NCBI GenBank assembly: GCA_026988125.1 | Contig: JALSLU010000147.1 | Coordinates: 1 to 34,870 of the forward strand | Reading direction: 5' to 3' | DNA: 34,870 bases | DNA from: Sulfurospirillum sp. | GTDB lineage: Bacteria; Campylobacterota; Campylobacteria; Campylobacterales; Sulfurospirillaceae | In this document: one piece after another, positions 1 to 34,870 of the stretch | Layout of the letters: every line of letters begins with the position of its first letter | Numbering within the stretch: position 1 is the stretch's first letter | Program-made: the position numbers and the translations under genes | The notes under the pieces: model-generated | The model's database searches: none | What the model was told of the DNA's origin: nothing | Seen by the model: the letters and a program-made list of their open reading frames with translations, nothing else

Positions 1-264
1 CAATATATGTTTTATGAGCATAAAAAGTTTAGAGTTTAGCCCTGACCCCCTTCTAAACATGAGCCACAAATCCTTGGTGAACTTTTTAGAGATTTAGAGT
101 ATTAACTTGAATCACTAGCTATCTCTATGCAGATTTTTATAAAAATACTCACAAAAATCTCTGAAGTTAAAAATGTTCTCAAGGAGAATAAAAACTTTTT
201 ACAGATTATCGCTCTTCTTAGTGCTTATACGCAAAAAGAGTTGGGTTTTATGTGCGAAAGTTGA
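1..264 (+). pseudogene. Possible decayed coding remnant at the window edge
   Basis: No intact gene is visible in the first 360 bases. One forward frame (codons at positions 1, 4, 7 and so on) reads protein-like from about 106 to a TGA at 262-264, ending in a Leu/Lys-rich stretch and the residues GFMCES. Upstream in the same frame it is broken by stops at 37, 43 and 103. Another frame is open from the window edge to a TAG at 95-97, so the end of a neighbouring gene or a frameshifted gene are both possible. A short inverted repeat (GTTTAGA at 27-33, TCTAAAC at 53-59) encloses the segment with two of the stops. I do not recognise the family. The rest of the stretch, 265-360, holds the promoter of the next gene. 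Confidence 0.3.
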
Positions 265-294
265 GTAATATATTTTTATACTCAATCATTATAC

Positions 295-323
295 TTGACA
301 ATGTACATTTTTTAAGTTAAAAT
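295..323 (+). promoter_or_regulatory. Sigma70-type promoter of the superoxide reductase gene
   Basis: A perfect -35 TTGACA (295-300) is followed after 17 bases by TAAAAT (318-323). The 10-bp palindrome AATGTACATT (300-309) sits in the spacer and overlaps the last base of the -35, where a repressor dimer could bind. A purine-rich ribosome site (AAGGGG) precedes the ATG at 361. Confidence 0.75.
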
Positions 324-360
324 AGGATAAAATTTATCTTAATTAAGAAAGGGGAAAGAG

Positions 361-816
361 ATGAAGAGAAGAGATGCCTTAAAAATTGGAGCATTTGGCT
401 TAGCGGCAACTGCGATTCCAGCGGTTGCAAGCAGTAGTTATGAGGGGTTGAATCCATATTCTAAATATAGAGATAAGGTTATAAATAGAAATAGATACTC
501 CATGAGTGAAAAACCAACTAAAAGTGAGTTAAAACATACTCCGGAAATCAAAATAGGTAGTAAGGACGCTAAAGGATACACTTTAGTAGAGATAACCATT
601 GGACAGAAGGGTATTCTTCATCCTAGTTCTGATGCTCACTGGATAGATTTTATAGAGTTAAAAGCTGATGGAAAGTTGATTGATAGAGTACTTTTTGAGC
701 CAGGAAAATCTATGGGTTATGCTGCTTTTAAAGTTAAATTAGATGGAGTAAAATCTTTAACTGCTGTTGAAGGTTGTAACTTACACGGAATTTGGGAGCA
801 TACCGTCAAAATTTAA
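361..816 (+). CDS. Tat-exported superoxide reductase (neelaredoxin/class II-type desulfoferrodoxin family)
   Basis: The 151-residue protein would reduce superoxide to hydrogen peroxide at a mononuclear iron centre without making oxygen. The iron ligands of the family can be placed by eye: H59 in KHTP (preceded by the functional Lys, K58), H87 in LHP, H93 in AHW, and C139/H142 in the CNLHG motif near the C terminus. There is no N-terminal desulforedoxin domain, so it is the one-iron type. The N terminus has twin arginines (RRDALKIG) and a hydrophobic Ala-rich stretch ending near residue 24, a Tat signal, so the enzyme probably acts in the periplasm after cytoplasmic cofactor loading. Many SORs are cytoplasmic, so export is notable. 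It stands alone behind its own promoter and is followed by a hairpin. Family assignment is firm; substrate and location are inferred. Confidence 0.88.
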   Translation: MKRRDALKIGAFGLAATAIPAVASSSYEGLNPYSKYRDKVINRNRYSMSEKPTKSELKHTPEIKIGSKDAKGYTLVEITIGQKGILHPSSDAHWIDFIELKADGKLIDRVLFEPGKSMGYAAFKVKLDGVKSLTAVEGCNLHGIWEHTVKI

Positions 817-818
817 AT

Positions 819-844
819 AGAGTGGGGTATTTTGCACCCCCTCT
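819..844 (+). terminator. Hairpin after the superoxide reductase gene
   Basis: AGAG and GGGGT (819-828, one bulged T) pair with ACCCC and CTCT (836-844) around a 7-base loop. It lies between converging genes. No long T tract follows on the plus strand, so efficiency is uncertain. A second small stem (CTGAC, TTG, GTCAG) lies at 854-866 and covers the stop codon of the opposite gene. Confidence 0.55.
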
Positions 845-862
845 AATTAATAGCTGACTTGG

Positions 863-1450
863 TCAGTTAATGAACAAAGTGACAATTTCTTCTTTACTAC
901 TAAATCCGTTTTTTATTTTTATGAAGATTCCATTTGCTAAGAGAGAATTTTTTAATCCTTCTCCTATTTTGTTTGTTATCCAATAGTTTACTTTATAATC
1001 TTTTAAAAATTTAGGAAGAATTTGAGATGGTTTAGTGTTTGGTTTTGAAATGGGGTTTTCTATGTACTCTATTTTTTCTATATCACAGTTTTTGATTTTT
1101 ACTATTGCTATGAGTTGATTAAAATTTGATATGGACGAAAAATTATCTTCTTCGTTTATGCTTAGCGCTACATAAAAATCATCCTTTTTATCTATCACTT
1201 TTATTTCATATCCTAAAATTAATGCAGAGGCTACCTTTTTTCTGGCACTTTTTATAATTCTTGAGAGAGTAGGGCGAGATATATCCATCTGTTTTGCTGC
1301 ATCCTCTTGGTACATATCTTGAAAATCAAGTAAAAATATGGCTTCGATTTCATCACTGCTTAACTCAATAGTGCCATTTATGCTTTTTGGACAAAAACTT
1401 TTATGTTCAGGTTTGAATTTGCATTTTCTTTGAATCTTGCTTCTTCCCAT
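863..1450 (-). CDS. DUF134-family regulator with C-terminal NifX/NifB-like domain
   Basis: A 195-residue protein of the DUF134 family. The N-terminal ~90 residues carry a Cys/Lys-rich start (C10, C19) followed by a sigma-region-4-like helix-turn-helix; the recognition helix is around ISRPTLSRIIKSAR. The C-terminal half (~100-195) has the alternating strands of the dinitrogenase iron-molybdenum cofactor (NifX/NifB) fold often fused to DUF134. It is probably a DNA-binding protein sensing a metal cluster or small ligand. It is transcribed away from the SLAC1-type channel gene across a 104-base intergenic region, so regulation of that neighbour and itself is likely but inferred. The fold assignment of the C-terminal half rests on reading only. 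Confidence 0.75.
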   Translation of the reverse strand: MGRSKIQRKCKFKPEHKSFCPKSINGTIELSSDEIEAIFLLDFQDMYQEDAAKQMDISRPTLSRIIKSARKKVASALILGYEIKVIDKKDDFYVALSINEEDNFSSISNFNQLIAIVKIKNCDIEKIEYIENPISKPNTKPSQILPKFLKDYKVNYWITNKIGEGLKNSLLANGIFIKIKNGFSSKEEIVTLFIN

Positions 1451-1501
1451 AAATGCTCCTAGTAGTTTTTAAAATTATAGCATTATTTAAATTAAATTTT
1501 A

Positions 1502-1543
1502 TTGACATATGTTCAAAAAAATTGTATTCTTTCAAAAAAAATT
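1502..1543 (+). promoter_or_regulatory. Promoter and candidate operator of the SLAC1-type channel gene
   Basis: TTGACA (1502-1507), a 17-base spacer and TATTCT (1525-1530) form a good sigma70-type promoter. The palindrome ACATATGT (1505-1512) overlaps the -35. The direct repeat TTCAAAAAAATT occurs at 1512-1523 and, with one extra A, at 1531-1543, spaced about two helical turns and flanking the -10. These are plausible binding sites for the divergent DUF134 regulator. The ribosome site AGGAG lies at 1544-1548. Confidence 0.6.
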
Positions 1544-1554
1544 AGGAGTGTGTA

Positions 1555-2520
1555 ATGGAGTGTAAAGAGTGTGAACAAAATAGACTCAAGTTTTTCCCAA
1601 TAATGATGTATGCAATTATCATGGGAATGAGTGGCTTGACTATAATGTACCAAAAAGCCGGACATTTTTTAGGTTTTCCTCATATGATTGGAAATACGCT
1701 AATGTGGGTTACAACAGTATTGTTTGCAGTTGTAACTTTTATATATTTGCTAAAGTTTTTAAAGTACAAAGAGGCAGTTAAAAAGGAGTTTTCTCATCCA
1801 GTTAGAATCAACTTTTTTGCAGCAGTTTCTATATCTATGCTAATGCTTGCTATCATTTTCAAAGAGAGTTTTGTGAGTGTATCGGCAGGTTTTTGGTATG
1901 TTGGAACTGCTCTACATTTTCTTCTTACTATGTATACTATCTCTTTTTGGATAAATAATAATCAAGAGCTAGCTCACTCAAACCCTGCTTGGTTTATACC
2001 AATAGTTGGTAATGTTTTAGTACCTGTTGGAGGTGTTGGGTTTGCTAATTTGGGGATTTTAAGTTACTTTTTTAGTGTTGGACTATTCTTTTGGGTTGTT
2101 TTGTTTGCTATTATTTTAAATAGAATTATATTTCACCACCAACTTCCCCAAAAGTTTATGCCAACTCTTTTTATCCTTATAGCGCCACCAGCTGTGAGTT
2201 TTATAGCTTACTTTAAGATGTATGGTGTGATTGATCACTTTAGTATGTTTCTGTTTAATTTGGGACTGTTTTTTACTCTTTTGGTTGCATTTATGTATAA
2301 AAATTTTATGAAGATAAAGTTTTTTATCTCTTGGTGGGCATTTGTATTTCCACTTGCTGCTATGAGTATAGCCTCTATGATTATGCAGTTTAAGACTAAA
2401 GATATGTTGTTGATGTATCTCTCTTATAGTATGATTTTTGTAACAACAGCTGTAATTTCAGTTGTAATTTACCAGACACTCGTTCACATAAAGCGTGGTG
2501 AGATTTGTATTCAAGAATAA
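1555..2520 (+). CDS. SLAC1/TehA-family anion channel or transporter
   Basis: The 321-residue, highly hydrophobic protein fits the tellurite-resistance/dicarboxylate transporter (TDT, SLAC1/TehA) family: about ten membrane segments and the conserved segment NPAWFIPIVGNVLVPVGG around residues 143-160. Family members pass small anions such as chloride, nitrate, sulfite or dicarboxylates. The sequence alone does not reveal the substrate; in a sulfur-oxidising Campylobacterota a sulfur oxyanion is conceivable. The N terminus carries two cysteines (CKEC) before the first membrane helix. The gene has its own promoter, starts at ATG with a good ribosome site, and is followed after 14 bases by a small cytosolic protein gene, so the two are probably co-transcribed. 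Confidence 0.8.
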   Translation: MECKECEQNRLKFFPIMMYAIIMGMSGLTIMYQKAGHFLGFPHMIGNTLMWVTTVLFAVVTFIYLLKFLKYKEAVKKEFSHPVRINFFAAVSISMLMLAIIFKESFVSVSAGFWYVGTALHFLLTMYTISFWINNNQELAHSNPAWFIPIVGNVLVPVGGVGFANLGILSYFFSVGLFFWVVLFAIILNRIIFHHQLPQKFMPTLFILIAPPAVSFIAYFKMYGVIDHFSMFLFNLGLFFTLLVAFMYKNFMKIKFFISWWAFVFPLAAMSIASMIMQFKTKDMLLMYLSYSMIFVTTAVISVVIYQTLVHIKRGEICIQE

Positions 2521-2534
2521 AAGGAGAAGATTAG

Positions 2535-2924
2535 ATGAAAAAAACTATGTTTATGGATAAATATCCAGTATATACTTTAAGATTAGAAAAAGATGAGGTG
2601 TCTCAAAAGAGTTGTAGTGAGATAGTAGAGTATTTTAAAGAGAAGATTGATGCTCATAAAGTTGCTAAGTTTATAGCTATTTTTGATCATTATACTCATA
2701 CTAAAGAGCTAGATGGAGAGATAGAAGAGGGTATGATAGATGCAAAAAATATAGTATTTTGTTTTGGTGTTGCCATTGCTAACTCTAAAATTTTGGCAGC
2801 TCGCCCTAGAAGTATAGGAGTTTGTGAGTATGATGAATATTTTATGATAGAGTTCATAGAAGCTCCAAAAGAGGAGATGCATCAACTTATGGAGGATTGG
2901 GCTAAATCATTAGTGAAAAAATAG
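2535..2924 (+). CDS. Conserved hypothetical protein (possibly DUF6858 family)
   Basis: A 129-residue soluble protein without signal peptide or membrane segment. I recall similar proteins in Campylobacterota under a domain of unknown function (DUF6858), but cannot verify this. Visible features are two cysteines (C27, C77), an HYTHT segment near residue 52 and an acidic C terminus. It follows the SLAC1-type channel after 14 bases with a strong AAGGAG ribosome site and is probably in the same transcript. A role linked to channel regulation or to the transported anion is possible but unsupported. Confidence 0.7.
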   Translation: MKKTMFMDKYPVYTLRLEKDEVSQKSCSEIVEYFKEKIDAHKVAKFIAIFDHYTHTKELDGEIEEGMIDAKNIVFCFGVAIANSKILAARPRSIGVCEYDEYFMIEFIEAPKEEMHQLMEDWAKSLVKK

Positions 2925-2952
2925 TATAATATATAAAAAATTAAGGTGTATT

Positions 2953-3696
2953 ATGAAACTTTTACTAATAGGTGCAGGCAATATGGGTGGAGCCATGATA
3001 GAGGGGCTCAAACACCACGACTTAACAGTTGTTGAGAGATTCGATGAAAGGGCTAAGGAGCTAAAGAGGCTTTTTGCTGATGTTAAAGTTCTAGAGAAGG
3101 TGCCAAATCTAGATGGTTTTATAGTAATCTTAGCTATAAAACCACAGTCACTAGATAGTTTAAAAGTTGAAGGTAAGGCAAAAGGTGTTATTTCGATCTT
3201 AGCGGGAGTTAAATTAGAGAAATTAAAAGAGAAGATTGATTCTCAAATGTATGTAAGAGCTATGCCAAATATGGCAGCACTCGTTTGTAAATCTGCCACA
3301 TCTCTTTGTGGTGATGAAGGTTTGAAAGATGAAGCTATAGAGATTTTAAGCTCAATTGGAAAGTGCTTTTGGTTAGATAGCGAGGATGAGCTAGACATTG
3401 CTACAGGGCTTGCAGGTTCTGCTCCTGCTTGGCTTGCTTTGGTTGCAGAGTCGCTTAGTGATGGTGCTGTTAATTTAGGTTTAAAGAGAGATATAACCTA
3501 TGAGTATATTGCTCAGCTTTTTGAGGGAGTTGGAGCGGTTTTACAAGATGAGCATCCGGCACTTTTGAAAGATAAAGTAACCTCCCCAAAAGGAACAACT
3601 ATTGCAGGAATCAGCAAGCTAGAAGAGAGTGGAATTAGAGATGCCTTTATGAAGGCTATGGAGTCTTCTTATAAGAGAGCTAAGGAGCTATCTTAG
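2953..3696 (+). CDS. proC: Pyrroline-5-carboxylate reductase
   Basis: Last step of proline synthesis: NAD(P)H-dependent reduction of 1-pyrroline-5-carboxylate. At 247 residues it is slightly shorter than the ~270 of most ProC. The N terminus has the Rossmann dinucleotide motif GAGNMGGAM (residues 7-15); RAMPNMAA (~103-110) and the C-terminal family motif around VTSPKGTTIAGI (~209-220) are diagnostic. A TATAAT hexamer at 2925-2930, overlapping the 3' end region of the upstream gene, could give it a separate promoter. Its 3' end overlaps the convergent small membrane protein gene by 4 bases. Confidence 0.93.
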   Translation: MKLLLIGAGNMGGAMIEGLKHHDLTVVERFDERAKELKRLFADVKVLEKVPNLDGFIVILAIKPQSLDSLKVEGKAKGVISILAGVKLEKLKEKIDSQMYVRAMPNMAALVCKSATSLCGDEGLKDEAIEILSSIGKCFWLDSEDELDIATGLAGSAPAWLALVAESLSDGAVNLGLKRDITYEYIAQLFEGVGAVLQDEHPALLKDKVTSPKGTTIAGISKLEESGIRDAFMKAMESSYKRAKELS

Positions 3697-3905
3697 CTCT
3701 CATCTTTATATAGAAATGGAAAAATTTTTCTAACTAATTTTGGTTTGTATCCTGTATAAGCTCCCCAGCAAGCAACTATGATCAAACTTAGCCATAAGGG
3801 GGCACCAAGATAAAAAGTTAGAGAAAAAATTACAAAACTAATTGCAACTATAATGGCGAAGTCAATGATGGTATCTACTATATTTGATGAGTTTTTATTT
3901 TCCAT
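3693..3905 (-). CDS. Small two-helix membrane protein, unknown function
   Basis: A 70-residue protein with two hydrophobic stretches (~11-32 and ~36-50) and a basic tail (KPKLVRK), suggesting an inner-membrane hairpin with the tail in the cytoplasm. I do not recognise a family. It converges on proC with a 4-base overlap at its 3' end and is divergent from the YigZ-family gene, whose likely start is 45 bases away. Confidence 0.6.
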   Translation of the reverse strand: MENKNSSNIVDTIIDFAIIVAISFVIFSLTFYLGAPLWLSLIIVACWGAYTGYKPKLVRKIFPFLYKDES

Positions 3906-3949
3906 CTAGGTTGTATCCTTTTTGTCGTGATTATACTATAGGGAGTGTT

Positions 3950-4546
3950 ATGTTTACAATAAAAGAGCAGTATGAAATTGAAATTGAGGTAAAAAAATCT
4001 ACTTTTATATCACATTTAGTAACTATTTGTAATTTTGAATCTTTATACATAGAGTTAAAAAAGATTCATCCAAAAGCTAACCACATTGTGTGGGCTAAAA
4101 GATACTTAAATGAGTACAATCAAGTAGTGGAAAATTGTAGTGATGATGGGGAACCAAAAGGAACATCAGGACCTCCTATTTTAAATGTTATGAGAGGTTT
4201 TGAACTTATAGAGTGTGGATTGCTTGTTGTTAGATATTTTGGTGGAATTAAGTTGGGAACTGGTGGGTTGGTTAGAGCCTATGGAAGCAGTGCTAAAGAG
4301 GTTATAGCCAATGCTAAGTTGGTTGAGTATGTAAAAAAGGAGAAACTTGATTTTTTTACAATTTATAGCATATGCGACAGATTTGAGCATTTTATAAAGA
4401 AAGAGGGTTTGGAAATTATAAAAAAAGAGTATCTAGCCGATGGGGTAGAGTGGAGTTTAAGGTTGAGTGAAGTTGAAAAATCTAAATTTTTAGACTTTGC
4501 AACCTCTTATAAAAGAGGTGTTTTTAAATTATTAGTGGAACAATAA
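3950..4546 (+). CDS. YigZ/IMPACT-family protein
   Basis: About 198 residues from the chosen start. The N-terminal IMPACT domain is clear: KSTFISHL near the start, HIVWAKRY, the SDDGEPKGTSGPPIL motif and VVRYFGGIKLGTGGLVRAYG. The C-terminal ~70 residues match the usual second, ferredoxin-like domain. The bacterial members are of unsettled biochemical function; the eukaryotic homologue IMPACT acts on the GCN2/GCN1 translation-control pathway. The open frame extends upstream to an ATG at 3884, but that would overlap the divergent gene and lacks a ribosome site; ATG 3950 has GGGAGTG just upstream and gives the normal family N terminus. The 3' end overlaps pgpA tail to tail by 23 bases. Confidence 0.87.
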   Translation: MFTIKEQYEIEIEVKKSTFISHLVTICNFESLYIELKKIHPKANHIVWAKRYLNEYNQVVENCSDDGEPKGTSGPPILNVMRGFELIECGLLVVRYFGGIKLGTGGLVRAYGSSAKEVIANAKLVEYVKKEKLDFFTIYSICDRFEHFIKKEGLEIIKKEYLADGVEWSLRLSEVEKSKFLDFATSYKRGVFKLLVEQ

Positions 4547-4994
4547 ACTCAATATAAATTTTCCAAGATCCAGCACTACATATCCCTGCAAACATACCAG
4601 CAAGCAAGTCATCTCCAACAACTCCAAGTCCTCCTTTTACATCTCTATCCACCCTGCCAATTATTGATGGTTTATATATGTCAAATGCTCTAAAGTAGAT
4701 AAAACTTAATATAATTTGAAAAGGGTTTGCTGAAGCAATACAGAGTGCTAACCATTGACCAACTACTTCATCTATGACTATGCTTTTATCATCATGAGTG
4801 TTGGTATCTTTTTCATACCTATTAATCTCTTTTATCGCTACAACGCTTATGAGTATGGTTAGTAGGAATAGAGTATCTATTGGAAAATAATTTAAAATTA
4901 CTAAGGCTAGCAAAAGTGCGGCAAAACTTCCAACAGTTCCAGGTGCTTTTGGAGATAAGCCTGTATAAAAAAATGTTAAAAATATTTTTCTCAT
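4524..4994 (-). CDS. pgpA: Phosphatidylglycerophosphatase A
   Basis: Dephosphorylates phosphatidylglycerophosphate to phosphatidylglycerol in the inner membrane. The 156-residue protein has the PgpA signatures: SPKAPGTVGS near the N terminus, IVIDEVVGQWLAL (~71-83), FRAFDIYKP (~99) and the GLGVVGDDLLAGM active-site segment (~122). It contains several membrane helices. It is the last gene of the minus-strand cluster ispDF, regulator, Sat-like, pgpA, starting 8 bases after the Sat-like stop codon. I remember the same order in C. jejuni (Cj1607-Cj1610). Confidence 0.9.
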   Translation of the reverse strand: MRKIFLTFFYTGLSPKAPGTVGSFAALLLALVILNYFPIDTLFLLTILISVVAIKEINRYEKDTNTHDDKSIVIDEVVGQWLALCIASANPFQIILSFIYFRAFDIYKPSIIGRVDRDVKGGLGVVGDDLLAGMFAGICSAGSWKIYIEFIVPLII

Positions 4995-5002
4995 CAGAGC
5001 TC

Positions 5003-6199
5003 CTAAGTTAGTGACATTGTTTGGTGCAGATTCATAAGCTCAATGTAAAAATCCTTCTCATTATGACTCTCTAAAAGTCCCAAATTTGGAAAGATATTAT
5101 CGTATATCATTTGAATATTTTTAAACCTATTTGGGAACATTTCACTAAGAAGTATTGCAGATATATCTTTTCTAACTAAAACAGCTGGTGGTAGTATGCC
5201 CGCTTTTAAAATCTCCATAAGTGCTAGGGAGTTATATTTTATGTGGTGATGTTGACCGTGTGGACATGTATTTGTGCTTACTAAAGTTCTACATTCATTA
5301 CAGTAAACAAACTCTGAAATTATTTCAACTTCTATGTTTAAAGTTTTATATTTATCTAAGATAGACTTCATTTCATTTTTATCAAAATACATTCCAATGC
5401 CACTATGATTTTGACTTAGTACTAGTTTATTACAACCAAAATTGTATGCACATATACTATCTAGAACAGCATTGTTATATCCTGCAAATATGTAGGTATT
5501 TTCAAAAGGTACGATGACAACTTTATTTTTTGGAAGGTAGTTATCTGCAAAATATTGTAAAGTTTTTAAACGAAGTTCATACGAGATTATATCCTCATTG
5601 TATGGTTTTAGCAAAAACACGACAAGTAGATCAGTCTTTTCAAGGGTAACCCTTATGATTCTCTCATGTGCTCTATGAAATGGTTTTGCACTCATCATTA
5701 CCGAAGCTATCTTTTTAGCATTGATCTTCTTTTTGGCTTTTTTTATGATTTTTTTTGTATTTTTTATGTCATCAAAATCTAATTCATACTCTCCACTTAA
5801 AGCATAATCTCCCAATCTTTTTAAAAATAGTTGAATTTCAGGATTTGAAGTATCATAAAGACCAAAAATTTGCTCTATTCTTCTTTTTTTATCAATTTTG
5901 AACACTTCTTCAACAACTATAGTTCCCTTAACTTTTCCATCAACAACAAAATCTAGCACCTCCCCTTTTTTAGTTGTTGTTAAAACTCTCTCATTTTTTT
6001 TACCAAATGGTGCAATTATAAATGGAAAAGGAAATGGAACTCCTTTATAGTAACCTGTTTTATCTACCTCCATTGCCTCTTCTTTTCCCATAAGTCCAGT
6101 AACAGGTGATAAAATACCCTCTTTTGCCAAAGCAAGGGTTGCGAGTGCTTGCTTATCAATAAAAATTTTTCTATTAGTGTTTCTTTTTTGTAATTCCAT
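5003..6199 (-). CDS. ATP sulfurylase (Sat) family protein, probably non-catalytic
   Basis: The 398-residue protein aligns along its length with sulfate adenylyltransferase: N-terminal PUA-like part (1-~150), nucleotidyltransferase core, and the zinc motif C300-x2-C303 with TCPH (311-314). Key residues are altered. The sulfate/ATP motif QxRNPxHRAH reads MSAKPFHRAH (169-178): the HxxH is kept but Q, R and N are lost. The GRDHAG motif reads SQNHSG (262-267). The SGTxVR segment reads NSLALM (323-328). Sulfate activation is therefore doubtful; nucleotide or ligand binding may remain. Its start lies 26 bases inside the 3' end of the atypical response regulator gene, so the two are translationally coupled, and pgpA follows after 8 bases. 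Databases may label it sat. A divergent substrate or a sensory/scaffold role are alternatives; none is shown. Confidence 0.85.
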   Translation of the reverse strand: MELQKRNTNRKIFIDKQALATLALAKEGILSPVTGLMGKEEAMEVDKTGYYKGVPFPFPFIIAPFGKKNERVLTTTKKGEVLDFVVDGKVKGTIVVEEVFKIDKKRRIEQIFGLYDTSNPEIQLFLKRLGDYALSGEYELDFDDIKNTKKIIKKAKKKINAKKIASVMMSAKPFHRAHERIIRVTLEKTDLLVVFLLKPYNEDIISYELRLKTLQYFADNYLPKNKVVIVPFENTYIFAGYNNAVLDSICAYNFGCNKLVLSQNHSGIGMYFDKNEMKSILDKYKTLNIEVEIISEFVYCNECRTLVSTNTCPHGQHHHIKYNSLALMEILKAGILPPAVLVRKDISAILLSEMFPNRFKNIQMIYDNIFPNLGLLESHNEKDFYIELMNLHQTMSLT

Positions 6200-7067
6200 A
6201 CTTTTTCCTTTTTTCCCATAAACTTTTTCTTGAGATTCCTAGTTTTTTGGATAGCTCTGTATCTGGAAACTTATTTTGAAAATTTGAGATTATGTACTTT
6301 ACATAATCATCAATGCTAAGTATATCTCCTCTATCAAAAACTTTATTTTGTGTAGAAATTTCAATTTCATCTACAATGTCTTGTTCTTCATTTATATCTG
6401 TTGTGGATATAATGGCTCTTCTATCTACAAGTAGATTTAAAATTTTAGTTTTCTCACTCTTTTTGATATTTTGTAAATTTATCAAATACATTAGTTCTTC
6501 TTCAGGTGTTTTAATGATTTTTTCAATTGCATTTTCATTAGAGAGTGAAATAAATGTAAAAGGTTGGTTAATTTGAACTGAGTAGTGAAACATTATCGCA
6601 TCAGCATGCTTTTGAAAATTTGTTTTTAAAAGCACAGGTAGTTTAGTTTTCAAACTTATGGGTTGCAAATCACTACTTTCAAAAAGATTCTCTACATAAT
6701 CTTTATATGTTTTGTTTTCTCTTTTTAGAGCATTAAACTCTTTTAAATGTTGAAGTTTTCTTATGAGCTCCTCTATCATAAATGGTTTTTGAATATAGTC
6801 ATTTGCACCAGCTTTTATAGGGTTCGATACTGTATCATTGCTAATGTATGAAATCATTAAAATAATTATAGATGATTTGTACTTTTCAATTACTGGGTAA
6901 AAATTTTGTCCAGAAATATTTGTCGATAGCAACACAGCATCATATCTTTCATCTCGTATGGCATCTTTTACTGAGGCCGCAATTTTACAGGTATACCCAA
7001 TTTCTGTTAATTTTGAAGATATACTCTGTGCTAGGTATATCTCATTTTCCACTATTAAAATCTTCAT
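6174..7067 (-). CDS. Atypical orphan response regulator, HP1021/CemR (Cj1608) type
   Basis: 297 residues: receiver-like domain (1-~110), a shortened middle region, and a C-terminal Fis-type helix-turn-helix (~270-291, PDTELSKKLGISRKSLW). The phosphoacceptor Asp is Ser (S48 in LLSTNISG) and the acidic pair is E7/N8, while Lys94 (QKP) and S73 are kept, so phosphorylation is unlikely. The middle part reads like a collapsed NtrC AAA+ domain: ~143-175 aligns with the Walker A region and ~192-225 with Walker B, but the P-loop, catalytic acids and GAFTGA are absent. Helicobacter HP1021 and Campylobacter Cj1608 (CemR) are orphan regulators of this kind, reported to bind oriC and control energy metabolism and stress genes; HP1021 is described as redox-responsive. 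Only one cysteine (C27) is present here. The position between ispDF and the Sat-like gene matches C. jejuni. Confidence 0.88.
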   Translation of the reverse strand: MKILIVENEIYLAQSISSKLTEIGYTCKIAASVKDAIRDERYDAVLLSTNISGQNFYPVIEKYKSSIIILMISYISNDTVSNPIKAGANDYIQKPFMIEELIRKLQHLKEFNALKRENKTYKDYVENLFESSDLQPISLKTKLPVLLKTNFQKHADAIMFHYSVQINQPFTFISLSNENAIEKIIKTPEEELMYLINLQNIKKSEKTKILNLLVDRRAIISTTDINEEQDIVDEIEISTQNKVFDRGDILSIDDYVKYIISNFQNKFPDTELSKKLGISRKSLWEKRKKYGITKKKH

Positions 7068-7099
7068 TTCAAACTCTCCTTTTTATTGAAACAAATGCC

Positions 7100-8263
7100 C
7101 TAAATTTTTTTCCAATTAATATATTTTAATGTTACTATAGCATTAACCCCAACTCCCTCTTCTCTTCCAATAAAGCCTAATTTTTCTGTTGTTGTTGCTT
7201 TTATGTTAACCTTTATGGGTTCAATTTCGAGTAGTGATGCCAATTTAAATCTCATTTTACTCTTATATGGAGAGAGTTTTGGTGATTGGGCTAAAATTGT
7301 TAAATCACAATTCATAATTTCATATCCAACTTTTTTAGTAAATTCTACCACCTCTTTTAATAGTTTTTTAGAGTCAATATTTTTAAATCTTTCATCACTA
7401 TCAGGGAATAGCTCTCCAATGTCTCCGGCACCTATTCCTCCCAAAATAGCATCTATTAGTGCATGTATGGCTACATCCCCGTCAGAGTGAGCTTTAAATC
7501 CTCTATTATCCTCTATCTTTACTCCTGCTAAAAACATATCTTTATCTTTACAAAATGGGTGCACATCAAATCCAAAACCTACAAAACTATCCGATACAGG
7601 AGCTTCAAAAGTATATAAAAGTTCTAAATCTTCTAAAGTCGTTAGCTTGTTGGCTCTTTTATCTCCTTTTATATATTTGATGCTTCCATCAATACTCTTT
7701 ATGGCACTACTATCATCTGTAAAAATTTTTGTTTGATTTAGTGCTTTTTTTAGTACTTTGGTTTTTGAAAGTTGAGGTGTTTGTATTAGCTTTATTTTTT
7801 CTCTATCTAGTGTTTCATTTTCATATACTGTTGTATCGTGTACACTCAAATAAGGTACAACTATATCTGCATCACCTTTGGCTTTGATTATTCTATCTAG
7901 CATGTCTTTTGGAATGTCAACTCTTGCTATATCACTAACAAGTACATATTCTGACTCTATTTTCAAAAGAGCATTTTTTAATGACTCTTGTCTGCTATGA
8001 CCCCCTTTTATAAATTCATACTCATCTGTGTGCAGTTTCATATACTCTATTTCATCTTTTGAAGAGACTATTACAACTTTTTTAAAATTATAATTTTCTG
8101 ATAAACTCTTAGTCACATAAAGCCATAGAGGAGTAGTTTGAATTCTTAGCCATTGCTTTTTAACACTCATCTTAAATCTACTAGATGAACCTGCACCCAA
8201 CATAATAAGTGATAAATCGGGCAAATTTTGTCCTTTTTTCTGAAGTGTTACGATATTATACAT
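7100..8263 (-). CDS. ispDF: Bifunctional IspD/IspF (MEP cytidylyltransferase / MEcPP synthase)
   Basis: Carries out two steps of the methylerythritol phosphate isoprenoid pathway. The N-terminal ~210 residues are IspD (LGAGSSSRFK nucleotide-binding loop, KKQWL), the C-terminal ~160 are IspF (FGFDVHPF metal site, HSDGDVAIHALIDAILG, GDIGELFPDSD). The fusion is typical of Campylobacterota and alphaproteobacteria. At 387 residues it has normal length. The ATG at 8263 gives about 15 residues before the first strand; a slightly later start cannot be excluded. It heads the minus-strand cluster and is divergent from mrp over 84 bases. The atypical regulator follows after 32 bases. Confidence 0.93.
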   Translation of the reverse strand: MYNIVTLQKKGQNLPDLSLIMLGAGSSSRFKMSVKKQWLRIQTTPLWLYVTKSLSENYNFKKVVIVSSKDEIEYMKLHTDEYEFIKGGHSRQESLKNALLKIESEYVLVSDIARVDIPKDMLDRIIKAKGDADIVVPYLSVHDTTVYENETLDREKIKLIQTPQLSKTKVLKKALNQTKIFTDDSSAIKSIDGSIKYIKGDKRANKLTTLEDLELLYTFEAPVSDSFVGFGFDVHPFCKDKDMFLAGVKIEDNRGFKAHSDGDVAIHALIDAILGGIGAGDIGELFPDSDERFKNIDSKKLLKEVVEFTKKVGYEIMNCDLTILAQSPKLSPYKSKMRFKLASLLEIEPIKVNIKATTTEKLGFIGREEGVGVNAIVTLKYINWKKI

Positions 8264-8304
8264 TATAAAAGCTTTTTTTTATCTTTTTTGTGATAAATTC
8301 CATC

Positions 8305-8313
8305 TGTTATAAT
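8305..8313 (+). promoter_or_regulatory. Extended -10 promoter of mrp
   Basis: TGTTATAAT is a perfect TATAAT (8308-8313) with the extended TGn element, placed 34 bases before the mrp ATG in the 84-base ispDF-mrp divergent region. The ribosome site AAGGAG (8334-8339) precedes the start. Confidence 0.7.
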
Positions 8314-8347
8314 AAAGAATTTTGTTTAAATTAAAGGAGTCAACAAA

Positions 8348-9487
8348 ATGCTAAATAAAGATAGTGTATTAGGAGCACTAAATGGTGTTAAATATCCTGG
8401 TTTTGAAAAGGATATAGTTACTTTTGGATTTGTTAAAAATGTAGAAGTTAGTGATGAAAATGTTTTTGTTGAGCTAGATATCCCCTCTGCAAGTGAGGAT
8501 ATAGCAAATGAGTTGAAAGAAAATATTACAAAAGTTGTAAGTGGTGGGGGTGCACAAAGAGTTGAAGTTGTAATTAAGCAGCCAAAACCACCAAAACAGA
8601 TGAGTAACTCTCAAAGCGGAAAGAATATAGCTCCGCATATAAAAAATTTTGTTATGGTTAGTAGTGGAAAGGGTGGTGTAGGAAAAACTACAACTACTGT
8701 GAACCTAGCCATAGCTTTAGCTTCTCAAGGCAAAAAAGTAGGTCTTTTGGATGCGGACATATATGGACCAAATGTCCCTAGGATGTTAGGGGTTGTAGAT
8801 AAAGCTCCCGAGATAGTAGGTCAAAAGGTAAAGCCTATTTTAGTTCATGGTGTTGAAATGATGAGCATGGGTAGTTTAATGGAACAGGGTCAATCTCTAA
8901 TTTGGAGAGGGGCTATGATTATGAAGGCAATCGAGCAGCTTTTGGCTGATATATTGTGGAGTGACTTGGATGTGCTCTTTATAGATATGCCTCCTGGAAC
9001 TGGAGATGCTCAGCTAACTTTAGCTCAAAGTGTGCCAGTTACTGCAGGGATCTGTGTTACGACTCCTCAGCAAGTAGCACTTGATGATACTGAGAGAAGT
9101 TTAGATATGTTTCAAAAGCTACACATACCAATAGCAGGTATTATGGAAAATATGAGTGGATTTATATGTCCTGGATGCTCAAATGAATATGATATATTTG
9201 GAAAGGGCACTACTAAGCCACTTGCTAAAAAATTTAATACTCAAGTCATAGGAGAGATTCCAATTGAGCCAGCTGTTAGAGAGGGTGGAGATGCTGGAAA
9301 ACCTATAGTTTTCTTTAAGCCAGAGAGTGTAACAGCAAAAAGGTACCAAGAAGCAGCTTCAAAGCTTTGGGATGAAATTATAAAAGTTAATGAAGAGGGT
9401 GGTGCTTCAAACGAAGCAATCCAGCCAACAACTCCAGCAGGGGTAAGTGCATGCTCAACTAACTCTCAAGGTGGTTGTGGGTGTTAA
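8348..9487 (+). CDS. mrp: Mrp/ApbC/NBP35-family iron-sulfur carrier ATPase
   Basis: P-loop ATPase that delivers Fe-S clusters to apo-proteins. The 379 residues comprise an N-terminal MIP18/DUF59 domain (~1-85), the deviant Walker A GKGGVGKTT (~108), the MRP signature DADIYGPNVPRMLG (~134) and the cluster-binding CPGC (~270). An Ala/Pro/Thr linker leads to a C-terminal tail rich in Cys (CSTNSQGGCGC), possibly an extra metal-binding element. Two hairpins close the gene. Adjacent to dapD, as I recall for C. jejuni Cj1605/Cj1606. Confidence 0.92.
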   Translation: MLNKDSVLGALNGVKYPGFEKDIVTFGFVKNVEVSDENVFVELDIPSASEDIANELKENITKVVSGGGAQRVEVVIKQPKPPKQMSNSQSGKNIAPHIKNFVMVSSGKGGVGKTTTTVNLAIALASQGKKVGLLDADIYGPNVPRMLGVVDKAPEIVGQKVKPILVHGVEMMSMGSLMEQGQSLIWRGAMIMKAIEQLLADILWSDLDVLFIDMPPGTGDAQLTLAQSVPVTAGICVTTPQQVALDDTERSLDMFQKLHIPIAGIMENMSGFICPGCSNEYDIFGKGTTKPLAKKFNTQVIGEIPIEPAVREGGDAGKPIVFFKPESVTAKRYQEAASKLWDEIIKVNEEGGASNEAIQPTTPAGVSACSTNSQGGCGC

Positions 9488-9491
9488 TTAG

Positions 9492-9541
9492 CTCTACGGT
9501 GTAGAGAATATTTATATCACCGCATAAATGACGCGGTGATA
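9492..9541 (+). terminator. Double hairpin after mrp
   Basis: Two perfect stems: CTCTAC-GGT-GTAGAG (9492-9506) and a 9-bp stem with the arm ATCACCGC (9515-9523 pairing with 9533-9541). The second is followed by a loosely T-rich stretch. Probably ends mrp transcription before the dapD promoter region; weak U tract, so moderate confidence. Confidence 0.6.
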
Positions 9542-9609
9542 ATCATTGGTTTTATCTTCTTATTTGTTTAAATTTGATAACATACTACAAAAATTTCTTA
9601 GGGACATAA

Positions 9610-10815
9610 ATGAAAAAGATTAAAGACATAAAAGAGTTTAAAACATTGGTTGAAAAAACTGAATCACTCAAAGGGTATAGAAAACCAATAGGCTTTGGAA
9701 TAGCTAGAGTAGATAGAGGACAGTTAAATAATGAAAAGATTTTACAAGCAACATTTCCTATTGTAAATTGGAAAGAGAACTATGGAAGTGCTGCAGTTTT
9801 TATAGCCGCACTTTTAGATAGTGGAGTTGAGATCGATTTTAATGAAAGTGAATTTGTTTGTGAAATTAAGAAAAAGTTTATTAAGAAGGCTTTTAAAGCA
9901 TTTTATCCATATCTAGGTGAAGCAGAAGGCGAAGATCATAAAAATGTTCAGGTAATTAAGACTCTTCATTGGATGAGCGAAATAGATGATTTGGGAGATG
10001 ATTACAGGGTTGTATTTATATTTGAAGATGAGGCTCCTAAAAGTGTGGAAGTAGTCTATCTAAAACTATATGCACTATCTTTGAGAAAAGCAGATTTAAG
10101 AAGCTTAAATTTAGATGGAGCTTTTGGAATTTTGGAGAATGTTGCTTGGAGTGGAGGTGTTCCAATAGAGCTTGATTGGTTAAGAGCAAATGAGATAGAG
10201 TTAAAACTAGAGGGAAGTTATCCAAATATAGAGTCGGTAGATAAATTTCCTAGATTTTTAGCCCATATTATTCCTGAAGACAATACAAGAATCTTAGATA
10301 GCTCAAAAGTTAGAATGGGTGCAAGGCTTAGTGCTGGAACTACGGTGATGCCTGGGGCTAGTTACATAAACTTCAATGCAGGAACAACTGGTCCTGTTAT
10401 GGTTGAAGGAAGAATTAGTTCTTCAGCAATCGTTGGAGCTGGAAGTGATGTTGGTGGAGGTGCTAGCATACTAGGAGTTCTTAGTGGGACTGATGGAAAT
10501 CCTGTTAGTATTGGCAAAAATACACTTCTAGGAGCAAACTCAGTTACTGGCATACCTCTTGGAGATGGATGCATCGTAGATGCTGGAATTGCCATACTTG
10601 AAGGAACTAAAGTAGCAATTAAACCTGAGGAGTTGAAAAAGATTAAAGATGCAAATCCTAACTTTGATGCAAAAGAGAGTGGAGAGATTCAATTTTTCAA
10701 GGGATTAGAGTTAGCAGGACTAAATGGAATTCATTTTAGACAAGACAGTACAAATGGTATGATTTTGGCACTAAGAAGTAAGCGAGAGGTAAAACTAAAC
10801 AGTCAACTACATTAA
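9610..10815 (+). CDS. dapD: Tetrahydrodipicolinate N-succinyltransferase
   Basis: Succinylates tetrahydrodipicolinate in the lysine/meso-diaminopimelate pathway, feeding peptidoglycan synthesis. The 401-residue size is the long Campylobacterota/actinobacterial class rather than the ~275-residue E. coli enzyme. The C-terminal third is a left-handed beta-helix of hexapeptide repeats (roughly 230-345), including MPGASYINFNAG and GNPVSIGKNTLLGANS. It has its own upstream region after the mrp hairpins and a strong hairpin 10 bases past the stop codon. Confidence 0.92.
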   Translation: MKKIKDIKEFKTLVEKTESLKGYRKPIGFGIARVDRGQLNNEKILQATFPIVNWKENYGSAAVFIAALLDSGVEIDFNESEFVCEIKKKFIKKAFKAFYPYLGEAEGEDHKNVQVIKTLHWMSEIDDLGDDYRVVFIFEDEAPKSVEVVYLKLYALSLRKADLRSLNLDGAFGILENVAWSGGVPIELDWLRANEIELKLEGSYPNIESVDKFPRFLAHIIPEDNTRILDSSKVRMGARLSAGTTVMPGASYINFNAGTTGPVMVEGRISSSAIVGAGSDVGGGASILGVLSGTDGNPVSIGKNTLLGANSVTGIPLGDGCIVDAGIAILEGTKVAIKPEELKKIKDANPNFDAKESGEIQFFKGLELAGLNGIHFRQDSTNGMILALRSKREVKLNSQLH

Positions 10816-10825
10816 ACATTACTAT

Positions 10826-10859
10826 GTATGGGTGAGTATATAAAATTCGTCACCCATAC
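10826..10859 (+). terminator. 10-bp perfect stem after dapD
   Basis: GTATGGGTGA (10826-10835) pairs perfectly with TCACCCATAC (10850-10859) around 14 bases. It lies between converging genes (dapD and the minus-strand Cys protein), so it may serve both. The flanks are A/T-rich but without a clean T tract. Confidence 0.65.
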
Positions 10860-10872
10860 GATTAAAATATTT

Positions 10873-11082
10873 TCATAATTTAGAAACTTTTTTCATGTAC
10901 TCTTCAGCATATTTTAGTGAAATAGCTCCATATGTTTTGTTTGCTTGTTCTTGAACTTTAAAAATCCATCCACCACAAGTACTACACCCTACAACATATT
11001 TTTCAAGTTCATTTAAGCTCATATTTTCCATATTTGCTAGTCTATTTTTACACTCTTTTTCACTACACTTCATAGGTTTCAT
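10873..11082 (-). CDS. Small cysteine-containing protein, unknown function
   Basis: 69 residues, cytosolic by appearance. Four cysteines are arranged as C6-x4-C11 and C33-x2-C36 (CSEKEC, CSTCGGW), a spacing compatible with zinc or iron-sulfur binding. The rest is Lys-rich and helical. I do not recognise a family. It starts 17 bases after the diguanylate cyclase stop on the same strand and is probably co-transcribed with it. Confidence 0.65.
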   Translation of the reverse strand: MKPMKCSEKECKNRLANMENMSLNELEKYVVGCSTCGGWIFKVQEQANKTYGAISLKYAEEYMKKVSKL

Positions 11083-11099
11083 CCTACAATCCTTTTGAA

Positions 11100-12329
11100 C
11101 TAATTTGTCGTTATTATACAGTTTCTTCCCTCATTTTTCGCTTTATAGAGTGCAATATCTGCCTTTTTTAGTATGGAGTGTGAATTTTTTCCATCTTTTG
11201 GAGATGATGCAACACCCATACTGACTGTTACATGTAAAGATTGTGTAGATTTTGAATTTTGCTTTGTACTTTTAGGTCTCTTTTTGGGTCTATCCTTGTC
11301 TCTAATTTTGAAATCTCGATTTTGTATGGATTTTCTAACATCTTCTAAGTATGGTAGTGTATATTTTATATCCTTATTTGGAAATAGTATGGTAAATTCT
11401 TCGCCACCATATCTAAAAGCCTTTCCTCCACCTTTTATATTTTTTAATTCCACTGCAACTAATTTTAAAACTTCATCACCTATATCATGACCATATGTAT
11501 CATTGAATTTTTTGAAGTGATCTATATCTACCATAGCTAATGTATAGTTCGAGCCAAGTTTTAAAAATTCTTCTTCTAACGCTCTTCTTGCTGGAATTTG
11601 TGTTAATGTATCTATATAAGCCATCGTATAAGCATCTTTTAAAAAAGCAATTATAAAGAGTATTGATCCACAAGCACTAAAAAATATAAACGAGGCTTTT
11701 GTTTGAAAAAATATAGCGGGAATTAAAAGTGAAATTAAAACCCACAAAATCGCTCTATCTGAGAAAAGTTTTTTTCTAAAATGAAGTATAATAAAATTAA
11801 AAGTGATTGACATAATCGATAAAAAAAGAGTAAACTGATTGGTTTTAATAAAACTAGGAAGTTTAAAGGGAAAAATTTTATTATCTAGAGTTATTCTTAA
11901 ATCAAGTGAAAAATTATATAAAAAATAGTAAGTTGTCAGTAGCAGTGCAGCAATAATTAATATTTTTAGATAACCATATACTGAATTTATACCTCTTTCT
12001 TCTAGGAGTCCAATAAATAAAAAACTAATTGCAGTAGATATTGGATAAATGTACCAAAAGGAGTATTTGCCCCCATCTAATCCAATTATGTTGGGATAAA
12101 ACATATAAAAATTAAAAAGTAATGGTATAAAAAGAAGAACAAATGGTTTACTTCTAGAAAAGAAGATAGCAAAAGCAAATGCTAGTATATTTATGCCAAT
12201 AAAAACATCTTTAAGTTTTAAAAGAGTAGCCTCTGATACAAAATCAAGTGAAGATAAAAGAAATGCTATAACTAGCAGTACTATTACAAAAAAATTGTAT
12301 TGGTTTAAGTTTGGTAAAAAGGTCTTCAT
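11100..12329 (-). CDS. Membrane diguanylate cyclase (GGDEF domain)
   Basis: Makes cyclic di-GMP from two GTP. Residues 1-~232 contain about eight hydrophobic segments, an integral membrane sensor of no named type that I can identify. The catalytic domain follows (from ~238), with DIDHFKKFND (~268-277) and an intact active-site motif RYGGEEF (306-312). The product-inhibition RxxD site is missing: the corresponding positions are K299 and G302. A Lys/Arg-rich insertion of about 25 residues (~335-360) precedes the final strand. No EAL domain is present. Divergent from the ybiT-type gene over 86 bases. Confidence 0.88.
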   Translation of the reverse strand: MKTFLPNLNQYNFFVIVLLVIAFLLSSLDFVSEATLLKLKDVFIGINILAFAFAIFFSRSKPFVLLFIPLLFNFYMFYPNIIGLDGGKYSFWYIYPISTAISFLFIGLLEERGINSVYGYLKILIIAALLLTTYYFLYNFSLDLRITLDNKIFPFKLPSFIKTNQFTLFLSIMSITFNFIILHFRKKLFSDRAILWVLISLLIPAIFFQTKASFIFFSACGSILFIIAFLKDAYTMAYIDTLTQIPARRALEEEFLKLGSNYTLAMVDIDHFKKFNDTYGHDIGDEVLKLVAVELKNIKGGGKAFRYGGEEFTILFPNKDIKYTLPYLEDVRKSIQNRDFKIRDKDRPKKRPKSTKQNSKSTQSLHVTVSMGVASSPKDGKNSHSILKKADIALYKAKNEGRNCIITTN

Positions 12330-12375
12330 TATTGGGATTATATCTAAAATTTTTAATTTTTTAAAGGCGCCCTTA

Positions 12376-12384
12376 TGCTATAAT
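12376..12384 (+). promoter_or_regulatory. Extended -10 promoter of the ABC-F gene
   Basis: TGC followed by a perfect TATAAT (12379-12384), 31 bases before the ATG at 12416. No clear -35 is needed with the TGn element. Confidence 0.65.
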
Positions 12385-12415
12385 CACGGAAAAATAGATT
12401 AGGTAGAGATATATT

Positions 12416-14014
12416 ATGGTAGAAGTAAATAGTTTGACAATGAGATTCTCTTCAAAAGTTCTTTTTGAAGATATAAATCTCAAGCTTGATGCTGGTAAAA
12501 GATATGGTTTGATTGGTGCAAATGGTGCAGGAAAGAGTACATTTTTAAAGATTTTAAGTGGCGAGATTGAACCAACTAGCGGAAATGTCTCAATACAAAA
12601 TGGCTTAAAAGTTGGGGTTTTGAGCCAAGATCAGTATGCCTATGAGGATTTTACTCTAAAAGATGCAGTTATGATAGGCAATAAAAGACTATATAATGCT
12701 ATAAAAGAGAAAGAAGAGCTCTATATGAATGGAGACTTTGAAAATGAAAAGGTAAACGAAAGACTAAGTGAGCTTGAGATGATTTGTGCCGAGGAGGACC
12801 CGACTTATGAAGTCGATGTAAATATAGAAAAAATCCTATGTGCTTTAGGATTTCCTATAGAGACTCACAACAATCTTATGAGCTCACTAACAAGTGCTGA
12901 GAAATTCAAGATTTTACTTGCTCAAGTATTGTACCCAAAGCCCGATGTTTTGTTTTTAGATGAGCCTACAAATAATCTTGATTTAGAAGCAATTGCTTGG
13001 CTAGAGGAGCAGTTAAAAAGGCATGAGGGGACTATGGTTGTAATTTCCCATGATAGACACTTTTTAAATGCAGTTTGCACAAATATCCTTGATGTGGATT
13101 ATAAAAAAATTAGAGAGTTTAGTGGAAATTATGATGATTGGTACATTGCGGCAAATCTCATAACTAAGCAAAAAGAGTTAGAACAAGCCAAAAAACTTAA
13201 AGAGAAAGAGGAGCTTGAAGCCTTTGTTAGAAGATTTAGTGCAAATGCTTCAAAAGCCAAACAAGCAACATCAAGACAAAAGAGACTTGAAAAGCTAAAC
13301 ATAGAGGACTTACAAAGCTCAACTAGAAGAGAGCCAAGCATTGTCTTTAAATCTAAAAGAGAGATTGGCAATGAGGTTTTAGAGTTGGTAGATATTTCTA
13401 AATCTTATGGCGATAAAGAGGTTTTAAAAAACTTTAACTTAAAAGTGGAAAAGGGCGACAAGATAGCCTTGATTGGACCTAATGGTATTGGAAAGAGTAC
13501 CATTTTAAATATAGCCATGGGTGAATTAAAAGCAGATAGTGGCGAGGTAAAGTGGGGAGCTACGATTGAGCCTAGCTATTTTCCACAAAATACAACAGAG
13601 ATTATAGATGAGGAAGTCGAGTTATTTGAGTGGCTTCAGGCTTATGATGATAAAAATGATTTAGATGAGATAAGAAAGTGCTTAGGAAGAATGCTCTTTT
13701 CAGGCGAGGAGCAGAAGAAAAAGGCAAAAGATTTAAGTGGTGGAGAAAAACATAGAATAATGCTCTCAAAAATGATGCTCCAAAGGGGTAACTTTTTAGC
13801 CTTAGATGAACCAGATAATCACCTAGACCTAGAAGCCATTATAGCTCTTGGCGAGGGGCTTTTTAAGTTTAGTGGATGTGTTATCTGTGTTACACACGAT
13901 AGAGAACTCATAGATGCATTTGCCAATAGGATAATAGAGCTAAAAAGTGATGGAAGTGTAGTTGATTTTAAAGGAAATTATGAAGAGTATAAGGAGTGGC
14001 TGGAAATTAAATGA
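12416..14014 (+). CDS. ybiT: ABC-F ATPase, YbiT type
   Basis: A soluble tandem-ATPase protein of 532 residues, the size of E. coli YbiT, with matching opening (RYGLIGANGAGKST, ~29-42), FTLKDAV segment and the inter-domain linker FVRRFSANASKAKQATSR (~264-281). ABC-F proteins act at the ribosomal E site, modulating translation or stalled ribosomes; they are not transporters. The first domain's signature is degenerate (LTSAEKFK instead of LSGG), as in YbiT; the second is intact (LSGGEKHRIML). The second Walker B/D-loop reads DEPDNHLD rather than the usual DEPTNHLD. Stop and next start overlap (ATGA), so the AEC transporter is translationally coupled. Confidence 0.9.
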   Translation: MVEVNSLTMRFSSKVLFEDINLKLDAGKRYGLIGANGAGKSTFLKILSGEIEPTSGNVSIQNGLKVGVLSQDQYAYEDFTLKDAVMIGNKRLYNAIKEKEELYMNGDFENEKVNERLSELEMICAEEDPTYEVDVNIEKILCALGFPIETHNNLMSSLTSAEKFKILLAQVLYPKPDVLFLDEPTNNLDLEAIAWLEEQLKRHEGTMVVISHDRHFLNAVCTNILDVDYKKIREFSGNYDDWYIAANLITKQKELEQAKKLKEKEELEAFVRRFSANASKAKQATSRQKRLEKLNIEDLQSSTRREPSIVFKSKREIGNEVLELVDISKSYGDKEVLKNFNLKVEKGDKIALIGPNGIGKSTILNIAMGELKADSGEVKWGATIEPSYFPQNTTEIIDEEVELFEWLQAYDDKNDLDEIRKCLGRMLFSGEEQKKKAKDLSGGEKHRIMLSKMMLQRGNFLALDEPDNHLDLEAIIALGEGLFKFSGCVICVTHDRELIDAFANRIIELKSDGSVVDFKGNYEEYKEWLEIK

Positions 14015-14928
14015 TACAAGTTATCAACACACTTACCCCAGTATTTTTTCTTATTTTACTGGGGTATTTTTTTAAAAGAGTCTCTTTCCCATCATCAAGT
14101 TTTTGGCCAATGGTGGATAGACTTACTTATTATGTGCTTATGCCCTCGCTTTTGATATATAAGCTTTCGGTTGCAAAAGTGGATTTAAGTGGAACCAAAG
14201 AGATAATTTATGTTGCTGTCTTAAGTATATTTTTGCTTTTTCTCATATTGTTAATACTAAACTATTTTACAAAGTTTAAGGGTGAATCCCTTACCTCAAT
14301 TGTTCAAGGAGCTATAAGATTTAATGTATATGTTTTTTTAGCATTTATTGATGTACTATATGGAGATAAAGGTTTAGTCATTGTCTCTATTTTAATGGCA
14401 TTTGTTATTCCATTTATAAATATTTTAAGCATTTCAACATTTGCAATATACCTAAGAGATAAAAACTTTTCACTCAAAAATTTTTTAGTTTCTATATTAA
14501 AAAATCCACTTATTATTGCTTGTTTAGTAGGTTTGGCTATAAATTTTAGTGAAATACATATGCCAATGATAATGTTAAACTCTTTATCTATTTTGAGTAA
14601 TGCAGCACTTCCTATGGGACTTCTCTCGGTTGGTTTTGGCTTTGAATTCAGGTATATTAGGTATGCAAAGACAGAGCTATTTATAGCAGTTTTTGCAAAG
14701 CTAATACTTCTCTCGCTGATTATATACTACTTTGCATATCTTTTTGGTTTAAGTAGGGAGTCTTTATCTATATTGATAATCTTTGGCTCAATGCCAACTG
14801 CAGTTAGCAGCTATATACTTGCTAGAGAGCTTAGAGGAGATACTAAGCTTATGGCTTCTATTATCACCCTTCAAACTCTTCTGTGCTCAGTTGTACTTTT
14901 TTTCATTATACCCCTAGCTAAACTCTAA
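14011..14928 (+). CDS. AEC-family transporter (auxin efflux carrier superfamily)
   Basis: 305 residues with about ten membrane helices, opening VFFLILLGYFFKRVSF as in the AEC family. Helix-breaking Pro/Gly positions (PSLLIYKL near the start, GSMPTAVSSYILA near the end) support it. Bacterial members export or import malate and other organic acids; the substrate here is unknown. It overlaps the ABC-F gene by 4 bases. Its 3' end overlaps the minus-strand selenoprotein gene by 15 bases, tail to tail. Confidence 0.82.
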   Translation: MIQVINTLTPVFFLILLGYFFKRVSFPSSSFWPMVDRLTYYVLMPSLLIYKLSVAKVDLSGTKEIIYVAVLSIFLLFLILLILNYFTKFKGESLTSIVQGAIRFNVYVFLAFIDVLYGDKGLVIVSILMAFVIPFINILSISTFAIYLRDKNFSLKNFLVSILKNPLIIACLVGLAINFSEIHMPMIMLNSLSILSNAALPMGLLSVGFGFEFRYIRYAKTELFIAVFAKLILLSLIIYYFAYLFGLSRESLSILIIFGSMPTAVSSYILARELRGDTKLMASIITLQTLLCSVVLFFIIPLAKL

Positions 14929-15147
14929 CTCTTTAATTCTCTTTATAATTTCACCATCAATTGGAAATCTTCCCTCTTTCTCTTTTGAAAAGATAACTTT
15001 TCCATTAACTTCTATATCAAAAACTCCACCAAAACTTGGTACTCCAACTAAATTTGCATCTGGATAGACCGATAAAATCTCATCTCCGACACGCGAAGCT
15101 CTTGGTCTATATGCTCACTGGTTGCAATAAATTATATTTACTTCCAT
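14914..15147 (-). CDS. SelW-like selenoprotein (SelT/SelW/SelH family) with in-frame UGA
   Basis: On the minus strand an ATG at 15147 opens a frame with a UGA at codon 11 (15115-15117) and then runs open to TAG at 14914. Reading UGA as selenocysteine gives 77 residues beginning MEVNIIYCNQ-U-AYRPRA. C8-x2-U11 is the redox motif of the SelW/Rdx thioredoxin-like family, placed after the first strand as expected; GVPSFGGVFDIEVNGK and FSKEKEGRFP match the family body, and length fits. AAGGAG lies 7-8 bases before the ATG. A candidate SECIS hairpin follows the UGA. Function is likely thiol/selenol redox chemistry, details unknown. Decoding needs SelA-D elsewhere in the genome. It lies 104 bases downstream of dppF on the same strand and overlaps the AEC gene's end. 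Standard callers would miss it or call it a pseudogene. Confidence 0.85.
15084..15098 (-). promoter_or_regulatory. Candidate bacterial SECIS hairpin
   Basis: In the mRNA sense, 16 bases after the UGA, CUUCG (15098-15094) pairs with CGGAG (15088-15084, one G-U) around the loop CGUGU. A G among the first two loop bases, a short upper stem and about 21 bases from UGA to loop agree with the general bacterial SECIS pattern. The stem is short, so this is a candidate. Confidence 0.5.
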
Positions 15148-15197
15148 ACACACTCCTTGTTTTTAATGTGCCATATACTACTCATAAATTGCTTAAA

Positions 15198-15243
15198 CCC
15201 AAATAATGCAATAGAACTCATCAAATTAGCACTTATCACCTAG
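15198..15243 (+). repeat. Diverged copy of the palindromic element found at 18780-18853
   Basis: Starting at CCCAAAT, this stretch matches the reverse complement of the element at 18853-18808 at roughly 38 of 46 positions, with the identical block ACTTATCACCTAG (15231-15243). The right-hand arm of the palindrome is missing or eroded, replaced by the end of dppF. It lies in the 104 bases between dppF and the selenoprotein gene, the opposite end of dppBCDF from the intact copy. Confidence 0.7.
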
Positions 15244-15251
15244 CCTTTTGG

Positions 15252-16043
15252 TTAAACTTCGATTTTTGGTATAGCACCAAGTAGAGTTTTTGTGTACTCG
15301 TGTTTAGGATTTGAGAAAATCTCATCTACATCTCCACTCTCTACAATATCTCCAAAATACATCACCAAGATTCTATCGCTTATGTGTTCAACTACACTTA
15401 AATCGTGGGATATAAAGACATAAGTTAAGTTAAATTCCTCCTGTAAATCTAAAAGTAGATTTAAAACTTGAGCCTGTATTGAGACATCAAGAGCGCTTAC
15501 AGGTTCATCGCAGATTATTACTTCGGGATTGATTATAAGAGCTCTTGCTATGCCAATTCTCTGTCTTTGCCCGCCAGAAAACTGGTGAGGGTATCTCTCG
15601 TACCACTCCTCTTTTAGACCAACCTTTTTCATAATTGCTAAAGTTTTTTCCTTTATCTCCTCTTTTTGTAAGTCACTATTTAACAATAAAGGTTCAGCGA
15701 TAATTCGTCCAACTTTCCATCTAGGATTTAACGAAGAGTAGGGGTCTTGAAAGATAATTTGAACTTTTTTTCTATATTTTTTTAACTCATTTTCTGAAAA
15801 TTTTGTTATATCTTCACCCTCAAACATAATCTCACCACTAGTTGGTTTTTCTATAGTCATTAGTAGTTTAGCAGTTGTACTTTTACCACACCCACTCTCG
15901 CCAACTATGCTTAAGATTTCCCCTTTTTTAACATTGAAGTCTATGCCATTTACCGCTTTTATAATTTTTGGTTTTGCAAGTAACCCTCTTTTTATCTCAT
16001 AGTGTTTTGTTAAATTTTTTACATCAAAAAGTATTTTACTCAT
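15252..16043 (-). CDS. dppF: Peptide ABC transporter ATP-binding protein DppF
   Basis: Second ATPase of the dipeptide importer. 263 residues with Walker A GESGCGKST (~43), Q-loop FQDPYSSLNPRW, signature FSGGQRQR (~154) and Walker B IICDEPVSALD. The FQDPYSSLNPR segment and the C-terminal oligopeptide-ABC extension (~230-263) are typical of DppF/OppF. The start overlaps the dppD end by 4 bases. Last gene of the dppBCDF run; a repeat remnant follows immediately. Confidence 0.9.
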   Translation of the reverse strand: MSKILFDVKNLTKHYEIKRGLLAKPKIIKAVNGIDFNVKKGEILSIVGESGCGKSTTAKLLMTIEKPTSGEIMFEGEDITKFSENELKKYRKKVQIIFQDPYSSLNPRWKVGRIIAEPLLLNSDLQKEEIKEKTLAIMKKVGLKEEWYERYPHQFSGGQRQRIGIARALIINPEVIICDEPVSALDVSIQAQVLNLLLDLQEEFNLTYVFISHDLSVVEHISDRILVMYFGDIVESGDVDEIFSNPKHEYTKTLLGAIPKIEV

Positions 16044-16903
16044 CTAATTTCCTTTGGAAATTGTAGATAGTCTATATTTTCATCTACAGTATCTAGTCTT
16101 GACTTTCTTTTATGTTTTCCAGGAACTGGTATGGAATTTAATAGGGCTTTAGTGTATGGGTGTCTAGGATCTTCAAACAACTCTTTTGCACTCGCTTTTT
16201 CTACAATGTGGCCTCTATACATAACAACAACTTCATCAGCCATTTGAGCCACAACTCCTAAGTCATGAGTAATAAAAAGTATTGAAGTTCCCTTTTTATC
16301 TTGAAGCTTATTCATAAGATCTAGTACTTGTGCTTGAATTGTTACATCTAGTGCAGTAGTTGGCTCATCTGCAATCAGAAGTTTTGGCTCGCATGCCATT
16401 GCCATGGCTATCATAACCCTTTGTCTTTGACCACCACTTAGCTTAAATGGGTATTCGTTGTACTTCTCTTCAGGGTAAGGCATACCAACCAATTCTAAAG
16501 CTTCTATGGCTCTTTCATATCGTCCTTTTTTATCTAGCTCTTTATGGTGAAGTTTTAAAACTTCATCAATTTGAAATCCAACTGTATAGGATGGGTTGAG
16601 TGAAGTCATCGGCTCTTGAAAAATCATTGAGATTTTAGAGCCTCTTATGCCTCTTATATAGTTTTCATCCTGCTTTAAAAGATCAACTCCGTCAAATATT
16701 ATCTCCCCTTCTACAATCTTACCAGGTTTATCAATCAATTGCATAATAGATAGTGATGTAATGCTCTTTCCACTACCACTCTCCCCAACTATGCAGACAG
16801 TTTTTCCCTCTGGAATTTCGAAAGAGACATCATCAACTGCTCTATTTACTCCCTCATCAGAGTAAAAATATGTTTTTAAATTTTTTACTTCAACTAAGTT
16901 CAT
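16040..16903 (-). CDS. dppD: Peptide ABC transporter ATP-binding protein DppD
   Basis: First ATPase of the importer, 287 residues. Walker A GESGSGKS (~40), FQEPMTSLNPSYTVG, signature LSGGQRQR (~155) and Walker B LLIADEPTTALD are intact. The C-terminal oligopeptide extension (HPYTKALLNSIPVPG) follows. Overlaps dppC by 1 base and dppF by 4, so all are probably translated from one message. Confidence 0.9.
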   Translation of the reverse strand: MNLVEVKNLKTYFYSDEGVNRAVDDVSFEIPEGKTVCIVGESGSGKSITSLSIMQLIDKPGKIVEGEIIFDGVDLLKQDENYIRGIRGSKISMIFQEPMTSLNPSYTVGFQIDEVLKLHHKELDKKGRYERAIEALELVGMPYPEEKYNEYPFKLSGGQRQRVMIAMAMACEPKLLIADEPTTALDVTIQAQVLDLMNKLQDKKGTSILFITHDLGVVAQMADEVVVMYRGHIVEKASAKELFEDPRHPYTKALLNSIPVPGKHKRKSRLDTVDENIDYLQFPKEIR

Positions 16904-17754
16904 TATTTATCCTTTAGCTTTGGATCAAGTACATCCATAAGCCCATCACCCACTAAGTTAAAGCCCAAAACTGTAAAGAAAATTGCTAAACCAGGATAAA
17001 AAATCATCCAAGGAGCAGTTGTTATGAATTGCAATGAATCACTAAGCATTGCTCCCCACTCTGGTGTAGGAGGTTGGGCTCCAAGCCCTAAGAAGCTAAG
17101 GCCGGCAGCTTCTAAAACAGCAGAAGCAAACCCCATAGTTGATTGCACTATGATTGGTGTAGCAGCATTTGGTAGAATTACTTTAAACATTAGTCTTAAG
17201 TTTCCAGAGCCATTAACCCTACTAGCTATAACATACTCCTTCTCTTTCTCTGCCATAACAGAGGCTCTAACAATTCTTGCATAAGTAGGAATACCTACAA
17301 TTCCTATAGCAATCATAGCATTGATTAGACTTGGACCTAATATGGAGACAACTACAATAGCAAGTAAAATCGCCGGAATTGATAGCATTATATCAACTAT
17401 TCTCATTATAAAAAGATCAATCTTTCCCCCAAAAAAACCAGCCATTAGTCCCATAACTAGCCCAAAAGTAAGCGACATACCAACAGAGACTGCTCCAACC
17501 ATCAAAGAGATTCTAGCACCATAGACTATTCTTGAAAAGAGATCTCTTCCAAAATCATCTGTTCCTAAAATGTACGAAGCTTTACCTCCAGCTTCCCACA
17601 TAGGAGGAATCAATCTATCTGCTAAGTTTTGATCATATGGTGCATGTGGAGCTATCCAAGGAGCAAAAATAGCCATAGATACCAAAATAACAACTATAAA
17701 AAAACCAACAACTGCTGATTTGTTTTTTTTATACTGCTTTATAAACTCTTGCAT
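16903..17754 (-). CDS. dppC: Peptide ABC transporter permease DppC
   Basis: Inner-membrane permease of 283 residues. N-terminal OppC-type helix and the segment LGTDDFGRDLFSRIVYGAR (~63-81), then five membrane helices of the BPD_transp_1 domain with the EAA-type loop (~185-215). Its start shares one base with the dppB stop codon. Confidence 0.91.
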   Translation of the reverse strand: MQEFIKQYKKNKSAVVGFFIVVILVSMAIFAPWIAPHAPYDQNLADRLIPPMWEAGGKASYILGTDDFGRDLFSRIVYGARISLMVGAVSVGMSLTFGLVMGLMAGFFGGKIDLFIMRIVDIMLSIPAILLAIVVVSILGPSLINAMIAIGIVGIPTYARIVRASVMAEKEKEYVIASRVNGSGNLRLMFKVILPNAATPIIVQSTMGFASAVLEAAGLSFLGLGAQPPTPEWGAMLSDSLQFITTAPWMIFYPGLAIFFTVLGFNLVGDGLMDVLDPKLKDK

Positions 17755-18758
17755 TAACTTAGCCTTACTTTAGGATTTATAACTGCATACAAAAGATCAA
17801 CTATAAGATTAATCGCTATAAATATAGTAGCAATTATAAGAGTTGCTGATTGAATGATAGGAAAATCTCTTTGATAAACTGCATTAACTAACCACTTACC
17901 AATTCCAGGCCAAGAAAATGTAGTTTCAGTTAAAATAGAACCAGCAAAGAGGCTACCAAACATTAATCCTATGATAGTCACAACAGGCATAAGAGCATTT
18001 CTTAAAGCATGAACTACTATAACTCTAAAGTTAGAGCAACCTTTGGCTCTAGCAGTTTTTATATACTCCTCTTTCATGACTTCAATCATGGAGCTTCTTG
18101 TCATCCTAGCGATAATTGCCATAGGAATCGTACCAAGAGCAATAGCCGGAAGGATTAAGTGTTTTAGAGCATCCCAAAAAGCTTCATAATCTTTTACTAG
18201 AAGTGAATCTATAAGATAAAATCCAGTAATATGCTCTATATCAAACTCATACCCTAGCCGACCAGATACGGGCAATACTCCAAGTTTAACACTAAAGTAG
18301 TAGATTAAAATTAAACCAAGCCAAAAAACAGGCATAGAGACTCCAGCCAAAGCTCCAAACATACTTGCATAATCAAATACAGAGTATCTTTTAACCGCCG
18401 AGATTATTCCTGCAATTACACCAAATATAATAGCTAAAATCATTGCGGTAGAAGCAAGCTCTACTGTTGCTGGAAATCTATCTAAGAACTCATTTAGTAC
18501 AGGTTCATAACTATTTGCAGAGCGTCCAAAATCACCCTTTAATATATTGGATATATAGATAAAATATTGAGTAGTAAGAGGTTTATCTAAACCCATCTGC
18601 TCTCTTAGCTCTTTTACAGACTGAGGGTTTGCTTTCTCACCAAGCATAGCAACTGCAGGATCCCCTGGAGCTAAATGCACCATTGCAAATACCATCAGTG
18701 TAACTCCAAATAGAGTTGGAATTGTCCAAAATAGTCTTCTAATAAGATACGATAACAA
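17754..18758 (-). CDS. dppB: Peptide ABC transporter permease DppB
   Basis: Inner-membrane permease of 334 residues with the family opening YLIRRLFWTIPTLFGVTLMVF, LAPGDPA (~30) and six membrane helices. The EAA loop is around TARAKGCSNFRVI (~235). It is separated from dppA by 173 bases holding an intrinsic terminator and a palindromic element, so it may need readthrough or its own promoter. Confidence 0.91.
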   Translation of the reverse strand: MLSYLIRRLFWTIPTLFGVTLMVFAMVHLAPGDPAVAMLGEKANPQSVKELREQMGLDKPLTTQYFIYISNILKGDFGRSANSYEPVLNEFLDRFPATVELASTAMILAIIFGVIAGIISAVKRYSVFDYASMFGALAGVSMPVFWLGLILIYYFSVKLGVLPVSGRLGYEFDIEHITGFYLIDSLLVKDYEAFWDALKHLILPAIALGTIPMAIIARMTRSSMIEVMKEEYIKTARAKGCSNFRVIVVHALRNALMPVVTIIGLMFGSLFAGSILTETTFSWPGIGKWLVNAVYQRDFPIIQSATLIIATIFIAINLIVDLLYAVINPKVRLS

Positions 18759-18779
18759 AATTTCTCCTAAATTTTTCGT

Positions 18780-18853
18780 CCCAAATTATGCAATTGGATT
18801 TGCTAAACTAGGTGATAAGTACTAATTTAGTGAATCCAATTGCATAATTTGGG
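18780..18853. repeat. 74-bp palindromic element between dppA and dppB
   Basis: A perfect 21-bp inverted repeat (18780-18800 and 18833-18853, outer ends CCCAAATTATG and CATAATTTGGG) encloses 32 bases that are themselves nearly palindromic (CTAAACTAG and CTAATTTAG with one mismatch), leaving about 10 central bases. There is no coding capacity and no T tract. A degenerate copy is at 15198-15243. It resembles a REP- or MITE-like mobile repeat rather than a terminator. Confidence 0.8.
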
Positions 18854-18886
18854 TTTATATTGCCTACCTTGATAAGCACTATAAAA

Positions 18887-18919
18887 ACTACTTGTAAAGA
18901 TAAGAACTTTACAAGTAGT
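18887..18919 (-). terminator. Intrinsic terminator of dppA
   Basis: A perfect 13-bp stem, ACTACTTGTAAAG (minus-strand sense) with CTTTACAAGTAGT, around a 7-base loop, followed on the minus strand by a T run (TTTTTATAG). It begins 12 bases after the dppA stop codon. It would lower dppBCDF transcription relative to the binding protein. Confidence 0.85.
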
Positions 18920-18931
18920 AAAAAGGTCTAA

Positions 18932-20524
18932 CTATTTGTCAAACCAAACTTTATCAAATCTTCTTTTTCCCATTGGATCAAGTTTGAATCCCATAACATT
19001 TTTTCTAACAGCTTCTACAACTACAGAGTTTGCTATAGTAACCCATGGAACTTCTTTTGCAAAAATCTCTTGTGCTTTTTTATAAAGTTCAGTCCTCTTT
19101 GCAATATCAGTTTCAACTTTTGCTTGATCAACTAGTTTTGTAAACTCTTCATTTTTCCAAGCTGCTCTATTAGATACAGGAATTTTTGCAGCATGAGCAC
19201 TTAGAAGAACACTTAAAAAGTTATCTGGATCTCCATTATCTCCAGTCCATCCTAAAATCATAGCATCATGCTCTAGTTTTCTTCCTTTATCAAGGTAAGT
19301 TCCCCAGTCATAGCTTACAATTTTTGTTTTTACTCCAATTTTTGCTAAATCAGCTTGCATAGCCTCAGCTACCTTTCTCGCATTTGGCATGTATGGTCGA
19401 ACAACTGGCATAGCCCAGAGGTCAAACTCTAAGTTTTCATATCCTGCCTCTTTTAAAAGCTCTTTAGCTTTTGCAGGATTATACTTGTACTTTACAATGT
19501 CAGGATTATAACTCCACATAGTTGGAGGAATTGGAGCATAAGCAGGTCTTCCAAATCCGGCATAAATTGCTTTAACAATTGCCTCTTTATTTATGGCATG
19601 GTTTATAGCTCTTCTAACTCTGACATCTTTAAAAGCTTTAACTTTTTCCATATTGAGAGCTAGGTAAGCTACATTTAGCCCCTCTTGAGTGATTATTTTT
19701 ATGTTTGGATCAGCTTTTAGAGTTGCTACCTCTTCAGGATTTGGAAAATCCATTACATGAATAGAGCCAACTTTTAGCTCAGCAGCCCTAACTGAAGAGT
19801 TTGGTATGACTTTTAGGATTAGTTTTTTTATGTACGGCTTTCCACCCCAATACTCTGGATTTGCTTTGTAGATGATTTTATCATCTTTGATCCACTTTTG
19901 AAATACAAATGGACCAGTTCCATAAGGAAATCTACTAAGTTGTTCAGCTTTACCCTGTTTTAAAAGATCAAATGCATACTCTTTAGATAAAATTGAGGCA
20001 AAATCCATTGCCATATTTGCCAAGAAAGGTGCTTCTCTCTTTTGTAGGGTTATTTTTACTGTAAAATTGTCTACTTTTTCAATATCTTTAACAATATTAC
20101 TCATATTCATAGCACCCCAGTACTTATATGAGCCACCAATCTTGTTGAATGGGTGATTTTTATCCATTTGTCTTTTTAGTGAAAATACAACATCATCTGC
20201 TGTAAATTGTACTTTTTTCTTATAAAATTTAGTTGGTTGGAAAAAAACATTTTTTCTTAAGTGAAAAATGTAAGTTAGTCCATCATCTGAAATCTCCCAA
20301 GATTCTGCTAAGCCAGGCTCTATTTCGGTAGTTCCTAGTTTAAATTGCACAAGTGTGTCATAAACTTGTTTAGATCCATAAAAACTCTCTCCATCGGTTG
20401 CATGTGCTGGGTCTAGTGAAACTGAATCACCACTTCTTCCAAAAACCAAAACTCCACCATATTTTGGTTGAGCATACATAATAGTTGTTAAAAATAACAG
20501 TGTAATTATGAGTAATTTTCTCAT
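18932..20524 (-). CDS. dppA: Peptide ABC transporter substrate-binding protein
   Basis: Periplasmic binding protein of the SBP_bac_5 family, about 530 residues. The signal peptide is MRKLLIITLLFLTTIMYA, with mature start near QPKYGG. Family markers are PAHATDGES, GLAESWEISDDGLTYIFHLRKN... and GTGPF (~205). The frame extends 13 codons upstream to 20563, but ATG 20524 has AAGGAGG directly upstream and restores a normal signal peptide, so I chose it. It is followed by its own terminator. The divergent neighbour is a dipeptide epimerase, so the ligand may be murein-derived L-Ala-D-Glu peptides as for E. coli MppA; this is inference. Confidence 0.9.
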   Translation of the reverse strand: MRKLLIITLLFLTTIMYAQPKYGGVLVFGRSGDSVSLDPAHATDGESFYGSKQVYDTLVQFKLGTTEIEPGLAESWEISDDGLTYIFHLRKNVFFQPTKFYKKKVQFTADDVVFSLKRQMDKNHPFNKIGGSYKYWGAMNMSNIVKDIEKVDNFTVKITLQKREAPFLANMAMDFASILSKEYAFDLLKQGKAEQLSRFPYGTGPFVFQKWIKDDKIIYKANPEYWGGKPYIKKLILKVIPNSSVRAAELKVGSIHVMDFPNPEEVATLKADPNIKIITQEGLNVAYLALNMEKVKAFKDVRVRRAINHAINKEAIVKAIYAGFGRPAYAPIPPTMWSYNPDIVKYKYNPAKAKELLKEAGYENLEFDLWAMPVVRPYMPNARKVAEAMQADLAKIGVKTKIVSYDWGTYLDKGRKLEHDAMILGWTGDNGDPDNFLSVLLSAHAAKIPVSNRAAWKNEEFTKLVDQAKVETDIAKRTELYKKAQEIFAKEVPWVTIANSVVVEAVRKNVMGFKLDPMGKRRFDKVWFDK

Positions 20525-20611
20525 AAATATCCTCCTTTTTATTAGTTTCAGCCATTTTATCATAAATTATTGGTAGTATTCTTAAGAAAAAAGATTAAAA
20601 AGTGAGCAGTT

Positions 20612-21682
20612 ATGAAAGTAGAATCCTTTGAAATAAGATTGATGAAAATTCCACTTGTAAAACCATTTGTAACCTCATTAAGGAGGGTTGAGTTTGTCGA
20701 GAGCATAGTTATTATTATAAAAACAGACAGTGGTTTGGTTGGATATGGAGAGAGTGTGCCAACAAAGGAGATCACTGGAGATACAAAAGAGAGAATATTA
20801 GATGCATTAAAAGTAATAAAAAATAATTTGCTTGAAAAAAACTTTAATAACTTTAAAGATATACTAAACATTGTTCACAACTCAATAGATAAAAATAGTT
20901 CTGCAAAATCAGCTGTAGAAATTGCAATTTATGACATAGCTTCTAAAAGAGAAAATTTACCACTTTATAAATTTTTGGGTGGAAGTTTTAACACTATTGA
21001 GACTTCTGTTACTGTTAGTCTAGGAAGCATAGAGAGTATGGTTAAGGAGGTTGAGGGTTTGCAGCGGGAGGAAATTTACTCTTTTAAAATCAAGTTAGGA
21101 GGGGATATAGAAGAAGATTTACTTAGATTTAGTGCAATTCAAAGAGTTTTAGATCCTAGTGCTAAATTAAAACTAGATGCGAATCAAGGATGGAGTGTTG
21201 AAGAGACTCTATATTTTCTAAAAAAGATGAAAGGTGTAAAGGTTGAACTGCTTGAGCAGCCTATAAAAGCAGATGATATTGAAGGATTGAGTTATATTAG
21301 AAAAAACTCAAAAGTGAAAATAATGGCAGATGAGTCTGTTTTTTCACTAGAGGATGCAAAAAAGGTTGTAGCTCTTGGTGCCGCAGATATTATAAACATA
21401 AAGCTAGATAAGTGTGGTGGTATCTCTAAGGCCTTGGAGATAATCGAGTTTTGCAAAAGGAGTGGTGTTGAGTGTATGATGGGATGTATGCTTGAGGGTA
21501 GCATTAGTGTAAGTGCTGCTGCAAATCTTGCTATTGCAAAATCTGATATTGTGACATTTTATGATTTAGATGCCCCTTTGCTCTTTAGCAATAATCCCAT
21601 AAAAGGGGGTGTAGTTTATAATAAAAACATAATATCTCCAAGTGAATCTATGGGAATTGGGTGTGTTTTACCTACTGTATAA
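20612..21682 (+). CDS. Dipeptide epimerase (L-Ala-D/L-Glu epimerase type, enolase superfamily)
   Basis: 356 residues of the muconate-lactonizing subgroup. Visible catalytic residues: KxK base K159/K161 (SFKIKLGG), metal ligands D189 (LDANQGW), E215 (LLEQP) and D240 (MADES), second base K264 (NIKLDKCGG), and the DLD motif (318-320, YDLDAPLL) that binds the substrate amino group in Ala-Glu epimerases. It converts L-Ala-D-Glu released from peptidoglycan to L-Ala-L-Glu for peptidase cleavage. It is divergent from dppA (87 bases between starts), the pairing expected for murein peptide recycling. The C terminus overlaps the HIT gene tail to tail by 11 bases. Exact dipeptide specificity cannot be read off. 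Confidence 0.87.
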   Translation: MKVESFEIRLMKIPLVKPFVTSLRRVEFVESIVIIIKTDSGLVGYGESVPTKEITGDTKERILDALKVIKNNLLEKNFNNFKDILNIVHNSIDKNSSAKSAVEIAIYDIASKRENLPLYKFLGGSFNTIETSVTVSLGSIESMVKEVEGLQREEIYSFKIKLGGDIEEDLLRFSAIQRVLDPSAKLKLDANQGWSVEETLYFLKKMKGVKVELLEQPIKADDIEGLSYIRKNSKVKIMADESVFSLEDAKKVVALGAADIINIKLDKCGGISKALEIIEFCKRSGVECMMGCMLEGSISVSAAANLAIAKSDIVTFYDLDAPLLFSNNPIKGGVVYNKNIISPSESMGIGCVLPTV

Positions 21683-22037
21683 TTTTAGTCAATAATTTTT
21701 CTAAAAAACCATCAAAGTTTGGTAAATTCAGCTTAGATTCTCTTTGTTTTTTACCCCACATGGGTTCAGGAAAATATGAATCCTCTTTAAATCTAGCCAT
21801 CACATGTATGTGAAGATGAGGTAAGTAGTTGCCAAACATTGCGATATTTATCTTTGTTGGTTTGTAGTATTCTAGCATAGTTTTTTCTACTATTAACATA
21901 GTATTTAGTAATTCTTTCTTTGTCTCTTCGTCACAATCGCTTAACTCTTTGTATTTTTTTATAGGAAAAATTTTAAGCCAAGGGATTTCAGATTTTTCAA
22001 CTTCAATAAAGATTAACTCATTGCTATATATTTTCAT
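21672..22037 (-). CDS. HIT-family protein
   Basis: 121-residue histidine-triad protein. The nucleotide-binding HxHxH motif is at 74-78 (PHLHIHVMAR). Family members hydrolyse or transfer nucleotidyl groups, but the substrate cannot be told here. It begins 5 bases after the amrS stop and closes the five-gene operon with glnD, glmS, the cytochrome and amrS. Confidence 0.85.
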   Translation of the reverse strand: MKIYSNELIFIEVEKSEIPWLKIFPIKKYKELSDCDEETKKELLNTMLIVEKTMLEYYKPTKINIAMFGNYLPHLHIHVMARFKEDSYFPEPMWGKKQRESKLNLPNFDGFLEKLLTKIIQ

Positions 22038-22042
22038 CTTAA

Positions 22043-22873
22043 CTAAATATTTCCAAGATATACATTATCTAAACCTACCTCTTTGGCTATTTTATATGCT
22101 TTTTTTAAGCTTTTTACTGGTGTATTTGGAGTGGAGAGCATTTTGTAGTCTGGGTGAAATGCACTAAGGTGCCATGGAGTATCTGTTCCAAGATTTGACT
22201 TTATAAATTTTGCAATATTTTGAATCTCTTCATATGAGTCATTTAGATCTGGAATTACTAAGGTTGTTATCTCTAGATGTAATCCACTTTTTTTAAGATT
22301 TGCTGCATTTTCTAAAATAATGTCTAAATCTCCTTTGAGATTTTTTTTGTAGTACTCTTTATTGAAGCATTTTATGTCTAAATTTACAGCGTCTATATAG
22401 TTTGGTATCTCTTTAGTAACCTCTTTACTCATAAAACCATTACTGACCATTATATTTTTTAAGCCCTTTTTGTGGGCAAGCTTTGCTATATCTTTTATGT
22501 ATGGATAGAAAATAGTTGGTTCATTGTAAGTATAAGAGATAGATTTGCATTTGTAATAAAGTGCTAAAGAGATAATTTTTTCAGGCTCAAAATACTCCTT
22601 TTTTTGATAGTTTGAAGTTTGAGATAGTGTATAGTTTTGACAAAAAGGGCATCTAAAATTGCATCCAACAGTACCAATTGAGAAGGTATTTGTATGTGGT
22701 AAAAAGTTATAAAGGGGCTTTTTTTCTATCGGATCTATTTGAATTGCATTTGGATATCCATAGACCAAACAAACTAATTTGCCATCAACATTTTTGTTTA
22801 CACCACAAAAACCTATTTGTCCCTCTTTGAGCGTACAATAGTGTGAGCAAATTTTACATATAATTTTTGACAT
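22043..22873 (-). CDS. amrS: AmmeMemoRadiSam-type radical SAM enzyme (AmrS)
   Basis: 276 residues of the PflA-like COG1180 group. The radical SAM motif C71-x3-C75-x2-C78 (GCNFRCPFCQN) is intact. N-terminal cysteines C6, C9, C13 and C23 match the extra motif of AmrS. YTYNEPTIFYPY (~115) is also typical. It is somewhat short for the family (often ~330). The usual partner, an AMMECR1/MEMO1 protein, is not in the window, and the reaction is unknown. Its start overlaps the cytochrome gene by 20 bases. Confidence 0.85.
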   Translation of the reverse strand: MSKIICKICSHYCTLKEGQIGFCGVNKNVDGKLVCLVYGYPNAIQIDPIEKKPLYNFLPHTNTFSIGTVGCNFRCPFCQNYTLSQTSNYQKKEYFEPEKIISLALYYKCKSISYTYNEPTIFYPYIKDIAKLAHKKGLKNIMVSNGFMSKEVTKEIPNYIDAVNLDIKCFNKEYYKKNLKGDLDIILENAANLKKSGLHLEITTLVIPDLNDSYEEIQNIAKFIKSNLGTDTPWHLSAFHPDYKMLSTPNTPVKSLKKAYKIAKEVGLDNVYLGNI

Positions 22874-23336
22874 CTCTTTGAAGCTCCTCTTTTATAAGCT
22901 CAATACCTTTCAATCTTTTTAGAGTTAAGTCTGGAAATGTCCCATTTAATCCTTTCCCATCGTCTCCATGACATCCACCGCAATTACTTGTATAGTAAAT
23001 GGCAGCGGCTTTTGCTTTTTGATCATCACTACTTGTTTTTCCACTTAGAGTAACTACATACCTAGCTATATCTTTGGCATCCTCTTTTAAAGCAAAACCA
23101 CCATCCATTGGACTTGATGGATAGTTTAGTTTGTTCATACCATTATTAATAACATTTACTATATAATCTTCAAGAAATTTGATGCTATCAATTTTTTTTA
23201 ATTTTTCTAAAATTTTATCTTTAGAGAGTTCAACCTTTTTAGGATTACTTTTTATTTCAACTGGCTTTACAGGTTTATCTTTTCTGTCTTGACAACCAAT
23301 AAATATAAGCAATCCTGCTAAAATAAGTTTACTCAA
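22854..23336 (-). CDS. Monohaem c-type cytochrome lipoprotein, apparently truncated
   Basis: 160 residues. The hydrophobic N terminus ends in IGC (C15), a plausible lipobox. One haem motif CGGCH (119-123) is present with GDDGKGLNGTFPDLT after it. The segment before it (NGMNKL...MDGGFALKEDAKDIARYVVTLSGK, read in pieces, ~66-100) looks like the C-terminal half of a first cytochrome domain without a CxxCH, as in a CcoP/FixP-like diheme protein that lost haem 1. Only 37 residues follow the haem motif and no Met ligand is seen at the usual distance, the frame ending inside amrS. So the second domain also seems shortened. It may still bind haem with another ligand, or be decaying. Overlaps glmS by 8 bases. 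Confidence 0.75.
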   Translation of the reverse strand: MSKLILAGLLIFIGCQDRKDKPVKPVEIKSNPKKVELSKDKILEKLKKIDSIKFLEDYIVNVINNGMNKLNYPSSPMDGGFALKEDAKDIARYVVTLSGKTSSDDQKAKAAAIYYTSNCGGCHGDDGKGLNGTFPDLTLKRLKGIELIKEELQRDVKNYM

Positions 23337-25140
23337 CTGTCACACTTTTTGCCAAATTTCTTGGCATATCTACATCATTTCCTAATCTAATAGAAATTTC
23401 CAAAGCTAAAATTTGTGTTATTATCATCATTTCAAAAAATTCACTCATTGGGTGATCTTGCATTGAAGTTTTTATAAAATCATCTGCTAAATCAAATTCT
23501 AGAGGGGATATGGCTAAAATTGTAGCATCCCTAGCGCTTAGCTCTTCAACATTACTTTTTATTTTTTCATAAAGTATATTTTTTGGCATCAGTGCTATAG
23601 TAAATAGTTTGCTATCTGCTAATGCTATTGGTCCATGTTTCATTTCACCAGCAGGATATCCCTCAGCATGTAGATAACTTATCTCTTTTAGTTTTAAAGC
23701 TCCCTCAAGTGCTAATGGATAAAAAATATCTCTACCAATAAAAAAGAATCCATGTCCGTGTAGATAGCGTTTAGAGAGTCTTCTTATCTTTTCATGAAGA
23801 GAGTTTTTTACCTGTAAAACTGTAGGTATGTGAAGAAGAGCTTTGATTTCTAAGTTTAAAGTCTCTTTTGAAATTTTTCTAAATTTTTGACCTATGAAAA
23901 GTGCTAACATCCAAAGAGTTAAAATTTGTGTTGCAAATGCTTTTGTACTAGCAACACCTTTTTCAATTCCAGCTCTTGTTAAGAGTGTTGCATCAGATAA
24001 TCTAACTATAGAGGAGTTATCCACATTGCAAATTGCCAATGTTTGTAGTCCAGCTTTTTTTGCCATTTTAAGAGCTTCAAGCGTATCTGCAGTCTCGCCA
24101 CTTTGACTTATTACTATAAAGAGAATTTTTTGATCTAAGAGAGGCTCTTTGTATCTGAATTCACTTGCAATTTCTACGCTGCACTTTATTCTTCCAATTC
24201 TTTCAAATAAATAAGCCGAGGTTAATGCTGCATGATAACTTGTGCCACATGCACATATTTTTATCTCATTTATTTTGTCCAAATCGAGCTCATTAAGCTC
24301 ATCCAAAACTATTTCATTATCACAAACTCTACCCATTAAGGTTTCACCAGCTACATTGGCTTGTTCATAAATCTCTTTTTCCATAAAGAATCTATACCCA
24401 TCTTTTTGAGCATAAGTTTTATCTATCGTGAGTGGTACAAATTGAGGTTCTTTTTTATCTTTATTTACAAAGAGTTTTATTCTGTCTTTATTTGCCCATC
24501 CAAAACTTTTATCTTCTAGGTAGATAACCTCATTACAATGACCAATAAGTGGTGCATCGCTTGAGCTAAAAAAGATTTCACCATCTTTACTTTTTCCAAT
24601 TATCAAAGGAACTGCATTTTTTGCAAAGTATATTGACTCTTTGTCATTTTTTGTTATTAAAAGTATGGCAAATGCTCCTTTTAGAAGGCTAATTGTTTTT
24701 TTAAATGCCTCTTTAGAACTAAATCCCTCTTTGATGAATTTTTCAAAGAGATGAACGATTACTTCTGAATCAGTCTGAGATAAAAAGTGTACCCCTTCAG
24801 CAATTAAATTATCTTTTAATTCTTTGTAGTTCTCTATAATTCCATTATGTATTATATAAGAAAAATCCCCACTATGTGGATGAGCATTTGCTTCTGTTGG
24901 TTTTCCATGAGTTGCCCATCTAGTATGTCCAATTCCTAGACCAAAACCATCACTAAAAAAATTCTTTGTTTTTTCTTTTAAATTTTCTAGCTTTCCTAAT
25001 GCTCTAAAGGAGTCAATTTTACCATCTTTTAAAACAGCAATCCCAGCACTATCATACCCTCTATACTCCAGCTCTTTTAAGCCATTTAGCAAAAACTCTT
25101 TTTTCTCTTTATTTCCAATATACCCTACTATTCCACACAT
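23329..25140 (-). CDS. glmS: Glutamine-fructose-6-phosphate aminotransferase (isomerizing)
   Basis: Makes glucosamine-6-phosphate for peptidoglycan and LPS. 603 residues: N-terminal class II glutaminase starting MCGIVGYIG (catalytic Cys after Met), with TRWATHG and FLSQTDSEVI; two SIS domains with CGTSYHA, SQSGETADTLEA and the C-terminal MPRNLAKSVTVE. All signatures are intact. Follows glnD by 4 bases and overlaps the cytochrome gene. glnD and glmS were also neighbours in C. jejuni as I recall, which links nitrogen sensing and amino-sugar synthesis. Confidence 0.95.
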   Translation of the reverse strand: MCGIVGYIGNKEKKEFLLNGLKELEYRGYDSAGIAVLKDGKIDSFRALGKLENLKEKTKNFFSDGFGLGIGHTRWATHGKPTEANAHPHSGDFSYIIHNGIIENYKELKDNLIAEGVHFLSQTDSEVIVHLFEKFIKEGFSSKEAFKKTISLLKGAFAILLITKNDKESIYFAKNAVPLIIGKSKDGEIFFSSSDAPLIGHCNEVIYLEDKSFGWANKDRIKLFVNKDKKEPQFVPLTIDKTYAQKDGYRFFMEKEIYEQANVAGETLMGRVCDNEIVLDELNELDLDKINEIKICACGTSYHAALTSAYLFERIGRIKCSVEIASEFRYKEPLLDQKILFIVISQSGETADTLEALKMAKKAGLQTLAICNVDNSSIVRLSDATLLTRAGIEKGVASTKAFATQILTLWMLALFIGQKFRKISKETLNLEIKALLHIPTVLQVKNSLHEKIRRLSKRYLHGHGFFFIGRDIFYPLALEGALKLKEISYLHAEGYPAGEMKHGPIALADSKLFTIALMPKNILYEKIKSNVEELSARDATILAISPLEFDLADDFIKTSMQDHPMSEFFEMMIITQILALEISIRLGNDVDMPRNLAKSVTVE

Positions 25141-25144
25141 ACAA

Positions 25145-27667
25145 TTACCTTATAAATAGTTCTTTTAAGCCATTTTCATTGTCACATAATTCTACTTTTT
25201 TTTCAATTAAAAACATATTTCTCGCTCTGTTTTTTATAGTTTGAACCTTTGCAGTAGATACATCAATTCCTTCTTTATCAAAAATACTCATCATATATGC
25301 CATCATACCTTTTTGATTAGGTGTATTGACGCTCATTTTAACTAATGTTTTTGAATGATCGCAATCAATAGAAATTTCACCCTCTTTTATAATAGGTTTG
25401 CATAGAGTTGTAGATTTACTCATATCAAAACTTGCTGTTATTAGTTCTTCAATATAGGGTAAATCTTGATTATCTACTCTTTCATTAAAATCAATTTTAA
25501 AATATTTTTTTTCATCAAAAAGTTTAAAAATTTCCATATTTATTAGATCAAGAAAATTAAGTTTTCCTAATAAATAGCCTATATTAATTGGAATTGATTT
25601 AATGATATATAGACAAAGATGAGTGTCATTTTTTATTTTAAATTTGTAAGGTTCTGCATCTTTAGCTATCCTTGCAATTTCGATAATTTCTATAGGTTTA
25701 TATTTTATGAAAAAGTAGTGTGATTTTATAGATAAAATTTTCTTTTGTAAAACTTTTGGAAGAGATATAAATTCATCTAACCTTTTCAAGGCATTCTCTC
25801 TTCTTAATCTTCTTTTTGCTTCTCCCAACAGCTCCTTTTTTTCAAACATTTCACTACTTAGGTTATATAATTCTCTTAGTAGCTTTGCACTAAAGCCACT
25901 ATAAGTGTTACTTCCAACCGAATTTATATCACAGTAAGTCAATATATAAAGAAGCCTTAAAATTTTTTGATTTTCTATTTTTGCATTAAAAGATAAAACT
26001 ACATCTTCAGAGTATATATCTTCTCTATTTGCAATATTACTCATAAGGGTATGATACTTAATGAGTATATTTCCAGTTTCTACCGCTTCATCTGAAAATC
26101 CAAGTTTTGTTGCATATACTCTAAAAATTTTAGCTCCTATTAAGGAGTGATCACCTCTTCTGCCCTTGCCTATGTCATGGAGTAAAATTACCAATTTTAT
26201 TAGTGCCTTTCCATCAGGACATAAGTCATCATAAAGAGCTTGAATAAAAGGTTCTTTTATGTTTTCTAAAACTTTTAGCCCAAGAAGTGAATGTATATCA
26301 ACAGGAAACTTATGATAACCATCAAACTGCGCTAAATGAAGTATGTGTCTAAATGGTTTTATTAGCTGTGTTAAAAGTTTTGCATCATATAGTGCCATCA
26401 ATGTTGCATAAGTATAATTGTTGTGAAAAATTTTTTTAAACTCTCTATATAGTAAAGAGGAGTTGTGTTTTTTAAAAGATGCTTTTTTAATGTAATTTAT
26501 ATAGCTTATGTCATATTTCAAATCTCTGTGATCAAATTTTTGTAATTGCTTAACAACTTGAAAAAGTGTCGCAGGGTTTAATTCTCTTTTTGCCACAACT
26601 AATCCATTGTATAGAAAAATTCCTTTTTGAACTCTGTTTTTTTTCAGTATAGGTATGTTTTTACTATCGAAAAAGAAATGAGATACAAGTTTTTTTAAAA
26701 AGATATTTGATGTTATATCTATGGTGTGCATTGAACTAAAAGTCTTTTGGCATAGTTGAATTTGAGCATTTTTTAATTTTTTATCTACAAAACCAAGTTT
26801 TTTAGATATATCTGGAATATACTCTAAAATCAATCTATCTTGTTTTTTTTTGGCACTAAGGTGTAGAGCAGATCTAACTCTATACAAAAACTCTAAATCT
26901 GCTCTAAACTCTTTGTACTCATTTTCTGTAATATATTTTGGAACCATATTTCTAATTTTTGGCATATTTAATATAGCCTTTGAGAGCCACTTTATAGTGT
27001 GAGCATCTCTTAATCCTCCAACACTATTTTTTATATTTGGCTCCATATTCATTGGGTATTTTTCCCTTCTTTTATGATTAGCTTTTATTTGAGCTTTTAC
27101 ATAGTCATTTAAATTATACTTAGCAACTTTTAAAAGCTCTCTTTCTATTTCCATCCATAAAAAGTTTGAACCACACAGAAATCTTGATTCAAGCATTGCA
27201 TTTTTTATAGTCAAATCACTCTTGCTAGCATCAAAAATATCTCCTACTTCGTGAACTCTATGACCAAGTTTAAGTCCACTATCCCACGCAAGATATAACA
27301 TAGATTCAATTATGGGTTTAGTATTGTAACCATCTATTTTTTTGTAAACTATCATTAAATCTATATCAGAATAAACACAAAGCTCTTCTCTTCCAAAACT
27401 CCCCATAGCCACTACTGTGATGGGAATTTGATTTATAAATGGTACATAATCTCCAAAATATTTTCTTATTGTATATTTATAGATTAAAATCAAAAATTCA
27501 TCAACTCTTTTGGTATGTTTTACTAAAAAATCCTTCCCTTGATTTTGAGAAAATAGCTCATCCAATGAGTCTAAATAGCTTTTTATATGCTTTTTAATAA
27601 GTTTAGAAATTTTAAAATCTTCCGCACCACTACTAATAAGCTCTTCTATCTTATATTTCAAGTCCAT
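25145..27667 (-). CDS. glnD: GlnD-type PII uridylyltransferase/uridylyl-removing enzyme
   Basis: 840 residues. Nucleotidyltransferase motif GSFGREEL-x4-SDIDLMIVY (G89, S90, D101, D103), glnD-linked helical region, HD phosphohydrolase with HDIGKGRRGDHS (H497, D498), and a C-terminal ACT domain (~770-835, MSVNTPNQKGMMAYMMSIFDKEG). A second, less clear ACT segment is near 645-720. It would modify PII according to glutamine status. No glnB or glnA lies in the window. First gene of the minus-strand operon and divergent from trpB. Confidence 0.9.
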   Translation of the reverse strand: MDLKYKIEELISSGAEDFKISKLIKKHIKSYLDSLDELFSQNQGKDFLVKHTKRVDEFLILIYKYTIRKYFGDYVPFINQIPITVVAMGSFGREELCVYSDIDLMIVYKKIDGYNTKPIIESMLYLAWDSGLKLGHRVHEVGDIFDASKSDLTIKNAMLESRFLCGSNFLWMEIERELLKVAKYNLNDYVKAQIKANHKRREKYPMNMEPNIKNSVGGLRDAHTIKWLSKAILNMPKIRNMVPKYITENEYKEFRADLEFLYRVRSALHLSAKKKQDRLILEYIPDISKKLGFVDKKLKNAQIQLCQKTFSSMHTIDITSNIFLKKLVSHFFFDSKNIPILKKNRVQKGIFLYNGLVVAKRELNPATLFQVVKQLQKFDHRDLKYDISYINYIKKASFKKHNSSLLYREFKKIFHNNYTYATLMALYDAKLLTQLIKPFRHILHLAQFDGYHKFPVDIHSLLGLKVLENIKEPFIQALYDDLCPDGKALIKLVILLHDIGKGRRGDHSLIGAKIFRVYATKLGFSDEAVETGNILIKYHTLMSNIANREDIYSEDVVLSFNAKIENQKILRLLYILTYCDINSVGSNTYSGFSAKLLRELYNLSSEMFEKKELLGEAKRRLRRENALKRLDEFISLPKVLQKKILSIKSHYFFIKYKPIEIIEIARIAKDAEPYKFKIKNDTHLCLYIIKSIPINIGYLLGKLNFLDLINMEIFKLFDEKKYFKIDFNERVDNQDLPYIEELITASFDMSKSTTLCKPIIKEGEISIDCDHSKTLVKMSVNTPNQKGMMAYMMSIFDKEGIDVSTAKVQTIKNRARNMFLIEKKVELCDNENGLKELFIR

Positions 27668-27720
27668 AGCATCACCATAAGAGTATCCTTTTTACCTTTA
27701 AATATTTTGGTCAGTAGAAT

Positions 27721-27826
27721 TAAGGGCATCTCTTGGAGGTGCCCTTATGTAAAATTTAAATAAATTTTACCTATAATTTGGTTAAACAAAGTTAAGGTCA
27801 TCAAGAGGTGCCCTAAAGTGCCTCTT
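27721..27826 (+). promoter_or_regulatory. Structured leader region upstream of trpB
   Basis: The 181 bases between glnD and trpB hold several pairings. Stem A: TAAGGGCATCTC with GAGGTGCCCTTA (27721-27747, loop TTG). Stem B: AAGAGGTGC with GTGCCTCTT (27803-27826, two wobbles). The left part of A (27723-27735) can instead pair with 27802-27814 over 13 positions, excluding both. GAGGTGCCCT occurs twice (27736-27745, 27805-27814). TATAAT at 27772-27777 may be a promoter. No U-tract terminator is seen, so any control would act through alternative folding or protein binding. Confidence 0.45.
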
Positions 27827-27848
27827 AAAATCAAATAAAGGAAATCAT

Positions 27849-29057
27849 ATGCAAAAACCATATCTGAAAGCTTTTCCTGACAAAAAAGGTTATTTTGGTA
27901 AGTTTGGAGGGGCTTTTTTACCTCCTCAGCTAGAAGAGCAGTTTAAGCAAATAGAAGAGGCTTATCTTACTATTGGCAACTCTCATAATTTTATTATGGA
28001 GTTAAGAGACATAAGAAAACACTATCAAGGTAGACCAACTCCAGTTTATTATGCAAGAAGATTAAGTGAGTATGTTGGTGGGGCTAGAATTTATCTAAAA
28101 AGAGAGGATTTAAACCATACTGGTGCTCACAAACTTAACCATTGCATGGGTGAGGCTCTTTTAGCAAAGTACTTAGGAAAGAAAAAGCTCATAGCAGAGA
28201 CAGGTGCGGGACAACATGGGGTTGCTTTAGCAACAGCTGCAGCGTACTTTGGGTTAGAGTGTGAAATTCATATGGGAGAGGTGGATATAAAAAAAGAGCA
28301 TCCCAATGTTATAAGAATGAAAATCTTAGGAGCAAAGGTAGTACCTGTTAAATTTGGCGCAAAAACTCTTAAAGAGGCTGTTGATAGTGCATTTGAAGCA
28401 TATCTAAAAGATCCTGTAAATTCTTTTTATGCAATTGGCTCAGTTGTAGGTCCACACCCTTTCCCAAAAATGGTGAGAGACTTTCAAAGCGTTGTTGGAT
28501 TTGAAGCAAGAGAGCAGTTTTTAAATATGACAGGTAACTTACCAGATAATTTAGTAGCGTGTGTTGGAGGTGGAAGCAATGCGATGGGGTTATTTAGTGC
28601 TTTTTTAGATGATCCTTGTGAAATTTATGCAGTAGAGCCTTTAGGAACTGGTACAAAGCTTGGAGAGCATGCTGCAAGTTTAACTTACGGAAAAGAGGGA
28701 GTTTTACATGGGTTCAACTCCATAATGCTTCAAAATAAAGATGGCTCTCCAGCACCAGTTCATTCTATTGCTAGTGGATTGGATTATCCATCAGTTGGAC
28801 CAGAGCATGCCTATTTGAGTTGTGAAAATAGAACACAAGTTGCTACTGCAAATGATAAAGAAACAATTCAAGCCTTCTATGATTTATCTAAATATGAAGG
28901 TATTATTCCAGCTTTAGAGAGTGCTCATGCGGTAGCATTTGCTATGAAACTAGCAAAAGAGAAACCTCATGAATCAATCTTGGTAAATCTTAGTGGTAGG
29001 GGTGATAAAGATATAGACTTCGTTGTTGAAAACTTTCCACCTGAAGATTATGTGTAA
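27849..29057 (+). CDS. trpB: Tryptophan synthase beta subunit
   Basis: Condenses indole and serine to tryptophan using pyridoxal phosphate. 402 residues, TrpB1 type. PLP lysine K95 in HTGAHKLNH, catalytic Glu in [11 protein letters not shown] (~118), VVGPHPFP, the phosphate loop GGGSNAMG (~233-240) and [16 protein letters not shown]. No trpA is adjacent, so it needs a partner encoded elsewhere or works alone. trpG/pabA lies further on but in a separate unit. In C. jejuni, as I recall it, mqnE directly neighbours the glnD homologue, so trpB appears inserted or relocated here. Confidence 0.94.
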
Positions 29058-29114
29058 GTACTTTTTCAAGGAAGAAAGAGTAGAATCTAGCTTCACAAAA
29101 AATGAAAGTATTTA

Positions 29115-30212
29115 ATGGATATAGAAAGAAAACTAAAATCTAAAATTAGATTAAATTTTGAAGAAGCTCTAGAACTGTATAATCTCGATCTTTTTACTTT
29201 AGCAAAGTATGCTAATGATATTAGAGAAGAGCTTTATGGTAAAAAAGCTTTCTTTAATATAAATAGACATATAAATCCAACAAATATTTGTAAGGATGTG
29301 TGTAAATTTTGTGCTTTTAGTGCAAATAGAAAGAATCCAAATCCTTATACAATGAGTCATGAAGAGATTTTAGATGAAGTAGAAAAGGCAGTTTTAAGTG
29401 GAGCTAAAGAGGTTCATATTGTATCAGCACATAATCCTGAATGTGGACTTGATTGGTATATAGATGTATTTAAAAAGATAAAAAAGAGCTATCCAACTTT
29501 ACATGTGAAGGCTTTAACTGCAGCTGAGATAAATTTTTTAGCTAAGGAGTATAATCTTAGTTTTGAAGATGTTATAGATAAAATTTTGGATGCAGGGGTT
29601 GATTCATTGCCAGGAGGAGGAGCTGAAATTTTTGATGAAAAAATTAGAGAGTATATCTGTAAAGGTAAGGTTAGCTCAAAAGATTGGTTAAAGATTCATG
29701 AGCTTTGGCACAAAAAATGCAAATACTCAAACTCTACAATGCTTTTTGGTCATATTGAGTCAAGAGCAAATCGCATAGATCATATGTTAAGACTAAGAGA
29801 CTTACAAGATAAAACAGGTGGCTTCAATGCTTTTATACCATTGGTATATCAGAGGGAAAATAACTATCTTAGGGTTGAAAATTTTTTAAGTTCCGTTGAG
29901 ATTTTAAAAACATATGCTATTAGTAGGTTGGTATTGGATAATATACCACATATAAAAGCTTACTGGGTTACATCAACTATAAATTTAGCATTGATTGCCT
30001 TAGAGTTTGGTGCGGATGATTTAGATGGAACTATTCAAAAGGAGTCAATTCAATCAGCTGCTGGTGCAAAAAGTGCAAATGGTATGCAATTTGGTGAGTT
30101 TTTAGAACTTATTAGTACAAGTGGCTTTATTCCAGTTCAAAGAGATAGTCTCTATAATGAGATCAGTACCTATGATGACAATCATAGAGACGACCGCAAG
30201 GTTGTGCTTTAG
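29115..30212 (+). CDS. mqnE: Aminofutalosine synthase (futalosine menaquinone pathway)
   Basis: Radical SAM enzyme making aminodeoxyfutalosine. 365 residues: CxxxCxxC at C59, C63, C66 (NICKDVCKFCAF), KALTAAEI (~162), PGGGAEIFD, HIESRANRIDHMLRLRDLQD in two parts and LDNIPHIKAYW (~279-289). These separate it from MqnC. The last 12 codons and stop come from the first 77-bp repeat unit. Without the repeat array the frame would run on (D-D-N-Q-I-K and so on) and stop in the azgA start region, so this C terminus is probably secondary. The catalytic body is unaffected. Confidence 0.9.
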   Translation: MDIERKLKSKIRLNFEEALELYNLDLFTLAKYANDIREELYGKKAFFNINRHINPTNICKDVCKFCAFSANRKNPNPYTMSHEEILDEVEKAVLSGAKEVHIVSAHNPECGLDWYIDVFKKIKKSYPTLHVKALTAAEINFLAKEYNLSFEDVIDKILDAGVDSLPGGGAEIFDEKIREYICKGKVSSKDWLKIHELWHKKCKYSNSTMLFGHIESRANRIDHMLRLRDLQDKTGGFNAFIPLVYQRENNYLRVENFLSSVEILKTYAISRLVLDNIPHIKAYWVTSTINLALIALEFGADDLDGTIQKESIQSAAGAKSANGMQFGEFLELISTSGFIPVQRDSLYNEISTYDDNHRDDRKVVL

Positions 30213-30415
30213 TAGAGTGTGAATTTTTGTTGGGCTTTGCTCAACAAAAAGATGACAATCATAGAGACGACCGCAAGGTTGTGCTTTAGTAGAGTGTGAA
30301 TTTTTGTTGGGCTTTGCTCAACAAAAAGATGACAATCATAGAGACGACCGCAAGGTTGTGCTTTAGTAGAGTGTGAATTTTTGTTGGGCTTTGCTCAACA
30401 AAAAGATGACAATCA
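30174..30415 (+). repeat. 77-bp tandem repeat, three identical units plus 11 bp
   Basis: Units at 30174-30250, 30251-30327 and 30328-30404 are identical by eye. The partial fourth, GATGACAATCA (30405-30415), equals the start of each unit. Each unit holds the mqnE terminal codons and stop, a small stem with a GNRA-type loop (ACGACC-GCAA-GGTTGT) and a terminator-like stem (TTTTTGTTGGGC, loop TTT, GCTCAACAAAAA). Looks like a 66-bp insertion flanked by an 11-bp duplication, then amplified. Confidence 0.92.
30224..30250 (+). terminator. Terminator-like stem, first of three identical copies
   Basis: TTTTTGTTGGGC pairs with GCTCAACAAAAA (12 bp, one G-U) around TTT. Identical copies lie at 30301-30327 and 30378-30404. 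They stand between mqnE and azgA, so three successive stems separate the two genes. The stem's own A/T arms provide U-rich ends on both strands. Confidence 0.6.
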
Positions 30416-30432
30416 AATAAAAAGGAGAAATC

Positions 30433-31713
30433 TTGGATTTTTTTAAACTACAACAACACGGTACAAATCTTAAAACGGAGTTTACTGCAGGATTTACAAC
30501 ATTTTTAACTATGATGTATATAGTCCCAGTAAATGCAATCATTATGAGTAAAACAGGTATGGATTTTGGAGCATTGGTTACTGCAACAGCACTCATAACC
30601 ATTTTTTCAACGATCTTGAATGGCTTATGGGCAAATACACCTATAGCAATGAGTGTTGGAATGGGTTTAAACGCTTATTTTACTTTTGGACTTGTACTTG
30701 GTATGAAAATTCCTTGGCAGAGTGCATTAGGTATAGTTTTCATATCTGGTGTACTATTTTTGGTACTCTCTTTTACAAAATTTAGAGTTTGGATTATGCA
30801 GAGTGTTCCACACGATTTAAGAAGAGCAATTAGCGCTGGTATAGGAGCATTTATTGCATTTATTGGACTTAAAAGTATGGGAATGGTAGTAGCTGATCCT
30901 GCGGTACTAGTTGGTTTAGGAAATTTCAAGGATCCAAATGTGCTGCTTGGTGTTTTAGGATTGGTACTTGTTTTTGCTTTGTATGCTTGGAAAGTTAAAG
31001 GTGCTTTTATTTTGGCAGTTGTTTTAACTGCTATTGTTGGTTGGGTATTGGGTATCGCAGATGCTCCAAAAGAGATATTTTCCCTACCATCTTCTATATC
31101 TCCTATTGCTTTTAAATTAGACATAATGAGCGCTCTCTCTTTAGCATTTCTACCAGTAATTATAACCTTTTTAATAACTGATATGTTTGATTCACTAGGT
31201 ACTTTAGCAGGTGTTGGATTTAGAGCGGGTCTTTTTAAAGAGGATGGAAAAGATTTACAAAAAACTTTAGAAGCAGATGCAGCTGCAACTGTAGCTGGTT
31301 CACTAATGGGAGTTTCGACAACTACAAGTTTTATTGAGAGTGCTAGTGGTGTTGAAGAGGGAGGAAGAACAGGATTAACAGCAGTATTTACAGGTCTATT
31401 TTTTATATTTACCCTTTTTATGATGCCACTTTTTCAGGCTATACCAGAAAATGCTATTTATCCAGTATTAGTTATGGTTGGAATTTTGATGTTTAGTGAG
31501 TTAGCTCATATCAATTTTAAAGATATTGCAACAAATGTTGCAACATTTTTAATAGTTATTATGATGCCTCTTACATTTTCTATTACAAATGGATTAGCTT
31601 TTGGTTTTGTGGCATATTTACTTATAAAATTGTTAAAAAGGGAGTTTGAAGAGATAAACTTAGGGATTATTTCGCTTGCTTTAATTAGTTTTATAGTTTT
31701 TATTGTTCATTAA
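30433..31713 (+). CDS. Purine (adenine/guanine/hypoxanthine-type) permease, AzgA-like
   Basis: 426-residue NCS2-superfamily transporter of the AzgA branch, with about 12-14 membrane segments. It has EFTAGFTTFLTMMYIVPVN near the N terminus, SVGMGLNAYFTF (~75), the TDMFDSLGTLAGVG segment (~249) and STTTSFIESASGV (~296). It starts at TTG 30433, with AAGGAG 5 bases upstream; an ATG start is not available nearby. Forms a purine salvage unit with the phosphoribosyltransferase 9 bases downstream. The same pair follows mqnE in C. jejuni (Cj1368-Cj1370) from memory. Confidence 0.88.
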   Translation: MDFFKLQQHGTNLKTEFTAGFTTFLTMMYIVPVNAIIMSKTGMDFGALVTATALITIFSTILNGLWANTPIAMSVGMGLNAYFTFGLVLGMKIPWQSALGIVFISGVLFLVLSFTKFRVWIMQSVPHDLRRAISAGIGAFIAFIGLKSMGMVVADPAVLVGLGNFKDPNVLLGVLGLVLVFALYAWKVKGAFILAVVLTAIVGWVLGIADAPKEIFSLPSSISPIAFKLDIMSALSLAFLPVIITFLITDMFDSLGTLAGVGFRAGLFKEDGKDLQKTLEADAAATVAGSLMGVSTTTSFIESASGVEEGGRTGLTAVFTGLFFIFTLFMMPLFQAIPENAIYPVLVMVGILMFSELAHINFKDIATNVATFLIVIMMPLTFSITNGLAFGFVAYLLIKLLKREFEEINLGIISLALISFIVFIVH

Positions 31714-31722
31714 GGGGAAAAA

Positions 31723-32172
31723 TTGAGATTTTATAGTTATGATGAGTTTAAAATAGATGTAAATTTTTTATCAAAACAGATTAGGGAGTATAAACCAGAT
31801 GTCATTTTGGCTGTTGCTAGAGGGGGTATGACACTGGGTCATTTTTTAGCTGAAGCGTTAGAATTAAGAGATTTGTACTCTATTAATTCTATTCATTATG
31901 AAGAGACAAAGAAGTTAGATACAATAGATATATTTAATATTCCTGATCTATCTAAAGTTAAAAAAGTTGTTATTGTTGATGATATCATAGATAGTGGTGA
32001 AACTATGATTGAAATTAAAAAAGTTTTGTCAAATAAATTTCCTCATTTAGATTTAAAAGTTGCAACAATTTACTATAAAGAAAAAGCTTTGATTATTCCA
32101 GATTACAAAGTTAGAGAAGCAAATGAATGGATAGAATTTTTTTGGGATTTTCAAATAGATAACTTAAAGTAG
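31723..32172 (+). CDS. Xanthine-guanine-type phosphoribosyltransferase
   Basis: 149 residues with the PRPP-binding motif VVIVDDIIDSGETM (~86-99) and the N-terminal AVARGGMTLGHFL segment typical of the Gpt family. It would convert imported purine bases to nucleotides. The start is TTG 31723 after AAGGGGAAAA, 9 bases past the permease stop. Base specificity (xanthine, guanine, hypoxanthine) is not certain. A hairpin begins at the stop codon. Confidence 0.85.
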   Translation: MRFYSYDEFKIDVNFLSKQIREYKPDVILAVARGGMTLGHFLAEALELRDLYSINSIHYEETKKLDTIDIFNIPDLSKVKKVVIVDDIIDSGETMIEIKKVLSNKFPHLDLKVATIYYKEKALIIPDYKVREANEWIEFFWDFQIDNLK

Positions 32173-32193
32173 GGAGAAAGGTTTTAACCTCCC
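32172..32193 (+). terminator. Hairpin ending the purine salvage operon
   Basis: GGGA and GGTT pair with AACC and TCCC around TT, with GAAA unpaired on the left. A T-rich stretch (CTTTATTTTG) follows. It begins at the last base of the stop codon. Confidence 0.6.
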
Positions 32194-32204
32194 TCGCTTT
32201 ATTT

Positions 32205-32213
32205 TGATATAAT
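32205..32213 (+). promoter_or_regulatory. Extended -10 promoter of trpG/pabA
   Basis: TGA followed by a perfect TATAAT (32208-32213). Transcription would start near 32220, at the left arm of the 54-bp palindrome. A ribosome site AAGGAT lies before the ATG at 32307. Confidence 0.65.
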
Positions 32214-32215
32214 AA

Positions 32216-32269
32216 CTGACCCTACGCACCATAAGCACACCTAGGTGTGCTTATGGTGCGTAGGGTCAG
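32216..32269. repeat. Perfect 54-bp palindrome
   Basis: Arms of 27 bases (32216-32242 and 32243-32269) are exact reverse complements with no loop, centred on CCTAGG. The outer ends are CTGACCCTAC and GTAGGGTCAG. It is more GC-rich than its surroundings. There is no T tract for termination in either direction. GTAG-led ends recall REP sequences recognised by RAYT (Y1) transposases, but no such gene is in the window. It lies 3 bases after the -10, so it would form the 5' end of the trpG message. Confidence 0.9.
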
Positions 32270-32306
32270 ATAATATGTAACACTAACTTAAGGATAAAAA
32301 TTTAAA

Positions 32307-32876
32307 ATGATTTTAATGATAGATAATTATGATAGTTTTACTTATAACATAGTCCAATACTGTTTAGAACTTGGGGCAAATTTGAAAGTGATTAGAAATG
32401 ATGAATTAGATGTAAAAGGGATTGAAAAATTATCTCCTCAAAAGATTATTATCTCGCCAGGGCCTGCAACTCCAAATGAAGCGGGAGTTAGTTTAGAGGT
32501 TGTAGATTTTTTTAAAGATAAACTACCAATTTTTGGTATCTGTTTAGGGCATCAAGCAATAGCACAAGTTTTTGGAGCCAAAATTATAAGGGCAAAAAAT
32601 ATGATGCATGGAAAAACTTCGTTAATTGAACAGGTTGAGAGTAGCAAGATTTTCAGAAACTTACCAAAAAAGTTTGTAATGACTAGGTATCATTCATTAG
32701 TTGTTGAAAATAAAAATTTACCAGAAGAGATCAAGGTCACATCATATAGCTGTGATGACAATGAAATAATGTCACTTGAGATAAAAGATAAGGATATTTA
32801 TGGAGTTCAATTTCATCCAGAGTCTATATTGAGTGAGTATGGTCATGAGATGTTGGATAATTTTTTAAAACTATGA
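32307..32876 (+). CDS. trpG/pabA: Anthranilate/aminodeoxychorismate synthase glutamine amidotransferase
   Basis: Class I glutaminase subunit that supplies ammonia for anthranilate (tryptophan) or p-aminobenzoate (folate). 189 residues: MIDNYDSFTYNIVQY opening, SPGPATPNEAG (~50-60), nucleophile C79 in GICLGHQA and the His/Glu of QFHPESI (~168-174). Sequence does not separate TrpG from PabA, and the enzyme may be shared. No synthase large subunit is adjacent. The start is preceded by the palindrome-containing leader; the 3' end overlaps the next gene by 4 bases. Confidence 0.88.
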   Translation: MILMIDNYDSFTYNIVQYCLELGANLKVIRNDELDVKGIEKLSPQKIIISPGPATPNEAGVSLEVVDFFKDKLPIFGICLGHQAIAQVFGAKIIRAKNMMHGKTSLIEQVESSKIFRNLPKKFVMTRYHSLVVENKNLPEEIKVTSYSCDDNEIMSLEIKDKDIYGVQFHPESILSEYGHEMLDNFLKL

Positions 32877-34060
32877 AAGAGCATAAATTAGTAATATTAA
32901 TTATAATAATTAATCTACTCTTTTTGCTATACGGAATTAACTCACTTTCCATAAGTTATGATGAGGCCAACATTTTATTTAATGGAACTGATTTTTTACA
33001 CTATCTTGTCTACTTTTCTACAAAATTGTTTGGTTTAAATGATTTTGCTATAAGACTTCCATTTGTTTTACTTCATATTTTATCTTTAATACTTCTTTAT
33101 AAAATAGGAAAATTATTTTTAAAAAGAAAGATAGATAGAGTGGTTAGTATAGGTCTATATGCAATGTTACCTGGAGTCAATAGTGCTGCACTATTGGTAA
33201 ATAGTGCATATATTGTTATCTTTTGTACTTTACTATTTGTATATCTTTACTTACACAATTATAAAAAACTAGCTTACTTTGCATTATTACTTTTTTTATT
33301 TTTAGATAATGCTTTTGCATTTTTGTATTTGTCCATATTTTTTTATGCTGTTTTCAATAGAAAAAAAGATTTGCTTTGGTTTTCGCTTTTATTGTTTGGA
33401 ATTTCTATGTATATATTTGGTTTTGACACCCAAGGAAAACCAAAAGGATACTTTTTAGATACATTAGGAGCATATGCAGCTATTTTATCTGTATTTGTAT
33501 TGCTATATTTTATATATGTAATGTATAGAATTCTTATAAAAGAAGATAAAAATATTTTATGGTACATATCATTTGTTCCATTTATATTGTCTTTGCTTCT
33601 ATCTCTAAGACAAAAGGTTATGATTGAAGATTTTGCACCATATGTAGTTATTTCTATTCCTCTAATGGTTAAAGTGTTTTTTAACAGCTATAGAGTGAGG
33701 CTACCACAACACAGAAAATATCACAAAAGTGCGTTTGTTATTGTATTTGTATTTTTAGCATTTAATTTTCTTATAAGTTGTTTCAATAAACCACTTTATT
33801 TAATTTTAAAAAATCCAAATAAACATTTTGCTTATAAATACCATATAGCTAAAGATTTGGCAAAAATTTTAAAAAGTAAAGGGATATACTCCGTAATTTT
33901 AAATGATGATAGGCTTGCTTTAAGACTAATATTTTATGGAATAAAAACAGATAAAGGTACTTATAAGTTAGTACATTCAAATTTTAATAAGAGAAATTTT
34001 AAAACATTAAGTATAAAATATTGTGGTAGAATAATAAAGCAATTTTATATAGGACACTAA
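32873..34060 (+). CDS. GT39/PMT-like membrane glycosyltransferase
   Basis: 395 residues with about ten membrane segments. The first periplasmic loop carries SYDEANILFN (DE near residue 30), like the catalytic acidic pair of GT-C enzymes (PMT/ArnT), followed by YFSTKLFGLNDFAIRLPFVL (~48-67), a hallmark of PMT_2 proteins. A small soluble C-terminal part (~320-395) follows. It probably transfers a sugar from a polyprenyl-phosphate donor to a periplasmic acceptor; donor and acceptor are unknown. Overlaps trpG/pabA by 4 bases (ATGA) and precedes the pseudopilin by 3 bases. The co-location with a pilin may mean nothing more than transcription. Confidence 0.75.
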   Translation: MKEHKLVILIIIINLLFLLYGINSLSISYDEANILFNGTDFLHYLVYFSTKLFGLNDFAIRLPFVLLHILSLILLYKIGKLFLKRKIDRVVSIGLYAMLPGVNSAALLVNSAYIVIFCTLLFVYLYLHNYKKLAYFALLLFLFLDNAFAFLYLSIFFYAVFNRKKDLLWFSLLLFGISMYIFGFDTQGKPKGYFLDTLGAYAAILSVFVLLYFIYVMYRILIKEDKNILWYISFVPFILSLLLSLRQKVMIEDFAPYVVISIPLMVKVFFNSYRVRLPQHRKYHKSAFVIVFVFLAFNFLISCFNKPLYLILKNPNKHFAYKYHIAKDLAKILKSKGIYSVILNDDRLALRLIFYGIKTDKGTYKLVHSNFNKRNFKTLSIKYCGRIIKQFYIGH

Positions 34061-34063
34061 TTT

Positions 34064-34723
34064 ATGAAAAAAGCATTTACAATGTTAGAAATGGTATTTG
34101 TTATAGTGATTATAGGCATTATATCTATCTTAGCAGTTCCAAATCTTCAAAATAATAATTTAAGGCTTGCTGCAAATCAACTTATAAGTCATATTAGATA
34201 TACTCAGCACTTAGCAATGATGGATAATCAATTCAATCCAGATGATATCAATTGGTCTAAAAAAAGATGGCAAATGCAATTTCACTCTACAGTTAGTGCA
34301 TATGATATTTCTTGGTCATATAGTATATATAAAGATACTTCATTAAGTGGAAACCCCAATAGTAAAAAAGAGTTGGCTAAAAATCCTGTAGACAATACAA
34401 AACTTCTATCTGGAGGATTCGGTAGTTTAGCAGCAGATTATGAAGACTTTACAAAAAGTATGATGCTTGGCAATAGCTATGGTATATCGGATATTGTATT
34501 TGAAGGCGGATGTAAGTATTATACTTCTAGAAGAGTAGCTTTTAATTTTTATGGTGTACCTTACTATGGCAATTTATTAAGTACAGATAATCAGTATGAT
34601 AGAAGATTAGCCGAGCAGTGCAGGATTGTATTGTGTATCGAAAATAGTTGTACCAACGCAACAGATGATCAAAAAATAACAATAGCTATTGAGCCAGAGA
34701 CTGGTTATACCCATATCTTATAG
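34064..34723 (+). CDS. Type II secretion/competence-type pseudopilin
   Basis: 219 residues. The N terminus KKAFTMLEMVFVIVIIGII is a type III (prepilin) signal: cleavage after A4, F5 as methylated first residue, E9 (+5) conserved, then the hydrophobic helix. The globular part has four cysteines in the last third (C172, C196, C201, C206 by approximate count), able to form disulfides. No other pilus or secretion gene is in the window. Likely exported to a type II secretion or DNA-uptake pseudopilus. Confidence 0.83.
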   Translation: MKKAFTMLEMVFVIVIIGIISILAVPNLQNNNLRLAANQLISHIRYTQHLAMMDNQFNPDDINWSKKRWQMQFHSTVSAYDISWSYSIYKDTSLSGNPNSKKELAKNPVDNTKLLSGGFGSLAADYEDFTKSMMLGNSYGISDIVFEGGCKYYTSRRVAFNFYGVPYYGNLLSTDNQYDRRLAEQCRIVLCIENSCTNATDDQKITIAIEPETGYTHIL

Positions 34724-34840
34724 TAGATAAAAATTTAATCAATTAGTATTAAAAAAATATAAATTATTATTAAAACACCACTCCAGAAAAAAACCTAAAA
34801 GTTCCCCAAATATTTAATCTCTTTTTAAGCTTTAGTTGTA

Positions 34841-34846
34841 TATAAT
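34841..34846 (+). promoter_or_regulatory. Promoter-like -10 near the right edge
   Basis: TATAAT in an A/T-rich stretch, with TG just upstream, followed by a GC-richer segment (TCGTCCTCG...GAACGGG). It would drive a gene beyond the window. Nothing else is seen in 34724-34870. Confidence 0.4.
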
Positions 34847-34870
34847 TTCGTCCTCGTTTGAGAGAACGGG

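Follow-up and report, generated by a model that had tools for sequence, protein, structure and literature searches.

The window analysed here is a stretch of 34,870 nucleotides from Sulfurospirillum sp., and it contains a gene for an ATP sulfurylase (Sat) homologue, called Sat-like below, on its minus strand. The strand had not been specified in the initial annotation; the plus strand of 5003-6199 is full of stops. The gene belongs to a cluster, ispDF-CemR-Sat-like-pgpA, whose order is kept almost throughout the Campylobacterota sampled, and pgpA follows the Sat-like gene after 8 bases in the window and after a median of 11 bases across loci. The features, all on the minus strand, are as follows.

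7100..8263, minus: ispDF, first gene of the cluster (NF006899 above cut-off; synteny kept)
6174..7067, minus: CemR, an atypical response regulator of the HP1021/Cj1608 type (PF00072; present in 293 of 298 genomes)
6174..6199, minus: overlap of the regulator end and the Sat-like start, with the ATG embedded in the regulator codons Tyr-Gly
5003..6199, minus: Sat-like (Cj1609-type) coding sequence, 398 aa (PF01747, E = 7e-55; PUA_2, PF14306, E = 2.5e-13)
5663..5695, minus: degenerate QxRN/HxxH segment, residues 169-179 (MSAKPFHRAHE), with the sulfate Gln and Arg lost and HxxH and Glu kept
5399..5416, minus: degenerate GRDHAG loop, residues 262-267 (SQNHSG), from alignment with Sats
5234..5302, minus: zinc site and family-specific invariant motif, residues 300-322 (CNECRTLVSTNTCPHGQHHHIKY), from the family alignment of 80 members
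5216..5233, minus: degenerate SGTxxR (PPi) segment, residues 323-328 (NSLALM), from alignment with Sats
5006..5113, minus: C-terminal tail not shared with canonical Sats, residues 363-398 (invariant at G374 and Y385; F384 in 79/80)
4524..4994, minus: pgpA, phosphatidylglycerophosphatase A, last gene of the cluster (PF04608, E = 5e-41; synteny)

Fold and family of the Sat-like protein

The AlphaFold model of the Sat-like protein, for which 63 aligned relatives were the input, had a mean pLDDT of 90.1. When this model was searched with Foldseek, the top 33 PDB matches were ATP-sulfurylase chains, bifunctional ones included, the closest having TM-scores of 0.72-0.76, and ATP sulfurylases were also the sole matches in a phmmer search against the PDB. 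Homo-oligomeric Sats (EC 2.7.7.4; PDB 8a8d from Methanothermococcus, 1v47 from Thermus and 4dnx from Allochromatium) have in common with it the PUA-like domain, the Rossmann domain and the zinc-bearing domain III, together with HxxH and the three-Cys/one-His zinc site. However, identity to these enzymes is 20-22%, QxRN, most of GRDH and SGTxxR are missing, and CPHGxHHHxxY, PP and a C-terminal tail have been gained. The loose Pfam cut-off for PF01747 was passed, whereas the curated NCBIfam cut-offs were not reached (NF003166, 167 bits versus 387; TIGR00339, 118 bits versus 323).

Matches to the window protein were found in 242 of the 298 Campylobacterota genomes; after removal of one canonical Sat (G122) and three weak matches outside PF01747, 238 genomes carry the Sat-like family. 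In a maximum-likelihood tree of 35 family members and 11 canonical Sats, the two groups fell on opposite sides of one branch with support of 100/100. We take the family to be that of Cj1609, on the gene order reported for C. jejuni and on prior knowledge. The comparison with the Cj1609-type family that the initial annotation had proposed proved to be the right one: the window gene is an ordinary member of this ‘sulfate adenylyltransferase’ family of Campylobacterota, having CxxCx8CPHGxHHH, PP-x4-R-x3-S, the C-terminal tail and the same operon with CemR, and only S262 and M328 are local variants. The motif sequence of a Sulfurospirillum genome (L157) is nearly identical to that of genomes of the window's own family.

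Between near relatives dN/dS was ∼0.02-0.13, many of the pairs having a high or saturated dS, and this range, together with the presence of the family in 238/298 genomes, agrees with the earlier claim that the gene is under selection as a fold. The motif loss is not a matter of local decay. Judged from such sequence comparisons, the Sat-like protein is a Campylobacterota-specific ATP sulfurylase paralogue under strong purifying selection. A DNA pattern for CPHGxHHH, searched in 84,980 genomes, gave 53 matches, of which 19 belong to the family, all in Campylobacterota, and the rest are chance matches; the pattern used GC-leaning codons, so that AT-rich relatives outside Campylobacterota could escape it. 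No family member was found in phages, and among plasmid records one, from Sulfurovum, carries the whole operon. This record (Sulfurovum mangrovi, NZ_CP087125.1) is a linear 395-kb sequence typed as plasmid, and it may be a piece of chromosome. One member from a Campylobacteraceae genome (L043, G211) has 511 aa, a long N-terminal region of low similarity replacing the usual PUA-like domain.

Active-site residues and the sulfate-activation label

According to work on the Allochromatium Sat, the sulfate oxygens are held by Gln199, Arg201 and Ala299, the alpha-phosphate by Thr200, Arg201 and Asn202, and the ribose by Gly295, Arg296 and His298, and Arg365 of SGTxxR shifts into the PPi site; that study describes strict conservation of the RNP and GRD loops across Sats, whatever their metabolic type (PMC3779200). 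Alignment of the window protein with solved Sats confirmed the three motif replacements read from the sequence in the initial annotation, namely QTRN to M169 S170 A171 K172, GRDHAG to S262QNHSG267 and SGTxxR to N323SLALM328, although S262 and M328 in part set this protein apart from its relatives, position 262 being G in 75/80 members and position 328 being L in 39/80. The retained features were also read correctly: H175 and H178 of HxxH and the zinc ligands C300, C303, C312 and H314 are in place. An intact motif elsewhere in the protein was looked for, and a Q-x-R-N string does occur at residues 4-7, which the alignment puts outside the active site; it lies in a disordered N-terminus (pLDDT <50) and is missing from the family consensus.

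The loss extends through the family. The sulfate Gln and sulfate Arg, where the window protein has M169 and A171, are canonical in 0/80 members and in 11/11 canonical Sats, which bears out the claimed loss of the sulfate site. Since all 80 relatives are without both residues and all 11 canonical Sats have them, the motif loss is far beyond chance. In the GRDHAG loop, Arg is found in 7/80 members and Asp in none, Asp being present in 11/11 canonical Sats, and the PPi Arg is kept in 4/80 members versus 11/11. By comparison with the Allochromatium enzyme, the family has lost the sulfate-holding residues, part of the alpha-phosphate-holding residues and the PPi Arg, and gained a new invariant zinc/His motif and a tail. 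The remainder of the site is kept to differing degrees: H178 in 79/80, E179 in 80/80, R176 in 79/80 and the ribose His in 69/80, and 14/80 members have N or T in place of the first HxxH His. Losses of the first His and of the ribose His (11/80) are found largely in Helicobacter-group members, in some of which the ribose loop is lost; in four of them (L042, L047, L069 and L081) the GRDH-type loop is gone altogether (e.g. VPQG-MNLS) and the zinc/His motif is kept. The initial annotation suggested that the protein could bind a nucleotide or a sulfur ligand; for a nucleotide, such binding is compatible with the fact that most members keep the ribose-contact His and the HxxH second His, but the ribose loop is gone from some of the Helicobacter group.

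Conservation is highest elsewhere in the protein. Alignment A1 has 16 invariant columns, G136, E179 and 14 in the last 100 residues (C300, C303, C312, P313, H314, G315, H317, G334, P337, P338, R343, S347, G374 and Y385). The zinc segment, CxxCx8CPHGxHHHxxY, holds three histidines beyond the ordinary zinc site, and C300, C303, C312, P313, H314, G315 and H317 are found in 80/80 members, H318 in 78/80, H319 in 75/80 and Y322 in 78/80; a second conserved segment is GxxPPx4RxxxS. As the invariant positions lie near the C-terminus and the HxxH and ribose histidines vary, the most tightly held part of the protein is not the old adenylyl-transfer site. The invariant His motif, the C-terminal tail and the locked pairing with CemR are the strongest features of the gene, and none of them was mentioned in the initial annotation.

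What the lost residues are known to do, and the fact that every member has lost them, make it almost certain that the Sat-like protein does not make APS. In the host genome (98.6% complete), it is the only PF01747 protein, the second, canonical sat that had been suggested for a search was not there, and neither a PAPS-reductase/CysD-type (PF01507) nor an APS-kinase (PF01583) protein was found. The label ‘sulfate adenylyltransferase’ is wrong for this host, which lacks another Sat, an APS kinase and a PAPS-reductase/CysD-type gene, just as had been predicted for automatic annotation. Moreover, four genomes of genus g14 have a canonical Sat alongside a member of the Sat-like family, so the two are kept for different jobs. 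Very probably the function of the Sat-like protein is other than sulfate activation. That members of the family are functional ATP sulfurylases whose active site is merely atypical is very hard to believe: the fold, HxxH and the zinc site are kept and the proteins are so named in database records and published papers, but the equivalents of Gln199, Arg201 and Arg365 are missing in 80, 80 and 76 of 80 members, true Sats are described as never varying in the RNP and GRD loops, a canonical enzyme coexists in the g14 genomes and the host has no downstream enzymes.

In genome papers on Sulfurimonas (PMC4584964) and on an aquifer epsilonproteobacterium (PMC4674564), sulfate activation was inferred from an orphan sat, and the missing partner genes were remarked on. 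We infer that these sat genes belong to the Sat-like family, as the family is the only match in the related genomes sampled, and this would resolve the orphan-sat puzzle in both reconstructions, which the wrong label would already have misled. The canonical sat genes of g14 (L033-L036) and of G122 (L032) lie directly upstream of a pyruvate-kinase-like gene (MKKxIxTxGPSL...), an arrangement also seen in a C. jejuni capsule locus (PMC2993937), and in L032 and L033 an APS-kinase-like gene precedes sat; such loci are probably sulfated-polysaccharide modules.

Proposed coupling to the orphan regulator CemR

CemR (Cj1608, HP1021, Abu0127) is an orphan regulator that controls energy conversion according to oxygen, its signal perception has been called enigmatic, and cj1608 deletion mutants are viable (PMC11334517). 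The gene that adjoins and overlaps the Sat-like gene of the window is its orthologue. The two genes overlap in 93/99 cases, and the Sat-like ATG occupies the same site inside the CemR coding end in 93/97 adjacent loci. At this site the CemR Tyr codon is TAT in 93/96, and the residue after Tyr varies (YG, YD, YE), with codons that all begin with G; the ATG stays constant. In genomes without the Sat-like gene, the CemR positions are LG, LE, LD or YN in 9/13. This is the pattern expected if an embedded start codon were under selection.

All 238 genomes with the Sat-like gene have CemR, the gene was never found without it, and the 5 genomes without CemR are all without the Sat-like gene. These absences include family f6 and G141, one species of an f3 genus that otherwise has both genes, and there were apparently at least two separate losses of the pair; linkage alone could explain such co-loss. 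In the other direction, 55 genomes (Arcobacteraceae and the H. pylori group) have CemR alone, and since CemR works there without it, the Sat-like protein is not a universal requirement. Among the six operon pairs, rate covariation was highest between Sat-like and CemR (partial r 0.57, 0.44-0.70, 59 operons), the values for Sat-like with ispDF and pgpA being 0.32 and -0.09. Physical linkage may produce part of the covariation and of the co-distribution.

In two f7 genomes the Sat-like gene lies outside the operon, beside and divergent from queH (L061 6000-8424; L062 6000-8326), and this speaks against partnership with CemR. The relocated gene is followed by a small lipoprotein gene, and cemR and pgpA stay together elsewhere. 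Among the openly accessible papers searched, none reports that the motifs are lost or connects Cj1609 with CemR, and no published account was found in which the Sat-like protein counts as a component of the HP1021/CemR system.

Possible roles of the Sat-like protein

Our best guess, with a probability of about 0.45, is that the Sat-like protein is a sulfate-dead, co-translated Zn/His partner of CemR. CemR and the Sat-like protein would be translated as a coupled pair, the Sat-like protein would bind CemR, probably via its tail or its zinc/His face, and the groove of the former active site would sense a metal, redox or adenylate state that is then reported to CemR, the kinase-less response regulator that adjusts energy metabolism to oxygen. 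Taken together, working with CemR, binding it and reporting from the groove can be proposed only tentatively, at somewhat less than even odds. Coupling, dependency and covariation argue with moderate strength for action with CemR, and the sensing is suggested, weakly, by the zinc/His motif and by what is left of the nucleotide groove. If the protein is the partner of CemR, the question of how CemR senses oxygen would become directly testable. It is a more speculative and rather unlikely extension that, across the phylum, an ATP sulfurylase was converted into the signal-input partner that the orphan CemR otherwise lacks, and that the lineages losing the Sat-like protein (the H. pylori group and Arcobacteraceae) moved sensing into CemR. 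A gain of cysteines by CemR once the partner was lost was not counted, the means (4.4 vs 2.4) coming from about three clades with overlapping ranges.

The chief difficulty is essentiality. A TraDIS study lists Cj1609 among the core-essential genes of C. jejuni and C. coli; in C. lari and C. hyointestinalis, the two further species it tested, the gene is core without being essential (PMC10077673). An essential Cj1609 beside a non-essential cj1608 is not predicted for a pure CemR partner. The essentiality in C. jejuni might come from a mis-set or toxic unpartnered CemR, from a second, enzymatic role or from polarity on pgpA. The same difference counts in favour of the main rival reading, which is possible if somewhat doubtful: an enzyme with a new substrate, in which the Rossmann domain would bind a nucleotide by way of the HxxH second His, the following Glu and the ribose His, the zinc/His motif, adjacent to the old PPi site, would give new catalytic groups, and the pathway would be independent of CemR, the operon being a convenience. 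The near-complete retention of R176, H178 and E179, and of the ribose His in most members, fits such an enzyme, as does the position of the invariant motif in the zinc segment that in Sat connects the adenine-binding strand with the PPi-binding helix (PMC3779200). However, replacement of the first HxxH His in 14 members and loss of the ribose His in 11 are unusual in a site that uses ATP, no new partner enzyme was seen in the genomes, and the genes for thiamine (ThiG), queuosine (QueH) and N-glycosylation (STT3) are distributed differently from the Sat-like gene. Links to ThiG and STT3 were rejected on this mismatch, and the link to QueH, suggested by the Sat-like genes beside queH in G134 and G044, was rejected because queH is present in 64/64 genomes with or without the Sat-like gene. 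A role in membrane lipid synthesis with PgpA, or an essentiality that arises only from insertions silencing pgpA downstream, is improbable; the short gap and the conserved order would agree with it, but there is no rate covariation with pgpA, and pgpA remains in genomes without the Sat-like gene.

The gene belongs to the core of most Campylobacterota and has been reported as essential in C. jejuni and C. coli, yet its annotated function cannot, in all likelihood, be right. Among 23 mutations of an aerotolerant C. coli line obtained by aerobic passage, one is A290V in a gene named sat (PMC5366326); if that sat is the Cj1609 orthologue, for which it is a candidate, the substitution lies in the zinc loop.

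Follow-up and report, generated by a model that had tools for sequence, protein, structure and literature searches.

Bacterial genomes contain small dispersed repeats that are usually strand-neutral, some of them favouring the gaps between convergent genes. The nearest published analogue, in position, of the repeat described here is the 7-nt TAACTGA direct repeat of marine Beggiatoaceae, which is found upstream of the start codons of genes without a common function, ribosomal protein genes included (PMC4679880). The present unit differs from these heptamers in being ~70 nt long, in possessing two covarying hairpins and often its own Shine-Dalgarno motif, and in also preceding 16S rRNA; furthermore, the TAACTGA heptamer is absent from the unit sequence. 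REP/REPIN sequences associated with RAYT proteins (PMC3116915) are likewise short hairpin repeats with many copies per genome, sometimes in tandem, whereas the present units point strictly toward start codons and occur in a genome that lacks a Y1 gene. The BOX elements of Streptococcus pneumoniae (PMC3049150), which are compared here by architecture and position, share modular stem-loops, a variable tandem copy number and the ability to affect neighbouring genes, but are over-represented between convergent genes, while the present unit lies in sense at start sites. A search of the open-licence literature returned no published description of the unit, which is weak evidence of novelty.

The window analysed here is a stretch of 34,870 nt of a draft Sulfurospirillum sp. 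genome (G000; contig JALSLU010000147.1), in which a tandem array separates mqnE from the next gene. The features of this locus are as follows:

29115–30212, forward strand: mqnE (aminofutalosine synthase), an open reading frame that ends inside unit 1
30174–30250, forward strand: unit 1, comprising GATGACAATCATAGAG, hairpin A, GTGCTTTAGTAGAGTGTGAA and hairpin B (TRF, repeat search)
30189–30259, forward strand: covariance-model match of unit 1, 84.4 bits
30190–30205, forward strand: hairpin A of unit 1 (ACGACC GCAA GGTTGT), from fold and covariation, recurring at +77 and +154
30206–30225, forward strand: conserved core GCTTTAGTAGAGTGTGAATT of unit 1, invariant alignment columns, recurring at 30283–30302 and 30360–30379
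30224–30250, forward strand: hairpin B of unit 1 (TTTTTGTTGGGC TTT GCTCAACAAAAA), from fold and covariation, not a terminator
30251–30327, forward strand: unit 2, identical (TRF, repeat search; covariance-model match 30266–30336)
30328–30404, forward strand: unit 3, identical (TRF, repeat search; covariance-model match 30343–30413)
30301–30327 and 30378–30404, forward strand: hairpin B of units 2 and 3
30405–30415, forward strand: element tail, the last 11 nt (GATGACAATCA), closing unit 3, with the family-conserved GA(T/G)GACA
30422–30427, forward strand: Shine-Dalgarno motif AAGGAG of the downstream gene, just 3' of the array (from sequence)
30433–31713, forward strand: AzgA-like purine permease, as named in the preliminary description, an open reading frame with a TTG start

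TRF returned a period of 77, 3.1 copies and 100% matches without indels for positions 30174–30415, and a repeat search of the array returned 88 nt three times at 100% identity with spacings of 77 and 77, although the copy number of three derives from a fragmented draft assembly of 176 contigs and may be inexact. The three identical tandem units noted in the preliminary description were thus confirmed, and their identity supports the recent tandem amplification that it proposed. The last 11 bases of the array (30405–30415), which close unit 3, are also the first 11 bases of a would-be fourth 77-bp copy. The minimum-energy fold (z = -4.17) holds a 12-bp hairpin B together with hairpin A, whose GCAA loop bears out the GNRA-looped stem reported earlier. 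The core motif has three matches in the window, all of them in the array, where 0.01 would be expected by chance. The only other tandem repeat that TRF detected in the window, at 13284–13327, is a weak one of 23 bp whose two copies are 81% alike.

A search of the genome for the unit elsewhere, which the preliminary description had itself proposed as a check, found further copies and overturned its local reading. The 77-mer was found by similarity search at 23 places in its own genome, while a covariance model, built from an alignment of 28 units from this genome and its relatives, detected 53 copies at about 25 loci with E up to 0.1 (49 with E below 0.001), numbers that are lower bounds given a draft of 176 contigs with many arrays at contig ends. 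The same model returned 39, 6, 20, 37 and 46 copies in congeners, with 20 in the closed genome G009 and 6 in ‘Sulfurospirillum sp. isolate W8’, whose hit positions coincide with those of the congener G002, and 108 copies in ‘Campylobacterota bacterium isolate M_MetaBat.86’ (JAADIZ). Across the order, 54 of 199 sampled genomes, belonging to many families, gave matches with E up to 1e-4, and the remainder gave none. The notion that the unit is a device of the mqnE/azgA locus was therefore not upheld, as the unit is dispersed both genome-wide and order-wide. In G000, unit arrays coincide with ends of contigs C2, C24, C44, C82, C84, C123, C131, C134, C141, C146, C150, C152, C53 and C159, and the repeat thus probably fragments this assembly.

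The unit is ~70 nt long and is composed of hairpin A, GCTTTAGT, a linker ending in GAATT, hairpin B and the tail GA(T/G)GACA. Common to all subfamilies are hairpin A, GCTT(T/C)AGT, the linker, GAATT, hairpin B and a tail. Subfamily S2, to which the window's units belong, reads AGTAG(A/C)G(T/C)GTGAATT...AAGATGACA, S1 reads AGTGAGAGGAATTT...AAAGGAGACA and S3 reads AGTCGCGAGGAATTT...AAAGGGGACA, while a more distant form of the unit precedes dnaK and 16S rRNA in genus g3. Hairpins A and B covary strongly, with both sides changed in 13 of 16 pairs. In the hairpin alignment 96.6% of cells are paired, and the covariation score is 0.712; shuffles reach 71.7% and 0.234, and slid controls score no higher than 0.211. 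Among 76 distinct hairpin B sequences, G.U outnumbers A.C on the sense strand by 38 to 3, for which the p-value of 1e-8 is too optimistic because related sequences are not independent; this excess suggests that the pairing takes place in the sense transcript. In the unit alignment, hairpin B is also flanked on each side by a conserved purine-rich strand. A known structured RNA was rejected as an identity for the unit, which matches no Rfam 15 family at gathering score. A possible boxA-like reading of GCTTTAG was considered, as were possible kink-turn and hammerhead-like readings of the unit.

Several variants of the unit occur in G000. At loci L044, L046 and L055 the loop of hairpin B contains an extra nested hairpin (GGGCTTTCTCACAGAGAGTGCAAGCACAAGGCTC), and at L064 and L067 the arrayed units are shortened (hairpin A and GCTTTAGTGAGAGGAATT, without hairpin B), the array of L064 closing with a full final unit ahead of rpmJ and that of L067 reaching a contig end. 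Many final S2 units end in ATG ACA NNN AAA TAA (positions 30405–30419 of the window and others), which may represent a four-codon open reading frame immediately 5' of the next gene's Shine-Dalgarno motif, perhaps a by-product.

The position of the units with respect to genes is nearly uniform. An automatic count took in 60 arrays flanked by 320 nt or more on each side. For 53 of them, a sense start accompanied by a Shine-Dalgarno-like motif lies no further than 60 nt from the 3' end, and none faces an antisense start with such a motif at its other end; the remaining seven have neither under this strict rule, several of these displaying a weak Shine-Dalgarno motif or a slightly more distant sense start. 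The genes directly 3' of units, whose names were mostly assigned by eye from protein starts, include recR, rplL, dnaK, atpA, guaB, clpB, thrB, nadC and rpmJ in G000 and rplL, tuf, rpoZ, feoA and rpe in G009, and share no common function. Units of relatives likewise lie directly ahead of genes, and nearly all of 20 loci from other families read GGAATTT, hairpin B, AAAGGAGA, 5–6 nt and a start codon. The S1 subfamily brings its own Shine-Dalgarno motif, as AAAGGAGACA is followed by about 5 nt and ATG, and for S2 the gene's own Shine-Dalgarno motif comes after the tail. The stretch between the Shine-Dalgarno motif and codon 4, both included, is predicted to be more open in element genes (mean 0.64 unpaired, 56 genes) than in controls (mean 0.45, 200 genes), a difference that may in part follow from the AT-rich tails.

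The mqnE locus illustrates what such an insertion may do to a gene. The mqnE family profile stops at residue 353, and the last ~12 residues of the protein (DDNHRDDRKVVL) correspond to unit sequence, while mqnE of relatives ends at the matching tyrosine or within two residues of it. Judged by this comparison, the last ~36 coding nucleotides of the G000 gene and its stop codon are element sequence that takes the place of the native stop. The preliminary description was thus correct in that the reading frame ends in unit 1, but the stop there is not the original mqnE stop, and its location inside the unit would be a consequence of insertion, the native end at residue 353 being followed by the element in frame. 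The downstream gene (30433..31713) has no NCBIfam match in a family profile search and is matched in 38 of the 44 family genomes. In most family genomes the gap between the two genes is short and empty (e.g., TAAAGGAGAGAAGAGTGGG in G029), but it is filled by different variants in five of them: G000 has three S2 units there and G012 has two, G004 has a single S1 unit, G017 has two units of which the first is truncated, and G005 has one decayed unit. On the mqnE tree, four changes are needed to explain this pattern, and well-supported branches impose at least three, including the contrast between the sister species G003, with an empty gap, and G004, with a filled one. The proposed copy-number instability accordingly holds as variation between species at this gap (0, 1, 2 or 3 units).

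A comparable situation applies to the leaders of 16S rRNA. The unit lies directly ahead of 16S rRNA in G000 (L060, C24:104-173, minus strand) and G005 (L157), while relatives in genus g3 have a diverged form of the unit or nothing at the same point; in G026 one 16S leader is filled and another is empty, and the two 16S leaders of G031 carry different unit variants. The spacing between the S1 tail and ATG was found by eye to recur before the ATGG that opens the 16S region, where there is no translation start. An origin of the unit from a 16S leader, suspected from L060, was rejected, as many leaders of relatives are without the element.

Presence/absence polymorphism at orthologous sites, i.e., the mqnE-azgA gap and the 16S leaders, makes mobility of the unit well supported, and we infer insertion as the cause of the polymorphism, although presence and absence alone would also fit deletion. 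The known carriers of such repeats were considered in turn. G000, at 98.6% completeness, contains no Y1 transposase (PF01797); of 20 element-rich genomes, 16 have such genes, the exceptions being G000, G021, G023 and G131. The 62 kb around 20 Y1 loci of relatives (~1.5 kb either way) contain no unit even at E 0.5, and REP/REPIN with RAYT was therefore rejected. The RAYT-like Y1 genes of relatives (L289–L300) encode 250–350 aa, and several are bordered by GGGGTCAG / CTGACCCC (GGGTCAG/CTGACCC motif), as expected of genes associated with REP sequences; these borders look like a separate REP family. A retroelement-borne repeat was rejected because reverse transcriptase is absent from most element-rich genomes tested, no RVT_1 domain being found in G000, G001, G003, G004, G005 or G009. 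Viral carriage was rejected as well, as the two exact-pattern hits in viral contigs represent coding sequence that lacks hairpin B, and a second exact pattern had no match there. With regard to MITE traits, no terminal inverted repeats were seen by eye beyond the two hairpins, and empty and filled sites are too diverged to define a target-site duplication.

We consider it probable that the array stems from recent amplification of one copy of a small, non-autonomous, order-wide dispersed repeat, a mobile 5'-leader element that acts as RNA. Copies would enter the DNA that separates one gene from the next, and an inserted unit would be transcribed in sense, its tail lying at or just before the Shine-Dalgarno motif and start codon, or before the 5' end of 16S rRNA. 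Once transcribed, hairpin B would sequester the sequence around it and keep the ribosome-binding site accessible, which would make the element tolerated or useful at start sites. Insertion would not silence the gene, with S1 supplying the Shine-Dalgarno motif itself, and tandem copies would arise through local duplication. At mqnE, the element sequence would have replaced the stop codon, the protein thereby gaining about 12 residues. We infer an RNA-level function from these features, with a possible effect on translation or stability.

Other explanations account for part of these observations. The preliminary description regarded the 12-bp stem as terminator-like and suggested that read-through from mqnE into azgA is tuned by copy number, through the number of terminators in the gap. 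The unit resembles intrinsic terminators as a G+C-containing stem-loop in an intercistronic gap, and copy number at this spot does differ among species; however, hairpin B reads TTTTT...AAAAA, with the T-run 5' and the A-run 3' of the stem, and as five T precede and five A follow it on either strand, the oligo-U tail that characterizes such terminators is lacking. A terminator scan of both strands of 29800–30700 returned no site, and an intrinsic (Rho-independent) terminator was therefore rejected. Moreover, units lie at ribosome-binding sites, ahead of 16S rRNA and in essential-gene leaders, positions at which a terminator would shut off expression, making a role in read-through tuning very improbable. 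Even less credence is given to the array being a product of chance or assembly: the draft is indeed in 176 contigs with many arrays at contig ends, but the closed genome G009 possesses single units as well as four-copy arrays, and independent assemblies of many species carry the repeat family. An RNA processing site, at which an RNase cut would create a defined 5' end before the gene or 16S rRNA and so separate cistrons, would suit the location of the units, which lie between genes of the same orientation or immediately ahead of 16S rRNA, as well as the conserved purine-rich strands flanking hairpin B. With about 6 and 12 pairs, however, the stems are short substrates for RNase III, and since many 16S leaders in the family are without the element, it is not needed for 16S maturation; we regard this explanation as improbable.

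An ordinary selfish hairpin repeat of the REP/MITE kind, without an RNA role and positioned merely where insertions are tolerated, is more plausible than these but still unlikely. Dispersed, variable and clustered hairpin copies are typical of such repeats, and the diversity of downstream genes fits them, yet the sense bias of 53 to 0 at starts and the one-strand G.U excess are unexpected for strand-neutral DNA, and the pneumococcal BOX, RUP and SPRITE repeats are instead enriched between convergent genes (PMC3049150). A bolder reading, likewise unlikely, is a mobile ribosome-binding-site cassette of ~70 nt that would be copied specifically before starts and 16S rRNA without a known transposase, by a mechanism that would recognize start regions and bring in a hairpin and often a Shine-Dalgarno motif.

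The repeat constitutes an order-wide family with covarying structure that lies in sense at start sites, including those of the essential genes dnaK, atpA, rplL, guaB and tuf, and ahead of rRNA. It probably accounts for contig breaks and for the C-terminal tail of mqnE. The pairs of empty and filled sites make its mechanism testable, and the family would show how one repeat can remodel numerous gene leaders simultaneously.

Follow-up and report, generated by a model that had tools for sequence, protein, structure and literature searches.

In the window, the whole stretch of 34,870 nucleotides that was analysed, a gap of 134 bp between a phosphoribosyltransferase-domain gene and a folate/tryptophan gene of the pabA/trpG type holds a perfect palindrome of 54 bp (CTGACCCTACGCACCATAAGCACACCT / AGGTGTGCTTATGGTGCGTAGGGTCAG; Table 1). 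Direct reading confirms the initial annotation in that the palindrome consists of two 27-base arms with no mismatch and no spacer, and in that it starts at the third base past an extended -10. The chance expectation for such a palindrome in 34,870 random bases is about 2e-12 (34870 x 4^-27). The same annotation had described palindromes of this kind as unstable, a statement that is only partly apt here, since several genomes have retained ends-only forms of 41-63 bp.

Table 1. Features of the window that bear on the palindrome, with positions counted from its first base
Feature	Position	Strand	Remarks
3'-terminal remnant of a decayed ISPepr1-like (IS4-family) transposase gene	52..265	+	one internal stop; 252-265 is its right terminal repeat, GTGCGAAAGTTGAG; kin of the likely mobilising enzyme
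Upstream phosphoribosyltransferase-domain gene	31723..32172	+	PF00156
Hairpin GGGAGAAAGGTTTTAACCTCCC, probably the terminator of the upstream gene	32172..32194	+	from sequence; comparable hairpins here in relatives
Extended -10 TGATATAAT	32205..32213	+	TG 32205-32206, TATAAT 32208-32213; intact, upstream of the insertion
Left 7-bp target duplication copy, ATAATAA	32209..32215	.	overlaps the -10 box
Perfect 54-bp palindrome, ends-only MITE form	32216..32269	.	left arm 32216-32242, right arm 32243-32269
CCTAGG at the palindrome centre	32240..32245	.	putative interior-deletion junction; CCTAGG stands at both inner ends of the 266-bp parent
Right 7-bp target duplication copy, ATAATAT	32270..32276	.	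6/7 identical to the left copy, one mismatch
Downstream pabA/trpG-type class-I glutamine amidotransferase gene	32307..32876	+	PF00117, E 1.7e-58; present in relatives

Transcription from the extended -10 would begin within the left arm, a few bases in and about 7 nt past the -10, giving a message headed by a hairpin of 23-24 bp that leaves the ribosome-binding region free downstream. The RNA taken from 32217 onward folds in silico into a hairpin of 24 bp at its 5' end (the whole stretch of 114 nt gives -49.5 kcal/mol, z -10), and the AAGGAT region before the ATG lies outside this predicted structure. The earlier proposal that an RNA from the predicted site would carry a 5' hairpin is upheld by the folding model, which places a 24-bp hairpin near the 5' end. 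No run of T follows the palindrome on the coding strand, which rules it out as an intrinsic terminator for pabA. It may affect the stability of the message or initiation, and the DNA may extrude a cruciform; the likely consequence would be at most an altered message half-life or initiation and not a dedicated switch, and nothing here suggests a conserved regulatory role for the palindrome.

A dispersed family of gene-less elements

The source genome (G000) is a 98.6% complete draft of 1.87 Mb in 176 contigs, in which the palindrome and its flanks, used as a query, returned 50 matches (each palindromic place being counted on both strands). A 30-base arm pattern matched 43 times in this genome and 56 times in G015, which belongs to the same family but to a different genus, with no match for the reversed control. 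Matches in the named collection come from metagenome assemblies of Campylobacteraceae and Helicobacteraceae. The outer 20-mer, at up to 2 mismatches, occurs in 24 of 398 genomes sampled across the order. The recurrence of the arm throughout its own genome substantiates the earlier suggestion of mobile DNA. Viral contigs yielded no match to the 20-mer and one isolated 18-mer match without a partner end.

The commonest type of copy is not palindromic: it is a gene-less element of 266 bp that consists of CTGACCTTACGCACYATAAGCACACCTAGG, two hairpins of about 100 bases each and the inverted end, the family pattern being inverted ends CTGACCTTACGCAC...CCTAGG that flank two large hairpins. Copies range from 41 to 269 bp in length, and in none of the 34 copies tested does an ORF span the element. 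One complete 266-bp copy folds into a branched structure on an outer stem (z -11.3 against shuffles). Genomes of other families (G076, G098, G202 and G012) carry elements of about the same length that share the outer 14 bases and have different interiors, and there are subfamilies of 116-119 bp (G070, G145 and G245) and of 211-256 bp (G119, G272 and G131). The family represents a known kind of element, the MITE (a non-autonomous transposon), and is apparently undescribed as a family: the literature searched yielded neither its end sequence nor a paper on MITEs of this group.

Members of the 211-256 bp subfamily (L194, L195, L245 and L250) have unequal ends, one being CTGATGTTACGCAC and the opposite one CTGACCTTACGCAC. 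The interior hairpins of copies of 200-280 bp (such as L015:664-929, L177 and L183) tend to carry TGCRAGG on one side and an ACGAAGC-like sequence on the other; a loose pattern of such hairpins matches 32 of 46 elements and 0 of 46 shuffled ones, and they resemble the CGTCATTGCGAGG...CGAAGCAATC-type hairpins inside the G119, G272 and G131 elements. At G015:C162:16444-17285 (L138), the neighbours of a full 266-bp copy are a gene resembling a tRNA and a Y1 transposase gene of the IS200 type, which is probably a coincidence. An Rfam search returned nothing above the gathering score, and the sub-threshold matches to microRNA hairpin families are meaningless here.

Target sites, probable interior deletion and arm identity

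Across 77 copies, the 7-bp flank pairs are identical in 16 (1.4 expected by permutation, with a maximum of 6 in 1000) and show at most one mismatch in 28 (7.6 expected); in many copies the target duplication is imperfect or not visible. The preferred target is AT-rich, TTWWTAA. This motif is nearly symmetric, and the flanks might be read as inverted rather than direct repeats, a reading ruled out by the non-symmetric perfect duplications TTTCTCA, ATAAGAA and TGACTAA.

Comparison with relatives of the same genus supports a mobile element as well, as the palindrome is absent from the pabA promoter in G001, G003, G004 and G005. At the empty sites of G001, G003 and G004, TGNTATAAT stands 15-35 nt before the pabA start codon; most of the -10 box thus falls within the duplication, the upstream copy of which keeps the TG and the full -10 hexamer. 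The sequence and the empty sites show that the pabA/trpG-type gene has the element in its AT-rich -10 region, and that the accompanying 7-bp duplication spared the extended -10 upstream. In a second pair of filled and empty sites (L074 and L093), seven bases are present in addition to the element, and the two copies of the duplication are no longer identical.

The hexamer CCTAGG occupies positions 25-30 and 237-242 in 22 of the 27 counted 266-bp copies and is its own reverse complement, so that the two boxes are also direct repeats. When the stretch between the boxes is removed in silico from a real copy, exactly 54 bp remain. Copies of this length are found in the source genome (the window copy, C100 and C43) and in G015 (C94, C196 and C102), copies without one hairpin measure 154-163 bp, and other genomes have ends-only forms of 41-63 bp that differ in their cores. 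A pair of 266-bp and 54-bp alleles at one locus was not seen. Copy lengths and boundaries suggest that the 54-bp form is what remained of the 266-bp parent after a deletion from one CCTAGG box to the other had removed the interior. The palindrome is very probably the two ends of a small gene-less mobile element, joined after loss of the interior, and represents mobile DNA rather than a conserved regulatory signal. Even shorter products of collapse (CTGACCTTACGCACTATAAGGTCAG), apparently due to deletion between TAAG repeats within both arms, are present at L092 and L093.

The window copy has C for T at position 7 of both arms, which none of the other copies counted in G000 and G015 shares, and the C94 copy of G015 has a private T at position 1 of both arms. 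Within the outer 14 bases, mirrored deviations make up 5/9 in copies shorter than 64 bp and 2/41 in longer ones (Fisher p 0.001), in a test that pools copies gathered in different ways, not all of them independent. An orthologous 63-bp copy is shared by two species (G032:C68:3017-3079, L270; G036:C49:12631-12693, L272) within 3 kb of 92% identical DNA, and between them its spacer is inverted with the outer ends in unchanged order. Arm homogenisation and spacer inversion are the products described for template switching between inverted repeats in passages of PMC8604942 and PMC8794818. The excess of mirrored mutations in short copies would fit such template switching during replication. Copying errors in which one arm templates the other would, on the evidence of the mirrored changes and the spacer inversion, both make and keep the arms identical, including the private T-to-C change.

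Two identical 52-bp ends-only elements with an asymmetric core lie at unrelated loci of one genome (G035:C31:7429-7480, L271; G035:C186:8045-8096, L276), one with a perfect 8-bp target duplication (TTATTTAA) and the other with a 6-bp duplication (TTTTAA). The simplest reading of this single pair is that the 52-bp form may itself have transposed. On the strength of these two copies with their duplications and of the mirrored-mutation excess in short copies, it is conceivable, if somewhat doubtful, that ends-only hairpins of about 41-57 bp are mobile units for which two near-touching transposase ends suffice, and in which template switching between the arms rebuilds matched ends, allowing the element to repair itself while spreading. 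If short forms truly move, they would be among the smallest transposable units and would limit the spacing of two transposase-bound ends.

The candidate transposase

Long terminal inverted repeats and 7-bp duplications are indicative of a DDE transposase, with IS4 as the likeliest family. DDE_Tnp_1 has no match in the source genome; in 22 carrier genomes, it matched mostly unrelated IS types and one C-terminal fragment in G070, the stop codon of which lies inside a TIR-like sequence. This fragment led to a group of transposases of about 454 aa, with matches to the C-terminal part in 52 of 398 genomes and with two full-length members that pass the NCBIfam IS4 model NF049925. The candidate IS transposase reaches 282 bits against the model cut-off of 250, and of the YREK motif of IS4-family transposases it has Y, R and E, with the last K replaced by R (YKKRWNIEQGYKDLR). 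The candidate IS elements are 1476-1564 bp long with ends CTCAACTTTCGCACATAAA or CTTAACTTTCGCAC, and the copies L221, L223, L227 and L228 are flanked by perfect 7-bp duplications. On plasmid pCNAC48 of Aliarcobacter cryaerophilus (L280), a complete ISPepr1-like element of the same group adjoins an annotated aph(3')-IIIa resistance gene.

The ISPepr1 subgroup of the IS4 family features ends of the form YT-AA-YTT---A, a length of 1500-1600 bp and duplications of 7-8 bp with a preference for AT-rich sites (PMC2266710). The candidate IS ends (CTCAACTTTCGCAC) agree with this pattern at 8/8 positions and the MITE ends (CTGACCTTACGCAC) at 6/8, and an AT-rich target duplication of this size is found for both MITE and IS copies. 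The MITE end shares 11/14 bases with the nearest IS end and differs at 3/14, and bridging variants are CTGAGCTTTCGCAC, from an IS (L223), and CTGAGCTTACGCAC, from MITE-like ends in G023 found with a search pattern drawn partly from the IS and thus partly circular. A pattern search of 397 genomes returned no autonomous element whose ends are exactly CTGACCTTACGCAC, and NF049925 revealed no autonomous IS4-type element with exact MITE ends in 30 carrier genomes. The IS4/ISPepr1 link therefore rests on 11 of 14 end bases, the duplication length and the target, and a transposase of this type is a likely rather than a proven mobiliser.

Competing explanations and known systems

Considered as a whole, the palindrome is very probably a Campylobacterota MITE in its minimal, ends-only state, which most likely owes its mobility to an ISPepr1-like transposase of the IS4 family acting in trans; this explanation includes the collapse, the copying between arms and the insertion at the promoter. 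It is rather unlikely that the same MITE family depends on a different, unseen transposase family, in which case the likeness to IS4/ISPepr1 would be coincidence or distant kinship only. Such a situation would accord with the lack of exact-end IS4-type autonomous elements in the 30 carrier genomes, and a 39-kb scan for the ends at up to 3 mismatches does yield some chance matches; however, the likeness lies at the exact IS terminus, is accompanied by the same 7-bp duplication and AT-rich target, and is bridged by the end variants. An assembly artefact of the metagenome-assembled genome, namely a snap-back join in a draft of 176 contigs, has a negligible probability, given that short forms occur in several independent genomes, each time with flanks and duplications of their own, and that in the window the flanks differ on the two sides and both genes stand in the expected order.

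The mirrored changes would likewise result from compensatory selection if the palindrome were a functional regulatory hairpin or operator of pabA/trpG whose perfection is kept by selection on pairing, and both its placement at the presumed transcription start and the very stable predicted RNA hairpin are consistent with such a role. This account is nevertheless improbable: relatives lack the palindrome at the pabA promoter, short copies, several of them imperfect, occupy unrelated loci, and spacer inversion between orthologues, a template-switching product according to a passage of PMC8604942, is not predicted by pairing selection. Still less probable is a REP/BIME-like element moved by RAYT (Y1 tyrosine transposase), a kinship that the initial annotation had drawn from the ends of the palindrome. 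A short intergenic palindrome in many copies with GTAG near its ends recalls such elements, the carrier G015 has two Y1 genes, and GTAG REPs have been reported in all divisions of Proteobacteria (PMC3733652). Neither the REP-like ends nor the RAYT link could be sustained, as GTAG stems from the private T-to-C change of the window copy and lies inside the stem, the family consensus being GTAA, and the search for Y1 transposase genes (PF01797) found none in the 98.6% complete draft of the source genome. Furthermore, the family shows terminal inverted repeats with 7-bp target duplications, which are not known as features of RAYT/REP movement.

Viewed as a collapsed MITE, the odd promoter palindrome becomes a traceable event, an insertion by which the -10 box was spared and a strong hairpin came to lie close to the presumed start of the message. 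The family offers a natural, many-copy record of perfect palindromes in bacteria: their formation through loss of the interior, the upkeep of their perfection through copying between arms, and their rearrangement through spacer inversion. For annotation, it accounts for one type of perfect intergenic hairpin in draft genomes of Campylobacterota.

Known bacterial MITEs, such as MITEAba12, Nezha and NEMIS/Correia (PMC6382973, PMC3733652), are also gene-less, dispersed and intergenic, with inverted ends, target duplications and strong hairpins; the present family differs in its ends, host phylum and two-hairpin-module interior, and in having ends-only palindromic derivatives of 41-63 bp as separate copies. 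GTAG REPs and their RAYT partners (PMC3733652) share the feature of small palindromes in intergenic DNA, whereas the family described here has a GTAA consensus end, real target duplications and long terminal repeats, and no RAYT gene was found. The ISPepr1 subgroup of IS4 (PMC2266710) is alike in its CT ends, T-T at positions 7-8, AT-rich targets and 7(-8) bp duplications, and full-length elements from this order, with CTCAACTTTCGCAC at their ends, pass NF049925; unlike these, the MITE has no transposase gene and differs from the nearest IS ends seen at 3/14 end positions. Finally, arm homogenisation, mirrored changes and spacer inversion are shared with template-switch (quasipalindrome) mutation as treated in passages of PMC8794818, PMC8604942 and PMC7202029, which concern RNA genes, coding repeats or reporter assays, whereas here the process is deduced from the copies of a transposon.
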